From Comamonas granuli NBRC 101663 (GTDB lineage Bacteria; Pseudomonadota; Gammaproteobacteria; Burkholderiales; Burkholderiaceae_C), in the NCBI RefSeq assembly GCF_000739995.1, contig NZ_BBJX01000002.1:186001-250000 (forward strand): DNA of 64,000 bases, given 5' to 3'. Of the stretch, positions 1 to 64,000 are shown piece after piece (within the stretch, counting starts at the first letter, position 1; each line of letters begins with the position of its first letter). The position numbers and the translations under genes are program-made. The notes below the pieces were generated by a model. It did no database searches. It worked only from the letters and a program-made list of their open reading frames with translations, and had not been told where the DNA came from.

Positions 1-785
1 CAGTGGCCATCCTGCAGACGCGCTACGGCACGCCCTTCCTGCTGAACCTGCTGGCCGGCGGCGTGGTGGCCATGCTGGGCGGCATCGTGGTGGGCATTCC
101 CTCGCTGCGCGTCAAGGGGCTGTACCTGGCGATCGCCACCATCGCGGCCTCGTTCATCGCGCACTTCCTGTTCGCCAACTTCCAGATCACCGGCGGCACG
201 GCCGGGCTGTCGCTGCCGCCGGCGCGGTTGTTCGGGCTGGACCTGGACACCTCGTTCCGCCTGTACTGGCTCATCCTGCCCGTGACGGTGCTCATGCTGC
301 TGGGCGCGGCCAACCTGTTTCGCACGCGCATCGGCCGCGCCTTCATCGCCATCCGCGACCGCGACATCTCCGCCGAGGTGCTGGGCATTCCCCTGCTGCG
401 CTACAAGCTGCTGTCCTTCGGCCTGTCGTCGTTCTACGCCGGCATTGCCGGGGGGCTGTGGGCCTACTTCTTCCGCGTGGTCACGCCCGAGAGCTTTCCG
501 CTGTCCCTGTCCATCTTCTTCCTGGCGGCCATCATCGTGGGCGGCATGGGCTCCATCCTGGGCGGCATCCTGGGCGCGGTGTTCATGACCATGGTGCCCG
601 AGCTGCTCAAGCTGGTGTTCGACTGGCTGCCCGGCGGCACCGAGCTCACCGTCTTCCTCTCGCCCGTGCGCCTGATCGTGTTTGGCGCACTCATCATCGG
701 TTTTCTGGTGTTCGAGCCGCTGGGGCTCGCAGAAATGTGGCGGCGCACGCGCCGCTTCTTCCACCTGTGGCCTTTCCGCAATTAA
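1..785 (+). CDS. livM: Branched-chain amino acid-type ABC transporter permease (LivM family), 5' truncated
   Basis: The gene enters from the left edge; the visible frame is read from base 3 and gives about 260 residues of a family that usually has 300 or more, so the N-terminus lies outside. It is an integral inner-membrane permease of the HAAT (LivM) type: hydrophobic helices alternate with the cytoplasmic EAA-like loop around residues 105-130 (RTRIGRAFIAIRDRDISAEV), which docks on the ATPase and is characteristic of LivM. The protein ends in a basic tail. The binding-protein gene starts 24 bases after the stop and the ATPase follows, so these belong to one transport operon. The transported substrate cannot be read from sequence; the linked CoA ligase suggests an organic acid rather than leucine. 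Confidence 0.92.
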   Translation, partial: VAILQTRYGTPFLLNLLAGGVVAMLGGIVVGIPSLRVKGLYLAIATIAASFIAHFLFANFQITGGTAGLSLPPARLFGLDLDTSFRLYWLILPVTVLMLLGAANLFRTRIGRAFIAIRDRDISAEVLGIPLLRYKLLSFGLSSFYAGIAGGLWAYFFRVVTPESFPLSLSIFFLAAIIVGGMGSILGGILGAVFMTMVPELLKLVFDWLPGGTELTVFLSPVRLIVFGALIIGFLVFEPLGLAEMWRRTRRFFHLWPFRN

Positions 786-809
786 CCCCGTCAACAAGGA
801 GACAGAGAC

Positions 810-2000
810 ATGGCACAGCAACCCGCATCCACCCGGCGCCGCAGCCTCATGCTGGGCGCCGCCGCTGCCGCCGGCAGCGCAGCGCTCACGCACCCGCTCG
901 CAGTGCTCGCCCAGGGCGCCGAGGAGATCGTCATCGGCGGCTCCATCCCCATGACGGGCGTGTTCGCCTTCGCCGGCGTGGGCATCAACGCCGGCATCCA
1001 GGACTACGTGAAGATCGTCAACGACGCCGGCGGCATCAAGGGCCGCAAGGTCAAGTACGTGCCCGAGGACACGGGCTACAAGGTGGACGTGTCGGTGGCC
1101 GCGTTCAAGAAGATCACCAGCCAGAACAAGGTCAACGTCTACTACGGCGACTCCACCGGCTTCGCCAAGACCATCAACCCCGAGCTGGAGAGGAACGGCA
1201 ACATCCTCATGGCCGGCGCCTCCTTCGCCACCGAGCTCAACGACCCCAAGAAGTACCCGCACCAGTTCCTCGTGGGCCCGGACTACACCGAGATGTTCGG
1301 CATCCTGCTCAAGCACATCGCCAAGGAAAAGCCGGGCGCCAAGGTGGCCTTCGTGTACTCGGACTCCGAATTCGGCCGCGACCCCATCGACTCCAGCGAG
1401 GCCCTGGCCAAGAAGCTGGGCCTGTCCGTGCCCATCAAGATCATGACGCCCGCGGGCAGCGTGGATGTCTCCACCGAAGTCATCAAGCTGCGCCGCGCCG
1501 CGCCCGACTACACCATCTTCCACGGCTACATCCTCGCGCCCATCCCCGAGTTCATCACCCAGGGCAAGCAGCAGGGCATGACCAGCAAGTGGATGGGCAC
1601 CTTCTGGACCATGGACAGCTCCACCGTCATGAAGATGGGGCCCGACGGCGACGGCTTCATGGGCGTCATGCCCTACCGCTACTACTACGACACGGAAAAG
1701 GCGCCCATGCTGGAGAAGATCCGCGCCCTGCGCCCGGAGTACCAGAGCACGGCCTACATGCAAGGCTTCCTGGCGGCCATGCTGTTCCTGGAGTCGGCCA
1801 AGCGCTGCCTGGACGGCAACAAGCCGCTCACCGGCGACAACCTCAAGGCCGCGCTCAACAGCCTGAAGGACTTCGACACCGGCGGCCTGATCGGCGTGCC
1901 CATCACCATCAGCGGCAACTCCATCCCCGTGGGCCGCGTGTACAAGGCCGACATGAAGGCGCAAAAAATGGTGGCTGCGTCCGACTGGATCAAGCTCTGA
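810..2000 (+). CDS. ABC transporter substrate-binding protein (HAAT/LivJ-like), Tat-type signal
   Basis: 396 residues. The N-terminus TRRRSLMLG followed by an Ala-rich hydrophobic stretch ending near LAQG looks like a twin-arginine signal peptide, so the mature periplasmic binding protein begins around residue 34. The mature part starts with IVIGGSIPMTGVFAFAGVGINAGIQD, the usual opening of type I periplasmic binding proteins of the Leu/Ile/Val family (Peripla_BP_6), and the length fits. A Shine-Dalgarno-like AAGGAGA lies at about 795-801, supporting this ATG. It sits between the permease and the ATPase. Neighbouring acyl-CoA ligase and beta-oxidation genes suggest a carboxylic acid ligand (inference). 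Confidence 0.93.
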   Translation: MAQQPASTRRRSLMLGAAAAAGSAALTHPLAVLAQGAEEIVIGGSIPMTGVFAFAGVGINAGIQDYVKIVNDAGGIKGRKVKYVPEDTGYKVDVSVAAFKKITSQNKVNVYYGDSTGFAKTINPELERNGNILMAGASFATELNDPKKYPHQFLVGPDYTEMFGILLKHIAKEKPGAKVAFVYSDSEFGRDPIDSSEALAKKLGLSVPIKIMTPAGSVDVSTEVIKLRRAAPDYTIFHGYILAPIPEFITQGKQQGMTSKWMGTFWTMDSSTVMKMGPDGDGFMGVMPYRYYYDTEKAPMLEKIRALRPEYQSTAYMQGFLAAMLFLESAKRCLDGNKPLTGDNLKAALNSLKDFDTGGLIGVPITISGNSIPVGRVYKADMKAQKMVAASDWIKL

Positions 2001-2015
2001 CCCTGAAGACGCTCT

Positions 2016-2109
2016 GTTTTTGATAGCTGCTCGCGCTGGATGGAAAACACATTCAAACCGTTTTTCTTATTGAAAAGCCTTCCATCCAGCGGCAAGCGCT
2101 ATCAAAAAA
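2016..2109. repeat. Dispersed comamonad hairpin repeat, copy A (long arms)
   Basis: A long imperfect inverted repeat fills the gap between the binding protein and the ATPase genes. The left arm begins TTTTTGATAGCTGCTCGCGC and continues with TGGATGGAA; the right arm is TTCCATCCAGCG followed by GCAAGCGCTATCAAAAAA. The arms pair over about 28 bases and flank an AT-rich centre. The same arm sequences recur at eight or more other places in the window. Confidence 0.8.
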
Positions 2110-2137
2110 TGACTACGCGCCTCCCCGCCCCGATGCC

Positions 2138-2946
<809 letters not shown>

Positions 2947-2959
<13 letters not shown>

Positions 2960-4755
2960 ATCTCCCCGAACTCACCCTGCCCCAGATGCTGCGCGAGCGC
3001 GCACGCCAGGACGCTGCGCGCATCGCCATCCGGCAGAAGGACTTCGGCATCTGGAAGCCCTTCACCTGGGCGCAGTACTACGAGCGCGCCGCGCATTTCG
3101 GCCAGGGCCTGCTGCAACTGGGCCTGCCCGAGGGCGGCCACGTGGGCGTGATCGCCGAGAACCGCATCGAATGGGTGCTGGCGCAAATGGGCGCGGGCCT
3201 GGTGGGCGGCATCACCGTGGGCGTCTACCCCACCAGCCCCACGGCCGAAGTGGCCTACGTGGTGGGCCATGCCGACATCTCCATCATGGTCTGCGAGGAC
3301 CAGGAGCAGACCGACAAGGTGCTGGCCGCGCTGGACCAGCTCCCGCACCTGAAAAAAATCATCGTCATGGAATCCAAGGGCCTGCGCAGCTTCACGCCTG
3401 CGCAGCGCGCCCTGATCGCCACCTTCGATGAGGTCGAGACACTGGGCCGCCAGCAGCACGATCCGGCACGCATCGACGGCTGCCTGGCGCGCCAGCGCCT
3501 GGACGACATCGGCCTGATGATCTACACCTCGGGCTCCACGGGCAAACCCAAGGGCGCCATGATCTCCTACCGCAACATCCGCGGCGTGGTGCCCGGCATC
3601 GTCGAGCGGCTGGAACTCGGGCCGCACACCTCCCACCTGTCCTACCTGCCCCTGTGCCACGTGGCCGAGCAGATGCTCACCACCTTCGTGCCCCTGTACC
3701 TGGGTTCCACGGTCAACTTCGGCGAATCCATACGCACCGTGCAGGAGGATCTGCGCGAAGTGGCGCCCACCATGTTCCTGGGCGTGCCGCGCATCTGGGA
3801 GAAGCTCCACTCCGCCATCACCATCAAGATGCAGGAGACCGGACGCTTGCGCCGCGCGCTCTACGCGCACGCCCTGGCCGCCTGCGCCCCGCTGGCCGAG
3901 AAGCCGCGCAGCCAATGGACCGTGACCGAGCGCCTGCGCCACGGCGCGTACTACTGGCTGGTGCTGCGCGCGCTGCAGAACTTCATCGGCCTGCGCGCGG
4001 CCCAGGTCGCGCTCACCGGTGCCGCACCCATCGCGCCCGACGTGGTGCGCTTCTTCCGCACCCTGGGCGTGCCGCTGATCGAGGTCTACGGACTGACCGA
4101 GTCCACCGGCATGGTCACCGGCCACCGGCTCGACCACGTGGTCATCGGCACCGTGGGCCCCGTGACCGCAGGCGTGCAGTACCGCATTGCCGAGAACGGC
4201 GAATTCCAGATCCGCGGCGACATGGTGTTCGCCGGCTACTACAAGAACCCCGAGGCCACGGCGCAAAGCATCGTCGACGGTTGGCTGCACACGGGCGACG
4301 TGGTGCGCGAGGAGCAGGGCCAGATCAAGATCGTGGACCGCTTGAAGGACATCATGATCACCGCCGGCGGCAAGAACCTCACGCCGTCCGAGATCGAGAA
4401 CACCATGAAGGCCAGCCCCTTCATCAAGGAGTGCATCATCGTCGCCGACGGGCGCAAGTACGTCGCCGCGCTGGTGATGATCGACATGGAGACCGTGGGC
4501 AAATGGGCCGAGGCGCGGCGCATCGCGTTCACGCATTTCCGCTCGCTGGTGGAGACGCCCGAGGTGCGCCAGCTCATCGACGGCGAGATCGCCGCAGGCA
4601 ACGCCAAGCTCGCCCAGGTGGCGCAGATCCGCAAATTCCACCTGCTCACCAAGGAACTCGATCACGACGACGGCGAGGTCACCGCTACCATGAAGGTGCG
4701 CCGCGCCAGCATCTACAAGACCTATGCGGCCGAAATCGAGGCGCTTTTCCATTGA
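2947..4755 (+). CDS. AMP-dependent acyl-CoA synthetase (long-chain fatty acid CoA ligase-like)
   Basis: 602 residues, an ANL-superfamily adenylate-forming enzyme that activates a carboxylic acid to its CoA thioester using ATP. The P-loop-like motif YTSGSTGKPKG is at about residues 194-204, VYGLTESTG near 382, the hinge and A8 region GWLHTGDVVREEQGQIKIVDR at about 443-463, and the A10-type motif KNLTPSEIENTMK after it. This arrangement resembles FadD15-type ligases of about 600 residues. The start overlaps livF by 13 bases, and the thiolase follows 17 bases after the stop. The substrate is unknown; linkage to a HAAT transporter points to an imported acid. Confidence 0.92.
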
Positions 4756-4772
4756 AATACAGGAGTTCTCCC

Positions 4773-5960
4773 ATGTCCCACCGTGACGTCTTCGTCGTCA
4801 GCACCGCCCGCACTGCCATCGGCACCTTCGGCGGCAGCCTGAAAGACGTGCCCAACACCCAGCTCGCCACCACCGCCGTCAAGGCCGCCATCGCGCGCGC
4901 CGGCATCGCGCCCGACGCCGTGGGCCATGTGGTCATGGGCAACGTCATTCCCACCGACACCAAGGACGCCTACCTCTCGCGCGTGGCCGCCATCGACGCC
5001 GGCTGCCCCATCGAAACGCCCGCCTTCAACGTCAACCGCCTGTGCGGCTCGGGCCTGCAGGCCATCGTCTCGGCCGCGCAGGCCATCCAGCTCGGCGACT
5101 GCGACGTGGCCATCGGCGGCGGCAGCGAGAGCATGAGCCGCGGCCCCTACTTCGACCAGGCCGCCCGCTGGGGCGCACGCATGGGCGACGCCAAGAGCAT
5201 CGACTACATGCTGGGCATCCTGCACGACCCCTGGCAGAAGATGCACATGGGCATCACCGCCGAGAACGTGGCCGAGCGCTACAAGATCTCGCGCGAGATG
5301 CAGGACCAGCTCGCCCTGACCAGCCAGCAGCGCGCCGCTGCCGCCATCGCCGCCGGCTACTTCAAGGAGCAGATCGTCCCCGTCGAGATCCAGACGCGCA
5401 AGGGCACCGTGCTGTTCCAGGAAGACGAGCATGTGCGCGCCGCCACCACGCTGGAGGTGCTGGCCGGCATGAAGCCCGCATTCAAGAAGGAAGGCGGCAC
5501 CGTGACCGCCGGCAACGCCTCGGGCATCAACGACGGCGCCGCTGCCGTGGTGCTGGCCGGCGGCGACCGCGTGGCCGCCCTGGGCCTCAAGCCCCTGGCG
5601 CGCCTGGTGGGCTACGCGCACGCGGGCGTGGAGCCGGCCTACATGGGCATCGGCCCCGTGCCCGCCACGCAGAAGGTGCTGGCGCGCACGGGCCTCAAGG
5701 TCAGCGACATGGACGTGATCGAGGCCAACGAAGCCTTTGCCGCCCAGGCCTGCGCCGTGGCCCAGGAGCTGGGCTTTGACCCCGCCAAGGTCAACCCCAA
5801 CGGCTCGGGCATCTCGCTGGGCCACCCCGTGGGCGCCACGGGCGCCATCATCACCACCAAGGCGATTGCCGAGCTGCACCGCACGGGCGGGCGCTATGCC
5901 CTGGTGACCATGTGCATTGGCGGCGGCCAAGGGATTGCCGCCATCTTCGAACGGGTTTAA
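4773..5960 (+). CDS. Acetyl-CoA acetyltransferase (thiolase)
   Basis: 395 residues, normal for a thiolase. The start ATG at 4773 has AGGAG at 4761-4765 and leads straight into the conserved VFVVSTARTAIGTFGG. Catalytic residues are visible: nucleophilic Cys91 in NRLCGSGLQ, His351 in GHPVGATG and Cys381 in MCIGGGQG. It either cleaves 3-ketoacyl-CoA with CoA in beta-oxidation or condenses acetyl-CoA; the context (acyl-CoA ligase upstream, acyl-CoA dehydrogenase downstream) favours degradation. The reading frame is open far upstream, but that extension overlaps the ligase and has no thiolase similarity. Confidence 0.94.
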   Translation: MSHRDVFVVSTARTAIGTFGGSLKDVPNTQLATTAVKAAIARAGIAPDAVGHVVMGNVIPTDTKDAYLSRVAAIDAGCPIETPAFNVNRLCGSGLQAIVSAAQAIQLGDCDVAIGGGSESMSRGPYFDQAARWGARMGDAKSIDYMLGILHDPWQKMHMGITAENVAERYKISREMQDQLALTSQQRAAAAIAAGYFKEQIVPVEIQTRKGTVLFQEDEHVRAATTLEVLAGMKPAFKKEGGTVTAGNASGINDGAAAVVLAGGDRVAALGLKPLARLVGYAHAGVEPAYMGIGPVPATQKVLARTGLKVSDMDVIEANEAFAAQACAVAQELGFDPAKVNPNGSGISLGHPVGATGAIITTKAIAELHRTGGRYALVTMCIGGGQGIAAIFERV

Positions 5961-5964
5961 GCCT

Positions 5965-6010
5965 TTTAGGCCTCCAGCGCTTGTCCATCAAGCGCTGGAA
6001 GCTCCTTATT
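5965..6010. repeat. Dispersed comamonad hairpin repeat, copy B (short form)
   Basis: A perfect 9-bp stem CCAGCGCTT (5974-5982) / AAGCGCTGG (5990-5998) with the 7-base loop GTCCATC, followed by AAGCTCCTTATT. It lies between the thiolase and the acyl-CoA dehydrogenase genes. Its stem is the AGCGCTT core shared with the other copies. Confidence 0.75.
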
Positions 6011-6021
6011 CCATAGCAACC

Positions 6022-7188
6022 ATGCTCCCCAACACCCTCCTCACGGCCGAGCAGCAGGCCGAACTGCAGCTCTTCACCGCGTCGCTGGAGCGCTTTTGCG
6101 ACACCGAGATCGAGCCCCACTACCGCGACTGGGAAAAGGCCGGCCTGGTGAGCCGCGAGCTGTTCCGCAGGATGGGCGAGAACGGCTACCTCTGCGCCGA
6201 CGTGCCCGAGGAATACGGCGGCCCGGGGGCCAGCGTGCATTTCTCGTTCGCCGTGGTGCAGGTGCTCTCGCGCCGCGGCTACGGCGGCTTCGTCGGCGGG
6301 CTGCAGGTGCACAACGACATCATCCCGCCCTACCTGCTGCACTGCGGCACCGAGGCTCAGCGCCAGTACTGGCTGCCGCGCATGGCCAGCGGCGAGGCCG
6401 TGGCTGCCATCGGCATGACCGAGCCCGGCGCGGGCAGTGACCTGAAAGCCATCCGCACCACGGCCAAACGCGACGGGGATGGCTACGTCATCAACGGCAG
6501 CAAGATCTTCATCAGCAACGGCCAGCACTGCGACCTGCTGGTGCTCGCCGCCAAGACCGACCCGGCGGCGGGCGCCAAGGGCGTGAGCCTGTTCCTGGTC
6601 GATACGAAGAGCCCCGGCTTCACGCGCGGCCAGAACCTGGAGAAGATCGGCCAGCACGCGGGCGACACCTCCGAGCTGTTCTTCAACGACCTGCACGTGC
6701 CGCAGGATGCCCTGCTCGGCGGCGTGGAAGGCCAGGGCTTCGTGCAGATGATGCGCGAGCTGCCGCGCGAGCGCCTCATCATCGGCGTGCAGGCGGTGTA
6801 CGGCGCCCAGGGTGCGCTGGACGCCACACTCAAGTACGTGCAGGAGCGCCAGGCCTTCGGCCAGGCCATCGCCCAGTTCCAGAACACGCGCTTCACGCTG
6901 GCGCAGTGCGCCAGCGACATCGCCGCCGCCGAGGCCTTCCTCGCGATGAGCGTGGCCGCCTACGAGCGCGGCGCACTCACGCCCGAGGCCGTGAGCGCCT
7001 TGAAGCTGCACACCACCGAGGTCTTCGGCCGCGTGGCCGACGCCTGCCTGCAGCTCTTCGGCGGCTACGGCTACATGGCCGAATACCCGATCGCGCGCTT
7101 CTGGACCGACGCACGCGTGCTGCGCATCTACGGCGGCACCTCGGAGATCATGAAGGAGCTGGTGGCGCGCTCGCTGCTGGGGCGCTGA
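6022..7188 (+). CDS. Acyl-CoA dehydrogenase
   Basis: 388 residues from the ATG at 6022; upstream in-frame codons fall in the hairpin repeat and thiolase end. An FAD flavoprotein that introduces the alpha-beta double bond into acyl-CoA and passes electrons to ETF. The signatures AIGMTEPGAGSDL (about residues 131-143) and QLFGGYGYMAEYPIARFWTDAR near the C-terminus are typical. The end reads IYGGTSEIMKELVAR: as in LCAD-like members, the position of the MCAD catalytic Glu (YEGT) is Gly, so the base must sit elsewhere, as known for that subgroup. It forms one beta-oxidation unit with the preceding thiolase and ligase. Confidence 0.93.
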   Translation: MLPNTLLTAEQQAELQLFTASLERFCDTEIEPHYRDWEKAGLVSRELFRRMGENGYLCADVPEEYGGPGASVHFSFAVVQVLSRRGYGGFVGGLQVHNDIIPPYLLHCGTEAQRQYWLPRMASGEAVAAIGMTEPGAGSDLKAIRTTAKRDGDGYVINGSKIFISNGQHCDLLVLAAKTDPAAGAKGVSLFLVDTKSPGFTRGQNLEKIGQHAGDTSELFFNDLHVPQDALLGGVEGQGFVQMMRELPRERLIIGVQAVYGAQGALDATLKYVQERQAFGQAIAQFQNTRFTLAQCASDIAAAEAFLAMSVAAYERGALTPEAVSALKLHTTEVFGRVADACLQLFGGYGYMAEYPIARFWTDARVLRIYGGTSEIMKELVARSLLGR

Positions 7189-7197
7189 CCACGCGGC

Positions 7198-8115
7198 TCA
7201 GCCGCCCTGCCCCTGGCGGCGCAGGGCTTCCTCCATGCGCGCGATCTCGGCACGCGCCTCGTCGCCTTCGGGAATCGGCCGCCCGGAATCGCGCCACTGC
7301 ACCGCCGCCTTGAAGCCCTCGGTCTGCGCATAGCGGCGGAACCACAGGCCCTCGGGGTTGTGGCGCGTGATGCCGTCGAACACCGTGGCCAGCATCTGGC
7401 CCTGCTCCAGGCCCGCGTTCAGCATGAACTGGTTCACCACCAGCTTGTGCATGGCCAGGTGGCCGCGCGGCACGCCGGCAATGCGGGTGGCCAGTTGCAT
7501 CGTGGTTGCTTCCAGCTCGGCCTCGTCCACCGCACAGTTGGCCAGGCCCCACTCGGCCGCCTGCGCGCCCGAGATCACGTCGCCCGTGAACATCAACTGC
7601 TTGGCACGCAGTGGGCCCAGGCGCTGTGCCCACATGGCCGTGGTGGGGCAGCCCCACACGCGCGTGGGCATGTAGCCTATGCGCGCGTCCTTGGCCATCA
7701 CCAGCAGGTCGCAGCACAGCGCAATATCGCTGCCGCCGGCCACGGCGGCGCCATGCACCTTGGCGATGGTGGGCTTGCTGCAGCGCCACAGGCTCATGAA
7801 GTCCTCGGTGTTGCGCTTCATGAAGGCGTAGTCCTCCATGGGGTCCCAGGGGTACTTCTCCTGCTGGCAGGGGTGCTCGATCTCCTGCGCGGCGGTGTCG
7901 GCCAGGTCGTAGCCGCCGCAGAACCCCTTGCCCGCGCCCTCGACCACGATGACGTGGATGGCGGGGTTGTCCTGCGCCCATTCCACGGCCTGGCGGATCT
8001 CGCGCGGCGTCTCGTTGTTGATGGCGTTGAGCCGCTCGGGCCGGTTGAGCAGCAGGCGCGCAATGCGCGGGTGGCGGGCGTCGGCCTCGATCTGGAGCGT
8101 GGAGTACTGCGGCAT
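7198..8115 (-). CDS. Enoyl-CoA hydratase/isomerase (crotonase family)
   Basis: 305 residues on the minus strand, convergent with the acyl-CoA dehydrogenase with only 9 bases between stops. The crotonase fold is recognised from [19 protein letters not shown], the oxyanion-hole segment [14 protein letters not shown] and [22 protein letters not shown]. In the second segment the position often occupied by a catalytic Glu (AxGGGxELA) is SD, so true hydratase activity is not certain; it could be an isomerase, hydrolase or dehalogenase-type member. Context suggests it works on CoA thioesters made by the neighbouring beta-oxidation enzymes, although its opposite orientation means separate control. 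Confidence 0.88.
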
Positions 8116-8128
8116 GGGATCTCCGGGG

Positions 8129-8380
8129 CTAGCGGTAGAAGGCCTGCACGCTGCCCTTGAGGGTGATCAGCAGGGGCCGCCCCTTGCGGTCCAGCGTCTT
8201 GCCCGCGGGCACCTTGATCCAGCCCTCGCTCACGCAGTATTCCTCCACGTCGGAGCGCTCCTTGCCATTGAAGAGGATGCCGATGCCGGCGTCCTGCTGG
8301 AACACCGCAGCCACATGGTGGGGGCTGCGCGGGTCCACGGCCAGGCGGTCGGGCAAAGGGGGGCGGGCGGTATCGGTCAC
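8129..8380 (-). CDS. DUF3297 family small protein
   Basis: 83 residues if translation starts at the GTG at 8380-8378, which has GAGAGG just upstream on the minus strand; the longer open frame reaching 8740 has no family similarity. The protein ([15 protein letters not shown] ... [18 protein letters not shown] ... GWIKVPAGK ... [13 protein letters not shown]) matches the compact DUF3297 family of proteobacteria as I recall it. No enzymatic motif or membrane segment is visible. It is separated from the enoyl-CoA hydratase gene by 13 bases and may be co-transcribed with it. Function unknown. Confidence 0.85.
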
Positions 8381-8714
8381 GGAAAGGCCTCTCGCAAAAC
8401 GCAAACCCGCATTGTGCGGCCTGCGCGCGGCCTGCGCGTGGTCCCGATCCTCCGGGGCTGTGGACAAGTCTGGGCAGAGTGCTGGCACAAGCCGCATCTT
8501 GTCCACAGGCGCGGGGGCTAGGCGCCATTTGTCCCCAATCGGGGCGGCGCTGCGCGGCCCCCTGTCCCCATGGCTGCGCGGTACGCAAGCCATTGATTGA
8601 CAAGTACAAAAGCCGCTTGTCCACAGAACAGGGCCATGCCTACTACTACCACTATTGAAAGATATAGCAATACAGGAATACATAGAGAGCGCAGCGCCCC
8701 AGGCATGGGCCCGC
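8381..8714. other. Intergenic region with three TTGTCCACA boxes
   Basis: No gene was recognised in this stretch. It contains three copies of TTGTCCACA, one base away from the canonical DnaA box TTATCCACA: 8459-8467 (minus), 8499-8507 (plus) and 8617-8625 (plus). All three are extended by a C before and a G after on the same strand where readable. An AT-richer patch lies at 8640-8695. The region probably also holds the promoter of the DUF3297 gene. Confidence 0.6.
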
Positions 8715-8757
8715 AAAAAAAAAACCCCGCGGCGCCCCAAAAAGGGCGTGCGCGGGG
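8715..8757 (-). terminator. Rho-independent terminator after rdgC
   Basis: Read on the minus strand, the rdgC message runs into a hairpin with arms CCCCGCG (8725-8731) and CGCGGGG (8751-8757) and an inner CGCCC/GGGCG stem. It is followed by ten U residues (A-run 8715-8724 on the plus strand). Its position 28 bases past the rdgC stop fits. Confidence 0.85.
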
Positions 8758-8785
8758 CGGGAGGAGAAAAAAAAGGGGGCGGGCG

Positions 8786-9772
8786 TCAGAACGGCGCGCT
8801 GGCCGGGTCGGTGTCCGCCGGGGCCTGGGCAGGCCCGGTCACGCTGGCGGAGCGCGCGCGGGCTGCCGGGGGCGTGGCGCCACCCTCGGCTTCGCCGTCC
8901 AGGGCCTCGATCAGGTCCGGGATCAGCCGGGCAAGTTCGCCCGTGGCGATGGCCACGTCGGCGTCAAAACCGCCTTCGTCCTGCGCCTGGCCCTCGAACA
9001 CCGCGTCGAGGAAGGCGATCTTCTTGAGCTGCAGGCCTTCGGTGAGCACGAAGGAGACGCGCTCGTCCCAGGTCAGCGCCAGGCGCGTGGGCAGCTTGCC
9101 GGCAGCGATGTGCTGCTGCACCTCCTCGATGTCCAGCGGGTGGCGCGCATAGCGCACCACGGCCTTGGTTTCATCGGGGCTCTTGAGTTCGCATTCGCGG
9201 TCCACCGTGAAGCCTGCCGGCGGGTCCTGCTCCTTGAGCCAGTGCGCCATGGCCGTTTGCGGCGAGGTGTGGGTGTGCAGCAGTGCCACGGCAAAGCCGG
9301 CGGGCAGTAGCTCGACGAGCTGGCTCACCACCTCGTCGGCACGGGCCTGGCTGCCGGTGTCCAGCACCAGGGTGTGCGCCTGCGGGTCTATCCACACCCA
9401 CATCGACCCCATCTTGGTGAAGGCCATGGGCAGCAGGTCCAGCCGGGCTTCGTCCTTGAGGTCGCGCTTTTCCTTCTTGCCGGGCTTGCGGCCGGTCTCG
9501 CGCTCGATCTGGTCCACCTTTTCCTGCACCTTGCGCGCCAGCACGCTGCCGGGCAGCACCTTGGCCTCGACCATGAAGCGCAAGACCCACTGCCCGCCCA
9601 CGCTTTCGGCCAGGGGGCCATGCGCCTCGCCGCGCGGCGGCACAAAGCCCACCGCGCGCTCTTGCGTCGCGCCGCAAGCGTCAAAGGGCGCCTTCTGCAA
9701 GGCCGCTTCCAGTTCCTCCAGTCCGATCCGCCATTGCGGCGCGATGCGGTACACGATCATGTTCTTGAACAC
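8786..9772 (-). CDS. rdgC: Recombination-associated protein RdgC
   Basis: 328 residues from a GTG start at 9772-9770; GGAAAGG lies five bases upstream on the minus strand, and the resulting N-terminus MFKNMIVYRIAPQWR matches the RdgC family, so the longer frame is rejected. RdgC is a ring-shaped DNA-binding protein that modulates RecA activity and replication-fork recombination. The conserved body includes WVLRFMVEAKVLPGSVL, LLPMAFTKMGSMWVWID and the LALTWDERVSFVLTEGLQLKKIAFLD segment. A low-complexity Ala/Thr-rich tail follows residue 300. It is monocistronic, ending at a strong terminator. Confidence 0.95.
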   Translation of the reverse strand: MFKNMIVYRIAPQWRIGLEELEAALQKAPFDACGATQERAVGFVPPRGEAHGPLAESVGGQWVLRFMVEAKVLPGSVLARKVQEKVDQIERETGRKPGKKEKRDLKDEARLDLLPMAFTKMGSMWVWIDPQAHTLVLDTGSQARADEVVSQLVELLPAGFAVALLHTHTSPQTAMAHWLKEQDPPAGFTVDRECELKSPDETKAVVRYARHPLDIEEVQQHIAAGKLPTRLALTWDERVSFVLTEGLQLKKIAFLDAVFEGQAQDEGGFDADVAIATGELARLIPDLIEALDGEAEGGATPPAARARSASVTGPAQAPADTDPASAPF

Positions 9773-9818
9773 GCAAACCTTTCCGAAGCTGTGCCGGGCA
9801 CCCGCGGGTGCCGGACGA

Positions 9819-9856
9819 TTGCTATTAAAAATATAGCTGCCGACGCTTGTCAAACA
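9819..9856. repeat. Degenerate copy of the dispersed repeat
   Basis: GCTATTAAAAATATAGCTGC followed by CGACGCTTGTCAAAC retains the GCTAT/ATAGC palindrome and the CGCTTGTCAA core of the family but lacks a clean outer stem. It lies just upstream of rdgC on the minus strand. Confidence 0.5.
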
Positions 9857-9903
9857 GGCCTTGAAACCCGATTTGACCGATTACTTTGCGAACGGCAGTG
9901 CAA

Positions 9904-9914
9904 GGAACTTTACA
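9904..9914 (+). promoter_or_regulatory. Possible ECF sigma-factor -35 element (GGAACTTTACA)
   Basis: GGAACTTTACA matches the -35 region of RpoE-type envelope-stress promoters. No equally convincing -10 was found at the expected 15-17-base distance (CAAAACA is nearby). It stands about 100 bases upstream of a Spy/CpxP-like periplasmic protein gene, a plausible envelope-stress target. Confidence 0.35.
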
Positions 9915-10011
9915 CAGGCTCAGCAAAACACCATGCGCGCCTTACATGCTCGGCGCACAGTGGCAGCCATGCACCCACCGGGGTGCACGACCTCTTGGAA
10001 AGGAAACCGCC

Positions 10012-10524
10012 ATGTCCCCCCTGTCCCGCCGCATTGCCCTGGCCAGCGCCCTGGCCGCCGCGCTCAGCCTGCCCGTGCTGGCGCAAACTGTGCCCCCCTC
10101 CCCAGCGCCGTTGCCGGCCGCCGCGCCGGCTGCAGGCCCGGGGCCCGGCGCGCGCGCGCAGGCGCCCGAGCGCATGCAGCAACGCCATGCCGATCGCCTG
10201 GCCCGCCTCAAGGAAACCCTGCGCATCACGCCCGAACAAGAGGGTGCCTGGCAGGCCTTTGCCCAGGCCATGCAGCCGCCGGCACGCCCCGGGCCGCAGG
10301 ACCGTGAGGCCTGGAAGCGCCTGAGTACCCCCGAGCGCATCGACCGCATGCGCGCCCTGCGCACGCAGCGCAACGCCGAGATGGACCGCCGGGGCGACGC
10401 CACCAAGGCCTTGTACGCTGCGCTCAGCCCTGAGCAGCAGCAGCGCATGGACGCCTGGCGCCCGCGCCCCGGTGATGGCAAGGGCCGCCACGGCCGGCAC
10501 CATGGCGGCCGCATGATGGATTGA
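10012..10524 (+). CDS. Spy/CpxP-like periplasmic protein (LTXXQ motif family)
   Basis: 170 residues. The ATG at 10012 has GGAAAGGAAA upstream and begins a signal peptide (SRRIALASALAAALSLPVLAQ, cleaved near residue 25). A Pro/Ala-rich linker follows, then a helical domain with RITPEQEGAWQAF (about 70-82) and LSPEQQQRMDAW near the end, the two LTxxQ-type motifs of Spy/CpxP periplasmic chaperones. The C-terminus is His/Gly/Arg-rich (GRHGRHHGGRMMD), which might bind metal. It is likely an envelope stress chaperone or metal-responsive protein. An ECF-like promoter element is seen upstream. Confidence 0.8.
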   Translation: MSPLSRRIALASALAAALSLPVLAQTVPPSPAPLPAAAPAAGPGPGARAQAPERMQQRHADRLARLKETLRITPEQEGAWQAFAQAMQPPARPGPQDREAWKRLSTPERIDRMRALRTQRNAEMDRRGDATKALYAALSPEQQQRMDAWRPRPGDGKGRHGRHHGGRMMD

Positions 10525-10584
10525 GCCCGCACCGGGGCGGCGCAGCGCTGTCCTGGCAGGTTTACACTTGCCGGGCTGCCACCC

Positions 10585-11193
10585 ATGCCTTCATGGCATC
10601 CGTCCACCATGCCTGCTGCTGCGCCCTTGTTCCCGCGCCGTTCGTTCGGTGCGTCCCCCGTTTTTGCCGCGCGTGCGGCCCTGTGCCTGGGGGTGCTGGC
10701 CAGCGCCGCCGCCGTGGCCCAGGAGCCGCCGCCCCGCCCTGCGGTCTACGTCCAGTGGGGCGAGGCGCGCGCGGACCGGCAGGGCTGGATCCTCGGCGCC
10801 ACCCTGCCCTGGCAGGGCTGGAGCCAGGCCCTGGGCAGCGGCGCGCTGCGCGGCCATTGGGATCTGTACCTGGGCCAGTGGTCGGCGCGCCTGCCCGCGC
10901 AGCGCCTGCACAGCAATGTGCTGGGCGTGGGCGCGGCGCTGCAGTGGCGCGCCCAGCAGGGCAGCGCGCCCTGGTTCGTCGAGGCCGGCACCGGCCTGAA
11001 CTATGCGCAGCCGCGTTTCATGGACATGTCCACGCGGCTCAATTTCGCCTCGCACCTGGCGCTGGGCTTCGAGCACGGCGCGCAGCGCGAGCACGAATGG
11101 CAACTGCGCCTGCAGCACAGCTCCAACGGGGGCGTCAAGAAGCCCAATCCCGGCCAGAACTTCCTGCAATTGCGCTACGCGCGGCATTTCTGA
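10585..11193 (+). CDS. PagL-like lipid A deacylase (acyloxyacyl hydrolase family)
   Basis: About 202 residues from the first ATG, or 194 from the ATG at 10609; neither has a good ribosome site. A signal peptide ending near AVAQE precedes an eight-strand outer-membrane barrel with alternating hydrophobic residues and a C-terminal aromatic (YARHF). The region LQHSSNGGVKKPNPGQNF matches the PagL active site: the catalytic His and Ser (HxS) are present. The Glu found 14 residues after the His in Pseudomonas PagL is not there; Gln and Asn occupy +13 and +14. Activity is therefore uncertain. PagL removes the 3-O acyl chain of lipid A in the outer membrane. Confidence 0.8.
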   Translation: MPSWHPSTMPAAAPLFPRRSFGASPVFAARAALCLGVLASAAAVAQEPPPRPAVYVQWGEARADRQGWILGATLPWQGWSQALGSGALRGHWDLYLGQWSARLPAQRLHSNVLGVGAALQWRAQQGSAPWFVEAGTGLNYAQPRFMDMSTRLNFASHLALGFEHGAQREHEWQLRLQHSSNGGVKKPNPGQNFLQLRYARHF

Positions 11194-11208
11194 GGCGCGC
11201 CCGCGCCC

Positions 11209-14200
11209 TCAGTGGTGCAGCAGGCGCTCGAACTGCTCTGCCGGCAGGGGCCTGCCGAACAGGTAGCCCTGGAACGCCGGGCACCCGGCCTGCACCAGCA
11301 GCAGATGCTGGTCGGTGGTCTCCACGCCTTCAGCGATCACTTCCAGGCCCAGGCTCTGGCCCAGGGCGAGGATGGTGTGGATGATGGCCTCGTCGCTGGG
11401 GTCGGAGAACAGGTCGCGCACAAAGCTCTGGTCGATCTTGATCTGGTCCAGCGGCATGCGCTTGAGGTAGCTCAGGCTGGAGTAGCCGGTGCCGAAGTCG
11501 TCGAGCGAGAAGCGCACCCCCAGGCGGCGCAGCGCCTCCATGGTGGCGATGGCCTGGTCCACGTCCTGCACCATGAGGTTCTCGGTCAGCTCCAGCTTGA
11601 GGCGTTCGGCCGGCGCCTCGTTCACGGCCAGCGAGCGCGCCACGTCGTCCACGAAACCCTCGTGGTGGAACTGGCGCGGGCTCACGTTGACCGCCATGGT
11701 CAGGTGGGCCAGGCGCGGGTCGTCCTTCCAGCGGCCCAGCAGCTTGCAGGCCGAGTGCAGCACCCAGCGGCCCAGGGGCAGGATGAGGCCGGTTTCCTCG
11801 GCCACGGGGATGAACTGCGCCGGCGAGACCATGCCGCGCCCCGGGTGGCTCCAGCGCACCAGGGCCTCGCAGCCCAGGATGCGCGCGTGCCGGTCCACCT
11901 GCGGCTGCAGGTGCAGCCCCAGTTGCCCGTGCGCCACGGCCTGGCGCAGGTCGGCTTCGAGCGCCGCGCGTGCCGTCACCACGGCCTGCATCTGCGGATC
12001 GAAAAAGCGCAGCGTGCTGCGTCCCGCCGACTTGGCCTGGTACATGGCCAGGTCGGCCTGCTTGAGCAGCTCCAGCACGCTGGTCTCCGTGCCCTGGAAG
12101 GGAGCGATGCCTATGCTGGGCGTGCTGCGGTAGTGGTAGCCGGCGAGCGCATAGGGCTGCGAGAGTTCGGCCAGCACCTTCTCGCCCACGGTGCGAGCGT
12201 CCACGGCCAGGGACTGGGCGTCCGGCCCCAGGCCTTCGAGCATGACGACGAACTCGTCGCCGCCCAGGCGCGCCACCGTGTCCACGCTGCGCACGCAGGC
12301 GTTGAGGCGCCGCGCCACCTCCTGCAGCAGCAGGTCGCCCTTGTCGTGCCCCAGGGTGTCGTTGAGCGTCTTGAAATTGTCCAGGTCGATGTAGAGCAGC
12401 GCCCCGCCCTGGCGGCGGCGCTGGGCGTTGGCCAGGGCGTGGCGCATGCGTTCGAGCAGCAGCATGCGGTTGGGCAGGCCGGTGAGGGTGTCATAGAAGG
12501 CCAGGCGCTGGATCTCGCGGTCCTTGGCCTTGCGCTGGCGGATGTCGGTATTGATCTCCAGGATGGACTCGGGCTGGCCGCGCGCGTCGAGCACCAGGGT
12601 CCAGCGCCCTTCGGTGTCGATGGCGTGGCCCTGGCGGTGGCGCTGGCCGATCTCGCCGGACCACTCGCCGTGCGAGCGCACGGCGGCGTTGGCGCGCTCG
12701 AAGGCGGCCGCGTCCAGGTGCAGCAGCGTGCCGGCGTCCTGTCCCAGGGCCTGGGCGGCGCTCCAGCCGTACAGGCGCTCGGCGCCCTGGTTCCAGTAGA
12801 TGATGCGCTGCTGCAGGTCGCGCTCGACGATGGCGTCCTGCGCCTTGTCCAGCAGCGAGGCCTGGTGCCGCAGGCGCTGGTCGGTGGTCTGGCGCTCGAT
12901 TTCGGCCGAGGCGCGGGCGGCGAAGATCTGCAGCGTGGTGGTCACGAAGTCCACCTGCTCGAGCGGCTGGCGGAACAGCACGAACACCATGCCTATGGGC
13001 TGGCCCGCGCTGTTGCTCAGTTGCAGGCCGGCATAGGCCTGGGCCTGCAGTTGCTGCACCACGGGCGCCTGCGGGTAGTGCTCGGCCAGGCCGGCGCTGA
13101 CCACGAACTGGCGCTGGTGCAGCAGCTCGATGCTGGGCGTGCCTTCGAGCGGGTACATCTCGTTCCCGTCGAGCAGGCGGCCATCGCTCACCACCGCCAG
13201 CGCCTGCGCCAGCGGCCCGCTGCTGCCCTGCGGCGCGGGAACGAGGCGCGCCACGCAGCCCGTCTGCGCGCCCAGCGCCTCGCTCATGTTGCGCGCCAGT
13301 TGTTCGAAGAACTCGGCCCCCGTGGCCGCCGAGACGGCTGCAGCCATCTTGAGCACCGAGGCCTGCAGGCGCTGCTGCTCGCGGCGCGCGCGCAGGCCCA
13401 CGATGCCGTAGGCCAGGTCGTCGGCCAGTTGCTGCAGGAGCTTTTCCTCCTCCGCGCCCAGGTGCAGCACCTCGGTGGCGTACAGCTGCAGCAGGCCGAA
13501 GCAGCGACCCTCGGTGCGCAGCGGCAGGGTGACGAGCCCGCGCAGGCCGCGCCCGGCGATGTGGCCGGCCCAGGTGCCGGGCGCGGGCACGGCGCGCAGG
13601 TCGGGCACGATGGTGCTGCGGCCGCTGCGCACGGTCTGCCCCTCGGGGCCCTGGCCGCGCGGGTCGGCGGCGGACCAGGAGAGGTCGAGCTGGTCGATGA
13701 ATTCCCCGTCCTGCCCGGCGCGGGCGGCGATGCGTATGCTGTGCGGCGCGTCGTCCTGGGCAAAGCCGGCCCAGGCGAGGCGGTAGCCGCCCACGTCCAC
13801 CACCAGCGTGCAGATGGCCTGCAGCAGCGTCTGCTCGGCGCTGGCGCGCACCAGCGCCTCGCTGCAACTGCCGAGCATGCGCTGCGCGCGCGCCAGGCGC
13901 TGGAGCTCGCGCTGGGTGCGCTGGCGCTCGGTGACGTCCGTGCCCATGGCCTGGCGCGCGGGCCGGCCGCCGAAGTCGATGCTGTGCGCCCGGATCTCCA
14001 TCTCGCGCACCGTGCCGTCGCGGCAGCGGTGGCGGCGCACCAGCAGCTCGGCGCAGGTGTCGGCGGCGGGTGCCAGCACCTTCTCGCGCAGGGCGGCGCG
14101 CTCCTCGGGCAGCCACAAATCGTCCATGCCCATGGCGAGCAGCTCCTGCTCGCTGTAGCCGTACAGGGCCTGCATGGCCTGGTTCACGGCGAGAAAGCGC

Positions 14201-14871
14201 AGCGATGCGTCCTGGGCATACACCCACATGGGCTGGGGGTGGGAGTCGAACAGCAGCCGGTACTGCTGCTCGGACTGCTGCAGCTGCGCGGCCACCTGGC
14301 GCAGGCGCAGCATGGCACCCAGGGACTGCGCGAGGATTTGCAGGTGCGCCGCGTGGCGCGTGCCAAAGGCGCCGGCCTGCGCGCTCGTGGCCTTGATGGT
14401 GCCGATCACGCGCCCGTCGGCCTGCATGGGCACGGCCAGCACGGCGCGCACCTCCTGGCGCTGGTAGGCGGGGCCCATGTCCCAGCCCTGGGCCTGGGTG
14501 TCGTTGCACAACACGGACTGGCCCTGGCGCAGTTGCGGCCACAGCAGGCTGTCGTGCACGGGCAGCACGCTGCCGGGGCTGCGCACCGCCTGGCCTGCGG
14601 CGGCGCGGGCCACCAGGGCATCGCCTTCGAGCATCTCCAGCAGCACGCCGCTGGCCTGGCAGATGCGCAGCGCCGATTCGGACCCCTGCTGCAGCACCTG
14701 GGCCAGCGTGAGGTCCAGCGCGGCGATGCGCTGCTGCACCTCGGTCAGCTCGGCATGGGCACGGGCTTCGGCGGTGTCTTCGGGTGCGGGGCCTGCTCCC
14801 GCAACCGCTGCTCCGGCGTGCACGTGCGCGGCGGCCATGGTCAGTCTGGCAGCAAGGTGTGCCCGGCGCAC
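11209..14871 (-). CDS. Multisensor diguanylate cyclase/phosphodiesterase (GAF-PAS-GAF-GAF-PAS-GGDEF-EAL)
   Basis: 1220 residues (an alternative start at 14838 shortens it by 11). Approximate order: GAF 50-195, PAS 200-325, GAF 335-490, GAF 505-665, PAS 670-785, GGDEF 790-955, EAL 965-1215. The cyclase site is intact (RLGGDEFVVML) with an upstream RSVD inhibitory I-site. The phosphodiesterase domain keeps CEALVRW, ELTENLM, DDFGTGYSS and EGVETTDQ, so both making and breaking c-di-GMP is possible. No transmembrane helix is visible, so it senses cytoplasmic signals. It is convergent with the PagL-like gene with 15 bases between stops. Confidence 0.92.
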   Translation of the reverse strand: MRRAHLAARLTMAAAHVHAGAAVAGAGPAPEDTAEARAHAELTEVQQRIAALDLTLAQVLQQGSESALRICQASGVLLEMLEGDALVARAAAGQAVRSPGSVLPVHDSLLWPQLRQGQSVLCNDTQAQGWDMGPAYQRQEVRAVLAVPMQADGRVIGTIKATSAQAGAFGTRHAAHLQILAQSLGAMLRLRQVAAQLQQSEQQYRLLFDSHPQPMWVYAQDASLRFLAVNQAMQALYGYSEQELLAMGMDDLWLPEERAALREKVLAPAADTCAELLVRRHRCRDGTVREMEIRAHSIDFGGRPARQAMGTDVTERQRTQRELQRLARAQRMLGSCSEALVRASAEQTLLQAICTLVVDVGGYRLAWAGFAQDDAPHSIRIAARAGQDGEFIDQLDLSWSAADPRGQGPEGQTVRSGRSTIVPDLRAVPAPGTWAGHIAGRGLRGLVTLPLRTEGRCFGLLQLYATEVLHLGAEEEKLLQQLADDLAYGIVGLRARREQQRLQASVLKMAAAVSAATGAEFFEQLARNMSEALGAQTGCVARLVPAPQGSSGPLAQALAVVSDGRLLDGNEMYPLEGTPSIELLHQRQFVVSAGLAEHYPQAPVVQQLQAQAYAGLQLSNSAGQPIGMVFVLFRQPLEQVDFVTTTLQIFAARASAEIERQTTDQRLRHQASLLDKAQDAIVERDLQQRIIYWNQGAERLYGWSAAQALGQDAGTLLHLDAAAFERANAAVRSHGEWSGEIGQRHRQGHAIDTEGRWTLVLDARGQPESILEINTDIRQRKAKDREIQRLAFYDTLTGLPNRMLLLERMRHALANAQRRRQGGALLYIDLDNFKTLNDTLGHDKGDLLLQEVARRLNACVRSVDTVARLGGDEFVVMLEGLGPDAQSLAVDARTVGEKVLAELSQPYALAGYHYRSTPSIGIAPFQGTETSVLELLKQADLAMYQAKSAGRSTLRFFDPQMQAVVTARAALEADLRQAVAHGQLGLHLQPQVDRHARILGCEALVRWSHPGRGMVSPAQFIPVAEETGLILPLGRWVLHSACKLLGRWKDDPRLAHLTMAVNVSPRQFHHEGFVDDVARSLAVNEAPAERLKLELTENLMVQDVDQAIATMEALRRLGVRFSLDDFGTGYSSLSYLKRMPLDQIKIDQSFVRDLFSDPSDEAIIHTILALGQSLGLEVIAEGVETTDQHLLLVQAGCPAFQGYLFGRPLPAEQFERLLHH

Positions 14872-14992
14872 GGGCCGCAGCGGCGCTGGCGGGCAGGGGG
14901 TACGGTGCGGTCGGGCAAACGCATGGCGGCGGGGTGCTCAGTGTGCTGCCATGCTAACGGTTTCCCCGCGGCCGTGCCAAGGCCGGTGGCTT

Positions 14993-16108
14993 TCAACCCC
15001 GGCCGCGGCGCTGGCGCACGGCCTGCGCCAGCGCCTGCAGCACGGGCACGGTCTGGGCAAAGCTGATGCAGGCGTCGGTCACCGACACACCGTGCGCCAG
15101 CGCCTGGCCGGGCACGATGTCCTGGCGGCCTTCCTCCAGGTGGCTTTCGATCATCACGCCGGTGATGCGCGCATCGCCCGCGGCGATCTGCGCGGCCACG
15201 TCGTGCGCCACGTCGATCTGGCGCCGGTGCTGCTTGCTGCTGTTGGCGTGCGAGAGGTCGATCATCACCTGCGCGCGCAGGCCCGCCTTGTGCAGCATCT
15301 CGCAGGCGGCCTGCACGTCGGCCGCGCTGTAGTTGGGCTGCTTGCCGCCGCGCAGGATGACGTGGCAGTCCTGGTTGCCGCGCGTCTCGAAAATCGCCGC
15401 CTGGCCCATCTTGGTCATGCCCATGAAGGCGTGCTCGGATTGCGCCGCCAGGATGGCGTCGCTCGCCACCTTCACGCCGCCGTCCGTGCCGTTCTTGAAG
15501 CCCACGGGGCACGACAGGCCGCTGGCGAGCTGGCGGTGGCTCTGGCTCTCGGTGGTGCGCGCGCCGATGGCGCCCCAGCTCACCAGGTCGCTGATGTACT
15601 GCGGCGAGAGCAGGTCGAGGAACTCGGTGCCCACGGGCAGGCCCAGCGCCAGCACGTCGAGCACCAGCGCGCGCGCCATCTCCAGCCCCTCGTTGATGGC
15701 GAAGCTGCCGTCCATGTGCGGGTCGTTGATGAACCCCTTCCAGCCCACGGTGGTGCGCGGCTTCTCGAAGTACACGCGCATGACGATGAGCAGCTCGCCC
15801 TGCAGGGCCTCGGCCTGCTCCTTGAGCAGGCGCGCGTACTCCATGGCCTGGCCGTGGTCGTGGATGGAGCAGGGCCCGACGACGGCGATGAGCCGGTCGT
15901 CCTGCCCGTGCAGCACGCGCGAGATCGCCGCGCGGCTCGTCTCCACGAGCTGCTGCGCCGCCGCCGGGGCGGGCAGCCATTCCTCGAGGATGGCGGGGGT
16001 GATGAGCGGGCGCACGGCCTTGATGCGCAGGTCGTCGATGCGCGTGCGGTCGTGCGTGGAAAGCGGCGTGGCCGGGCGGTGGGCGTGCAGGGTCGTCATG
16101 GCCGCCAT
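14993..16108 (-). CDS. aroG: 3-deoxy-7-phosphoheptulonate (DAHP) synthase, class I
   Basis: 371 residues. It condenses phosphoenolpyruvate and erythrose 4-phosphate, the entry step of aromatic amino acid synthesis. The family signatures VVGPCSIHDHGQAMEYA (near 96), MRVYFEKPRTTVGWKGFINDP, VSWGAIGARTTESQSHR and VMIDLSHANSSK are all present, with metal ligands (Cys in GPCS, His in LSHAN) intact. Length is close to E. coli AroG/AroF/AroH. Feedback specificity (Phe, Tyr or Trp) cannot be assigned. An ATG nine bases further in is an alternative start. It appears monocistronic. Confidence 0.94.
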   Translation of the reverse strand: MAAMTTLHAHRPATPLSTHDRTRIDDLRIKAVRPLITPAILEEWLPAPAAAQQLVETSRAAISRVLHGQDDRLIAVVGPCSIHDHGQAMEYARLLKEQAEALQGELLIVMRVYFEKPRTTVGWKGFINDPHMDGSFAINEGLEMARALVLDVLALGLPVGTEFLDLLSPQYISDLVSWGAIGARTTESQSHRQLASGLSCPVGFKNGTDGGVKVASDAILAAQSEHAFMGMTKMGQAAIFETRGNQDCHVILRGGKQPNYSAADVQAACEMLHKAGLRAQVMIDLSHANSSKQHRRQIDVAHDVAAQIAAGDARITGVMIESHLEEGRQDIVPGQALAHGVSVTDACISFAQTVPVLQALAQAVRQRRGRG

Positions 16109-16146
16109 TGTCGCGCGCTGCGCACTGCGCCCGGCGGCGCGCTATT

Positions 16147-16665
16147 TCAGGGGCGGCGGAAGGCCACCGCCTGGCGCGACCAGTAGGGGCCGTCGAGGCG
16201 GTCCAGCCGCACCTCGCCGCCCGTGGACGGCGCGTGCACGAAGCGCCCCTGCCCCACGTAGATGCCGGCATGCGTGGGCCGCCGGCCGCCGAACACCACC
16301 AGGTCGCCGCTGCGCAGCTCGCCGTCCTCGATGGGCTGGCCGAAGTCGCTCAACTGCGCCACGGTGCGCGGCGGCGCCACGCCAGCGCGGCTCCTGTACA
16401 CATAGCCGATCAGGCCGCTGCAGTCGAAGCCGCCCTCGGGCGTGTTGCCGCCGTAGCGGTAGGGTGTGCCCACCAGGCCCAGGGCGTGGATGGCGATGTC
16501 GCTCGCCTGCTCGTGCGTCAGGCGCGACGGCAGCGGCGGCCACGGGGTGCCGGTGCTGCGCTGCGGGGGCGCGCTGCTGCAGGCGGCCAGCAGCAGCGCC
16601 GGTGTCAGCGCCAGCAGGCGGCGGCGCTCGCGCTGCGAGGCGGTCGGGGGGGCGGGAGGCGGCAT
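16147..16665 (-). CDS. NlpC/P60 family peptidoglycan hydrolase, lipoprotein
   Basis: 172 residues. The N-terminus has a basic patch (RERRR), a hydrophobic core and the lipobox LLAAC, so it is probably lipid-anchored after cleavage at Cys28 or so. The NlpC/P60 papain-like domain follows: catalytic Cys in GGFDCSGLIGYVY, His in PTHAGIYVGQGRFVHA and a further His in the same segment. Such enzymes cut peptide stems of murein (DL-endopeptidase). The gene lies 38 bases from the end of the DAHP synthase gene start region and has its own start at 16665. Confidence 0.9.
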   Translation of the reverse strand: MPPPAPPTASQRERRRLLALTPALLLAACSSAPPQRSTGTPWPPLPSRLTHEQASDIAIHALGLVGTPYRYGGNTPEGGFDCSGLIGYVYRSRAGVAPPRTVAQLSDFGQPIEDGELRSGDLVVFGGRRPTHAGIYVGQGRFVHAPSTGGEVRLDRLDGPYWSRQAVAFRRP

Positions 16666-16730
16666 GGCCGTGAGCTTATCCCAAGGCCCGGCCGCGGCCC
16701 ACGGGAGCGGCCCGCGCGCGCCGCCGGGGC

Positions 16731-17615
16731 TCAGGGGGCGGCGAGCGTGCGGGTGAAGAACTGCCGGGCAAAGTCCAGCGACTGCGCGGCCGCGGCGGCG
16801 CTGCGCAGATGCGGCACCTGGGCGCCGCGCCCCTGGGCGGCGGCCGGATCGTGGTAGTGCTTGTCCTGCAGGGTGTCCCAGCCGTGGGTGGCTTGGGCGT
16901 ACATGGTCAGCCCGACCCGGTCCTGGGACTCGGGCGGCAGTGCGGCAATGAATTTCTGGCAGGTGTCGGGGGCGTCGTAGGCATCGTTCTCGGCGGCCAG
17001 GATGTGCACGGGGGCGCCGGTCAGCGCGCCGTACACGGTCCGGGGGTACACGGCGTTGCGCCCCTCGATGGACGCCAGATGGGCCCAGCACACCGGGTAC
17101 AGCGCCAGATGCGCGGCAAATTGCTGCTGGCCGCCGGTATATGCCTGGTTCAGCTCTTTGGACGCCGCGAACAGCGCGAGCATGCCGCCGTGCGAGAAGC
17201 CCAGGATGCCGATGCGGGCGGGGTCGATGCGCGGATGCTGGGCCAGATAGGCCAGGGCGCCGAAGGTGTGCGGCAGGTTCATGCGCGAGGTCTTGGGGCG
17301 GTTGCCGCGCGCAAAGAGGTTCAGCTCCAGGGTGGCGATGCCGGCCTGGTTCAGCGCCTGCACATAGGGCTGGCGGGTCGGGTCCTCAAAGCCCCCGGCG
17401 CTGTGGATGACCACCACCGCCGGCAGCCGGCGGCCTTCCCCGCCGCCCGGCAGGGTGAGCTCGCCCTGGATGCGCGTGCCGGCTTCGGTCAGCGTGGCGG
17501 CCTGGAACGACACGGCCTGGCGCGGCTCTTGCGCGGCGGCGGTCTGGGCCTGGGCCGCGGCGGCGGCGCTGCACAGCAGGAGGGCGAGGGTAGTCAGTCG
17601 GCGGGCAAGGCGCAT
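16731..17615 (-). CDS. Secreted dienelactone hydrolase-like alpha/beta hydrolase
   Basis: 294 residues with a signal peptide (RRLTTLALLLCSAAAAAQAQ). The alpha/beta-hydrolase core shows the nucleophile elbow GFSHGGM (Ser), the acid in LAAENDAYDAPD and the base in QATHGWD. The segment AVVVIHSAGGFEDPTRQPY corresponds to the oxyanion loop. Dienelactone hydrolases proper use Cys at the nucleophile, so a Ser esterase or peptidase-like activity is more likely. Substrate unknown; export suggests a periplasmic or extracellular target. Confidence 0.82.
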   Translation of the reverse strand: MRLARRLTTLALLLCSAAAAAQAQTAAAQEPRQAVSFQAATLTEAGTRIQGELTLPGGGEGRRLPAVVVIHSAGGFEDPTRQPYVQALNQAGIATLELNLFARGNRPKTSRMNLPHTFGALAYLAQHPRIDPARIGILGFSHGGMLALFAASKELNQAYTGGQQQFAAHLALYPVCWAHLASIEGRNAVYPRTVYGALTGAPVHILAAENDAYDAPDTCQKFIAALPPESQDRVGLTMYAQATHGWDTLQDKHYHDPAAAQGRGAQVPHLRSAAAAAQSLDFARQFFTRTLAAP

Positions 17616-17692
17616 GGTGTGTGGTCTCTGGCGGGGCGGGCAGGTGCATCCTAGGCACATCTGCCGCCCGCGCGGGGCGGGAATACCCTGTG

Positions 17693-18400
17693 TCAGCCCT
17701 CGAGGCGCGCGCTCCAGTCCTCCACCTGGGCGCGCTCGAGCCGCCCCTGCACGATGCGCTGCCACGAGGGCGGCAGGTGCAGCCGGGCCAGGCCGCGCAG
17801 CGCGTCCGGGTCCAGCGTGCGCTGGTAGAGCAGCGCGATCACGCGCGCCAGCGGCCATTCGGGGTGCGGGCGCGCCACCAGGCGCATGGCGTCGCCCGCC
17901 TGCAGGTGGCCGGGCTCCAGCACGCGCCAGTACCAGCCGGTGCGGCCGCTGTCCTGCAGGCGCCGTGCCATGTCCGCCTGCCCGAAGCGCAGGTTGAGCT
18001 TCCAGCAGGGCTGGCGGCTTTGCGCCACCTCGAGCAGCACGCTGCCGATGCGCACGCGGTCGCCCCAGCACAGCGTGGCCTCGGTCACGCCGGTGCTGGC
18101 CAGGTTCTCGCCAAAGGCGCCGGGCGCGTCCAGCACGGGCCGCGCGCCCAGTTCGGCACGCCAGGCGCCGTAGTGCTCCAGCGCGTACTGGTGCACGGCC
18201 TTGTCGGGGCCGCCGTGCACGCGCCGGTCGCCCTGCGTGTCGCCGTCCAGGCCTTCGGGCCCCACCCACACGGGCCCGGCCACGGGCTGCTTGGCGATGG
18301 CGCTCAGGCCCCCGGGGCGGCCGTCGGGGCGCGTGCAGGGCACGGCCTGGCCGCGCAGTACGCAGTGGATCAGGCCGATCTCGGGGGCGGTGGAATTCAT
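17693..18400 (-). CDS. MOSC domain protein (YiiM-like)
   Basis: 235 residues. The MOSC core (GDTQGDRRVHGGPDKAVHQYALEHY ... FGENLASTGVTE ... GDRVRIGSVLLEVAQSRQPCWKL) includes the conserved Cys that binds the molybdenum cofactor in this fold. A C-terminal three-helix segment follows, as in YiiM, which protects E. coli against 6-hydroxylaminopurine. It is likely a molybdenum-dependent reductase of N-hydroxylated bases or a cofactor-binding protein. Between its start and the exonuclease gene lies a hairpin repeat. Confidence 0.86.
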   Translation of the reverse strand: MNSTAPEIGLIHCVLRGQAVPCTRPDGRPGGLSAIAKQPVAGPVWVGPEGLDGDTQGDRRVHGGPDKAVHQYALEHYGAWRAELGARPVLDAPGAFGENLASTGVTEATLCWGDRVRIGSVLLEVAQSRQPCWKLNLRFGQADMARRLQDSGRTGWYWRVLEPGHLQAGDAMRLVARPHPEWPLARVIALLYQRTLDPDALRGLARLHLPPSWQRIVQGRLERAQVEDWSARLEG

Positions 18401-18410
18401 GGTGTTTTGG

Positions 18411-18452
18411 CCTTCAGCGCTTGCTGGTCAAGCGCAAGCAGCTATCAAAAAA
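18411..18452. repeat. Dispersed comamonad hairpin repeat, copy C
   Basis: AGCGCTTG (18416-18423), loop CTGGT, CAAGCGC (18429-18435), then AAGCAGCTATCAAAAAA. It sits in the short gap between the exonuclease and MOSC genes, both on the minus strand. Confidence 0.78.
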
Positions 18453-18458
18453 GGAGTT

Positions 18459-19073
18459 TCACAGCGCCCACGCCGATGCCAGCATCTGGTCCAGTGCCGT
18501 GCGCTTGCAGGCCTGCAGGCGCTGGAGCAGGGCATGGCTGGGCCAGGGCAGGCCGTAGCGTTGCTGCAGGTCGTGCTGCATGCGCGCCAGCAGGGCGGCG
18601 GCCATTTCGGCGTCGGCCAGGGCGCGGTGCGCGCGGCCTGCGCGCGGCAGGCCCAGGTGGTCGATGAGCGCGCCCAGCTTGTGGCTGGGGGCGTCGGGGT
18701 AGAGGCGGCGCGCCAGCAGCACGGTGCAGGCAAAGGGCTGCGGGGCCGGCAGGCCCGCATGGTGCAGCTCGGACTGCCAGAACTTGCGGTCGAAGGCCGC
18801 GTTGTGCGCCACCAGGGGGGCCGGGCCGACGAAGCGTGCGGCCTCCTGCATCACGGCGGCGGCGGGGGGCGCGGCGGCCACCATGGCGTTGGTGATGCCG
18901 GTGAGCCGCGTGATGAAGGGGGCGATGCGCACGCCCGTCTGCATCAGGCTGGCGAAGCGGTCCACCACCTGCCCGTCCTGCAGCAGCACGATGGCCACCT
19001 CGGTGGCGCGCGCCCCCTGGGCCGGGGTCATGCCCGTGGTCTCGAAGTCGATGACGGCGATGGGTGCGGACAT
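18459..19073 (-). CDS. DEDDh 3'-5' exonuclease (DNA polymerase III epsilon-like)
   Basis: 204 residues from the ATG at 19073 (MSAPIAVIDFETTG). The exonuclease motifs are complete: Exo I DFET (Asp/Glu), Exo II HNAAFDRKF (Asp) and Exo III HRALADAEM (His/Asp). It lacks the polymerase-binding C-terminal domain expected of a full DnaQ, so it is a stand-alone proofreader-like or RNase T-like enzyme. The gene is upstream of the MOSC gene and downstream of dinG, all on one strand, with hairpin repeats in both gaps; the dinG neighbour suggests a repair role. Confidence 0.88.
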   Translation of the reverse strand: MSAPIAVIDFETTGMTPAQGARATEVAIVLLQDGQVVDRFASLMQTGVRIAPFITRLTGITNAMVAAAPPAAAVMQEAARFVGPAPLVAHNAAFDRKFWQSELHHAGLPAPQPFACTVLLARRLYPDAPSHKLGALIDHLGLPRAGRAHRALADAEMAAALLARMQHDLQQRYGLPWPSHALLQRLQACKRTALDQMLASAWAL

Positions 19074-19088
19074 GTTCAAGGTCAAAAA

Positions 19089-19138
19089 TGGCTGCAGCGC
19101 TTGCCAGTCAAGCGCTATAAGCTATTTAAATAATAGCA
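19089..19138. repeat. Dispersed comamonad hairpin repeat, copy D
   Basis: AGCGCTTG (19096-19103), loop CCAGT, CAAGCGCT (19109-19116), then ATAAGCTATTTAAATAATAG. It fills the gap between dinG and the exonuclease gene. Confidence 0.78.
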
Positions 19139-19140
19139 AC

Positions 19141-21330
19141 TCATGCACCCGCCTGGCGCTGCTGCAGCGCAAAGGGCGGCAGGCCCGCGAGCAGCCGCTG
19201 GCCGTAGCCGGTGCGCACCAGGCGCTTGTCGTAGCAGTACACATGCGCCTGGTCCTCCTCGGTGCGGATGGCACGGCCCACCCACTGCGCCAGGCGCATG
19301 GCGGTGGCGGGCACCACGAGTTCGCTGAACGGGTCGCGCCCGGCGCCGCGCAGCCATTCGGCGCGCGCTTCGCCCACCGGGTCGTCGGGCGGGGCAAACG
19401 GCAGCTTGGTGATGAACAGCGATTCGCACAGGCGCCCGGGCAGGTCCAGCCCCTCGCCGAAGGACTGCATGCCGAAGATGATGGACGGCTGGCCCTGCGC
19501 CACGCGCTCGCGGTGCAGGGCCAGCAGTTGCTGGCGCGGCCACTGGTTCTGCACCAGCACCACGGCGCGCAGGGCGGTGGGCAGTAGGTCCACGGCCTGG
19601 CGCATCTGCTCGCGCGAGGTGAACAGCACCAGCGCGCCGGCGGGCACCTGCGCCAGGTCGGCCAGCAGCGCCGCGGCCATCTCGGCCGTGTAGGCCGTGG
19701 CATCGCGCGGGTCGGCGCGCGTCTGCACGGCCACCAGCTGGCCCTGGCGCGCGTAGTCGAAGGGGCTGGGCACCTGCAGCGTGGTCACGGCCTCGTCGCC
19801 GTGCAGGCCGCTTTCGCGCAGGAAGAAGTCGAACTGCCCGCAGCCCGTGAGCGTGGCCGAGGTGAGCACGGCGCCGCGCACCGCCGACCACAGGTGCTGG
19901 CGCAGCGTGCTGCCGGGCAGCACGGGGCTGGCGTGCGCGCGCAGGACGATGAAGTCCCCCTCCAGCGCCAGCGTGAACCACTTGGCCGCGGGGGCGGCGC
20001 CTGCGGGCGCGTCCTGCAGCAGCAACTGGGCGCAGGCGTGCACGCCTTCGAGGCGCGGCGCCAGCGCGCCCACCTGGGCGTAGAGCTGCGCGAGGCGGCG
20101 CGCCTCGGCCGGGGTGTCGCGCATGGCCGCGCGCAGCGCCTTGGCGATGGCGCGCAGCACCTCCAGCAGGCCGCCCGCGTGGTGGGCGACCTGGCCCAGC
20201 GGTTCGCCCAGCGCCTCGGGCAGCCGCCCCTCGGGCAGGCGCACGCGCGTGGGCGTGCCCGCCAGCGCCGCCCGGCCCGGCGCGGGTGCGCGCAGCGGCT
20301 CGGCGTACACGTCCAGCACCAGGCGCGCCAGGTCCTGCAGCGCGGCGCGCAGGCGCGCCGCGTGCTGCGGCACGTCGGCGATGGCCTCCACCTCCATGAG
20401 CTGGCCGATGCGCAGTGCGCGGCTGGCGAGCTTGTCGATCCAGCCCAGGCGCGACAAATCCATCTCGCAGCCGAACTGCGCCAGCGCCGTGGCCGGCAGG
20501 TGGTGCGCCTCGTCGATCACGAGCAGGCAGTTGTCCAGCTCGGGCAGCAGCCGCGCGCCCAGGGACGACAGCAGCAGATCGTGGTTGGCCACGATGACCT
20601 GCGCCGCGACCAGCTCTTTGCGCCGCTCGAAATAGCTGCACTGGTGGAATACGGGGCAGTGCTTGCCCGTGCAGGTGTGGGCGTCGGCGGCCACAGGGCT
20701 CCAGAGCTCGGGCTCGGGCGGGCTGGGCAACTGGTCGCGGTCGCCATCCCACTGGCCGCTGGCCAGGGCGTCGGCCAGGTGGATGTAGAACGGCATGCGC
20801 TCGGCCTGCCCTGGCGGCGCTGCGCCTGGCGTGCGCTGCGCCTGGCGCTGGTCCATGGCCTCGGGGGCGAGCAGGTCGTCGGGGATGTCCTCGTCCTCGT
20901 GGGCCGCGCCGCTGGCCAGGCGTTCGAGCTTGAGCTTGCACACATAGCGCCCGCGCCCCTTGGCCAGGGCAAAGGCAAAGGGCTGCGCCATGTGCCGCGC
21001 CAGCGCGGGCAGGTCCTTGTGCACCAGTTGCTCCTGCAGCGCCACCGTGGCGGTGGAGATCAGCACGCGCGTGCCGCGTGCCAGCGCCACGGCGATGGCG
21101 GGCACGCTGTAGGCCAGCGACTTGCCCACGCCCGTGCCCGCCTGCACCACGGCGATGGCGCGCGCGGGCGCCTCGCTGCCCTCGGCCTTGCCCAGCGTGG
21201 CCTGGCTGAAGGTGCGCGCCACCTGTGCGGCCATGCTGCGCTGGCCTGCGCGCGGGCGAAAGCCGGCGCTGGCCTGCACCACAGCGTCGAATTGCTGCAG
21301 GGCCTCATCGGCCCAGGGGGAGGGATCCAT
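19141..21330 (-). CDS. dinG: ATP-dependent DNA helicase DinG
   Basis: 729 residues from the ATG at 21330 (MDPSPWADEALQQFD); the frame stays open upstream, but that stretch has no similarity. A superfamily 2 XPD-like 5'-3' helicase: Walker A VQAGTGVGKSLAYS (about residues 57-70), DEAH box VIDEAHHLP, and four iron-sulfur cysteines (YVCK, then TCTGKHCPVFHQC). C-terminal motifs SFGEGLDLPG and VGRAIRTEEDQ complete the helicase. DinG unwinds D-loops, R-loops and G4 DNA in repair. No clear LexA box was seen in the 240-base upstream gap. Confidence 0.95.
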   Translation of the reverse strand: MDPSPWADEALQQFDAVVQASAGFRPRAGQRSMAAQVARTFSQATLGKAEGSEAPARAIAVVQAGTGVGKSLAYSVPAIAVALARGTRVLISTATVALQEQLVHKDLPALARHMAQPFAFALAKGRGRYVCKLKLERLASGAAHEDEDIPDDLLAPEAMDQRQAQRTPGAAPPGQAERMPFYIHLADALASGQWDGDRDQLPSPPEPELWSPVAADAHTCTGKHCPVFHQCSYFERRKELVAAQVIVANHDLLLSSLGARLLPELDNCLLVIDEAHHLPATALAQFGCEMDLSRLGWIDKLASRALRIGQLMEVEAIADVPQHAARLRAALQDLARLVLDVYAEPLRAPAPGRAALAGTPTRVRLPEGRLPEALGEPLGQVAHHAGGLLEVLRAIAKALRAAMRDTPAEARRLAQLYAQVGALAPRLEGVHACAQLLLQDAPAGAAPAAKWFTLALEGDFIVLRAHASPVLPGSTLRQHLWSAVRGAVLTSATLTGCGQFDFFLRESGLHGDEAVTTLQVPSPFDYARQGQLVAVQTRADPRDATAYTAEMAAALLADLAQVPAGALVLFTSREQMRQAVDLLPTALRAVVLVQNQWPRQQLLALHRERVAQGQPSIIFGMQSFGEGLDLPGRLCESLFITKLPFAPPDDPVGEARAEWLRGAGRDPFSELVVPATAMRLAQWVGRAIRTEEDQAHVYCYDKRLVRTGYGQRLLAGLPPFALQQRQAGA

Positions 21331-21571
21331 AGGGAAGGAAGTGTGGCACAGGGGGCAGGCGGGGCCTGGAGCATGGGCACTGACCTGGGTTTTTATACAT
21401 GGTACCGCCACGGCCCCGGCTGCGCGGGCTGCGGGATTTCCGGCATGCCTGGGCCCGGCACGAAAAGGTAGACTGCGGCGCTTTGGCGGGCCTTGCGTGG
21501 GCCCGTGGCGGCTGCCCCGCGCGAGTCGGGGCGCCCTGGCGTTCTGCCCGCTGTCCCTTGAGGTTTTGCAC

Positions 21572-23506
21572 ATGTTTCACAAATTCCGTCTCTGGGCCAA
21601 GATCATGGTGGTGATGGGCATCGCCATCGGTGGCGTGGGCGCGGTCCTGACCTTCACCAACCTGGCGAACATGACCCGCCTGGTGCATTCCGCCGAGCGC
21701 AGTGCGCTCGACGCGCATCTCAAGGCCATCAACAACGCCATTGCCGCGGAAAACCGCACCGCCGAGGCGCTGAGCGCCCTGGTGGCGCAGATGCCGCTGG
21801 TGCAGGAGAAGTTCGACAGCGGCGACCGCAAGGCCCTGGCGGACCTGTTCGTGCCGGCCTTCAAGACCCTGGCCCAGGACTACGGGGTCGAGCAGTTCCA
21901 GTTCCACACGCCGCCGGCCACCTCCTGGCTGCGCGTGCACATGCCGCAGAAGTTTGGCGACGATCTCTCGTCCTTCCGCTTCACCGTGGTGGCCGCCAAC
22001 CAGGCGCAAAAGCCGGTGCGCGGGCTCGAGGGCGGCGTCGCCGGGCTGGGCGCGCGCGGCATCGTGCCCGTGCAGCACCACGGCAAGCACCTGGGAACGG
22101 TGGAGTTCGGCATGGGCTTTGGCCAGCCGTTCTTCGATCATTTCAAGCAGCAGAACGGCGTCGACGCCGGCCTGCACCTGCTCGACAAGGCCAGCAACGG
22201 CTTCAAGACCCTGGCGGCCACCTACGGCAAGGAGCCGCTGCTCGATGGCGCCACGCTCGCGCGGGCCATGGCGGGCGAGCCGCAGCTCGACCACCGCAGC
22301 CTCCAGGACAAGCCCCTGGCCATCTACGCCGCGGCCGTGAAGGACTTTTCCGGCAAGCCCATCGGCGTCATCGAGATCGCCATGGACGCCAGCGCCTTCC
22401 AGTCCTCGCTGGACGCCTCGCGCACCACGGCGCTGGTCGTGGGCGTGGCCTCCATCCTGCTGGGCATGGTGTTGGCGCAGTGGATGGCGCGCCACATCAT
22501 CGGCCGGCTGCAGACCGTGGCCACGGGCGTGGAACACGTGGCGCGCGGCGACCTGTCGAGCACCATCGCCGTGCCCGGCGTCGACGAGGTGGCCGACCTG
22601 GCCGCCGCCACGCGTGCCATGCAGGACAAGCTGCGCGCGCTGGTCGCCGAGGTCAGCGGCAACGCGGCCCGCGTGCATGCGGCGGCGCAGGAGATCACCG
22701 GCGCCGTCGAGGGGCAGGCGGCCACGTCCACGCAGATGTCCTCCTCCGTGGCCGAGATCACCACGACCATGGAGGAGCTCTCGGCGTCCTCCACGCAGAT
22801 CGCCGACCACTCGCGCTCCGTGGTGGACATCGCCAACCAGACGCTGGAGGGCTCGCGCAAGGGCTCCGAGGCCATGCAGACCGTGCTCGGGCGCATGAAC
22901 GACATCCGCAACGACAACCAGCACAGCCTGCAGGAGATCGTCGCTCTGGGCGCCAAGTCCAAGCAGATCAGCCGGGTGATGGAGCTCATCAACACCGTGG
23001 CCGACCAGACCAAGCTCATCGCCTTCAACGCCGCGCTGGAGGCGTCCAGCGCGGGCGAGGCGGGCAAGCGCTTTTCCGTGGTGGCGGGCGAGATCCGCCG
23101 CCTGGCCGACAGCGTGACCGACTCCACGCGCGAGATCGAGGCCAAGATCAGCGAGATCCAGGACTCCATCGCGCGCCTGGTGATCACCTCCGAGAAGGGG
23201 GCCACCGGCATTGCGGCGGGCCTGAGCGCGAGCGCCCACGCCACCGAGCGCCTCAACGACATCGTGAGCGCCGCCAGCCACACGAGCAGCGCCGCGCAGC
23301 AGATCTCGCTGTCCACGCAGCAGCAGAAGACGGCCAGCAGCCAGGTCGTGATCGCCCTGCGCGAAATCGTCACCGCCAGCTCGCACACGGCGCAGTCCAT
23401 CACCCGCATTTCGCAGGTGAGCAAGGAGATGTCCCAGCTCTCGGCGCGCCTGGACGAGCTGGTGCACCAGTTCAAGCTGGGCGCGCCCCCGGCCGGCCAG
23501 GCCTGA
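21572..23506 (+). CDS. Methyl-accepting chemotaxis protein with periplasmic Cache-like sensor
   Basis: 644 residues from the ATG at 21572; first gene of a chemosensory operon. TM1 is at about residues 10-30, the periplasmic sensor about 31-285 resembles single-Cache domains (the segment VPVQHHGKHLGTVEFGMGFGQPFFDHFKQQNGVDAGLHLLD is typical), TM2 is about 286-308, and a HAMP domain follows to about 360. The signalling tip is VADQTKLIAFNAALEASSAGEAGKRFSVVAGEIRRLADSV. No C-terminal NWETF-type pentapeptide for CheR/CheB tethering is present. The adjacent CheA, CheW and diguanylate cyclase genes indicate it feeds a Wsp-like pathway rather than flagellar motors. Confidence 0.93.
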   Translation: MFHKFRLWAKIMVVMGIAIGGVGAVLTFTNLANMTRLVHSAERSALDAHLKAINNAIAAENRTAEALSALVAQMPLVQEKFDSGDRKALADLFVPAFKTLAQDYGVEQFQFHTPPATSWLRVHMPQKFGDDLSSFRFTVVAANQAQKPVRGLEGGVAGLGARGIVPVQHHGKHLGTVEFGMGFGQPFFDHFKQQNGVDAGLHLLDKASNGFKTLAATYGKEPLLDGATLARAMAGEPQLDHRSLQDKPLAIYAAAVKDFSGKPIGVIEIAMDASAFQSSLDASRTTALVVGVASILLGMVLAQWMARHIIGRLQTVATGVEHVARGDLSSTIAVPGVDEVADLAAATRAMQDKLRALVAEVSGNAARVHAAAQEITGAVEGQAATSTQMSSSVAEITTTMEELSASSTQIADHSRSVVDIANQTLEGSRKGSEAMQTVLGRMNDIRNDNQHSLQEIVALGAKSKQISRVMELINTVADQTKLIAFNAALEASSAGEAGKRFSVVAGEIRRLADSVTDSTREIEAKISEIQDSIARLVITSEKGATGIAAGLSASAHATERLNDIVSAASHTSSAAQQISLSTQQQKTASSQVVIALREIVTASSHTAQSITRISQVSKEMSQLSARLDELVHQFKLGAPPAGQA

Positions 23507-23518
23507 CGCAGGACGCCC

Positions 23519-24598
23519 ATGGGCAGTATCCGCGTCGTCATCGCCGACGACAGCAGCCTGGCCCGCGGGCTGCTGCGCGCCATCCTCGAAGGCGAGGATG
23601 GCATCGAGGTCGTCGGCGAGGCGGCCAACGGCCGCCAGGCCGTCGAGCTGGTGCGCGCGCTGCGGCCCAGCCTGGTGACCATGGACCTGGAGATGCCCGT
23701 CATGGGCGGGCTGGAGGCCATCGAGGACATCATGTGCACGCGCGCCGTGCCCATCCTCGTGGTCAGCAGCGTGGCCGATGCCCACCGCGCGCTCGACGCC
23801 GTGGCGCGCGGGGCGCTCGAAGTCGTCGCCAAGCCCGACACCTCGCCCGAGGCGGCGGCGCACCTGGTGTCCAAGGTGCGCTTGCTGGCCGGCGTCTCCG
23901 TGATCACGCGCCTGCGCCCGCGCACGGCCACCCCCGGCGCTGCCATGCGGCCTGCGCCCGCGCCCTGCGCGCCGGCAGACACGCCGGCCGCGGCCGGCAC
24001 GGCCTTCCCCCGGGTCTTCGCCATCGCCTCGTCCACGGGCGGGCCGCAGGCCCTGGCCGAGATCCTGCCGGCGCTGCCGCAGGGCTTTGCCTGTCCGGTG
24101 CTGGTGGCGCAGCACATCTCCGACGGCTTTGCGCAGGGCATGGCCGACTGGCTGGGCTCGCTGTGCAAGCTGCCGGTGCGCCTGGCGCGCGATGGCGAGC
24201 CGCTCGCGGGCGGGACCATCCACATCGCGCCGTCCGAGCACCACCTGGCGGTCGGCGCGGCGCAGCGCCTGGTGCTGCGCGCGCGCGCGCCGGGCGATCT
24301 CTACCGCCCGTCCTGCGACGTGCTGCTGGCGTCCGTGGCGGCGGCCTTCGGCGCGCGCGCCACGGGCATCATCCTCACCGGCATGGGGCACGACGGCGCC
24401 GCCGGGCTGGCCGCGATCCGCGCCGCGGGCGGCAGCACCCTGGCCCAGGACGAGGCCAGCTCGGTCATCTTCGGCATGAACCGCGTCGCCATCGAGCGCG
24501 GCGCGGTGCAGCGCGTGCTGCCCCTGTCGGCCATGGCCGCGGCCATGCTCGACCAGGTGCGCCCGGTGCCCGGCGCCGCACCGGGGAGCGCGCCATGA
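23519..24598 (+). CDS. cheB: CheB-type protein-glutamate methylesterase response regulator
   Basis: 359 residues: receiver domain 1-125 (VIADDSS, phosphoacceptor Asp in LVTMDLEMPVMGG), a Pro/Ala linker, then methylesterase domain about 165-350. Catalytic residues are visible: Ser in AIASSTGGPQ, His in VAQHIS and Asp in ILTGMGHDGAAG. It removes methyl groups from the MCP to reset sensitivity; in Wsp systems this is WspF, whose loss locks c-di-GMP production on. It starts 12 bases after the MCP gene and its stop overlaps the cheR start (ATGA). Confidence 0.94.
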   Translation: MGSIRVVIADDSSLARGLLRAILEGEDGIEVVGEAANGRQAVELVRALRPSLVTMDLEMPVMGGLEAIEDIMCTRAVPILVVSSVADAHRALDAVARGALEVVAKPDTSPEAAAHLVSKVRLLAGVSVITRLRPRTATPGAAMRPAPAPCAPADTPAAAGTAFPRVFAIASSTGGPQALAEILPALPQGFACPVLVAQHISDGFAQGMADWLGSLCKLPVRLARDGEPLAGGTIHIAPSEHHLAVGAAQRLVLRARAPGDLYRPSCDVLLASVAAAFGARATGIILTGMGHDGAAGLAAIRAAGGSTLAQDEASSVIFGMNRVAIERGAVQRVLPLSAMAAAMLDQVRPVPGAAPGSAP

Positions 24599-26055
24599 GC
24601 CGCCTGGACCTGGCCCCCTTCCAGGCGCTGGTCAAGCAGCGCTGCGGCCTGCAGTTCGATGGCGACGGCCAGGCCAAGCTCGCCCAGGCGCTGCAGGAGC
24701 GCTGCGCGGCGCTGGGCCTGGCGCAAGAGGCCTACCTCTCCTGCCTGGAGCGCAGCGCGGGCGAATTCCAGGAGCTGGTGAACCTGCTCACCATCAACGA
24801 GACCTATTTCTTCCGCGAACCCGAGCAGATCCGCCTGCTGGTCCACCGCCTGGTGCCGCGCCTGCTCGCGCGCAACGGCGGCCAGGGGCGGCTGCGCATC
24901 CTCTCGGCGGGCTGCTCCACGGGCGAGGAGCCGTATTCGCTGGCGATTGCGCTGCTCGAGCATTACGGCGAGGCGGCGGCGCAGTGGTTCACCCTGGTGG
25001 GGGCCGACATCGACAGCCGCGCGCTGGCGCGCGCGCGCGCCGCCACCTATTCCGACTTCTCCTTCCGCGGCGTGCCCGAGGCCCTGCGCCAGCGCTATTT
25101 CGAGCGCACGCGCCAGGGCTGGCGCCTGGCACCGGCCGTGCGCCGGCTCGTGGAATTCCACGAGTGCAATCTGCTGGACCCGCCGCGCGAGCCCGCGCTG
25201 CAGGGCTGCGACGTCATCTTCTTCCGCAACGTCTCGATCTACTTCGACCTGCCCACGCGCCGGCGCATCCAGCAGCACCTGGCGCAACTGCTCAAGGACG
25301 ACGGCATCCTCGTGATCGGCGTCGCGGAAACCCTGGCCAACAACCTGGGCGTGCTGCCCCTGGTGGAGGAGGACGGGCTGTTCTACTTCGCCCAGGGCCA
25401 GCCGCCGCTGCTGCCCCCGGCCAGCGTGCCGGAGCCCCGGCCCGCACCATCGGCGCGCGCTGCGCCGCCGCCCGTGCCGCCGCCACCGCTCACCCTGCCC
25501 GAGGGCTGGGTGAGCGCCCCGCAGCGCACGCCCGGGCAGGCGGCGCTCGCGCAGGCCCGCCAGGCGGTGCAGGACAAGCGCTACGCCGCCGCCCTGCCGC
25601 AGCTCGACGCCGTGCTGGCGGACGCACCCGAGCACACCGAGGCGCGCCTGCTCAAGGCCTATGTGCTGCTCGAGCGCAAGGAGTTCGACGCCGCCATGGC
25701 CCTGGCGCGCGCGGTGCTGGAGGCGCATGCCTGGTCCGTGGACGCCTGCATGCTGCTGGGCCTGGCGGCCAAATGGAGCGGCAGCGCCGACGAGGCCATG
25801 CGCTGGTTCCGGCAGGCCATTTACGCCCACCATGCCTGCTGGCCGGCGCATTACTTCCTGGCCGACCTGCAGCGCGCGGGCGGTGCGCTGGAGCAGGCGC
25901 GGCGCACCTGGCGCGTGGTGCTGCAACTGCTCTCGGGCGCGGCGCCCGACACCGGCATCCGCCATCTGCCGCTGGACCTGCCCGCCAGCGAAATCCGCTT
26001 CCTCTGCACCCGCCACCTCGCCCAGGCGGGCGCCGGCGCTGCGGGGCCGGGCTGA
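24595..26055 (+). CDS. cheR: CheR-type methyltransferase with C-terminal TPR domain (WspC-like)
   Basis: 486 residues. CheR N-terminal helices 1-75, then the SAM-dependent methyltransferase domain about 80-270 with LLTINETYFFREPEQ, the SAM-binding motif LSAGCSTGEEPYSLAI and IFFRNVSIYFD. A Pro-rich linker leads to TPR-like helices (about 320-470) such as EARLLKAYVLLERKEFDAAMALARAVLE. CheR-TPR fusions are known as WspC in Pseudomonas. It methylates the receptor glutamates using SAM. Translation is coupled to cheB by a 4-base overlap. Confidence 0.93.
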   Translation: MSRLDLAPFQALVKQRCGLQFDGDGQAKLAQALQERCAALGLAQEAYLSCLERSAGEFQELVNLLTINETYFFREPEQIRLLVHRLVPRLLARNGGQGRLRILSAGCSTGEEPYSLAIALLEHYGEAAAQWFTLVGADIDSRALARARAATYSDFSFRGVPEALRQRYFERTRQGWRLAPAVRRLVEFHECNLLDPPREPALQGCDVIFFRNVSIYFDLPTRRRIQQHLAQLLKDDGILVIGVAETLANNLGVLPLVEEDGLFYFAQGQPPLLPPASVPEPRPAPSARAAPPPVPPPPLTLPEGWVSAPQRTPGQAALAQARQAVQDKRYAAALPQLDAVLADAPEHTEARLLKAYVLLERKEFDAAMALARAVLEAHAWSVDACMLLGLAAKWSGSADEAMRWFRQAIYAHHACWPAHYFLADLQRAGGALEQARRTWRVVLQLLSGAAPDTGIRHLPLDLPASEIRFLCTRHLAQAGAGAAGPG

Positions 26056-26066
26056 GGACCCCGACC

Positions 26067-28271
26067 ATGGCGATCGACATCCAGAAATTCGTGGCCCGCT
26101 TCGTCGAAGAGGCGCGCGACCACCTCAGCCGCCTGGACGAGGGCCTGGCCGCCTTGGAGGCCGGCAGCGCGGATGCGGAGGCGATCAACGCCATCTTCCG
26201 CTCGGCGCACACCATCAAGGGCTCCTCGCGCATGCTGCGGCTCACCGCCGTCACCGAGCTGGCGCACCGGCTCGAAGACGTGCTGGGCGCCTTGCGCGAG
26301 GGCAGCGTGGCGTTTTCCGCCCCGCTGGCGCAATTGCTCTACCGCGCGCTGGACCAGCTCGCGGCCCTGGTGGACCGGCTCAGCCAGGGCGAAGCCGCCG
26401 CCACCCTGCCCCCGCCCGATCCCGCGCTGTGCCAGGCGCTGGCCCAGGCCGCCGGCGGCGCTGCCGGCGCGGAGCCGGCGTCGGCACCCAGCACGCCGCC
26501 GAGCGTGCCGCCCGAGACGCCGCCCCCCGCTCCCGGGGCTGCGGGCGCCGCGCCCCCCGTGCCCGCGCCCGCGGCGGCAGAGCCGGCGCCGCCCGAGCCC
26601 CGCCTCAAGGCCGCCGAGACCGTGCGCGTGCGCCTGGCCAAGCTCGACGAGCTCATCAAGCTCATGGGCGAGGTGGTCTCCAGCCACGCGCGCATGCGCC
26701 AGCGCCTGGCCGACGTGCAGGCGCTGCAGCGCGACATGGCGGGCCTGCTGGACGATGCGGCGGCGCAGCGCCTGCACCAGTTCGCGCGCGCGCTCAAGGA
26801 CGACGTGCAGGCGCAGGAAACCCTGATGGACGAGCTGCACGACAAGACGCTGATCATGCGCATGCTGCCGCTGGCCATCGTCTTCGAGCCCGCGGCGCGC
26901 CTGGTGCGCGAGCTGGCGCGCTCGGTGGGCAAGCAGGTGGAATGCACGGTCAGCGGCACGGAGATCGAGCTCGACCGGCAGATGATCGACAAGCTCTCCG
27001 ACCCCATCATCCACCTCATCCGCAACGCCATCGACCATGGCATCGAGCCGCCCGCGCAGCGCAGCGCCGCGGGCAAGCCCGCGCAGGGCCGCCTGCGCCT
27101 GTCGGCGCGCCAGGATGGTGGCTGGGTGGTCATCGACATCGCTGACGACGGCGGCGGCATCCCCGTGCCGGCGGTGCGCGAGAAGGCCGTGAAGAAGGGC
27201 CTGCTCAGCGCCGAGAAGGCCGCCGCGCTCAGCGACCAGGAGGCCATCGACCTGATCTTCCTGCCCGGCTTCTCGACCAGCCACATCATCACCGACCTCT
27301 CGGGCCGGGGCGTGGGCATGGACGTGGTCAAGCAGACCGTGCTGGACGAGCTGCAGGGCTCCGTCGGCGTGCAGACCCGGCCCGGCGCGGGCACCACCTT
27401 CTCGCTGCGCCTGCCGCTGTCGCTGGCCATGATGCGCGTGCTGCTCGTCCAGGCCCAGGGGCAGCCCTTCGGCTTCACGGCGCAGTACGTGACCGAGCTG
27501 CTGCGCCTGCCTGCCAGTGCGCTGCTGCAGGTGGCCGAGCGCCAGGCCGTCATCATCCGCAACGAGTTCGTTCCCGTGGTGCCGCTGGCCGAGCTGCTGC
27601 ACATGCCGCCCCCGCCGCGCCAGCCCGGGCACGGCGGCGAGCGCCAGGACGGCATGCTGCTGGTGGTGCTGCAGGTGCGCCACGAGAAGATGGCCGTGCG
27701 CGTGGACTGCCTGCTCGACGAGCGCGACATGGTCATCAAGCCCCTGCCCGCCCACCTGCGCCGGCTGCCGCTGGTCTCGGGCATGGTCACCACCGGCCGC
27801 AGCGAACTGGTCAGCGTGCTGCACGCCCCGGCGCTGCTGGAGCAGGCGCGGCGGCTGCGCGGCGCGGCGGCCTCCGCGGGGCCGGCGCAGGCGCAGGCCC
27901 CGGAGCCCTACCGCGTGCTGGTGGTGGACGATTCGCTCAACACGCGCGAGATCGAAAAGGACGTGCTGCAGGCCTATGGCTACCATGTCACGCTGGCCGA
28001 GGACGGCGTGGACGGCCTGCGCAAGGCCATGGAGGGCGATTTCGACGCCATCCTCACCGACGTGGAAATGCCGCACATGGATGGCTTCACCCTGACCGCG
28101 CAACTGCGCCAGCAGGAGAAGTACCGCGACACGCCCATCATCATCATCACCTCGCGCGAGAAGGAAGAGGACAAGCGGCGCGGCATGCAGGTCGGCGCGC
28201 ACGCCTACATCGTCAAGGGTGATTTTGACCAGAGCAATCTGGTGGATACGCTGCGCACCCTGCTGGGGTGA
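26067..28271 (+). CDS. cheA: Hybrid CheA histidine kinase with C-terminal receiver (WspE-like)
   Basis: 734 residues from the ATG at 26067. Hpt domain with phosphorylatable His48 in RSAHTIKGSS; Pro/Ala linker about 130-190; dimerisation and HATPase_c domain (HLIRNAIDHGIEPP, ADDGGGIP, SGRGVGMDVVK); CheW-like regulatory domain about 455-600; receiver domain from about 615 (VLVVDDSLNTREIEK, Asp in AILTDVEMPHMDG). The fused receiver is the hallmark of WspE/FrzE-type kinases outside flagellar chemotaxis and may act as phosphate sink or relay. No dedicated P2 CheY-binding domain was recognised. Confidence 0.95.
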   Translation: MAIDIQKFVARFVEEARDHLSRLDEGLAALEAGSADAEAINAIFRSAHTIKGSSRMLRLTAVTELAHRLEDVLGALREGSVAFSAPLAQLLYRALDQLAALVDRLSQGEAAATLPPPDPALCQALAQAAGGAAGAEPASAPSTPPSVPPETPPPAPGAAGAAPPVPAPAAAEPAPPEPRLKAAETVRVRLAKLDELIKLMGEVVSSHARMRQRLADVQALQRDMAGLLDDAAAQRLHQFARALKDDVQAQETLMDELHDKTLIMRMLPLAIVFEPAARLVRELARSVGKQVECTVSGTEIELDRQMIDKLSDPIIHLIRNAIDHGIEPPAQRSAAGKPAQGRLRLSARQDGGWVVIDIADDGGGIPVPAVREKAVKKGLLSAEKAAALSDQEAIDLIFLPGFSTSHIITDLSGRGVGMDVVKQTVLDELQGSVGVQTRPGAGTTFSLRLPLSLAMMRVLLVQAQGQPFGFTAQYVTELLRLPASALLQVAERQAVIIRNEFVPVVPLAELLHMPPPPRQPGHGGERQDGMLLVVLQVRHEKMAVRVDCLLDERDMVIKPLPAHLRRLPLVSGMVTTGRSELVSVLHAPALLEQARRLRGAAASAGPAQAQAPEPYRVLVVDDSLNTREIEKDVLQAYGYHVTLAEDGVDGLRKAMEGDFDAILTDVEMPHMDGFTLTAQLRQQEKYRDTPIIIITSREKEEDKRRGMQVGAHAYIVKGDFDQSNLVDTLRTLLG

Positions 28272-28291
28272 CGCCGAAGAAGGGACAGGAC

Positions 28292-28660
28292 ATGAAGATA
28301 CTGGTGGTGGATGACGATGCGCTGGCGGGCGAGATGACCGCCGCCGTGCTCGAAAGCCTGGGGCACGAGGCGGTGCTGGCAGACAACGGCATCGACGCCG
28401 CCGAGCGGCTCCAGGCCGACAGCGCCATCGCCCTGATCGTCAGCGACATGAACATGCCGCTGCTCAGCGGCATCGAGCTGTTCCGCGAACTGCGCGCCCA
28501 GGGCAGCACGCTGCCCTTCATCCTGCTCACCGGCGACGAGCCCGAGGGCCTGCTTGCGCAGGAGCCGCGCCTGGACGCCTGCCTGGCCAAGGATTTCACG
28601 CTGGAGGAGCGCCTGCCCGCGCTGCTGGCCGACGTGCTGGCCCGCCACGGCAAGGCGTGA
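28292..28660 (+). CDS. Single-domain response regulator (CheY-like)
   Basis: 122 residues from the ATG at 28292, preceded by AGGGACAGG; an upstream GTG at 28268 would overlap cheA but has no support. A lone receiver: acidic pair in VVDDDA, phosphoacceptor Asp in LIVSDMNMPLLSG, Thr in ILLTGD and Lys in CLAKDFT. It lacks an output domain, so it is a phosphate sink, relay or protein-binding switch for the CheA hybrid. It is followed after 4 bases by the Hpt-REC-REC-GGDEF gene. Confidence 0.92.
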   Translation: MKILVVDDDALAGEMTAAVLESLGHEAVLADNGIDAAERLQADSAIALIVSDMNMPLLSGIELFRELRAQGSTLPFILLTGDEPEGLLAQEPRLDACLAKDFTLEERLPALLADVLARHGKA

Positions 28661-28664
28661 GGCC

Positions 28665-30356
28665 ATGGCTGTGCATCCCTCCTCCCCGCCCTCCGTGCCG
28701 GCCAGCGAGCGCATCGCGCGGCTGCGCCAGGCCTATCTGGCGCAACTGCCCGAGCGCCTGGCCCAGGCGCAGGCCTTGTGCGCCCGCCTGGCCGCCGCAC
28801 CCGCAGACCGGTCCGTGGCCGTGGACCTGCACCGCCTGCTGCACAGCCTCAAGGGCACGGGCCGCTCCTTCGGCTTTGCCGAGCTCGGCACCTGTGCGGC
28901 GCAGGGCGAGGACCTGCTGCAGCCCTGGGTCGATGAACCCGCCCAGGCCTTGCCCGAAGGCTGGCTCGCCAGCCTGCAGCACAGCCTGCAGCGGCTGCAG
29001 GCCGTGGCCGATGGCCTGGCCGCCCTGCAGGGTGGCGCCGTCGCCAGCGGCGTGCCGGGGTTCGCGCTGCCGCAGGCGCAGCGCCAGGGGGCCCGCTCCG
29101 GCGGACGCGTGGTGTACGTCTGTGACGACGAACCCTTCGTGCTCGAGCAGCTCGCGGCGCAGCTCGCCTGCTTCGGCTACGAGGCGGAGTGCTTCACCGA
29201 GCCCGGCGCGCTGCACGATGCGGTGCTTGCCCGCCGCCCCGATGCAGTCATCATGGACATCCACTTCCCGCAGGGCCACAGCGCCGGCATCGAGGTGCTG
29301 CTCGCCCTGAGCGAGGAGACCGGCGCGCCCGTGCCGGCCATCTTCCTGTCCTCGCGCAGCGACTTTGCCGCCCGCCTGGGCGCGGTGCGCGCCGGGGGGC
29401 AGGCCTACTTCGTCAAGCCGGTACGCGCCAACGAGCTGGTCGCCGCGCTCGACGAGCTCACGCGCCAGCAGGTCCACGAGCCCTACCGCGTGCTCATCGT
29501 CGATGACGAGCCCGAGATCGCGCACTATCACGCCATCCTGCTGCAGGAGGCCGGCATGGTCACCTGCGAAGTCCATGACCCGCGCCAGGCGCTGGAGGTG
29601 CTGGCCGCGTTCCGGCCCGACATCGTGCTCATGGACATGTACATGCCCCATTGCAACGGCCGGGAGGTCGCGCGCATCATCCGCCAGGAGCCCCACCACG
29701 TCGGCCTGCCCATCGTCTACCTGACCTCCGAGACCGACCGCGAGAAACTGTTCTCCGCCATGCGCATCGGCGCCGAGGGCTTTCTCACCAAGCCCGTGGT
29801 GCACAACGAACTCATTGCCGCCGTGGTGATCCGCGCCGAGCGCATGCGCACCCTGCGCGCGCTCATGGCGCGCGACAGCCTCACCGGCCTGTTCAACCAC
29901 ACCATGACCACGCAGATGCTGGAAAACGCCATCGCGCGTGCGCGGCGCGACGGCGGCCGCCTGAGCTTCGCCATGATCGACATCGACGGCTTCAAGGCCG
30001 TCAACGACACCTACGGCCACCCTGCGGGCGACCAGGTGCTGCTGGCGCTGGCGCGCGTGCTCCAGCAGCGCCTGCGCAGCACCGACACCGTGGGCCGCTA
30101 TGGCGGCGAGGAGTTCGCCGTCATCCTGCAGGACGAAGACCTCGCGCAGGCCGCCCACCTGATCGACACCCTGCGCCAGGACTTCGCGCGCGTGAGCTTT
30201 CACTGCGCAGACCAGGAGTTCCATTGCAGCTTCAGCGCCGGCGTCGCCACCTTCCCGCGCCACCAGAGCTTCGAGCACCTGCGCGAGGCGGCGGACCGCG
30301 CCCTCTACGAAGCCAAGCGCCGCGGGCGCAACTGCGTGGTCGCCGATGGACCGTGA
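28665..30356 (+). CDS. Hpt-REC-REC-GGDEF diguanylate cyclase (pathway output)
   Basis: 563 residues. An N-terminal histidine phosphotransfer domain (His60 in RLLHSLKGTGRSFGF) precedes two receivers: REC1 about 145-265 (Asp in AVIMDIHFPQG) and REC2 about 278-395 (VLIVDDEPEIAHYH, Asp in IVLMDMYMPHCNG). The C-terminal cyclase domain (about 400-560) has an intact RYGGEEFAVIL with an RSTD I-site four residues before, so it should make c-di-GMP and be product-inhibited. WspR, the corresponding output protein in Pseudomonas, is simply REC-GGDEF; here an Hpt and a second REC are added, which suggests a phosphorelay with the CheA receiver. Confidence 0.93.
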   Translation: MAVHPSSPPSVPASERIARLRQAYLAQLPERLAQAQALCARLAAAPADRSVAVDLHRLLHSLKGTGRSFGFAELGTCAAQGEDLLQPWVDEPAQALPEGWLASLQHSLQRLQAVADGLAALQGGAVASGVPGFALPQAQRQGARSGGRVVYVCDDEPFVLEQLAAQLACFGYEAECFTEPGALHDAVLARRPDAVIMDIHFPQGHSAGIEVLLALSEETGAPVPAIFLSSRSDFAARLGAVRAGGQAYFVKPVRANELVAALDELTRQQVHEPYRVLIVDDEPEIAHYHAILLQEAGMVTCEVHDPRQALEVLAAFRPDIVLMDMYMPHCNGREVARIIRQEPHHVGLPIVYLTSETDREKLFSAMRIGAEGFLTKPVVHNELIAAVVIRAERMRTLRALMARDSLTGLFNHTMTTQMLENAIARARRDGGRLSFAMIDIDGFKAVNDTYGHPAGDQVLLALARVLQQRLRSTDTVGRYGGEEFAVILQDEDLAQAAHLIDTLRQDFARVSFHCADQEFHCSFSAGVATFPRHQSFEHLREAADRALYEAKRRGRNCVVADGP

Positions 30357-30366
30357 AGGAGCCGCG

Positions 30367-30879
30367 ATGAGCGAACCCACCCTCGATCACATCCTGAGCC
30401 AGCGCCACGAGGCGCGCCGCGAGGTCGTCAACGTGGACGAGCCCATGGTCAAGCTCGTCATCTTCGCGCTGGGGGACGCCTGGTTCGCCTTCCACGGCAC
30501 CGGCATCCGCGAGATCCTGGCCGAAGCCGTGGTGCACTTCGTGCCCGGCTGCCCGCCTTCGCTCGAAGGCGTGATCAATGTGCGCGGCGACATCGAATCC
30601 GTCATCCGCCTGCACGACATCCTGCGCCTGCCGCCCACCGCTGGCGCGCCGGGCGGCGCCATCATGCTGGGCCGTGGCGGCGGCATCCAGAGCGGCATCC
30701 GCGCCGATCGCATCATCGACGTCGTCGATCTGGCGCACAGCGCCATCCAGCCGCCCCCGGCCACCCTGGCCGAGCACCTGCGCCCCGTGGTGCTGGGCGT
30801 GGCGCATTTCCAGGACCGGCCCGTGACGGTGCTCGACCTCGACCGCCTGTTCGCGGACTACGCCAGCGGCCTGGGATGA
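30367..30879 (+). CDS. cheW: CheW-type coupling protein
   Basis: 170 residues. The CheW fold is recognised by KLVIFALGDAWFAFHGTGIREIL, the conserved EGVINVRGDIESVIRLHDIL and RADRIIDVVDL. It bridges the MCP signalling tip and the CheA kinase. The gene begins 10 bases after the cyclase gene, and its stop overlaps the start of a second CheW-like gene (ATGA), so both coupling proteins are made together, as WspB and WspD are. Confidence 0.92.
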   Translation: MSEPTLDHILSQRHEARREVVNVDEPMVKLVIFALGDAWFAFHGTGIREILAEAVVHFVPGCPPSLEGVINVRGDIESVIRLHDILRLPPTAGAPGGAIMLGRGGGIQSGIRADRIIDVVDLAHSAIQPPPATLAEHLRPVVLGVAHFQDRPVTVLDLDRLFADYASGLG

Positions 30880-31349
30880 GCGACGCACGGCTGCCTGCCG
30901 CCGCAGGCGAGGACCTGGCCCTGGACGTGGTGCGCTTTCGCTGTGGCACCTGGAGCTTGGCCATCGAGGCGCGCCATGTGCGCGGCGCCAGCAGCGCGCC
31001 GCCCGCCGATGCGGCCGTGGCCATCGAGGCCCTGCTGGGTTGGCCCCCGGCCCCGGCCGGGCCGCGCCAATGCCTGAGCCTGCGGCCGCCGCAGGCCGGC
31101 ACGGCCAGGCCCGTCGCCGTGGACGGCCCGGTGGAACTGCTGCCGCTGGCGGCCGCGCACATCCATGCCCTGCCGCCGCTGCTGGCCGCGCGCTGCCAAC
31201 TACGCGGCCTGCGCGCCCTCGCCTGGACCGGCCCCCTGAACCAGCCCCCCCTGCTGCTGCTCGATGCCGCCGCCCTGCTGGCGGCTGCGCCCGCGCAGCC
31301 GCTTACTCCGCCTGCGGGCGCGGCGGCACAGGGTACTTCTGCGCATTGA
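30876..31349 (+). CDS. Divergent CheW-like protein
   Basis: 157 residues, the last gene of the chemosensory operon. The beginning (LDVVRFRCGTWSLAIEARHVRGAS) fits the first strands of a CheW domain, and spacing of later beta-strand-like segments is compatible. The diagnostic NLRG-type loop is lost, the middle is Pro/Ala-rich, and the protein is shorter than CheW. Coupled translation with the true CheW suggests a role in the array, perhaps a WspD counterpart or a decaying copy. Its last 47 bases overlap the end of the convergent pyrophosphohydrolase gene. Confidence 0.7.
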   Translation: MSDARLPAAAGEDLALDVVRFRCGTWSLAIEARHVRGASSAPPADAAVAIEALLGWPPAPAGPRQCLSLRPPQAGTARPVAVDGPVELLPLAAAHIHALPPLLAARCQLRGLRALAWTGPLNQPPLLLLDAAALLAAAPAQPLTPPAGAAAQGTSAH

Positions 31350-31656
31350 GCGCCATCTTGGCGCGGGCGGCTTCCAGCAGGTCGATGTCCAGCACCGTAG
31401 CGAGCTGCACCAGGTAGAGCAGCACATCGGCCATCTCGTGCGCCACGGCCTGCTTCTGCGCAGGGTCGAGTTGGCGGCTCTGGTCCTCGGTCAGCCACTG
31501 GAAATGCTCCAGCAGCTCCCCGGCCTCCACGATCAGCGCCGAGGCCAGGTTCTTGGGCGAGTGGTACGGCCCCCAGGCGCGGGCGTCGGCAAACTGCTGC
31601 AGGGCGTGGGCGAGGTGGTGCAGGGGGTCGTCGGTGGATGTGGCAGCAGGTGTCAT
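31303..31656 (-). CDS. MazG-like nucleotide pyrophosphohydrolase
   Basis: 117 residues from the ATG at 31656; the longer open frame runs into a transposase remnant. All-alpha NTP pyrophosphatase fold: ALIVEAGELLEHFQWL carries the ExxE metal-binding pair, and AHEMADVLLYLVQLA the following ExxD pair. Such proteins (about 110-120 residues) hydrolyse dCTP or other NTPs to the monophosphate plus pyrophosphate as house-cleaning enzymes. Its 3' end overlaps the CheW-like gene by 47 bases tail-to-tail. Confidence 0.88.
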   Translation of the reverse strand: MTPAATSTDDPLHHLAHALQQFADARAWGPYHSPKNLASALIVEAGELLEHFQWLTEDQSRQLDPAQKQAVAHEMADVLLYLVQLATVLDIDLLEAARAKMALNAQKYPVPPRPQAE

Positions 31657-31676
31657 GGGCGGCACTGTAGTGTGTT

Positions 31677-31781
31677 TCAGGAGAGGGCGCGGCCACCCCT
31701 TGCCGCCGCCCAAGCCATAAAGGCGCGGCTGGTGAACTCCGGCCCCTGGTCGGTACGAATGGCCAGCGGATAGCCGCTATC
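31677..31781 (-). pseudogene. Remnant of a DDE transposase (IS3-like orfB), about 35 codons
   Basis: The minus strand reads GYPLAIRTDQGPEFTSRAF followed by MAWAAARG and a stop at 31679-31677. This is the conserved integrase-core stretch around the second catalytic Asp (DxGPEFxS) of IS3-family transposases. Nothing before or after it is recognisable, and the catalytic Glu is missing, so this is a short fossil. It lies between the gyrB terminator and the pyrophosphohydrolase gene. Confidence 0.72.
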
Positions 31782-31787
31782 CAAAGC

Positions 31788-31823
31788 AAAAGACCCATAA
31801 GTTTCTCAACTTATGGGTCTTTT
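31788..31823 (-). terminator. Strong Rho-independent terminator after gyrB
   Basis: Perfect 16-bp stem AAAAGACCCATAAGTT (31788-31803) / AACTTATGGGTCTTTT (31808-31823) with loop TCTC. U-tracts lie on both sides, so it could act in both directions; the gyrB stop is 33 bases away. Confidence 0.9.
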
Positions 31824-31855
31824 TTCTCAGCTTATACGTCTACCTACAACACGCC

Positions 31856-34492
<2,637 letters not shown>

Positions 34493-34509
34493 AAACGCAG
34501 AGACGGGTC

Positions 34510-35616
34510 TCATATGCGCATCGGCATCACGACGTACTTGAAGTGCGCGTTGCCGGGGATGGACATCAGCGCCGAGCTGTTGCCGTCGGCCAGGTCGATC
34601 TTCACCATGTCCTCGCCCATGGTGGACAGGGCGTCGATCAGGTAGCTGACGTTGAAGCCGATCTCGATGGCGTCGCCGCCGTAGTCGATGTCGAGCTCGT
34701 CCACCGCCTCTTCCTGCTCGGCATTGCTGCTGGCCACGCGCAGGCTGCCGGGCTCGATGTTCAGGCGCACGCCCTTGAACTTGTCGCTGGTCATGATGGC
34801 CGTGCGCTGCAGGCTGGCCAGCAGCGGGGCGCGGCCCAGGGTCACGCTGTTGTGGTGGCTCTTGGGGATCACGCGGTTGTAGTCGGGGAACTTGCCCTCG
34901 ACCAGCTTGGTGACGAACTCCATGCCGCCGAAGCGAAAGCGCGCCTGGTTGCTGGCGAACTGGATCTCGATGGCGCCCTCGGCGTCCGAGAGCAGGCGCT
35001 GCAGCTCGATCACGGTCTTGCGCGGCAGGATGACCTCCTGCTTGGGCACATCCACGTCGAGCTCGGCGCTGGTGAACGCCAGGCGGTGGCCGTCGGTGGC
35101 CACGAGCGAGAGCGTGTTGCCCTCGGCCACGAACAGGATGCCGTTGAGGTAGTAGCGGATGTCCTGCACCGCCATGGCAAAGGCCACCTGGCCCAGCAGC
35201 TGCTTGAGCGTCTTCTGCGGCACGCTGAACGCCGGGCCGAAGTTGGCCGCCTCCTGCACCAGCGGAAAGTCGGCCGCCGGCAGGCTGGTGAGCGTGAAGC
35301 GGCTCTTGCCGCCCTTGAGGATGAGCTTGTCCTGGCTGGACTCCAGGCTCACCGTCATGTCCGCCGGCATGGTGCGCAGCACGTCGATGATCTTGCGCGC
35401 GTTCACCGTCGTGGTGAAGTCGCCCACGTCGCCGCCGAGCTCGGCCGTGGTGCGGATCTGCACCTCCAGATCGCTGGTGGTGAACTGCAGCGCATTGCCC
35501 GTCTTGCGGATCAGCACGTTGGCCAGGATGGGCACCGTGTGGCGCCGCTCGACGATGCCGGAGACCGATTGCAGTACCGCGAGAACCTTGTCTTGTGTTG
35601 CCTTCAGGACGATCAT
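34510..35616 (-). CDS. dnaN: DNA polymerase III beta subunit (sliding clamp)
   Basis: 368 residues from the ATG at 35616 ([18 protein letters not shown]). The three clamp domains are present: [26 protein letters not shown] and the C-terminal NPxx-like end [11 protein letters not shown]. The ring dimer tethers polymerase III to DNA. It follows dnaA by 68 bases on the same strand, the ancestral dnaA-dnaN-gyrB arrangement near the origin (recF is absent here, as usual in this group). Upstream in-frame extension would run through dnaA and is rejected. Confidence 0.98.
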
Positions 35617-35684
35617 GTCAACCTCTGGTGGTGGGGTGGGCGTGGTGTGCAGCCCGCCATTGTGCCTTGCGCGCAAGGCAGTTA

Positions 35685-37106
35685 TCAGCCCTTGAGCGTC
35701 TGCTCCAGCACGTGCAGCTGCTGGTTGAGCTCGGTGAGCTGCTGGCGCTCGCCGGAGATCTTGCGCACCGCGTGCAGCACCGTGGTGTGGTCGCGCCCGC
35801 CAAAGAGCTCGCCGATCTCGGGCAGGCTCTTCTGCGTGAGTTCCTTGGCCAGGTACATGGCGATCTGGCGCGGCCGCGCAATGCTGGCCGGGCGCTTCTT
35901 GCTGTACATGTCGGCGACCTTGATCTTGTAATAGTCGGCCACCGTCTTCTGGATGTTCTCCACGCTGATCTGGCGGTTCTGGATGGACAGCAGGTCGCGC
36001 AGCGCCTCGCGCGCCAGTTGGATGGAGACCTCCTTCTGGTTGAAGCGGCTGTAGGCCAGGATCTTGCGCAGCGCGCCTTCGAGCTCGCGCACGTTCGAGC
36101 GCACGTTCTTGGCGACGAAGAAAGCCACTTCCTCGGGCATCTCGGCGCCTTCGGCGTGCGCCTTGTTGATCAGGATGGCCACGCGCATCTCCAGCTCGGG
36201 CGGCTCGATGGCCACCGTCAGCCCCGAGTCGAAGCGCGAGACCAGGCGCTCGTGGATGTCCGTCAGGCCCTTGGGGTAGGTGTCCGAGGTCATCACGATG
36301 TGGCTCTTCTTGGCCAGCAGGGCCTCGAAGGCGTTGAAGAACTCTTCCTGCGTGCGGTCCTTGTTGGCGAAGAACTGCACATCGTCGATGAGCAGCAGGT
36401 CCAGCGAGTGGTAGCGCTGCTTGAATTCGTCGAAGGTCTTGCGCTGATAGGATTTGACCACATCCGAAACAAATTGCTCGGCGTGGATGTAGAGAACTTT
36501 GGCGTCGGGCCGGTCCTGCAGCAGCTTGTTGCCCACAGCGTGCACCAGGTGCGTCTTGCCCAGGCCCACACCGCCGTAGATGAACAGCGGGTTGTACATG
36601 TGGCCCGGCGTGCTGGCCACGTGCATGGCGGCCGCGCGCGCCATGCGGTTGGCCGAGCCCTCCACCAGCGTCTCGAAGGTGAGCGCCGGGTTGAGCCGGC
36701 TGCGCAGCGGCTCGGGCACGCCCTCGTCGGCCGGGGGCGCGGGGGCGGCACTGGGCTGGACCGGGGATGCGGTCTGCAGGCTGTGCTGAACGTGAGTACG
36801 GGCAACGGCTTGCCGCTGAGCGAGCACTAACTCCAATGCCACCGGCTGGCCGTAGATGGACTCCAGGGTCGCGGCAATGCGGCCCGCGTACTGGGCGCGG
36901 ATCCAGTCGAGCGTGAAGCGGTTGGCCACCTGCAGCGTGACGCGGGAGAAGTCCTCGGACACCTGCGCCGCCAGGGGGCGGATCCAGGTGTTGAACTGCT
37001 GCGTGGGCAGGTCCTGGGCGAGCTGCTCGGTGCAGGCCTGCCACAGGGCCTGGCCGGCCTCGGGCGGCGCTGCGTCGGGATACGGGGGGGTGGGTTCCTC
37101 GGTCAT
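35685..37106 (-). CDS. dnaA: Chromosomal replication initiator DnaA
   Basis: 473 residues from the ATG at 37106 ([19 protein letters not shown]). Domain I includes [25 protein letters not shown]; domain II is a Pro/Ala linker about 105-135; domain III has Walker [17 protein letters not shown], Walker [14 protein letters not shown] and sensor SDTYPKGL; domain IV ends with the helix-turn-helix signature [19 protein letters not shown] start 33 bases upstream would add 11 residues but has no family support. The gene diverges from rpmH across a region carrying DnaA boxes. Confidence 0.98.
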
Positions 37107-37246
37107 GGCAGGGATTCTTGTTGTGGATAGGAGGAACAATGCAAGGCTGCGGATTGTAGCTTGTCAAAAAGTTATCCACACTCCGGGATCACCCCGTTGC
37201 GCCTGTGGTGCCGGGGCGCGCCGGACGGGTTTTTGCGCGCCGGGCA
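37107..37246. other. dnaA upstream region with DnaA boxes; candidate oriC or dnaA autoregulatory region
   Basis: A perfect DnaA box TTATCCACA lies at 37172-37180 (plus) and a one-mismatch box TGTGGATAG at 37122-37130 (minus orientation), flanking the AT-richest part of the gap (37131-37180). The dnaA promoter must also lie here. Only two boxes are clear, fewer than in well-defined origins, so it may only be the autoregulated dnaA promoter. Confidence 0.5.
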
Positions 37247-37275
37247 TTGCCTGCGGTCGCCAAGCCTGCGATAAT
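37247..37275 (+). promoter_or_regulatory. Sigma-70 promoter of rpmH
   Basis: -35 TTGCCT (37247-37252), 17-base spacer, -10 GATAAT (37270-37275). Transcription would begin near 37282, giving a leader of about 118 bases before rpmH. This is the best promoter match in the window. Confidence 0.75.
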
Positions 37276-37399
37276 CCGCCGTTTCCCTGAAACCATTTCA
37301 GGCGATCAACCCTGCGCGGCCCATCCTGCCGTGGCGCGGCGCCACTTTGTGCTGCTGCGCCGCCCGGGCGCGCAGACCCGAACCCCTGGAGAACTTCCC

Positions 37400-37534
37400 A
37401 TGAAACGCACTTACCAGCCTTCCAAGACGCGCCGCGCCCGCACCCACGGTTTCCTGGTGCGCATGAAGACCCGCGGCGGCCGCGCCGTGATCAACGCCCG
37501 CCGCGCCAAGGGCCGCAAGCGCCTGGCCGTCTGA
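37400..37534 (+). CDS. rpmH: 50S ribosomal protein L34
   Basis: 44 residues, [18 protein letters not shown] through GRKRLAV, the universally conserved L34 sequence, rich in Arg and Lys. TGGAGAA lies upstream at the right spacing. It binds 23S rRNA in the large subunit. It heads the conserved rpmH-rnpA-yidD-yidC-mnmE cluster and diverges from dnaA. Confidence 0.98.
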
Positions 37535-37592
37535 GGTCTGCCCGCCCCGCGTTGCTGCCTTGCATTCCGAGCCAGGGCAGAGGGCGTCATCG

Positions 37593-38045
37593 ATGCAGCG
37601 GCTGAAAACCCGTCCGCAATTCCAGGCTGCACTGGCCGGGGAGACGGTGGCCCGCACCGCCCATTTTGCGCTGCACCGCCAGGTGCAGGAGGCGCAAGAT
37701 GGCGCGTGCGTGGTGCCTGCGGACCGCGCGCACAAGCCCCTGTTCGCCGTCCAGGACGTCTGGCTGGGCGCCATGGTGCCCAAGCGCTGGGCGCGCCGGG
37801 CCGTCACGCGCAATGCGCTCAAGCGCCAGATCTACGGTATGGCGCAAGCCCATGCCGCCGGCCTGCCGGCCGTGGCGCATGTCGTGCGCCTGCGCGCCGC
37901 CTTTGACCGGCGGCAGTACCCGAGCGCCTGGTCCGATGCCCTGCGCTTGGCGGTGCGCGCCGAACTGGAGCAGTTGTTCGGGCGCGCCTGCCGCGCTGCG
38001 CCGCGCCAGGCCGCCACCGCCCCTGCCGAAGGCGCCCGCGCATGA
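37593..38045 (+). CDS. rnpA: Ribonuclease P protein component
   Basis: 150 residues from the ATG at 37593 (MQRLKTRPQFQAAL), longer than the roughly 120 of E. coli because of an Ala-rich tail. The RNase P protein signature is clear: AMVPKRWARRAVTRNALKRQIY, containing the RNR motif that contacts the catalytic RNA. It supports 5' processing of tRNA. It follows rpmH by 58 bases and overlaps yidD by 4 bases, so translation of the two is coupled. Confidence 0.95.
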   Translation: MQRLKTRPQFQAALAGETVARTAHFALHRQVQEAQDGACVVPADRAHKPLFAVQDVWLGAMVPKRWARRAVTRNALKRQIYGMAQAHAAGLPAVAHVVRLRAAFDRRQYPSAWSDALRLAVRAELEQLFGRACRAAPRQAATAPAEGARA

Positions 38046-38335
38046 TGCAGCGCCTGCTCATCCTGCTGGTCAAGGCCTACCGCCTGCTGCTGAGCCCCTG
38101 GCTGGGGTCGAGCTGCCGCTTCGAGCCCACCTGCTCTGCCTACGCCCTGCAGGCGCTGGAGCAGCATGGCGCCGGGCGCGGCGCCTGGCTCACGGCCTGC
38201 CGGCTCGCGCGCTGCCACCCCTGGTGCGCGGGGGGGCTTGACCCGGTGCCGCCGCAGGCGCCGCGCTCCGCGCGGCTGTTTTCCCGCCTGCTGCCGCCCC
38301 CCACCCAACCATCCTCACCAAAGAAGACCCCATGA
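38042..38335 (+). CDS. yidD: Membrane protein insertion efficiency factor YidD
   Basis: 97 residues. LVKAYRLLLSPWLGSSCRFEPTCSAYALQALEQHG and the later CRLARCHPWCAGGLDPVP are the complete YidD signature with its conserved cysteines. A small inner-membrane-associated protein that aids YidC-dependent insertion. The start codon overlaps the rnpA stop, with a second ATG immediately after. The stop overlaps the yidC start by 4 bases. The Pro-rich tail (LLPPPTQPSSPKKTP) is variable in the family. Confidence 0.95.
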   Translation: MMQRLLILLVKAYRLLLSPWLGSSCRFEPTCSAYALQALEQHGAGRGAWLTACRLARCHPWCAGGLDPVPPQAPRSARLFSRLLPPPTQPSSPKKTP

Positions 38336-40026
38336 ACGACATCCGTCGCACCATCCTGTGGGTGGTATTCGGCTTTTCCATGGTCCTGCTGTGGGACAAG
38401 TGGCAACTGCACAACGGCAAGCAGGCCACCTTCTTCCCCTCGCCGGCGCCGGTCACGGCCCAGGCCGATGCGCCTGCGCGCGCGCCCGCGGCGGCCGATG
38501 CCTCCGTTCCCGCGGCCTCGGCGGCCGCAGGCAGCGCGGCGCCGGGCGTGCCGGGGGCGGCGGCTGCGGCCCCGGCCGCACCGCGCGAGCGCTTCGAGGT
38601 GCGCACCGACGTGCTGCACCTGACCTTCGATACCGAGGGCGGCGCCCTGGTGGGTGCCGAGATGCTGCAGATGGCCGACCTGGTGGACAGCAAGAAGCAT
38701 TTCGTGCTGCTGCAGGACGGCACGCCCAACGTCTACGTGGCGCAGACGGGCCTGATCGGCGGCGCCTTCCCCACCCACAAGACCGCCATGACGGCCGCGC
38801 CCGGCCCGCGGAGCCTGGCCGAGGGGCAGAATGAACTGACCGTGCGCTTCGAGTCGCCCGACCTGGGCGGCGTCAAGCTGGTCAAGACCTGGACGCTCAA
38901 GCGCGGCGCCTACGACATCGCCGTGCGGCACGAGATCGTCAACACCGGCACGGCCGCGGTCGAGCCCCGCCTGTACCTGCAGCTCGTGCGCGACGGGCAC
39001 AAGCCCGCGGGCGAGTCCTCGTTCTATTCCACCTTCACCGGCCCGGCGGTCTACACGCAGGACAAGAAGTACCAGAAGATCGAGTTCAAGGCCATTGACG
39101 AGAACAAGGCCGAGTACGTCAAGGAGGCGAGCGATGGCTACGTCGCCATGGTGCAGCACTACTTCGCCAGCGCCTGGCTGCTGCCCGAGGGCGTGCGGCG
39201 CGAGTTCTTCGTGCGCAAGCTCGACGCCCAGCTCTATTCCGTGGGCATGATCGCCACGCTCGAACCCATCGCCGCAGGCGCCAGCAAGGCCGTGGACGCG
39301 CGCCTGTACGTCGGCCCGCAGGTCGAGACCACGCTGGAGAAACTCGCCCCCGGCCTGGAGCTGGTCAAGGACTACGGCTGGCTGACCATCCTGGCCAAGC
39401 CCCTGTACTGGCTGCTCGACCAGTTGCACAAGCTCATCGGCAACTGGGGCTGGTCCATCGTGGCGCTGGTGCTGCTGCTCAAGGTGGCGTTCTACTGGCT
39501 CAACGCCAAGGCCTACGCCAGCATGGCCAAGATGAAGGCCATCAACCCGCGCATCATGGAGATGCGTGAGCGCCTCAAGGACAACCCGCAGCAGATGCAG
39601 CAGGAGATGATGCGCATCTACCGCGAGGAAAAGGTCAACCCCATGGGCGGCTGCCTGCCCATCATGGTGCAGATCCCGGTGTTCATCGCGCTCTACTGGG
39701 TGCTGCTGTCCAGCGTGGAAATGCGCGGCGCCCCCTGGATCGGCTGGGTGCATGACCTCGCGGCGCCCGACCCGTTCTTCATCCTGCCCGTGCTGATGAC
39801 GCTCTCCACCCTGCTGCAGACGGCGCTCAACCCCGCGCCGCCCGACCCCATGCAGGCCAAGATGATGTGGATCATGCCCCTGATGTTCAGCGTGATGTTC
39901 TTCTTCTTCCCGGCCGGCTTGGTGCTGTACTGGCTGACGAACAACCTGCTGTCCATCGCCCAGCAGTGGATCATCAACACCCGCATGGGCGTGCCGCCGC
40001 AGTTCAACCTGCCCAAGTTCAAGTGA
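38332..40026 (+). CDS. yidC: Membrane protein insertase YidC
   Basis: 564 residues. N-terminal TM anchor about 7-22, an Ala/Pro-rich linker 45-85, the periplasmic P1 domain about 90-345, then the insertase core with TM helices: YGWLTILAKPLYWLLDQLHKLIGNWGW, the cytoplasmic hairpin KMKAINPRIMEMRERLKDNPQQMQQEMMRIYREEKVNPMGGCLPIMVQIPVFIALYWVLL and the final FFPAGLVLYWLTNNLLSIAQQWIIN. The hydrophilic-groove arginine region precedes these. It inserts membrane proteins alone or with SecYEG. Its start overlaps yidD. Confidence 0.98.
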   Translation: MNDIRRTILWVVFGFSMVLLWDKWQLHNGKQATFFPSPAPVTAQADAPARAPAAADASVPAASAAAGSAAPGVPGAAAAAPAAPRERFEVRTDVLHLTFDTEGGALVGAEMLQMADLVDSKKHFVLLQDGTPNVYVAQTGLIGGAFPTHKTAMTAAPGPRSLAEGQNELTVRFESPDLGGVKLVKTWTLKRGAYDIAVRHEIVNTGTAAVEPRLYLQLVRDGHKPAGESSFYSTFTGPAVYTQDKKYQKIEFKAIDENKAEYVKEASDGYVAMVQHYFASAWLLPEGVRREFFVRKLDAQLYSVGMIATLEPIAAGASKAVDARLYVGPQVETTLEKLAPGLELVKDYGWLTILAKPLYWLLDQLHKLIGNWGWSIVALVLLLKVAFYWLNAKAYASMAKMKAINPRIMEMRERLKDNPQQMQQEMMRIYREEKVNPMGGCLPIMVQIPVFIALYWVLLSSVEMRGAPWIGWVHDLAAPDPFFILPVLMTLSTLLQTALNPAPPDPMQAKMMWIMPLMFSVMFFFFPAGLVLYWLTNNLLSIAQQWIINTRMGVPPQFNLPKFK

Positions 40027-40049
40027 GCACCCGCGCGGTGCTACTGAAT

Positions 40050-40130
40050 CCATAGCTGATAGCGCTTGCATCCATTGGTTTCAAGGGTTGAAAACCCTTG
40101 AAACCGAGGAATGACAAGCGCCGGCAGCTC
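40050..40130. repeat. Dispersed comamonad hairpin repeat, copy F (with inner 13-bp palindrome)
   Basis: Outer arms ATAGCTGATAGCGCTTG and CAAGCGCCGGCAGCT enclose a perfect 13-bp inner stem GGTTTCAAGGGTT (40077-40089) / AACCCTTGAAACC (40093-40105) with the loop GAA. It lies between yidC and mnmE and could form a strong stem-loop in the transcript. Confidence 0.8.
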
Positions 40131-40152
40131 CTGAAACAAGAGCGCACTTTCC

Positions 40153-41568
40153 ATGCTCCCGCGCCACCACGAACCCATTGCCGCCATTGCCACCGCGCCC
40201 GGGCGCGGTGCCGTGGGCATCGTGCGCGTGTCGGGCCGGGCGCTGGCGCCCTATGTGCAGGCCCTGCTGGGCCGCAGCCTGCAGCCGCGCCAGGCGCATT
40301 ACCTGCCCTTCCCCGATGCCGCGGGCCAGCCCATCGACCAGGGGCTGGCACTGTACTTTCCCGCGCCGCACAGCTACACCGGCGAGGACGTGCTCGAGCT
40401 GCAGGCGCACGGCGGCCCCGTGGTGCTGCAACTGCTGCTGGCGCGCTGCCTGGAGGCCGCCGCCGCCACCGACCCGGCCACGGGCCGCGCCTGCCTGCCG
40501 GGTCTGCGCCTGGCCGGGCCGGGCGAGTTCTCCGAGCGCGCCTTCCTGAGCGGCAAGATCGACCTGGCCCAGGCCGAGGCCATCGCCGACCTCATCGACG
40601 CCACCACCAGCGCCGCCGCGCGCAGCGCCAGCCGCTCGCTCAGCGGCGCGTTCTCGCACGACATCCACGTGCTGCGCGACGCGCTCATCCACCTGCGCAT
40701 GCTGGTCGAGGCCACGCTGGACTTCCCCGAGGAAGACATCGACTTCCTGCACCAGGCCGATGCGCGCGGCCAGCTCGCCGGGCTGCAGCAGCAGCTCGCC
40801 GCCGTGCTGCAGCGCACGCGCCAGGGCGCCCTGCTGCGCGAAGGCATCAAGGTCGTCATCGCGGGCCAGCCCAATGCGGGCAAGAGCTCCCTGCTCAACG
40901 CGCTGGCGGGTGCGGAGCTGGCCATCGTCACGCCCATTGCCGGCACCACGCGCGACAAGGTGCAGCAGACCATCCAGATCGAAGGCGTGCCGCTGCACGT
41001 GATCGACACCGCCGGCCTGCGCGAGAGCAGCGACGAGGTCGAGCGCATCGGCATCGCGCGCGCCTGGGACGAGATCGCGCAGGCCGACGCCGTGCTGTTC
41101 CTGCACGACCTCACGCGCCGCGCCGACCCCGCCTGCCGCGCGGCCGATGCGGCCATCGCCCAGACCATGGCCGCGCGCCTGCCCGCCGCCGTGCCCGTGA
41201 TCGACGTCTGGAACAAGAGCGACTGCCTGGACACCCGCGCCGAGCCCCTGGAGCCGGGCGCGCTGCGCCTGTCGGCGCGCACGGGCGACGGCCTGGAGCT
41301 GCTGCGCCAGCGCCTGCTGGACATCGCCGGCTGGCAGGCCCTGCCCGAGGGCGTGTACATCGCGCGTGCGCGCCACGTCCAGGCCCTGCAGGCCGTACAG
41401 CAGCACCTGGACGCGGCGGCCGCGCAGCTCGCCACGCCCAGCCCGGCGCTGGACCTGCTGGCCGAGGAACTGCGCCTGGCGCAGAACGCCCTGGGGGCGA
41501 TCACCGGCGAGTTCACCTCGGACGACCTGCTCGGGGTGATTTTTTCGCGCTTCTGCATCGGCAAGTGA
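40153..41568 (+). CDS. mnmE: tRNA modification GTPase MnmE (TrmE)
   Basis: 471 residues. N-terminal formyl-THF-binding domain ([18 protein letters not shown]), helical domain, inserted G domain with [14 protein letters not shown] (G1), GTTRDKV (G2), DTAGLRES (G3) and NKSD (G4), and the C-terminal CIGK tail whose Cys is conserved. With MnmG it makes the cmnm5 modification on wobble uridines. It follows yidC after a hairpin repeat. An internal segment of about 10 residues around [13 protein letters not shown] is longer than in E. coli. Confidence 0.97.
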
Positions 41569-41599
41569 GGCGCGTGCGGCTCCCCGGCTGCGCAGGTGT

Positions 41600-41621
41600 A
41601 AGCATGGGTAAACAATGCTTG
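41600..41621. repeat. Short palindrome before the cyclic-nucleotide-binding gene
   Basis: TAAGCATGGGTAAACAATGC continues TTG, giving AAGCAT and ATGCTT half-sites around a 9-base centre, about 40 bases upstream of the next start. It could be an operator; no known regulator matches clearly. Confidence 0.3.
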
Positions 41622-41656
41622 TGCGCGGCTGCCGTTACAGGTAGCGTCAGCGGTCT

Positions 41657-42148
41657 ATGAATCTCGCCATCACCCCCCCGACGAAGCACGACATGCAGGG
41701 GCTGATCCACGCCATCCTCCAGGCGACCGCGGAAGACAGCCTGAGCAACCCGCTCAACGCCGAGCAGTGGGAGGTCTTTTCGGCCTATCTGCAGCCCTGC
41801 CACCTGGCAGCGGGGCAGTTGCTCATCAACCAGGGGGCCAACGACCGCACGCTGTACTTTGTCGAGAGCGGCAGCCTGAGCGTGCACTACGAGGACGAGA
41901 AAGGCCGCCTGCGCCTGGCCATCGTCAACCCGGGCTCGGTCGTCGGCGAGGGGGCGTTCTTCTCCCAGCGCCCGCGCAGCGCCTCGGTGCAGGCCGCCGC
42001 GCCGAGCAAGCTGTGGAATCTGACGGCCCTGCGCTTCACGGAGCTGGGCAACCGCCAGCCCGCCATCGCCCTGGCCGTGGCCATGGCGGCCGGGGCCGTG
42101 CTCGCCAAGCGCCTGGGCAACCGCCGTCGCCGCGTCGCGGCCACCTGA
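41657..42148 (+). CDS. Orphan cyclic-nucleotide-binding domain protein
   Basis: 163 residues. After about 35 N-terminal residues a single cNMP-binding beta-roll follows: LAAGQLLINQGANDRTLYFVESGSLSVHYEDEKGRLRLAIVNPGSVVGEGAFFSQRPRSASVQAA. The phosphate-binding cassette is recognisable (GEGAFFSQRPRSASV, compare GELALLxxxPRxAT), with Glu and Arg in place, so it could bind cAMP or cGMP. There is no DNA-binding HTH as in CRP; the C-terminus is a hydrophobic helix followed by RLGNRRRRVAAT, possibly a membrane-contacting helix. Effector and partner are unknown. Confidence 0.82.
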   Translation: MNLAITPPTKHDMQGLIHAILQATAEDSLSNPLNAEQWEVFSAYLQPCHLAAGQLLINQGANDRTLYFVESGSLSVHYEDEKGRLRLAIVNPGSVVGEGAFFSQRPRSASVQAAAPSKLWNLTALRFTELGNRQPAIALAVAMAAGAVLAKRLGNRRRRVAAT

Positions 42149-42224
42149 GCGGCAGCGGCCTGAACCAGTGCAGCGCGCACGGCGAGCACGTGGTGTGGTG
42201 CGGATGACACGGAATGCCCCGGAC

Positions 42225-42244
42225 GTAACGCAACATCACGTTAC
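42225..42244. repeat. Inverted repeat GTAACG / CGTTAC upstream of the family-unknown gene
   Basis: GTAACG (42225-42230) and CGTTAC (42239-42244) form a perfect 6-bp inverted repeat 48 bases before the next start. It could be a regulator site or promoter structure. Confidence 0.3.
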
Positions 42245-42291
42245 ACTCCGTGCCCGTCTGGAATGGTTCCCTACCCCCAAGGAAAATGGCC

Positions 42292-43065
42292 ATGTCACTG
42301 TTCAGTTGGTTCACGCGCAAGAGCGCGCCGGCCCGGCCCCGGCCCGCGGAGCCATCGGGAATGTTCAATGCCGAGGCCACCGTGCCCCTGGTGCCCGGGC
42401 GCAACGGCAAGCCCCAGCTTGACGCGCCGCCCCCCGAGCACGCCGCCAACCGCAAGAACGAGCGCATGGAGCGGCGCGAGCTGCTGTACGCCGTGGTGCG
42501 CGACGCCATGGTGCGTGCGGCCGTGCTGTCGGCCAGCTACAAGTTCAAGGTGCTGTCGCTCGACCAGCGCGGGCGGCAGTTCCTCATCATGATGGATATC
42601 GCGCGCGAGTACGGCGGCGACACGGCCCGCCTGTCCGAGATCGAGGCCCTGATCGCCCAGACGGCCAAGGCACGCCATGACATCGCCGTCAACGCCGTGT
42701 ACTGGCGCCTCAACGACCATGTGGCCGTGGGCGTGCCCCAGAAGGCGCCGGCCGCACCGTCGCCGGCCGCCGCGGCCCGGGCGCCCGCCCCGGCGCCGGC
42801 ACCCGCGGCCGCGCCCGTTGCCGCGCCTGTCGCTGCGCGCCCGGGCACGGCGGCGCCACAGTTCGACCCCATCGAGGCCGACGAGGTCGCAGCCTTCAAG
42901 CAGGCGCTGGCGGCCGCTGCGCGGCCCAGCGCGCAGGCCGTGCCCGGCGTGGCCGTGCGCTCCGGGCCCAGCCGCCCGGCGCCCGCGCGCCCCGATTTCG
43001 AGGACACCGAAATGCCCGACTCCCGTCCGCAGGGCCTGAGCGGCACGCAGTACGGCGATCTGTGA
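42292..43065 (+). CDS. Conserved hypothetical protein, low-complexity Pro/Ala tail
   Basis: 257 residues from the ATG at 42292, which is 8 bases from AAGGA; the ATG at 42286 is only 2 bases away and is less likely. The N-terminal part (SLFSWFTRKSAP) is basic. The middle (about 50-135) is a helical globular segment, MERRELLYAVVRDAMVRAAVLSASYKFKVLSLDQRGRQFLIMMDI. The rest is Pro/Ala-rich ending in SGTQYGDL. I recognise no named family; similar proteins are, I believe, restricted to betaproteobacteria. No catalytic motif or signal peptide is visible. Confidence 0.75.
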   Translation: MSLFSWFTRKSAPARPRPAEPSGMFNAEATVPLVPGRNGKPQLDAPPPEHAANRKNERMERRELLYAVVRDAMVRAAVLSASYKFKVLSLDQRGRQFLIMMDIAREYGGDTARLSEIEALIAQTAKARHDIAVNAVYWRLNDHVAVGVPQKAPAAPSPAAAARAPAPAPAPAAAPVAAPVAARPGTAAPQFDPIEADEVAAFKQALAAAARPSAQAVPGVAVRSGPSRPAPARPDFEDTEMPDSRPQGLSGTQYGDL

Positions 43066-43116
43066 GCGCTGCGCGCCGCGGCCTGCAGGGCCGCGCGCGG
43101 CTGCCGGCCCGCCGGC

Positions 43117-43671
43117 TCAATGGCCGGCGAAATCCACCAGCGTGAACAGCTGGAGCCCGCTGGCCCGCAAACGCTCGGAGCCGCCGAGCTCGGGCAGGTC
43201 CACGATGGCCGCGCCCTCCATGACCTCGGCGCCCAGCTTTTCCAGCAGCTTCTTGCCGGCCATCATGGTGCCGCCGGTGGCGATCAAATCGTCGATGAGC
43301 AGCACCCGGTCGCCGGGGCGCACCGCGTCGGTGTGCAGTTCCACCGTGGCGCTGCCGTATTCGAGCTCGTAGGTCTCCTCCACGGTGGTGAACGGCAGCT
43401 TGCCCTTCTTGCGGATGGGCACGAAGCCGACCTGCAGCTCATAGGCGACGACGGCGCCCAGGATGAAACCGCGCGCGTCCAGCCCCGCCACCACGTCCGG
43501 GCGCATGTGCTTGTCCATGTAGCGGTGCACGAAGGCGTCGATCAGCACCCGGAACACCCGCGGGTCCTGCAGCAGCGGGGTGATGTCGCGGAACTGCACG
43601 CCGGGGGCCGGCCAGTCGGGCACGGTACGGATGCGCTGGCGCAGGTATTGCTGGACGTCGAAGGCGGACAT
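43117..43671 (-). CDS. apt: Adenine phosphoribosyltransferase
   Basis: 184 residues. Purine salvage: adenine plus PRPP gives AMP. The PRPP-binding motif [17 protein letters not shown] and the adenine-binding [14 protein letters not shown] and LDARGFILG segments are complete; length fits. It stands alone, with ends facing the family-unknown gene and a start facing the next GGDEF/EAL gene (divergent, about 100 bases apart). Confidence 0.96.
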
Positions 43672-43774
43672 GGGCGCGAGGAGTGAGGGGCGTTGAAGCG
43701 CTCGACAGTGTAATCAACCTGGGCGCGGCGCCCGGGCTTGACCCGCGGCCATGCGCCGGGTTACAAGGCTTGGC

Positions 43775-45823
43775 ATGTCTGTCCGCATCCTGCTGCTCGA
43801 CGACCGCAGCGCGCCTGCCCAGGCACTGCGCGAGGCCCTGGCGTGCCATGCCCCGGGCTGGCAATTGCAGGTGGCGCACCGCCTGGACGGCGCCAGCGCA
43901 CGGGCTGCTGCCGGCCAGGCCGACGCCGTCCTGGCGGCGCTGGCCTTGCCGGAAGGCCTGCCTGCGGACCTGCCCGCGCGCTGGGAGCATGTGCCCGTGC
44001 TGCTGTGGGTGCCGCCCGGGCTGCCGGCGCACCAGGCCTTGCGCGCGGGCTATGCGCAGCATGTGCTGGAGGACTTCTCCGACGCCGGCCTGCGCGCCCT
44101 GGTCCAGTGTCTGCAGGCCAGCCTGCAGGGCCAGCGGGCGCAGGAGGCCTTGCGCCAGAGCGAGGCGCGCTGGCGCAGCATGACGCAGTTGTCCTCCGAC
44201 TGGTTCTGGGAGCAGGACGCCGAGCTGCGCTTCGTGCGCATCGAGGGCAGCCCGCATTCCAGCCTTGCCGTGCCCTTGGAGGCGCACTACGGCCGCCGCC
44301 GCTGGGAGCTGCCCGATGCCCGGGCCAGCGCCGCCCAGTGGCAGGAACACCGGGCCGTGCTGCAGGCGCGCCAGCCCTTTCACGGCTTCGAGTTCCAGCG
44401 CCATGCGCCCGACGGCTCGGCTGTGTGGATCAGCATCAGCGGCGAACCCCTGTTCGATGCGGCGGGCCAGTTCACCGGCTACCGCGGCGTGGCGCGCAAC
44501 ATCACGCGCCAGAAGCAGGCCGAGGCGGAAATCCAGCGCCTGGCGCATTTCGACGAACTCACCGGCCTGCCCAACCGCCGCCTGCTGGCCCGGCACCTGC
44601 AGCAGGCGCTGGAGCGCTGCGCCTGCGGCGCCAGCCATGGGGCCGTGCTCTACCTGGACCTGAATGATTTCAAGCAGGTGAACGACGCGCTGGGGCATGG
44701 CTGGGGAGACGAACTGCTGCGCCAGGCGGCCGCGCGCCTGGGCACCTGCCTGCGCGCGGACGACACCGCCGCCCGCCTGGGAGGCGACGAGTTCGTCCTC
44801 GTGCTCCAGGGGCTGGACGCCGAGCCCGCCCAGGCCGCGGCGCAGGCCGGTGCCGTGGCGCAGAAGATCCAGGCCCGGCTCGGCGCGCCCTACGTCCTGG
44901 GCGGTGTGCAGGCGCATGCGCCGCCGAGCATCGGCATGGTGCTGTTCCAGGACGCGCGCGACGCGGTGCCCGAGCTGCTGCGCCGCGCCGACATGGCCAT
45001 GTACCGCGCCAAGGCGCAGGGCGGGCATGCGCCGTGCTTTTTCGATCCCGCCATGCAGGCCCAGGCGGCGGCGCGCGCCACGCTCGAAGCCGAGCTGCGC
45101 CGCGGCCTGGAGCAGCGCGCATTCCTGCTGCACTACCAGCCCGTGGTCGATGCCGCCGGCCAGGTGCAGGGCGCCGAGGCCCTGGTGCGCTGGCAGCACC
45201 CGCAGCGCGGCTTGGTGCTGCCGGGCGAGTTCATCGGGCTGTGCGAGCACAGCGGCCTGATCTTTCCGCTCGGGCAGCAGGTGCTCCAGGCGGCGTGCGC
45301 GCAACTCGTGCGCTGGGCCGCCATGCCGGCCTGCGCGCACTGGACGCTGGCCATCAATGTGAGCGTGTGCGAGTTCCACCATCCCGATTTCGTGCACCTG
45401 GTGCTGCAGGCCTTGCAGCAGTCCGGGGCCGACCCGGGCCTGCTGCGCCTGGAGCTCACCGAGAGCATGCTGCTGTCGGATGTGGAGGACTCCATCGCCA
45501 AGATGCAGGCCCTGCGCCGCCAGGGCGTGGGCTTTTCCATCGACGACTTCGGCACCGGCTATTCCTCGCTCAGCTACCTCAAGCGCCTGCCGCTGGACCA
45601 GCTCAAGATCGACCAGGGCTTCGTGCGCGGCCTGCTCACCGACCCCAACGACGCGGCCATCGCCTGCACCGTGCTGGCCCTGGGGCGCAGCCTGGGCCTG
45701 GAAGTGGTGGCCGAGGGGGTGGAGTCGCACGCGCAGCGCAAGTTTCTGCTGCGCAACGGCTGCCAGCGCTTCCAGGGCTACCTGTTCGGGCGGCCGGCAC
45801 CGGCGGCCGCGCTGCACGCCTGA
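43775..45823 (+). CDS. PAS-GGDEF-EAL protein with degenerate receiver-like N-terminus
   Basis: 682 residues from the ATG at 43775 (MSVRILLLDDRSAPAQALREAL). Residues 1-125 have receiver-like spacing (LLLDDRS, later VPVLLWVPPG), but the phosphoacceptor Asp is not evident, so it looks like a pseudo-receiver. PAS is about 135-255 (WFWEQDAELRFV), GGDEF about 260-420 with RLGGDEFVLVL and an RADD I-site, EAL about 435-680 with GAEALVRWQHP, ELTESML, DDFGTGYSS and EGVESHAQ. Both catalytic domains look intact, so its net effect on c-di-GMP cannot be told. No TM helices. Confidence 0.92.
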   Translation: MSVRILLLDDRSAPAQALREALACHAPGWQLQVAHRLDGASARAAAGQADAVLAALALPEGLPADLPARWEHVPVLLWVPPGLPAHQALRAGYAQHVLEDFSDAGLRALVQCLQASLQGQRAQEALRQSEARWRSMTQLSSDWFWEQDAELRFVRIEGSPHSSLAVPLEAHYGRRRWELPDARASAAQWQEHRAVLQARQPFHGFEFQRHAPDGSAVWISISGEPLFDAAGQFTGYRGVARNITRQKQAEAEIQRLAHFDELTGLPNRRLLARHLQQALERCACGASHGAVLYLDLNDFKQVNDALGHGWGDELLRQAAARLGTCLRADDTAARLGGDEFVLVLQGLDAEPAQAAAQAGAVAQKIQARLGAPYVLGGVQAHAPPSIGMVLFQDARDAVPELLRRADMAMYRAKAQGGHAPCFFDPAMQAQAAARATLEAELRRGLEQRAFLLHYQPVVDAAGQVQGAEALVRWQHPQRGLVLPGEFIGLCEHSGLIFPLGQQVLQAACAQLVRWAAMPACAHWTLAINVSVCEFHHPDFVHLVLQALQQSGADPGLLRLELTESMLLSDVEDSIAKMQALRRQGVGFSIDDFGTGYSSLSYLKRLPLDQLKIDQGFVRGLLTDPNDAAIACTVLALGRSLGLEVVAEGVESHAQRKFLLRNGCQRFQGYLFGRPAPAAALHA

Positions 45824-45857
45824 AGCCCGGGGCGCCAGCGCTGCGCCGGGCTGCGCC

Positions 45858-47843
45858 TCAGCCGCGCAGCAGGCGGCTCTCGGCCAGGGCCAGCGCCGCG
45901 GGGTGGCCCGAGAGCACCAGCGTATCGCCCTCGGCGAGCACGCGTTCGTCCTCGGGCGGCGACATGCGGCCGTCGCTGTGGCGCAGGTTCACCACCTGCA
46001 CCCCGATGGCGTGCAGCGCCAGGCTGCCCAGCGTCTGGCCCAGCGTGGCGGCGCCCGCAGGCAGGGTGAGGGTGGTCATGCGCGCCTGGTCCAGCTCGTT
46101 CACGGTGTCGTCGTCCGCGCCATGGAAGTAGCCGCGCAGCAACTGGTAGCGGGCGTCGCGCTGGTCACGCACCAGGCGCAGCACGCGGCGGATGGGCACG
46201 CCCACCAGGGCCAGGGTGTGGCTGGCCAGCATCAGCGAGCCCTCGATGGCCTCGGGCACCACCTCGGTCGCCCCGGCGTTGCGCAGGCGGTCCAGGTGCA
46301 GGTCGTCCTGCGTGCGCACCACCACCGGGATTTGCGGGGCGTGGGCGCGCGTGTTGGCCAGCACCTTGAGCGAGGACTGCACGTCCAGGTAGGTCACGGC
46401 CACGGTGCGCGCGCGCGCCAGGCCTGCGGCCATGAGGGCCTGCAGGCGCGCAGCGTCGCCATAGACCACCGAATGGCCGGCGGCGGCGGCCTGGCGCACG
46501 CGGTCGGGGTCCAGATCCAGCGCCATGTAGGGAATGCCCTCCTGCTCCAGCATGCGCGCCAGGTTCTGGCCGCAGCGGCCAAAGCCGCAGATGATCACGT
46601 GCCCGCTGGTGCCTATGGACTTGCGCGCGATCGTGGTCATCTGCAGCGACTGCTGCAGCCAGTCGCTGGACACCAGCTTCATGACGATGGCGTTGCTGTA
46701 CTGGATGAGGAAAGGCGTGGCCAGCATGGACAGCACCATGGCGGCCAGGATGGGGTTCATCAGCGCCGGGCGCAGCAGGCCGTTGGCCTGCGTGAGCGAC
46801 AGCAGCACGAAACCGAACTCCCCCGCCTGCGCCAGGTACAGGCCGGTGCGCAGGGCCGTGCCCGTGGTCGCGCCCATGCCGCGCGCCAGCAGCAGGATGA
46901 CGCCCAGCTTGAGCAGCATGGGCAGCACCAGCATGCCCAGCACCAGCATCCACTGCTCGACCAGGATGTGCCAGTCCAGCATCATGCCCACGGTGATGAA
47001 GAACAGCCCCAGCAGCACGTCGTGGAAGGGGCGGATGTCCGTGCCCACCTGGTGGCGGTATTCCGTCTCGGACACCAGTACTCCGGCAATGAAGGCGCCC
47101 AGCGCCAGGGACAGGCCCGCCAGGTCGGTCAGCCAGGCCAGGCCCAGGGTGATGAGCAGCAGGTTGAGCATGAACAGCTCGTCGCTCTTGCGCCGCGCCA
47201 CCAGCGTGAGCCACCAGCGCATGAAGCGCTGCCCGCCCGTGAGCAGCAGCCCCACGAGCACCCCGGCCTTGACCAGCGCCAGCCCCAGGGCCTTGAACAG
47301 CTCGTCGGGCGAGGAGCCCAGGGCCGGGATGAGCACCAGCAGCGGCACGACCGCCAGATCCTGGAACAGCAAAATGCCCATGATCTGCCGCCCGTGCTCG
47401 CTCTCGAGCTCGGCGCGTTCGGCCAGCAGCTTGCCCACGATGGCCGTGCTGCTCATGGCCAGCGTGCCCGCCAGGGCCAGCGCCGTCTGCCAGCCGATGT
47501 CCCACACGCCGCCCAGCACGCGGGCGAGCACCAGCGCCCCGGCAAAGGCGGTCACCATGGTCACCACCACCTGCAGCATGCCCAGGCCGAACACCTGGCG
47601 GCGCATGGCGCGCAGCTTGGGCAGGTTGAACTCCAGGCCGATGGCGAACATCAGGAACACCACGCCGAACTCGCCCAGGTGGCGTTCGCTCTCGGAGTTC
47701 TGCGCCAGGGCCAGCGCGTGCGGACCGATCAGAATGCCCGCCCCCAGGTAGCCCAGCATGGGCGGCAGCTTGAAGCTGCGGCAGGCGACCACGCCCAGCA
47801 CGGCGGCCAGCAGGTACAGCAGGGTGAGCGCGAGCGAGGACAT
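45858..47843 (-). CDS. CPA2-family cation:proton antiporter with TrkA domains (Kef/YbaL type)
   Basis: 661 residues. Some 12-13 TM helices occupy residues 1-385 (Na_H_exchanger domain; LGYLGAGILIGPHALA, GLEFNLPKLRAM, ALAGTLAMSSTAIVGKLL). A TrkA-N Rossmann domain follows (HVIICGFGRCGQNLARMLEQEGIPYMALDLDPDRV) and a TrkA-C domain near the end. It resembles the glutathione-gated K+ efflux systems KefB/KefC and YbaL. Located in the inner membrane, probably K+/H+ exchange. Divergent from kdsD with 60 bases between starts. Confidence 0.9.
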   Translation of the reverse strand: MSSLALTLLYLLAAVLGVVACRSFKLPPMLGYLGAGILIGPHALALAQNSESERHLGEFGVVFLMFAIGLEFNLPKLRAMRRQVFGLGMLQVVVTMVTAFAGALVLARVLGGVWDIGWQTALALAGTLAMSSTAIVGKLLAERAELESEHGRQIMGILLFQDLAVVPLLVLIPALGSSPDELFKALGLALVKAGVLVGLLLTGGQRFMRWWLTLVARRKSDELFMLNLLLITLGLAWLTDLAGLSLALGAFIAGVLVSETEYRHQVGTDIRPFHDVLLGLFFITVGMMLDWHILVEQWMLVLGMLVLPMLLKLGVILLLARGMGATTGTALRTGLYLAQAGEFGFVLLSLTQANGLLRPALMNPILAAMVLSMLATPFLIQYSNAIVMKLVSSDWLQQSLQMTTIARKSIGTSGHVIICGFGRCGQNLARMLEQEGIPYMALDLDPDRVRQAAAAGHSVVYGDAARLQALMAAGLARARTVAVTYLDVQSSLKVLANTRAHAPQIPVVVRTQDDLHLDRLRNAGATEVVPEAIEGSLMLASHTLALVGVPIRRVLRLVRDQRDARYQLLRGYFHGADDDTVNELDQARMTTLTLPAGAATLGQTLGSLALHAIGVQVVNLRHSDGRMSPPEDERVLAEGDTLVLSGHPAALALAESRLLRG

Positions 47844-47903
47844 CGTGCGATGCTATCCGAGGCCGGACCGCCCTGACCGCCACCTGGTCGATAGAATCGC
47901 TGC

Positions 47904-48905
47904 ATGTCCGTTTCCGCCGGCGTGCAGCGCCCCTTCGACCCCGCCCAGGCCCTGCGCCTGGCACGCGAGACCTTTGGCATCGAGGCTGCGGCCCTGCAGG
48001 CCCTGGGCCAGCGCGTGGACGAACACTTTGCCCAGGCCGTCCAGCGCATGCTGCGCGTGCCGGGTCGCGTGGTGGTCATGGGCATGGGCAAGAGCGGCCA
48101 TGTGGGGCGCAAGATCGCCGCCACCCTGGCCTCCACCGGCACGCCGGCGTTCTTCGTGCACCCGGCCGAAGCCAGCCATGGCGACCTGGGCATGGTCACC
48201 CCCGGCGACGTGGTGCTGGCCCTGTCCAACAGCGGCGAGGTCGGCGAACTCACCGCCATCCTGCCCGTGATCAAACGCCTGGGCGTGCCCCTCATCGCCA
48301 TGACGGGCGGCCTGGACTCCACGCTGGCGCGCCATGCCGACATCGTGCTCGATTGCGGCGTGGAGCGCGAAGCCTGCCCGCACAACCTCGCGCCCACCAC
48401 CAGCACCACGGCGCAGATGGCCATGGGCGACGCGCTGGCCGTGGCCCTGCTCGACGCGCGCGGCTTTCGCCCCGAGGACTTCGCCCGCTCGCATCCGGGC
48501 GGCGCGCTCGGGCGCAAACTGCTCACCCTGGTGGAAGACGTGATGCGCAGCGGCGAACAGGTGCCGCGCGTGCCCCCCGAGGCCGGGTTCGGCGCACTGA
48601 TGCGCGAAATGAGCGCCAAGGGCCTGGGCGCGGCCGCCATCGTCGATGCCCAGGGCCGTCCGGTGGGCATCTTCACCGACGGCGACCTGCGCCGCCGCAT
48701 CGAGGCCGGGGCCGACCTGCGCAGCGCCAGCGCCGCCCAGGTCATGCACCCGGGGCCGCGCAGCATCGCGGCCGACGCCCTGGCCGCCGACGCCGCCGAG
48801 ATGATGGAGACCCACGGCATCACCAGCGTGCTCGTGGTCGATGCCGCGGGCGTGCTCACGGGCATCGTGCACATTGGCGACCTGATGCGCGCCAAGGTCA
48901 TATGA
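47904..48905 (+). CDS. kdsD: Arabinose-5-phosphate isomerase (SIS + CBS)
   Basis: 333 residues. SIS domain about 35-175 (VVMGMGKSGHVGRKIAATLASTGTPAFFVHPAEASHGDLGM) with the sugar-phosphate loop SNSGEVGEL; two CBS repeats about 205-330. It converts ribulose 5-phosphate to arabinose 5-phosphate, the first step of Kdo synthesis for lipopolysaccharide. Followed by kdsC after 25 bases and then lptC, the usual Kdo/LPS transport order. Confidence 0.95.
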   Translation: MSVSAGVQRPFDPAQALRLARETFGIEAAALQALGQRVDEHFAQAVQRMLRVPGRVVVMGMGKSGHVGRKIAATLASTGTPAFFVHPAEASHGDLGMVTPGDVVLALSNSGEVGELTAILPVIKRLGVPLIAMTGGLDSTLARHADIVLDCGVEREACPHNLAPTTSTTAQMAMGDALAVALLDARGFRPEDFARSHPGGALGRKLLTLVEDVMRSGEQVPRVPPEAGFGALMREMSAKGLGAAAIVDAQGRPVGIFTDGDLRRRIEAGADLRSASAAQVMHPGPRSIAADALAADAAEMMETHGITSVLVVDAAGVLTGIVHIGDLMRAKVI

Positions 48906-48930
48906 ACACCGCCTGAGCGGCTGCGCGCCC

Positions 48931-49479
48931 ATGGTTTTCCCCGTGCTGCAATTTCCCCCCGAGCTGCTGCTGGCCGCGCAGGACGTGCGCGTGGCGTTCT
49001 TCGACGTCGATGGCGTGCTCACCGACGGCGGCCTGTACTACAGCGAGGCGGGCGAGACGCTCAAGCGCTTCCACAGCCTGGACGGCCACGGCATCAAGTT
49101 GCTGCACGAGGCCGGCATCGTGCCGGCCGTGGTCACCGGGCGCGACTCCCCCGCCCTGCGCCTGCGCCTGCGCGCCCTGGGGGTGGAGCACGCCATTTAC
49201 GGTACCGAGGACAAGCGCCCGGCGGCCGAGCAGATCCTGGCCGCGCTGGGCCTGTCCTGGGCGCAGGCCGCCGCCATCGGCGACGACTGGCCCGACCTGC
49301 CCGTGCTGCGCCGCTGCGCCCTGGCCTGCGCGCCGGCCCAGGCGCACGCCGAAGTGCGCGCGGCCGTGCACTACGTCACCGCCGCGCGCGGCGGCGACGG
49401 CGCGGCGCGCGAATTCTGCGATCTGCTGCTCGTGGCCAGCGGGCAGTACGCGCGCCTGCTGGAGCGCTACTGCACATGA
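48931..49479 (+). CDS. kdsC: 3-deoxy-D-manno-octulosonate 8-phosphate phosphatase
   Basis: 182 residues, a cap-less HAD phosphatase that forms tetramers. Nucleophile motif FFDVDGVLTDGGLYY (Asp), GLDGHGIKLLHEAGI-type motif II region, Lys in TEDKRPAAEQILA and the metal-binding GDDWPDLPVL. It dephosphorylates Kdo-8-phosphate to Kdo. It overlaps the lptC start by 4 bases (ATGA), which couples Kdo synthesis and LPS transport expression. Confidence 0.95.
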   Translation: MVFPVLQFPPELLLAAQDVRVAFFDVDGVLTDGGLYYSEAGETLKRFHSLDGHGIKLLHEAGIVPAVVTGRDSPALRLRLRALGVEHAIYGTEDKRPAAEQILAALGLSWAQAAAIGDDWPDLPVLRRCALACAPAQAHAEVRAAVHYVTAARGGDGAAREFCDLLLVASGQYARLLERYCT

Positions 49480-50072
49480 CCGCCGCCCTGCGCCGCGCCT
49501 GGGACCGGCTGTCGCTGTACCTGCCGGTGCTGCTCATGGGCCTGTTGGCGCTGGCCACCTGGTGGCTGGTGCGCAACGCGCCGCAGCCGCAGGAGCAGCG
49601 CGCCCCGGCGGCCCCGCGCCACGAGCCGGACTACCAGATGAACGGTTTTTCCGTGCGCAGCTTCGCGGCGGACGGCCGCCTGCAAAGCGAGGTGCAGGGC
49701 CAGACGGCGCGCCACTACCCGGACACGGACACGCTGGAGATCGACCAGGTGCGCATCCGCTCGGCCGGGCAGGCGGGCCGCGCCGTCCATGCCACGGCCG
49801 ACCGCGCCCTCAGCAATGCCGACGGCTCCGAAGTGCAGCTGTTCGGCAACGCCGTCGTCGTGCGCGAGGCGGCGCCCGGGCAGCCGCGCCTGGAGTTCCG
49901 CGGCGAATTCCTCCATGCCTGGCCCAACGAGGAGCGCGTGCGCTCGCACCTGCCGGTCACCCTCACGCGCGGGAGCAGCCGCTTCACGGCCGACAGCATG
50001 GAATACGACAACCTGGCCCAGGTGCTGCAACTGCGCGGCCATGTGCGCGGCGTGCTCGCGCCCGGGCGCTGA
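49476..50072 (+). CDS. lptC: LPS export protein LptC
   Basis: 198 residues. A single N-terminal TM helix (YLPVLLMGLLALATWWLV, about 16-33) anchors a periplasmic beta-jellyroll (YQMNGFSVRSFAADGRLQSEVQGQTARHYPDTDTLEIDQVRI ... SRFTADSMEYDNLAQVLQLRGHVRGVL) typical of the LptC/YrbK family. It hands LPS from LptBFG to LptA. The expected lptA and lptB do not follow; an SDR gene does, so the cluster has been rearranged or broken relative to other genera. Confidence 0.92.
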   Translation: MTAALRRAWDRLSLYLPVLLMGLLALATWWLVRNAPQPQEQRAPAAPRHEPDYQMNGFSVRSFAADGRLQSEVQGQTARHYPDTDTLEIDQVRIRSAGQAGRAVHATADRALSNADGSEVQLFGNAVVVREAAPGQPRLEFRGEFLHAWPNEERVRSHLPVTLTRGSSRFTADSMEYDNLAQVLQLRGHVRGVLAPGR

Positions 50073-50088
50073 CGGAGGACGCATCCCC

Positions 50089-50877
50089 ATGCCGGCTCCC
50101 CTGGTCTTCATCACTGGCGCCTCCAGCGGCCTGGGGCAGGCACTGGCCGCACGCTACCACCGCGCAGGCTGGCGCCTGGCGCTGGTCGCGCGCCGCGAAT
50201 CCGAGATGAAAAACTGGGCTGACGCCCAGGGAATAAGCGCGGATAGCTATGAAATTTATAGTGCTGACGTGTCCGTGATCGACAGCATTGCCGCGGCTGG
50301 CCAGGCCTGCCTGCAGCGCCAGGGCGTGCCCGACGTGGTGATTGCCAACGCCGGCATCAGCGTGGGCGTGGACACCGCCGTGCGCGCGGACATTGACGTC
50401 TTCGCCCGCGTGCTCGCCACCAACACCGTGGGCATGGCAGCGACCTTTCAGCCCTTCATTGCGCCCATGGTGCAGCGCGGCAGCGGCCGCTTCGTGGGCA
50501 TAGGCAGCGTGGCGGGCATCCGCGGCCTGCCGGGCCACGGCGCCTACTGCGCGAGCAAGGCCGCCGCCATCAGCTACTGCGAAAGCCTGCGCGGCGAACT
50601 GCGCGGCACCGGCGTGGGCGTGAGCACCATTTGCCCGGGCTACATCGACACGCCGCTGACGCGCCAGAACCGCTACCGCATGCCCTTCCTGATGCGCCCC
50701 GAGGATTTTGCCGAGCGTGCCTTCGCTGCCGAGCGCGCCGGGGTGAGCTATGGCGTGATTCCCTGGCAGATGGGCGTGGTGGCCAAGCTGCTGCGCCTGC
50801 TGCCCAACGGGCTCTTTGACCGCCTGCTCGCCGGGCGGCCGCGCAAGCACCGGCAGGCCGAGCCGCCGGCACCATGA
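50089..50877 (+). CDS. Short-chain dehydrogenase/reductase (SDR family)
   Basis: 262 residues. Rossmann motif VFITGASSGLGQALA (TGxxxGxG), structural NAG in VIANAGIS, catalytic Ser in GIGSVAGIRG and YxxxK in YCASKAAA, and PG in ICPGYIDTPL. NAD(P)-dependent oxidoreductase of unknown substrate. GGAGG sits 10 bases upstream of the ATG. Around 50208-50265 the base composition drops to AT-rich and includes AAGCGCGGATAGCTATGAAA, similar to the dispersed repeat; the frame is kept. The stop codon overlaps the A-run of the convergent RRM terminator. Confidence 0.9.
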   Translation: MPAPLVFITGASSGLGQALAARYHRAGWRLALVARRESEMKNWADAQGISADSYEIYSADVSVIDSIAAAGQACLQRQGVPDVVIANAGISVGVDTAVRADIDVFARVLATNTVGMAATFQPFIAPMVQRGSGRFVGIGSVAGIRGLPGHGAYCASKAAAISYCESLRGELRGTGVGVSTICPGYIDTPLTRQNRYRMPFLMRPEDFAERAFAAERAGVSYGVIPWQMGVVAKLLRLLPNGLFDRLLAGRPRKHRQAEPPAP

Positions 50878-50899
50878 AAAAAAGCTCCCGCAGGAGCTT
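50877..50899 (-). terminator. Rho-independent terminator of the first RRM gene
   Basis: On the minus strand: stem AAGCTCC (50893-50899 complement) / GGAGCTT with a TGCG loop, followed by seven U (A-run 50877-50883). It lies 21 bases beyond the RRM gene stop. Confidence 0.85.
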
Positions 50900-50920
50900 G
50901 GTGTGGGGCGCGCGCAGCGC

Positions 50921-51433
50921 TCAGTAGCCGCCGCCGCCGTAACCGCCGCCGCCATTGCCGCGGCCACCACCGCCGCCGCCGCGCGGGCCCGAGCCGTAGG
51001 GGCTGCGGAAGCCGCCTTCGCTGCGGCCGCCGCCGCCATAGCCGCCTTCACGCCCGCCACCGTAGCCGCCGCCACCCGTGCGGCCGCCGCCGCCATAGCC
51101 GCCTTCACGCCCGCCACCGTAGCCGCCGCCACCCGTGCGGCCGCCGCCGCCGCCACCAAAGCCGCCCGAGCGCGGCGGGCGCGCTTCCATGGGACGTGCC
51201 TCGTTGACGACGATGGCGCGGCCGCCCAGAGGCTGGCCGTTCATGCCGTTGATGGCCGCCTGGGCCTCGGCGTCGCTGCCCATTTCGACGAAGCCAAAGC
51301 CTTTGGAACGGCCAGTGTCACGCTCCATCATCACCTTGGCGCTGGTGACGCTGCCGAAGGCGCTGAAGGCTTGCTCCAGGTCGTTGTCACGCACGCTGTA
51401 GGGCAGGTTGCCCACATACAGTTTGTTGCCCAT
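50921..51433 (-). CDS. Glycine-rich RRM RNA-binding protein, paralogue 1
   Basis: 170 residues from the ATG at 51433 (MGNKLYVGNLPYSV). One RNA-recognition motif at residues 3-80 with RNP2 LYVGNL and RNP1 KGFGFVEM intact, followed by a long Gly/Arg/Tyr-rich tail resembling RGG boxes. Bacterial proteins of this type are thought to be cold-shock or RNA-chaperone proteins. Its RRM is almost identical to that of the neighbour at 51687-52043, a tandem duplication. The leader contains a hairpin that covers the ribosome-binding site. A terminator follows the stop. Confidence 0.93.
   Translation of the reverse strand: MGNKLYVGNLPYSVRDNDLEQAFSAFGSVTSAKVMMERDTGRSKGFGFVEMGSDAEAQAAINGMNGQPLGGRAIVVNEARPMEARPPRSGGFGGGGGGRTGGGGYGGGREGGYGGGGRTGGGGYGGGREGGYGGGGRSEGGFRSPYGSGPRGGGGGGRGNGGGGYGGGGY
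51026..51139. repeat. Two perfect 57-bp tandem repeats in the RRM tail
   Basis: Copies at 51026-51082 and 51083-51139 are identical and in frame, encoding a 19-residue Gly/Arg/Tyr unit (GGGREGGYGGGGRTGGGGY in one register). Identity at the DNA level implies a recent duplication, and the number may vary between strains. Confidence 0.9.
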
Positions 51434-51436
51434 CCA

Positions 51437-51478
51437 GGGACTCCTCAAATCAACACATGAAAAAAGCGATGGAGTCCC
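51437..51478 (-). promoter_or_regulatory. SD-covering 5'-leader hairpin of RRM gene 1
   Basis: On the minus strand GGGACTCC pairs perfectly with GGAGTCCC, which contains the ribosome-binding GGAG just before the ATG at 51433. The loop is 26 bases and starts ATCGCTTTTTTCA. The RRM paralogue 2 has the same structure, including the loop start. Confidence 0.7.
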
Positions 51479-51641
51479 GAAAGCGCAAACAGCCTGGCTC
51501 AATGACGCGTGCTGCGTGAAACTGAAGGATCACCGCAAAACCCGAAAGCAGATTTCCCTGCAATCGCAGATTATGAGACTGCGCCTGTCAAGCAGACCCA
51601 GGGTTTTTACTGTCTGTGGTGTGCATGCCGCACCCGGACAC

Positions 51642-51666
51642 AAAAAAGGGCCCGGATGGGCCCTTT
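51642..51666 (-). terminator. Rho-independent terminator of the second RRM gene
   Basis: Stem AAAGGGCCC (51645-51653) / GGGCCCTTT (51658-51666) with a 4-base loop; on the minus strand it is followed by six U. It lies 20 bases past the stop of the second RRM gene. Confidence 0.9.
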
Positions 51667-51686
51667 GCACGGATGCGCAGCAATGA

Positions 51687-52043
51687 TCAGTAGCTGCTGC
51701 GGCCGCCGTAGCCGCCACCGCCGCTGCGGCCGCCGCCGCCGCCGCCGTAGCCACCGCCACCGCCACCAAAGCCGCCGCTGCGCGGTGCGCGCGCTTCCAT
51801 GGGGCGTGCCACGTTGACCACCAGGTCACGGCCGCCGAAGCTCTTGCCATTCACGCCGTTGATAGCGGCCTGCGCCTCGGCGGCGCTGCCCATCTCGACG
51901 AAGCCAAAGCCCTTGGAGCGGCCGGTGTCGCGCTCCATCATCACCTTGGCGCTGGACACGGCGCCGAAGGCGCTGAAAGTCTGTTCCAGATCGTTGTCGC
52001 GGAACGTGTAGGGCAGGTTGCCCACATAAAGTTTGTTGTCCAT
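51687..52043 (-). CDS. Glycine-rich RRM RNA-binding protein, paralogue 2
   Basis: 118 residues. RRM at 3-80 (LYVGNLPYTFRDNDLEQTFSAFG, RNP1 KGFGFVEMG) and a shorter Gly-rich tail ending GYGGRSSY. It differs from paralogue 1 at scattered positions and in tail length. Each gene has its own leader hairpin and terminator, so they are separate transcription units. A possible -10 (GATAAT, 52183-52188 on the minus strand) gives a leader of about 130 bases. Likely RNA chaperones with partly overlapping roles. Confidence 0.93.
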   Translation of the reverse strand: MDNKLYVGNLPYTFRDNDLEQTFSAFGAVSSAKVMMERDTGRSKGFGFVEMGSAAEAQAAINGVNGKSFGGRDLVVNVARPMEARAPRSGGFGGGGGGYGGGGGGRSGGGGYGGRSSY

Positions 52044-52047
52044 GATT

Positions 52048-52085
52048 GGGACTCCGGGGAAAAACTGAAAAACGCGATGGAGTCC
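52048..52085 (-). promoter_or_regulatory. SD-covering 5'-leader hairpin of RRM gene 2
   Basis: On the minus strand GGACTCC pairs with GGAGTCC, eight bases before the ATG at 52043. The loop begins ATCGCGTTTTTCA, matching the loop of the paralogue 1 hairpin, while the rest of the loop differs in sequence and length. Confidence 0.7.
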
Positions 52086-52312
52086 TACGCAATCAACAAA
52101 CCTGTGACGACTTCAAAGACGCGAAACTGACGATTCACCGCTAACTGGGATGCCTTTTTCAGGATGCAAAAAAGGCAGCGTCATTATCATCGAAAAACCA
52201 TGTTCTGTGCCATGCTGCGCTGTGGTTTTTTTGCTGCATGTCCGCGACCCACCGGCCGGCGGTGGGCGCACCGGTGTCGTGGGTACTGGCGGCATGGGCC
52301 GGCGCCGGGTGC

Positions 52313-52318
52313 TATAGT
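52313..52318 (+). promoter_or_regulatory. Likely -10 element of the metX transcript
   Basis: TATAGT stands 9 bases before the SAM-II aptamer, so transcription would start about at the aptamer's first base. No strong -35 hexamer is visible. Confidence 0.5.
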
Positions 52319-52326
52319 TGCCACCT

Positions 52327-52378
52327 ACGCGCCGATTTGCCACAGCTTGCGGGCGCTTAATAAATTCAGCTAAAGACC
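52327..52378 (+). ncRNA. SAM-II riboswitch aptamer (metX leader)
   Basis: The stretch aligns almost base for base with the SAM-II class aptamer as I remember it. It begins CGCGCCGATTTG, has GCTTGCGGGCGC closing the first helix with CGCGCC-type pairing, then TTAATAAAT, and ends with the conserved CAGCTAAA that forms the pseudoknot and triplex around SAM. It lies just upstream of metX, the classic SAM-II target in alpha- and betaproteobacteria. High SAM should shut off methionine synthesis. Confidence 0.93.
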
Positions 52379-52390
52379 GTCCGACAGCCG

Positions 52391-52424
52391 ACCCGGTACC
52401 GTTTTTAGCGTTACCGGGTTTTTT
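52391..52424 (+). terminator. Riboswitch-linked intrinsic terminator abutting the metX start
   Basis: Stem ACCCGGTA (52391-52398) / TACCGGGT (52412-52419) followed by six T (52419-52424), ending one base before the metX ATG. This position suggests transcriptional attenuation by the upstream SAM-II aptamer. No Shine-Dalgarno sequence is visible between the hairpin and the start codon. Confidence 0.85.
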
Positions 52425-52425
52425 C

Positions 52426-53553
52426 ATGTCGTTTCTTGCCACGCCCCAGTCGATGCATTTCCCGGATGCGTTGCCGCTGCAAAGCGGCGCCTGCATCCGC
52501 GACTACCACCTCGCCTACGAGACCTACGGCCAGCTCAACGCCGAGCGCTCCAACGCCGTGCTGGTGTGCCACGCGCTCAATGCCTCGCACCATGTGGCGG
52601 GGAGGTACGAGGGCCAGGACCGGAGCGAGGGCTGGTGGGACAACATGATCGGGCCGGGCAAGAGCGTGGACACCAACCGCTTCTTCGTCATCGGCATCAA
52701 CAACCTGGGCTCGTGCTTCGGCTCCACCGGCCCCATGCATGTGAACCCCGATACCGGCCGGGTGTATGGCGCCGACTTCCCCGTGGTCACGGTGGAGGAC
52801 TGGGTCCACGCCCAGGCGCGCCTGCTCGACCGCCTGGGCATCACGCAGTTGGCGGCCGTCATGGGCGGCAGCCTGGGCGGCATGCAGGCGCTCTCGTGGA
52901 CGCTGCAGTACCCCGAGCGCGTGCGCCATGCCGTGGTGGTGGCCAGCGCGCCCAACCTCACGGCCGAGAACATCGCCTTCAACGAAGTGGCGCGCCGCGC
53001 CATCGTCACCGACCCCGACTTCCACGGCGGCCATTTCTACGAGCATGGCGTGGTCCCCAAGCGCGGCCTGCGCATCGCGCGCATGATCGGCCACATCACC
53101 TACCTGAGCGACGACGTGATGAACGAGAAGTTTGGGCGCCAGTTGCGGGGTGGCATCGACCTCAAGTACAGCACCCAGGACATCGAGTTCCAGATCGAGA
53201 GCTACCTGCGCTACCAGGGCGACAAGTTCAGCGAATACTTCGACGCCAACACCTATTTGCTGATCACGCGCGCGCTCGACTACTTCGACCCCGCGCGCGC
53301 CTTTGGCGGCAACCTCACCCAGGCCCTGGCGCGCGCCACGGCCAAGTTCCTGCTCGTGAGCTTCACCACCGACTGGCGCTTCTCGCCCCAGCGCTCGCGC
53401 GAGATCGTCAAGGCCCTGCTGGACAACCGACGCGACCTGAGCTACGCCGAGATCGACGCCCCCCACGGGCACGATGCCTTTTTGCTGGACGACGCCCGTT
53501 ACATGAGCGTCGTCAGCTCTTATTTCGATAGCATTGCAAAGGAGCGGGCATGA
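52426..53553 (+). CDS. metX: Homoserine O-acyltransferase (MetX)
   Basis: 375 residues from the ATG at 52426, which gives the family's normal start ([20 protein letters not shown]). Alpha/beta-hydrolase fold: nucleophile elbow [11 protein letters not shown] (Ser), Asp in FTTDWRFSP and His in APHGHDAF. It acylates homoserine (acetyl- or succinyl-CoA) in the first committed step of methionine synthesis; the acyl donor cannot be told. Control is by the SAM-II leader. It overlaps metW by 4 bases. Confidence 0.96.
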
Positions 53554-54137
53554 CCGAGAAAGCCACCATGCAGGCTCTGGCGCGCCTCGTGCCCGAAGGC
53601 TCGCGCGTGCTCGACCTGGGCTGCGGCGACGGCAGCATGCTGGCCTACCTGCAGCGCGAGCGCGCGTGCACCGGCTACGGCATCGAGATCGCCGACGCCA
53701 ACGTGCTCGCCTGCGTGCGCCGGGGCGTGAACGTCATCCAGCTCAACCTCGACGAGGGCCTGGCCATGTTCGGCGACGCCTCGTTCGACGTGGTGCTGCA
53801 GATCGACACCCTGCAGCACCTGCGCAACGCCGAGGTCATGCTGCGCGAGACCGCGCGCGTGGGCCGCACCGGCATCGTCGCCTTCCCCAACTTCGCGCAC
53901 TGGCCCAACCGGCTGTCCGTGCTGCGCGGGCGCATGCCCGTCACGCGCCGCCTGCCCTACCAGTGGTACGACACGCCCAACATCCGCGTCGGCACCTACA
54001 AGGACTTCGAGGTGCTGGCGCAGAAGAACCGGCTGCGCATCCTGGACTCCTTCGGCCTGCAGGACGGCGAGGTCGTGCGCTTTCTGCCCAATGCGCGCGC
54101 GGGGACGGCGGTGTTCCATTTCGAGCGCTCTGCATAA
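53550..54137 (+). CDS. metW: MetW methyltransferase-fold protein
   Basis: 195 residues. Rossmann-type SAM-binding start [23 protein letters not shown], then the MetW-specific [41 protein letters not shown]. MetW is regularly found after metX and is thought to be needed with it for homoserine acylation in proteobacteria. Translation is coupled to metX (ATGA overlap). pyrF begins 9 bases further on. Confidence 0.95.
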
Positions 54138-54146
54138 AATCCGCCC

Positions 54147-54977
54147 ATGACCTTCCTCGACATGCTGCGCGACGCGGCCACGCGCAACCAGTCCATGCTC
54201 TGCGTGGGGCTGGACCCGGAACCCACGCGCTTTCCCGTGGGCATGCAGGGCGATGTGCGCCGCATCTATGACTTCTGCGCCGCCATCGTGGACGCCACGG
54301 CCGACCTGGTGTGCGCCTTCAAGCCGCAGATCGCCTACTTCGCCGCGCACGGCGCCGAGGACCAGCTCGAGCGCCTGATGCAGCACCTGCGCGCCAACGC
54401 GCCGCATGTGCCGGTGATCCTGGACGCCAAGCGCGGCGACATCGGCTCCACCGCCGAGCAGTATGCGCGCGAGGCCTTCGAGCGCTACGGCGCCGACGCG
54501 GTCACGCTCTCGCCCTTCATGGGCTTCGATTCGGTCGAGCCCTACCTGCGCTACCCCGGCAAGGGCGCTTTTCTGCTGTGCCGCACCTCCAACCCCGGCG
54601 GCGACGACTTCCAGAACCAGCGGCTGGCCAGCGAGGACGGCCAGCCGCTGCTCTACGAGCACATCGCGCGCCTGGCGCAGGGGCCGTGGAACAAGAACGG
54701 CCAGCTCGGCCTGGTGGTGGGCGCCACCTACCCGGCCGAGATCGAGCGCGTGCGCGCCATTGCGCCGCAGGTGCCGCTGCTCATTCCCGGTGTGGGCGCC
54801 CAGGGGGGCGACGCCGCCGCCACGGTGCGCGCGGGCTGGCGCCAGAACGGGCCCATCATCGTCAACTCCTCGCGCGCCATCCTCTACGCGAGCCATGGCG
54901 CGGACTTCGCCGCCGCCGCGCGCCACGAGGCGCAGCGCACGCGCAACCTGTTGCAGGCGGCGATCCCCTTGCCCTGA
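54147..54977 (+). CDS. pyrF: Orotidine 5'-phosphate decarboxylase (type 2)
   Basis: 276 residues, the longer type 2 form. Active-site motif [17 protein letters not shown] with the catalytic Lys and Asp residues; substrate-binding [17 protein letters not shown] and [10 protein letters not shown]. It decarboxylates OMP to UMP, the last step of pyrimidine synthesis. It sits directly after metXW and may share their transcript. A large hairpin repeat separates its stop from the convergent flavoprotein gene. Confidence 0.96.
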
Positions 54978-54983
54978 CAAGTC

Positions 54984-55076
54984 ATCAAAAATAGGAGCTG
55001 GTAGCGCTTGTAAATACTGGTTTTCAGCAACATTTGACGCTGAAAACCAATACTGACAAGCGCAGGATGCTCCTGA
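54984..55076. repeat. Dispersed comamonad hairpin repeat, copy G (between convergent genes)
   Basis: Outer arms AGGAGCTGGTAGCGCTTG and CAAGCGCAGGATGCTCCT surround an inner stem GGTTTTCAGC (55019-55028) / GCTGAAAACC (55039-55048). Placed between the ends of pyrF and the minus-strand flavoprotein gene, it may serve both as a transcript end. Confidence 0.82.
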
Positions 55077-55080
55077 TTTG

Positions 55081-56208
55081 CTAGCGCAAACGCTGGGGCG
55101 ACAGCCCCTCGGCATCCACGCCTTCGGCCACGAGCGTCGCGTCCAGCGGCTCGCCGAGCAGCAGGTTGCGCGCCAGCAGGGCGTAGCCCGGCGCGCTCTG
55201 GATGCCATAGCCACCCTGCGCGGCCACCCAGAACAGGCCTTCGACCTGCCCGTCCCAGCCGATCACCATGTCGCCGTCGGGCACGAAGGAACGCAGCCCG
55301 GCCCAGGTGTGCGAGGGGCGGCGGATCTGCAGCGTGGTCATCTGCTCGATGTGCCAGATGCCCGTGGCCACGTCGATCTCCTCGGGCACCACGTCGTGCG
55401 GGTGCATGGGGTCGGCGTTGGCGGGCGAGCCCAGCAACTGGCGCGCGTCGGACTTGATGTAGAAGCTCTCGTCCACGGCGATGATGGCTGGCAGGCTGGG
55501 CAGGTCCAGCCCCGCGGGTGCGGGGAAGGTGAAGGCCGTGCGCCGGCAGGGCGTCAGGCCAATGGGCGCGGCGCCGGCCATCTGGCCCACCACGTCGGCC
55601 CAGGCGCCGGCGGCGTTGACCACGGTGCGCGCCTGCACGCTGCTGCCGTCCTGCAGCCGCACCGTCCACAGGCCGCCCGCGCGCGTGAGCGCCGTGACCT
55701 CGGCGTTCATGCGCACGCTGCCGCCGCGTTGGCGCAGGCCGTGCAGGTAGCCCTGGTGCAGGCCATGCACGTCGATGTCGGCCGCGCCCGATTCACTCAG
55801 GCCGCCGCCCAGCGCCTCCAGGCGCAGGCAGGGCGCGCGCTGCACCAGTTCGGCGGGGGTGAGGCGGCGCAGGCTGGGCGAATGCGGGTGCAGTTCCTGC
55901 CAGGTGGCCTCCAGCAGGTCCATCTGGTCCGGCCCGGCGACGTAGAGCACGCCGCGCGGCGAGAGGATGGGGCTGTCACAGAAGCCCGGCGGCGGCTGGT
56001 CGAGGAAGGCGCGGCTGGCGCGCGTGAGCGCGCGGATGCGCGGCGTGCCGTAGGTCTCCATATAGAGCGCGGCCGAGCGCCCTGTGGTGTGGTAGCCGGG
56101 CTGCGCCTCGCGCTCGAGCAGCAGCACGCGCGAGGTGGCGGCCAGCTGCCAGGCCACGCTGGCACCGGCGATGCCCGCGCCGACGACGACGAAATCCAAG
56201 GGTTCCAT
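55081..56208 (-). CDS. FAD-dependent D-amino acid oxidase/dehydrogenase-like protein
   Basis: 375 residues. N-terminal dinucleotide-binding motif FVVVGAGIAGASVAWQLA, then LLEREAQPGYHTTGRSAALY, and the DAO-family C-terminal segment WAGLRSFVPDGDMVIGWDGQVEGLFWVAAQGGYGIQSAPGYA. It belongs to the DAO (DadA/glycine oxidase) family and should oxidise an amine such as a D-amino acid. It lies 18 bases after the stop of the D-serine dehydratase gene on the same strand, pointing to joint D-amino acid catabolism. No quinone-anchor helix is seen. Confidence 0.88.
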   Translation of the reverse strand: MEPLDFVVVGAGIAGASVAWQLAATSRVLLLEREAQPGYHTTGRSAALYMETYGTPRIRALTRASRAFLDQPPPGFCDSPILSPRGVLYVAGPDQMDLLEATWQELHPHSPSLRRLTPAELVQRAPCLRLEALGGGLSESGAADIDVHGLHQGYLHGLRQRGGSVRMNAEVTALTRAGGLWTVRLQDGSSVQARTVVNAAGAWADVVGQMAGAAPIGLTPCRRTAFTFPAPAGLDLPSLPAIIAVDESFYIKSDARQLLGSPANADPMHPHDVVPEEIDVATGIWHIEQMTTLQIRRPSHTWAGLRSFVPDGDMVIGWDGQVEGLFWVAAQGGYGIQSAPGYALLARNLLLGEPLDATLVAEGVDAEGLSPQRLR

Positions 56209-56226
56209 GGTGTGAGGCTCCTGAGT

Positions 56227-57561
56227 TCAAGCGCTGGCCGCTGGCGGCTGCGCGCGTCCGCGGTGCAAAAACCGCGCGTATTCGGATTCGGGCACGAACA
56301 GCCCGCCCGTGGTCCAGGCGATGTGCGTGGCGCGCGGCAGGTGGGCGTCGAGCCCCTGCGTGCGCAGCCAGGCGCGGCCCTGCGGCGTGCCGGTGAGCAT
56401 GCCCGGGCCCGAGAAGCCGGCGGCGGCCGAGGGCTCGATGCGCAGGCCGGCCACATCGTGCGCCAGCGCCAGGTGCTGGAACAGGGTCTCGTCCTGCACC
56501 GTATAGACGCCCGCGAGCAGCGGGCGCATGAGCTCGGCGGCCAGCAGCGAGGCGCGCGGCACGGCCAGGCCGTCGGCCTCGGTCTGGTTGGTCAGGCCCC
56601 AGTCGCGCACCGAGGGGTGCGTGCCCGGCGCGGCCAGCATTTGCACGAGGAAGCAGGGCGCCTGCACCGGCTCGGCGAAAAAGCAGTGCACATAGGGGCC
56701 CAGCACCTGGCGCAGGCCCCAGGCGATGCCCGCCGGCGCGCCGCCCACGCCGCAGGGCAGGTAGACGAACAGCGGGTGCGTGGCGTCCACGGTGATGCCC
56801 GCCGCGGCCAGGCTGCGCGCCAGGGCCGGGGCTGCGGCGCTGTAGCCCTGCAGCAGCGAGAGCGAGCGCTCGTCGTCCACGAAGTGGCACATCGGGTCTT
56901 GCTGCGCCAGGGCGCGGCCTGCGGCCACGGCCTGCTCATAGTCGCCGGCATGCTCCACGACCTCGACGCCGCGCAGGCGCAGGCGCTCCTTCTTCCAGTC
57001 CTTGGCGTCGGCGGACATGTGCACCACGGCGCGAAAGCCCAGCGCCGCCGCCATGACGCCGATCGACAGGCCCAGGTTGCCCGTGGAGCCCACGGCCACC
57101 TGGTAGCGCCGCAGCACGGCGCGCGCCGCGGGCGTGGCGAGCGGGCGGTAGTCGCCGCCCGGGGCGATCAGGCCCCGCTCCAGCGCGCGTGTTTCGGCGT
57201 GTTCGAGCACCTCATGGATGCCGCCGCGCGCCTTGATCGACCCGGCCACGGGCAGCAGGTGGTCGCACTGTACCCACAGCGCGCCCTGCCCGGGGCCCAG
57301 GCCCAGCGCGGCGCCCAGGGCGTGGGCGGGCACCAGGGGGGCGGTGAGCTGGCCGCCGCTGGCCTGCAGTTCGGGGAACAGCTCGGCCAGCAGCGGGGCG
57401 AAGCGCTCAAACCGCGCGGCGGCCGCGTGCATGGCCGCCGCATCCACCACCGCCGCGGTGGCGGCCGGGGCCTCGGCCGGGTGGTGGGGGGATGTCCACA
57501 GGCAGGGCTGGGCGGCGCGCAGGGACGGGGCGACGCTGTCGCAAGAGGAGGCAGAAACCAT
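56227..57561 (-). CDS. dsdA: D-serine dehydratase (PLP enzyme, DsdA family)
   Basis: 444 residues, the DsdA length. Fold type II PLP enzyme: Schiff-base Lys in [22 protein letters not shown], phosphate loop [37 protein letters not shown], and a PLP-contact region [17 protein letters not shown]. It converts D-serine (or D-threonine) to the 2-oxo acid and ammonia. The start ATG at 57561 has GAGGAGG upstream on the minus strand. It is upstream of the FAD oxidase gene; no DsdC-type LysR regulator is adjacent. Confidence 0.92.
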
Positions 57562-57567
57562 GGTTGC

Positions 57568-57612
57568 TATCAAAAAAGTAGCTTTTTGCGCCCGCTGGGC
57601 GGGCGCAAAAGC
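57568..57612. repeat. GC-rich hairpin between thioesterase and dsdA
   Basis: Perfect 12-bp stem TTTTGCGCCCGC (57584-57595) / GCGGGCGCAAAA (57599-57610) with the loop TGG, preceded by TTGCTATCAAAAAAGTAGC. The GCTATCAAAAAA part matches the tails of the dispersed repeat family. Runs of T on the minus strand make it a candidate terminator after the thioesterase gene. Confidence 0.65.
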
Positions 57613-57628
57613 CGTTTTTGGTTCAAAT

Positions 57629-58069
57629 TCAGACGGCGCGCGCCGCCACCACATGGGCGCGTACCTGCTCGGCCAGGGCCATGTCGCCGGGGGTTTCGGG
57701 GTTCCAGGTATCGATGGGGCGCGGCTGGTTGGCGTCATCCACGGCCACGTACACGCAGGCGCATTGCAGCACCTGCTGCGGCTCGCCTGCGGGCAGGCTG
57801 GAGCGGTACACCTCCACGGCGATGCCCATGCTGGTCTGGCCGGTGTAGGCCAGGCGCGCCTGCACCTCGATCAGGTCGCCTGTGTGCACCGGATGCGCGA
57901 AGCGCGCGCCGCTGATGAGCGCCGTCACGCAATGGCCCTTGGCCCAACTGGTGGCGCAGGCCAGGCCCGCTTCGTCCACCCAGTGCAGCACGGTGCCGCC
58001 GTTGATGCGGGTGCCCACATGCAGGCCGGTGGTGTGGGAGGCCAGAAAGCGCAGGGTGAGGGAGTGCAT
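57629..58069 (-). CDS. Acyl-CoA thioesterase (hotdog fold, BFIT/YciA type)
   Basis: 146 residues. Hotdog domain with the signature [18 protein letters not shown] (GGxVLxWxDxA, catalytic Asp) and [34 protein letters not shown]. These cytosolic enzymes hydrolyse acyl-CoA to free acid and CoA. The gene is followed by a hairpin and then dsdA on the same strand; upstream is an acyl-CoA dehydrogenase, so its role is in acyl-CoA metabolism rather than D-serine use. Confidence 0.9.
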
Positions 58070-58133
58070 GGTGTGTCAAGGGCACAGGCCCCGGGGTTCG
58101 TCCTGCCGGCCATTATCCCCATGCCCTGGCGCG

Positions 58134-59423
58134 TCAGCGTATGCGCGGCGGCGCGCGCATCTGCTCGGGCGTGGTGAACCAGGCGCTGCCCGCGCCCAGG
58201 CGCGTGCGGGCCTGCGCCAGCTCGTGGCGCGCCACGCTGCGCAGGTGCACTTCGTCCGGTCCGTCCATGAAGTGCAGCGCGCGGCCCCAGGTCCAGAACT
58301 GGGCGAGCGGCGTGTCGGGCGACAGGCCCATGGCGCCGAAGACCTGGATCGCGCGGTCGAGCACGCGGCTTTGCAGGCGCGCCGCCACCACCTTGATGGC
58401 CGCGACCTGGGCGCGCACGGCGGCTGCGGGCAGCGCCTCGCCCTGGTCCAGCATCCAGGCCGCCTGCAGCACCAGCAGGCGGGCCTGGTCGATCTCGATG
58501 CGCGATTCGGCCAGCCAGTCCTGCACATTGGCGTACTCGCTCAGGTACTTGCCGAAGCTGCGCCGCTCCAGGGCGCGCTCGGCCGCCAGTTGCAGGGCCA
58601 GCTCGCACTGGCCGATGGTGCGCATGCAGTGGTGCACGCGCCCCGGCCCCAGCCGCGCCTGCGCCATGGCAAAGCCCGCGCCCCAGGCGCCCAGCAGGTG
58701 GCTGGCGGGCACGCGCACGTCCTGCAGCAGGATTTCGCAATGCCCCTCGGGGGCGTGGTGGTGCAGCACGGCAATATTGCGCAGCACCTGCACGCCGGGC
58801 GCGTCCCGCGGCACCAGCACCATGCTGTGCTGCGCGTGGGGGCTGGCGCCGTCTTCGGCGGGGGTATTGCGGCACAGCACGATGAGCAGGCGGCAGTGCG
58901 GGTGCGCCGCGCCGGTGATGAACCATTTGCGGCCGTTGAGCACCAGCGCATCGCCCTCCCGGTGCACCGTGGTCTGCAGATTGGTGGGGTCGGAGGAGGC
59001 CACGTCGGGCTCGGACATGGCGAAGGCCGAGCGCATGCGCCCTTCGAGCAGCGGCTGCAGCCACTGCGCGCGCTGCGCCGGGCTGGCAAAGCGGTGCAGC
59101 AGCTCGATGTTGCCGGTGTCCGGCGCGCTGCAGTTGAAGACCTCGGCCGCCCAGGGCAGGCGCCCCATGGACTCGGCCAGCGGCGCGTATTCCAGGTGCG
59201 TCAGGCGCGTGCCGGGCTCGTCGGCGCGCAGGCCGGGCAGAAAGAGGTTCCACAGGCCTTCCTCGCGCGCCAGGGTCTTGAGGTCTTCCAGGAAGGGCGG
59301 CGGGTAGACGCCGTCCTGCACCGACTGGTGCCAGGCCGGGTTGTGCGGCAGCAGGTAGCGCTCGAGAAAGGCGTCCAGGCGCGCGCGCAGCGCCTGGGTG
59401 CGGGCAGAAGGGGCGAAGTCCAT
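58134..59423 (-). CDS. Acyl-CoA dehydrogenase (long form, FadE11-like)
   Basis: 429 residues from the ATG at 59423 (MDFAPSARTQALR). The signatures AFAMSEPDVASSDPTNLQTT and a terminal DRAIQVFGAMGLSPDTPLAQFWTWGRALHFMDGPDEVHL identify the APH-like long acyl-CoA dehydrogenase group (about 400-430 residues). A flavoprotein of fatty acid oxidation. It is located upstream of the thioesterase on the same strand. Substrate chain length unknown. Confidence 0.9.
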   Translation of the reverse strand: MDFAPSARTQALRARLDAFLERYLLPHNPAWHQSVQDGVYPPPFLEDLKTLAREEGLWNLFLPGLRADEPGTRLTHLEYAPLAESMGRLPWAAEVFNCSAPDTGNIELLHRFASPAQRAQWLQPLLEGRMRSAFAMSEPDVASSDPTNLQTTVHREGDALVLNGRKWFITGAAHPHCRLLIVLCRNTPAEDGASPHAQHSMVLVPRDAPGVQVLRNIAVLHHHAPEGHCEILLQDVRVPASHLLGAWGAGFAMAQARLGPGRVHHCMRTIGQCELALQLAAERALERRSFGKYLSEYANVQDWLAESRIEIDQARLLVLQAAWMLDQGEALPAAAVRAQVAAIKVVAARLQSRVLDRAIQVFGAMGLSPDTPLAQFWTWGRALHFMDGPDEVHLRSVARHELAQARTRLGAGSAWFTTPEQMRAPPRIR

Positions 59424-59454
59424 GGCGCATTCTGGGCGCCTGCGCCCCGCGCTG

Positions 59455-60408
59455 TCACAACGCAGGTGACAGCGTGCGCGCACGCGGCGGCAGCGTTAGG
59501 CCCAGCAGCAGGGCCAGCAGCAGCGCCGCCACCAGGTTGTGCGCCAGGGCCAGCGCCAGGGGCAGGCCCTGGCCCACCAGGCCCAGGCCCAGCGCTACCT
59601 GCGCCAGCGGCAGCAGCACGAGCAGCCGCGCCGCGCCGCGCTGCCCGGCGCGCCGGGCGCGCCAGGCCAGCACCAGCAGCAGCGCCACCAGCGCCAGGCC
59701 GCAGCTGCGGTGCAGCAGGTGCACCAGGGCGCCGCCCGCCTGCGTGGGCAGCAGCCCGGCGGCGGGCTCCACCCACGGGTGCAGCGCCTGCCAGGTGCCT
59801 GCGCTCAGGTCGCAGGCGCCCCAGGCCGGGCAGCTCAGGCCCGCATGGCCCGCGCTCACCAGGCCGCCCAGCGCCGCCTGGGCGAGCAGCAGCGCCGCCG
59901 CCAGCCAGGCCCAGGGCGCCAGCGGCGTGGTCCCGCCACCGGGCCGACCGGCGGCCAGGGCCAGACGCACGCTCACGGCCACCATGGCAAAGCCGCCCAG
60001 CAGGTTGCCCAGGGTGACGGCCGGCAGGCGCGACTGCGCCGTCCAGCGCCCGAGCACGGCCAGGAACAGCGCCAGCCCCAGCAGCACCAGCGCCATGCGG
60101 CCCTGCGCCCCCAGCGCCGGGCGGCTGCCCAGGGCGGTCAGCACCATCAGCAGCACCAGCACCAGCGCCGCCGAGGCGATCACGCGGTGGGCCAGGCGGG
60201 CGGCGGCCTCGGCGCCAGCGGCCTCGGCGGCCGGCGTCTGCAGGGCCTGGCCGTAGCACTGCGGCCAGGGCGTGCAGCCCAGGCCCGCCTTGGACAGGCG
60301 CAGGTAGGCACTCAGGCTGGTGATGCACAGCACCATCACGACGCACACCCAGGCCATGCGCTGCAGCAGGCGCTGGCGGCGCTCCAGGGGTGTTTCAGTC
60401 AAGGACAT
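59455..60408 (-). CDS. ctaA: Heme A synthase-like protein (COX15/CtaA family)
   Basis: 317 residues from the ATG at 60408 (MSLTETPLERRQRL). Eight TM helices are apparent. Conserved marks: SAYLRLSKAGLGCTPWPQCYG (Cys-x5-Cys), LAHRVIAS (heme-ligand His), CPAWGAC (second Cys pair), LLHRSCGL (His) and LAHNLVAA (His). The fourth expected ligand, in the middle of the N-terminal half, reads VTLGNLLGG, with no His. CtaA oxidises heme O to heme A for cytochrome oxidases. It diverges from the heme-copper oxidase operon, sharing its 250-base control region. Confidence 0.88.
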   Translation of the reverse strand: MSLTETPLERRQRLLQRMAWVCVVMVLCITSLSAYLRLSKAGLGCTPWPQCYGQALQTPAAEAAGAEAAARLAHRVIASAALVLVLLMVLTALGSRPALGAQGRMALVLLGLALFLAVLGRWTAQSRLPAVTLGNLLGGFAMVAVSVRLALAAGRPGGGTTPLAPWAWLAAALLLAQAALGGLVSAGHAGLSCPAWGACDLSAGTWQALHPWVEPAAGLLPTQAGGALVHLLHRSCGLALVALLLVLAWRARRAGQRGAARLLVLLPLAQVALGLGLVGQGLPLALALAHNLVAALLLALLLGLTLPPRARTLSPAL

Positions 60409-60494
60409 GGGAGGAATTCCAGGTATTTGTGGTTGAAAAGAGACAAAGTGCGCGACCCTGGCCAAGGCCATGGCACGGGGCGGGAGATTGCAGA

Positions 60495-60517
60495 AATATG
60501 CATTTCACGTGCATAAA
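60495..60517. promoter_or_regulatory. NsrR-like palindrome
   Basis: Half-sites AATATGCATTT (60495-60505) and ACGTGCATAAA (60507-60517) separated by one C. The TGCA cores are 11 bases apart, as in the NO-sensing repressor NsrR consensus (two 11-base half sites with ATGCATTT and a 1-base spacer). The left half matches 10 of 11, the right half 6 of 11 with its core intact. Confidence 0.55.
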
Positions 60518-60582
60518 ATCAGATTTCCTGGCGAAGTTCCGTCTTGTCATGGGAGCGCTACAGGCGTACCCTCCGCGAAACA

Positions 60583-60624
60583 TTGATGCAAATCATGTTT
60601 TGCCCGACAGCAAAGGTCAAGAAT
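60583..60624 (+). promoter_or_regulatory. FNR/DNR-type box with class II promoter
   Basis: TTGAT-GCAA-ATCAT (60583-60596) is one base off the FNR/NNR/DNR consensus TTGAT-N4-ATCAA. A -10-like AAGAAT lies at 60619-60624, giving a predicted transcription start near 60631, so the box centre would be at about -41.5, the class II activator position. The leader of about 30 bases holds AGGAGA (60648-60653) before the first gene. Confidence 0.65.
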
Positions 60625-60660
60625 GCAAGGTGCTGAAAAGCTTACCTAGGAGAAGAGACC

Positions 60661-60816
60661 ATGAACCACCATGACGACGAGAACGAAAAAGTTCCGTTCA
60701 TGCAACAGTTGCTGGACAGCCCGTTCCTGCTGCTGTTTCTGGGCGTGATGTTCCCCATGATTATTTACAACCTGTGGGGCGTCATCGACATTCTGACCAT
60801 CCCATTGGCCAAATAA
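60661..60816 (+). CDS. Small single-TM subunit of the heme-copper enzyme
   Basis: 51 residues, too short for many gene callers: MNHHDDENEKVPFMQQLLDS followed by PFLLLFLGVMFPMIIYNLW and a short tail. AGGAGA stands 7 bases upstream of the ATG. The acidic/His-rich N-terminus and one hydrophobic helix (about 21-48) resemble the accessory small subunit (IIa-like) found with ba3-type oxidases. The CuA subunit gene begins 16 bases after the stop, in the same operon. Confidence 0.82.
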   Translation: MNHHDDENEKVPFMQQLLDSPFLLLFLGVMFPMIIYNLWGVIDILTIPLAK

Positions 60817-60832
60817 GAAAAGGAACCCAGCC

Positions 60833-61372
60833 ATGAGCGCAATACTCCCTCCCTCGGAGCGGCTGTGGTGGAAGCACCCGCTGGACCGTCTTGAAGCCGT
60901 GTGGATAGGCATCGCCTTCGTCTGGTGCATGGTCCTGTTCTTCATGATGGTGTTCTGGCACATCTACGGCAAACAGAACCTGGCCACGGAAACCTACAAG
61001 ACCACGCCCGAGAAGTTCTCCGCCCAGGCCCAGGCCGTGGTGGACAAGTACACCGTGCGCACCGAGACCGAACAGAACGTGCCCGTGGTCGCCCCGCCCG
61101 AGGGCTCCGACGTGTACCTGATCGGCCGTCTGTGGAACTGGTGGCCCATTCTCGAACTGGAAAAGGGCAAGACCTACAAGCTGCACCTGACCTCCATGGA
61201 CTACAACCATGGCTTCTCGCTGCAGCCGACCAACATCAACATCCAGGTGGTGCCAGGCTACGAGCACGTGATCAAGGTCACGCCGAACGAATCGGGCACC
61301 TTTTCCATCGTGTGCAACGAGTACTGCGGCATCGGCCACCACGAGATGGTGGGTCGCATCTACGTGAAGTAA
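60833..61372 (+). CDS. CuA-containing subunit II of the heme-copper enzyme
   Basis: 179 residues. One N-terminal TM anchor (about 23-45) and a periplasmic cupredoxin domain. The binuclear CuA site is complete: His126 in DYNHGFSL and Cys161-x3-Cys165-x3-His169-x2-Met172 in CNEYCGIGHHEM. It takes electrons from cytochrome c or a cupredoxin and passes them to subunit I. The short single-TM form is typical of B-family (ba3) and related NO reductases (NorS-like). The gene is 13 bases upstream of subunit I. Confidence 0.92.
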   Translation: MSAILPPSERLWWKHPLDRLEAVWIGIAFVWCMVLFFMMVFWHIYGKQNLATETYKTTPEKFSAQAQAVVDKYTVRTETEQNVPVVAPPEGSDVYLIGRLWNWWPILELEKGKTYKLHLTSMDYNHGFSLQPTNINIQVVPGYEHVIKVTPNESGTFSIVCNEYCGIGHHEMVGRIYVK

Positions 61373-61385
61373 TGCGGGGAATACC

Positions 61386-63086
61386 ATGACCGTTCAAACC
61401 ACCTACCGTACCTGCCCGCGCTCGGGCCTGCAGTTCGAGGCCCAGGCCGAGAGCCTCATGAAGATCAACGCCGTCACCGCCGTGGTGGCACTGCTCGTCG
61501 GCGGCCTGCTGGCCATCGGCGTGGTGCTCACGCGCTGGCCCGCGGTGCACTGGCTCGCGGCCGACACCTTCTACATGGTGCTCACGGCCCACGGCATCGA
61601 CATGCTGATCTTCTGGATCATCTTCTTCGAAGTCGCCGTCCTGTATTTCGCCTCATCCACGCTATTGCGCTGTCGCATCGCCACACCCAAGATCGCCTGG
61701 GCCGCCTACGTGCTCATGCTGGTCGGTGCCGTGATGAACAACGTGGCCGTGTTCCAGGGCGAGTCCAGCGTGATGATGACCTCCTACGTGCCCATGATGG
61801 CGCACTGGTCGTTCTACCTCGGCATCATCCTGTTCGCCGTGGGTGCGCTCATCGCCTGCGCGGTGTTCTTCGGCACCCTGGTCGTGGCCAAGCGCGAGAA
61901 GACCTATGAAGGCTCGGTACCCCTGGTGACCTTCGGCGCCACCACCGCGGCCATCATCGCCGTGTTCACGCTGCTGTCGGGCGCCATCATCCTGGTGCCC
62001 ACCTTCTTCCAGTCCATCGGCCTGCTCGACCACGTCGATCCGCTGATCTACCGCACCATCTGGTGGGCCCTGGGCCACTCCTCGCAGCAGATCAACGTGG
62101 CGGCGCACATCTCCATCTGGTATGCCGTGGCGGCCATCGCCTTCGGTGCCAAGCCCATGTCCGAACGCGTGAGCCGCGGTGCCTTCCTGCTGTACATCCT
62201 GTTCCTGCAGCTTGCCAGTGCCCACCACCTGCTGGCCGACCCCGGCATCAGCACCGAGTGGAAGGTGGTGAACACCAGCTACTTCATGTACTTCGCCGTG
62301 CTGGCCTCGATGATCCACGCGCTGTCCATCCCGGGCGCCATGGAAGTCGCGCAGCGCGCCAAGGGCTACAACAAGGGCCTGTTCGAGTGGCTGCGCAAGG
62401 CGCCCTGGGGCAACCCGACGTTCTCCGGCGTGTTCATCGCGCTCGTGGGCTTCGGCTTCCTGGGTGGCATCTCCGGCGTGATGATGGGTACCGAACAGCT
62501 CAACCTGCTGATCCACAACACCATCTACGTGCCGGGCCACTTCCACGCCACCGTGGTGATCGGCACCACGCTGACCTTCATGGCGCTGACGTACTTCCTC
62601 ATCCCCGTGCTCTTCAAGCGCGAGATGATCCTGCCCGGCCTGGCCAAGATCCAGCCCTACCTGTTCGGCTTCTCCATGTACTTCTTCTCGCTGGTGATGA
62701 TGGGTGCCGGCACGCTGGGCGTCTCGCGCCGCCATTGGGACATGGCCTTCAGCGGCCACGCCCTGGCCTATGAGTGGCCCGGTGCCGCCTATCTGATGAT
62801 GGGCCTGGTCGGCATCAGCGGCATCGTGGCCATCGTCGGGGGTGCGGCCTACGTGCTCATCACCGTGGGCTCGGTGTTCTTCGGCAAGAAGCTCGACGCC
62901 GGTGCCGTGAGCCCCAGGTTCACGCCCGTCTCGCGCGCTGCGCCCACGGCGGCCGCCCAGACCTACGGCTCCGCCGGTTTCGTGGCGCCGGGCACCTTCG
63001 TGCTGGCCATGTTCTTCCTCGTGTCCTTCGTGCTGTACTACTTCGTCAACTGGAAGTACCTCAGCCAGCTGTGGGGCCTGAGCTGA
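61386..63086 (+). CDS. Heme-copper oxidoreductase subunit I lacking the active-site Tyr (probable NO reductase)
   Basis: 566 residues with 12 or more TM helices. Heme and CuB ligands are all present: low-spin heme His69 (TAHGIDM) and His387, high-spin heme His385 (GHFHATV), CuB His231, His280 and His281 (ASAHHLLADPG). Oxygen reductases have Tyr four residues after the first CuB His (HPxVY); here the helix reads GHSSQQINVAAH, so Gln235 stands there. HHxxADPG and the overall pattern place it among B-family (ba3-like) enzymes. Loss of the cross-linked Tyr together with NsrR/FNR-type control points to nitric oxide reduction (NorY/eNOR/sNOR-like). An oxygen reductase annotation is the likely database label. 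Confidence 0.85.
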   Translation: MTVQTTYRTCPRSGLQFEAQAESLMKINAVTAVVALLVGGLLAIGVVLTRWPAVHWLAADTFYMVLTAHGIDMLIFWIIFFEVAVLYFASSTLLRCRIATPKIAWAAYVLMLVGAVMNNVAVFQGESSVMMTSYVPMMAHWSFYLGIILFAVGALIACAVFFGTLVVAKREKTYEGSVPLVTFGATTAAIIAVFTLLSGAIILVPTFFQSIGLLDHVDPLIYRTIWWALGHSSQQINVAAHISIWYAVAAIAFGAKPMSERVSRGAFLLYILFLQLASAHHLLADPGISTEWKVVNTSYFMYFAVLASMIHALSIPGAMEVAQRAKGYNKGLFEWLRKAPWGNPTFSGVFIALVGFGFLGGISGVMMGTEQLNLLIHNTIYVPGHFHATVVIGTTLTFMALTYFLIPVLFKREMILPGLAKIQPYLFGFSMYFFSLVMMGAGTLGVSRRHWDMAFSGHALAYEWPGAAYLMMGLVGISGIVAIVGGAAYVLITVGSVFFGKKLDAGAVSPRFTPVSRAAPTAAAQTYGSAGFVAPGTFVLAMFFLVSFVLYYFVNWKYLSQLWGLS

Positions 63087-63101
63087 TCGGAACCCTGGGC
63101 A

Positions 63102-64000
63102 ATGCACACCACCACGCTCAAGCCCTCCGGGCGCAGCATGGCGCAGTTGGCGCGTGACGTCATCTCGCTGTTCAAGCTGCGCATCGGGGTGCTGATCATG
63201 ATCACCGCGCTCGTGGGCATGGCCGTCACGCCCGGCCCGGCACTCGGCCTCGCGCAGGTGCTGGTGCTGGCGCTGTCGGTGCTGCTGGCGTCGGCCAGCG
63301 CGGGGGCGTTCAACCAGTATGTCGAATACCAGAGCGACCGCCTGATGGAGCGCACGAAAAAGCGCGCCTTCGTCACCGGCGCGCTGCCCCACCACCCCGC
63401 CTGGCTCGGCCTCATGGCCGTGCTGCTGGCGGCCGCGGTGGCGGCGGCCTGGCTGGCCCTCAACGGCGTGGCGGCGCTCCATGTGTTCCTGGGCGCCTTC
63501 TTCTACGGCGTGGTCTACACCCTGTGGCTCAAGCGCCGCACCCCGATGAACATCGTCATCGGGGGGCTGGCGGGCAGTTTTGCCGTGCTCGCGGGGGCGG
63601 CCGCCGTCGATCCGGCGCTCGGGCCGCTGCCCTGGCTGCTGGCCCTGGTGCTGTTCCTCTGGACGCCGCCGCATTTCTGGAGCCTGGCCATTGCCAACCG
63701 CGACGACTATGCGCAGGCAGGCGTGCCCATGCTGCCGGTGGTCGTCGGCCCCGAGAGTGCGGCCCGCACGGTGCTGGCCAGTACCGTGGCGCTGTTCATC
63801 GCCTCGCTGCTGCCCCTGGCCTATGGCGCAGGGCCGGTCTATGGTGTGGGCGCCCTCCTGGGCGGCCTGCACTTCGTCCGCAAATCCTGGCAACTGGCGC
63901 GCCAGCCTGCGCGCGCCACGGCCATGGGTTCGTTTTTTGCATCGCTGGTGCAACTGAGCGTCCTGCTGGTCGCTGCCTGCATCGACGCCGTGCTGCGTTG
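63102..64000 (+). CDS. ctaB: Heme O synthase (protoheme IX farnesyltransferase), 3' end beyond window
   Basis: About 299 residues are visible and the frame is open at the window end. It was not listed as a closed gene because of that. UbiA-type prenyltransferase with many TM helices: first motif NQYVEYQSDRLMERTKKR (about 70-87) and second LFLWTPPHFWSLAIANRDDYAQAGVPMLPVV (about 190-220). Compared with the canonical NxxxDRDIDxxMxRT, the first Asp is Glu and the middle is YQS. It farnesylates heme B to heme O. It follows subunit I by 15 bases, so the operon supplies its own modified heme. Confidence 0.9.
   Translation, partial: MHTTTLKPSGRSMAQLARDVISLFKLRIGVLIMITALVGMAVTPGPALGLAQVLVLALSVLLASASAGAFNQYVEYQSDRLMERTKKRAFVTGALPHHPAWLGLMAVLLAAAVAAAWLALNGVAALHVFLGAFFYGVVYTLWLKRRTPMNIVIGGLAGSFAVLAGAAAVDPALGPLPWLLALVLFLWTPPHFWSLAIANRDDYAQAGVPMLPVVVGPESAARTVLASTVALFIASLLPLAYGAGPVYGVGALLGGLHFVRKSWQLARQPARATAMGSFFASLVQLSVLLVAACIDAVLR

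Follow-up and report, generated by a model that had tools for sequence, protein, structure and literature searches.

A heme-copper operon of Comamonas granuli that very probably encodes an eNOR-type nitric oxide reductase

Introduction

Does an operon of Comamonas granuli NBRC 101663 with the look of a ba3-type cytochrome c oxidase operon serve the reduction of oxygen or that of NO? The question was raised by a window of 64,000 nucleotides, the whole stretch of DNA that was analysed (contig NZ_BBJX01000002.1, positions 186,001 to 250,000, forward strand). The original prediction was that of a CuA-dependent cytochrome c:NO oxidoreductase, derived from the B family, which most pipelines would call a ba3 oxidase, a reading that is supported at the sequence level by an active-site Gln, by a phylogenetic tree, by a link with NirS-type genes and by an upstream regulatory box. 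In our view, the operon very probably encodes an eNOR-type NO reductase, which would be made under low oxygen or NO and would remove the NO produced by cytochrome cd1 nitrite reductase.

Organization of the operon

The features of the locus, in positions of the window, were as follows:

59455..60471, minus strand: divergent CtaA/Cox15-like protein, divergently transcribed (Pfam 112.6 bits)
60583..60596, plus strand: FNR/DNR-type box TTGATGCAAATCAT, 64 bp 5' of the first ATG, with 9/10 matches to what we take to be the consensus
60661..60816, plus strand: subunit IIa-like single-TM protein, 51 aa (ORF list)
60833..61372, plus strand: subunit II, 179 aa, with the CuA motif C-x3-C-x3-H-x2-M (Pfam COX2 22.5 bits, cut-off 22)
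61386..63086, plus strand: subunit I, 566 aa, B-family-derived, with Gln235 in the place of the active-site Tyr (eNOR type; Pfam COX1 206 bits, cut-off 34.8)
63102..64000, plus strand: heme O synthase (CtaB/CyoE; NCBIfam TIGR01473 269.8 bits, cut-off 210.3), its stop codon lying just beyond the window end

The operon extends five genes beyond the window. They encode Sco, a cytochrome b-FeS protein, a protein of 168 aa, another heme-copper-oxidase-like subunit (HCO2), whose TM7 lacks the pair of His residues that hold CuB, and a cytochrome b-NADH reductase fusion. Most of the operon is also present in Castellaniella defragrans DSM 12141 (locus L068), an environmental denitrifier. The coordinates of the original prediction were right; the five further genes, with HCO2 among them, were absent from it. 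In the extended operon, one protein joins cytochrome b with Fer2-FAD-NAD domains and another joins it with 4Fe-4S/FlpD-like domains. For the 168-aa protein one helix plus beta strands were predicted; Pfam gave no match with E values of up to 10 allowed, and no structure match lay under E 0.001.

The CuA site of subunit II was complete, as had been proposed, and its motif was present in 80/80 copies of this subunit, 79 of which belong to the named loci and one to locus L183. The gene for this cupredoxin subunit lies directly upstream of that for subunit I, as it does in eNOR. The 51-aa leader, rightly described as a single-TM protein, fits a subunit IIa, a kind of subunit that PMC3128077 describes for B-type oxidases; a similar short protein occupied this place in 79/80 named loci.

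The CtaA-like gene had the same divergent place in 37 of the 70 named loci whose upstream DNA was long enough, and its product bears Asn where the canonical copy has one His in a pairwise alignment. Another heme O synthase and CtaA-like pair belongs to the aa3 locus on contig C27. A modified heme in the enzyme of the operon is possible.

Active site of subunit I

In the PDB, phmmer matched subunit I best with two ba3 oxidases, that of Aquifex (7deg) and that of Thermus (1ehk with its variants). They have in common with the present enzyme the superfamily fold, the six His, the helix IIa and a CuA subunit II. All six metal-ligand His (69, 231, 280, 281, 385 and 387) were invariant in a 10-sequence alignment reaching down to 48% identity. 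In the phmmer alignments with the PDB proteins GH-S-S-Q-Q was aligned on GH-P-V-V-Y, which places Gln235 exactly at the active-site Tyr, so that the ba3 oxygen reductases have the cross-linked Tyr where Gln is found here. The six His ligands and the Gln at the Tyr site, as first proposed, were therefore both found in the alignments.

A Tyr four residues after the CuB His of TM6 marks the B family, and this residue is Gln235 in subunit I. At the C-family position in TM7 no Tyr was seen by eye either (LQLASAHH compared with YMWAGPHH of the cbb3-like protein of the same genome). A ba3 oxidase with a relocated Tyr was rejected on these grounds; a replacement Tyr, which would have refuted the original prediction, was absent from the sites of both families.

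The Gln was kept in 41/41 proteins of the genome samples, the window's own included (39 with GHSSQQ and 2 with AHSTQQ), which came from 12 of 19 genomes of the order and 30 of 34 genomes of the phylum sample, with the window's own in both; these counts leave out seven or eight strong order-genome matches without a locus, and the order and phylum-sample matches at 28-31% identity. Gln also stood at the Tyr site in 80/80 named loci and in 3/3 plasmid proteins of 46-61% identity, Thermus and Thermomicrobium among them, and Tyr was found in 9/9 fetched plasmid relatives of 28-35% identity. Therefore, Gln235 is not a chance residue, because it is kept in every close relative read.

Phylogeny and known relatives

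A tree of subunit I was built from 41 rows chosen from the available sequences. The 18 Gln rows formed one group, present in 91% of the bootstrap trees, whose support was moderate (92/89) in a tree with long branches on several rows, and the 12 Tyr rows were grouped apart from them with a support of 100/99. Subunit I thus fell outside the clade of Tyr-bearing ba3 enzymes, the placement on which the original prediction depended. The biochemically characterised eNOR comes from Rhodothermus marinus; the tree held no such eNOR, and the link to a proven enzyme runs through the Gln and the published papers. In annotations, related Gln proteins go by the name of cbb3-type oxidase or b(o/a)3-type oxidase.

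The cNOR and qNOR enzymes have no CuA subunit. The present locus has both the CuA motif and the Gln, and the separate qNOR-type protein of the genome has another motif. In Table A4 of PMC8756737, cNOR and qNOR are listed with an active-site Glu, and sNOR and bNOR/CuANOR, which are likewise B-family-related NO reductases, with Asn at the site; subunit I has Gln instead, and its identity as sNOR or bNOR was rejected.

The eNOR kind with Gln has already been described, and the operon is a further member of it, not a new kind of enzyme. In the passages on eNOR of PMC8756737 the Gln is diagnostic, putative members are given for Betaproteobacteria and misannotation is noted; in those of PMC11388526 eNOR stands among the biochemically characterised enzymes, and in those of PMC8879329 ba3-a1 is listed as an NO reductase using cytochrome c. 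The enzyme named eNOR by Hemp and Gennis (alias ba3-a1) shares with ours, according to these passages, the B-family-derived subunit I, the Gln at the Tyr site, the upstream CuA subunit II and the frequent misannotation as cytochrome c oxidase, whereas the operon studied here adds to what they describe a heme O synthase, Sco, the two cytochrome b fusions, the 168-aa protein and HCO2. The degenerate B-family oxidase ba3-a1 of Magnetospirilli also lacks the catalytic Tyr, has Sco in its operon and is suspected of an NO role, but the text section of PMC6431628 that describes it makes no mention of a second HCO-like subunit.

Association with denitrification genes and upstream box

The distribution of denitrification genes was followed in 200 genomes of the order, 19 of which, from 13 families, had the enzyme. 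A cytochrome d1 (NirS-type) gene was detected in 18/19 genomes with the enzyme and in 37/181 without it (Fisher p 1.2e-10, a value to be read as uncorrected for shared ancestry, from a profile, PF02239, that also catches NirN and NirF). Both genes were on one contig in 11 genomes, with a gap of less than 25 kb in 7/11 and a minimum of 1.7 kb, and about 3 kb separates nirS from the IIa-II-I genes in Thermus thermophilus TF24. NirK was found in 0/19 genomes with the enzyme and in 31/181 without it (p 0.05), and NosZ showed no clear enrichment (5/19 versus 25/181, p 0.17). The genome of C. granuli itself holds NosZ and a NirS-type gene, the latter on another contig (C31), and three further heme-copper proteins that look by eye like members of the A or C family. 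It also encodes a qNOR-type protein and, therefore, the eNOR-type enzyme need not be the sole NO reductase there.

Upstream of the operon, a box with at least 8/10 matching positions was present in 54/80 regions, compared with 7.4 expected from dinucleotide shuffles, and in 9/79 pieces from inside the gene.

The second heme-copper subunit

HCO2 followed subunit I in 65/80 named loci, and 14 of the remaining 15 stop at most 5.6 kb from the start of subunit I, before the usual place of HCO2; one locus (L096) has the flanking genes and no HCO2. It was also present in 19/19 genomes of the order with subunit I. Most of the strong subunit I matches of the phylum sample from outside the order were not near an HCO2 match, no HCO2 was found in plasmid records, and none lay within 9 kb of the Gln enzyme on the plasmid stretches of Defluviimonas, Thermus and Thermomicrobium. 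As the Gln enzyme occurs in other taxa with no HCO2 nearby, HCO2 is an addition and not a requirement.

The heme His of TM2 and TM10 (H87, H365 and H367) were kept in 93/93 copies of HCO2. In place of the TM7 CuB His pair, the operon copies had Glu293 (62/63) and His294 (58/63), counted in copies of more than 400 aa from 62 of the 80 named loci plus the copy of the C. granuli operon itself. Among 30 wider copies of more than 380 aa, freed of duplicates and including one whose source is a close relative carrying the operon (L157) and one weak match (L190), the first position was Glu in 11/30 and Gly in 9/30, and the second was Phe in 18/30 and His in 6/30.

No PDB sequence match was found for HCO2 up to E 1. 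Its predicted fold (pLDDT 84.9) matched ba3 subunit I best, with cNOR 3o0r at rank 39 and qNOR 6l3h at rank 44, and in a profile comparison it aligned with eNOR subunit I across most of its length; its identification as a qNOR or cNOR was rejected for these reasons. Homologues of HCO2 adjoin CtaA (L176, L180; L188) and aa3 genes, neighbours that would suit a possible role as a pure assembly factor. Against this role, a homologue from another proteobacterium (L181) has a CuA subunit of its own encoded directly after it, so that the HCO2 family can form CuA complexes.

Discussion

In the proposed mechanism, the complex would combine the CuA-bearing subunit II and the IIa helix with a subunit I that holds two hemes and CuB and in which Gln replaces the cross-linked Tyr. 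Electrons from a periplasmic cytochrome c or from a cupredoxin would be taken up at CuA and passed on to the low-spin heme, and two NO would be reduced to N2O at the heme/CuB site. The Tyr, as the supplier of the fourth electron for O-O cleavage, would not be needed for this reaction. The NO would be that made by cytochrome cd1 nitrite reductase, and an FNR/DNR-type regulator would switch expression on under low oxygen or NO. Sco would provide the copper of CuA, and a farnesylated heme may come from the heme O synthase of the operon.

As an alternative, the operon might encode a genuine ba3-type oxygen reductase of high affinity, with some other group taking over the work of the Tyr. This reading would agree with the nearest solved structures, which are ba3 oxygen reductases, and with the conserved six His and CuA motif. 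FNR-type boxes also precede high-affinity oxidases, and such control would be compatible with a microaerobic oxidase. However, neither known position holds a Tyr, every close relative read has Gln, the Gln and Tyr groups are separate in the tree and the enzyme goes with NirS-type genes, which makes this reading highly improbable. Enzymes of the heme-copper superfamily show some cross-reactivity between NO and O2, and an NO reductase that also used O2 at a useful rate, at the oxic/anoxic border, would suit an organism that lives with oxygen, as its A-family and cbb3-type oxidases indicate. We regard this as unlikely, as nothing in the sequence sets such a dual enzyme apart, and the three other heme-copper proteins make an extra O2 sink unnecessary.

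The whole extended operon may also be one machine, in which HCO2 and the two cytochrome b fusions would pass electrons from NADH or FeS proteins to NO reduction, by-passing complex III. The regular presence of HCO2 after subunit I in the named loci, its presence in the order genomes with subunit I and the redox domains fused to cytochrome b speak for this proposal, whereas the Gln enzymes with no HCO2 nearby on the three plasmid stretches, in L096 and in most of the phylum sample outside the order speak against it, and we consider it conceivable but rather doubtful. Somewhat less probable is a two-headed system in Burkholderiales and their relatives, composed of a normal eNOR and of a CuB-deficient HCO2 fed by the cytochrome b fusions; HCO2 would then be an undescribed kind of membrane protein with two hemes and an oxidase fold, and it might be either a subunit for electron transfer or NO handling or a second NO reductase whose metal site is Glu-His.

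For the eNOR-type NO reductase that we favour, the main consequence concerns annotation: such genes are labelled as oxygen reductases by pipelines, so that the capacity of many Burkholderiales to form N2O has probably been undercounted, a point already in print for eNOR in general. The most interesting part of the cluster is HCO2, which, with a heme-copper fold that lacks the usual CuB ligands, offers a testable case of what becomes of this fold after the loss of its copper site.

Core genes and the active-site glutamine

The genes named in the original prediction were found to be real and correctly placed within the 3.5 Mb source genome (34 contigs), where the window spans C33:186001-250000, and its key residue was also confirmed: in alignments with structure-database sequences, Gln235 of subunit I (61386-63086) occupies precisely the position at which oxygen reductases carry the Tyr joined by a cross-link to a CuB His. 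The six His were invariant in ten relatives, with identities down to 48%. Together with the CuA subunit II and a 51-aa IIa-like protein, subunit I makes up the full B-type set IIa-II-I; many B-type enzymes have a short helix IIa (PMC3128077).

The Gln was kept in 41/41 proteins fetched from sampled genomes, the window's own among them, a count that leaves out matches of 28-31% identity in these genomes, and in 80/80 named loci, which are the best 80 of at least 573 stretches confirmed by scan; within this set the nearest subunit I was that of Acidovorax sp. 210-6 (93%), which would place the host probably among Burkholderiales close to Comamonadaceae. When 12 plasmid relatives were fetched out of 58 plasmid records with a match, Gln was present in the three at 46-61% identity (Defluviimonas, Thermus thermophilus TF24 and Thermomicrobium roseum) and Tyr in all nine others, at about 28-35%. 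In the subunit I tree that had been proposed as a check, 18 Gln rows of the 41 formed one group (92/89), apart from 12 Tyr rows (100/99), with a program warning of long branches, chiefly for the A-family row and the wider rows of HCO2, a second oxidase-like subunit described below. As a separate observation, TM10 of the TF24 protein (L146:8983-10668; one Thermus record) reads His-Phe-Lys compared with His-Phe-His elsewhere, an exchange by which Lys might ligate the low-spin heme.

The operon enzyme is very probably an NO reductase of the eNOR type, a known kind. The work behind the characterisation of eNOR is presumably that of Murali and others 2024 (PNAS), cited in PMC12569097. The NO reductase reading of the original prediction was right in substance but not new, as eNOR is already in print with Gln as its mark. 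In PMC8756737, Gln at the active-site Tyr position is the eNOR hallmark; PMC8879329 describes NO reduction with cytochrome c by subtype ba3-a1, which was then renamed eNOR, and in PMC11388526 eNOR is one of four NOR families listed as characterised biochemically. B-type enzymes that lack the Tyr and whose operon includes Sco are described in PMC6431628, eNOR is reported from Gallionellaceae in PMC10734462, and NirK and eNOR occur together in one operon (PMC4653789).

Association with denitrification genes

In a sample of 200 genomes of the order, subunit I was detected in 19 (E 1e-40 or better) and a cytochrome d1 match in 55, using a profile (PF02239) that also matches NirN and NirF. Such matches were present in 18/19 genomes with subunit I versus 37/181 others (Fisher p 1.2e-10, uncorrected for shared ancestry), the sole exception, G100, being 87% complete. 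NirK followed the opposite trend (0/19 versus 31/181, p 0.05), and NosZ had no clear link (5/19 versus 25/181, p 0.17). Both the cytochrome d1 gene and subunit I were on one contig in 11/19 genomes, separated by 1.7 to 25 kb in seven of these and by 40 kb to 2.3 Mb in the other four; in T. thermophilus TF24, about 3 kb lie between nirS and the IIa-II-I genes. The source genome has a NirS-type gene on contig C31, with subunit I on C33, and also NosZ. It further encodes a qNOR-type protein (C33:97118-98452, minus strand; locus L005) with a WVEGFFEVF motif and, as assigned by eye, one A-family and one cbb3-like subunit I plus a divergent cbb3-like protein.

Putative regulation and heme supply

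Upstream of the operon the following element was found:

60583-60596, FNR/DNR-type box TTGATGCAAATCAT, 64 bp ahead of the first ATG

Sites were scored against what we take to be the FNR/DNR-type consensus in 80 upstream regions, those of the window and of 79 named loci from the best 80 of at least 573. Sites with at least 8/10 consensus positions were present in 54/80 regions against 7.4 expected from dinucleotide shuffles, and with at least 9/10 in 19/80 against 0.65; control 300-bp pieces within subunit I gave 9/79 and 0/79. As FNR-type and NO-responsive DNR/NNR-type regulators have one common consensus, the box would point to control by low oxygen or NO, without telling which.

Two genes of the CtaA type and two CtaB-type genes above the cut-off were found in the source genome; the aa3 locus holds one of each, and the others lie at this operon. 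Aligned pairwise with the canonical copy, the divergent CtaA-like protein (59455-60471, minus strand) shares three of the His that we presume to be heme ligands, and Asn stands at the place of the fourth. A divergent CtaA-like gene lies within 600 bp of IIa in 37/70 named loci with enough upstream DNA, from the best 80 of at least 573. A dedicated modified heme is a possibility for the operon enzyme.

The operon beyond the window

The operon continues on contig C33 past the end of the window:

C33:250012-250875, Sco, after heme O synthase
End at C33:252473, cytochrome b protein fused to 4Fe-4S and FlpD-like domains, after Sco
C33:252470-252976, 168-aa protein, after this fusion
C33:252973-254412 (L007:7974-9410 in the locus as read), HCO2, after the 168-aa protein
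C33:254426-256342, cytochrome b fused to Fer2, FAD and NAD domains, after HCO2

Among the named loci (best 80 of at least 573), IIa and II were each present in 79/80, heme O synthase in 71/80, Sco in 76/80, the 168-aa protein in 66/80 and the cytochrome b-reductase in 71/80; contig ends truncate many of these loci, and each of the two cytochrome b queries also hits the target of the other. Heme O synthase was absent from seven named loci having 10 kb downstream, such as Castellaniella L068. HCO2 (at least 55% identity) was downstream of subunit I in 65 of these best 80 loci, interrupted by a contig end in two; in 14 of the 15 loci without it, the sequence ends within 5.6 kb of the subunit I start, the usual HCO2 start being a median of 5.7 kb from that point. 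In locus L096 (L096:15297-16100) the genes on either side are present and HCO2 itself is absent.

HCO2 was also found in 19/19 order genomes having subunit I. Elsewhere in the phylum sample, beyond this order, both were close on one contig in only a few genomes (e.g. G290 and G393), and no operon extension was detected in the plasmid stretches read from Thermus and Thermomicrobium. In Defluviimonas (L145:14526-14930), a hemerythrin gene follows a 172-aa protein, at the place of HCO2 in Burkholderiales.

HCO2, a relative of oxidase subunit I

HCO2 has 479 aa and is related to oxidase subunit I (Pfam COX1, 53 bits); a sequence search of PDB gave no match up to E 1. Its fold was predicted with confidence from 22 sequences (pLDDT 84.9, pTM 0.87), and in PDB the model matched subunit I of ba3 enzymes best (query-normalised TM-score 0.60-0.72). 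Ligands were counted in 93 copies, 63 from operons, including that of the window, and 30 wider ones. The heme His 87, 365 and 367, the TM6 His 234, and Arg426 with Lys427 were present in 93/93. The TM7 His pair is not kept: operon copies have Glu293 (62/63) and His294 (58/63), and the wider copies have Glu (11/30) or Gly (9/30) at the first place and Phe (18/30) or His (6/30) at the second, which makes a canonical three-His CuB site unlikely.

Homologues at 40-47% identity occur without an adjacent subunit I, and matches at E 1e-10 were obtained in 61/398 phylum genomes, weak matches to subunit I itself among them. At least three homologues adjoin CtaA (L176, L180 and L188). In locus L181 (L181:7521-9440) a CuA subunit II gene directly follows the homologue, an arrangement that suggests a separate two-subunit enzyme. 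The homologue of L161 has one in-frame TGA within the search match.

No mention of HCO2, which has no searchable name, or of the extended operon was found in the search listings and text passages of open-licence papers that were covered. The part of this operon that deserves specialist attention is HCO2 with its cytochrome b partners.
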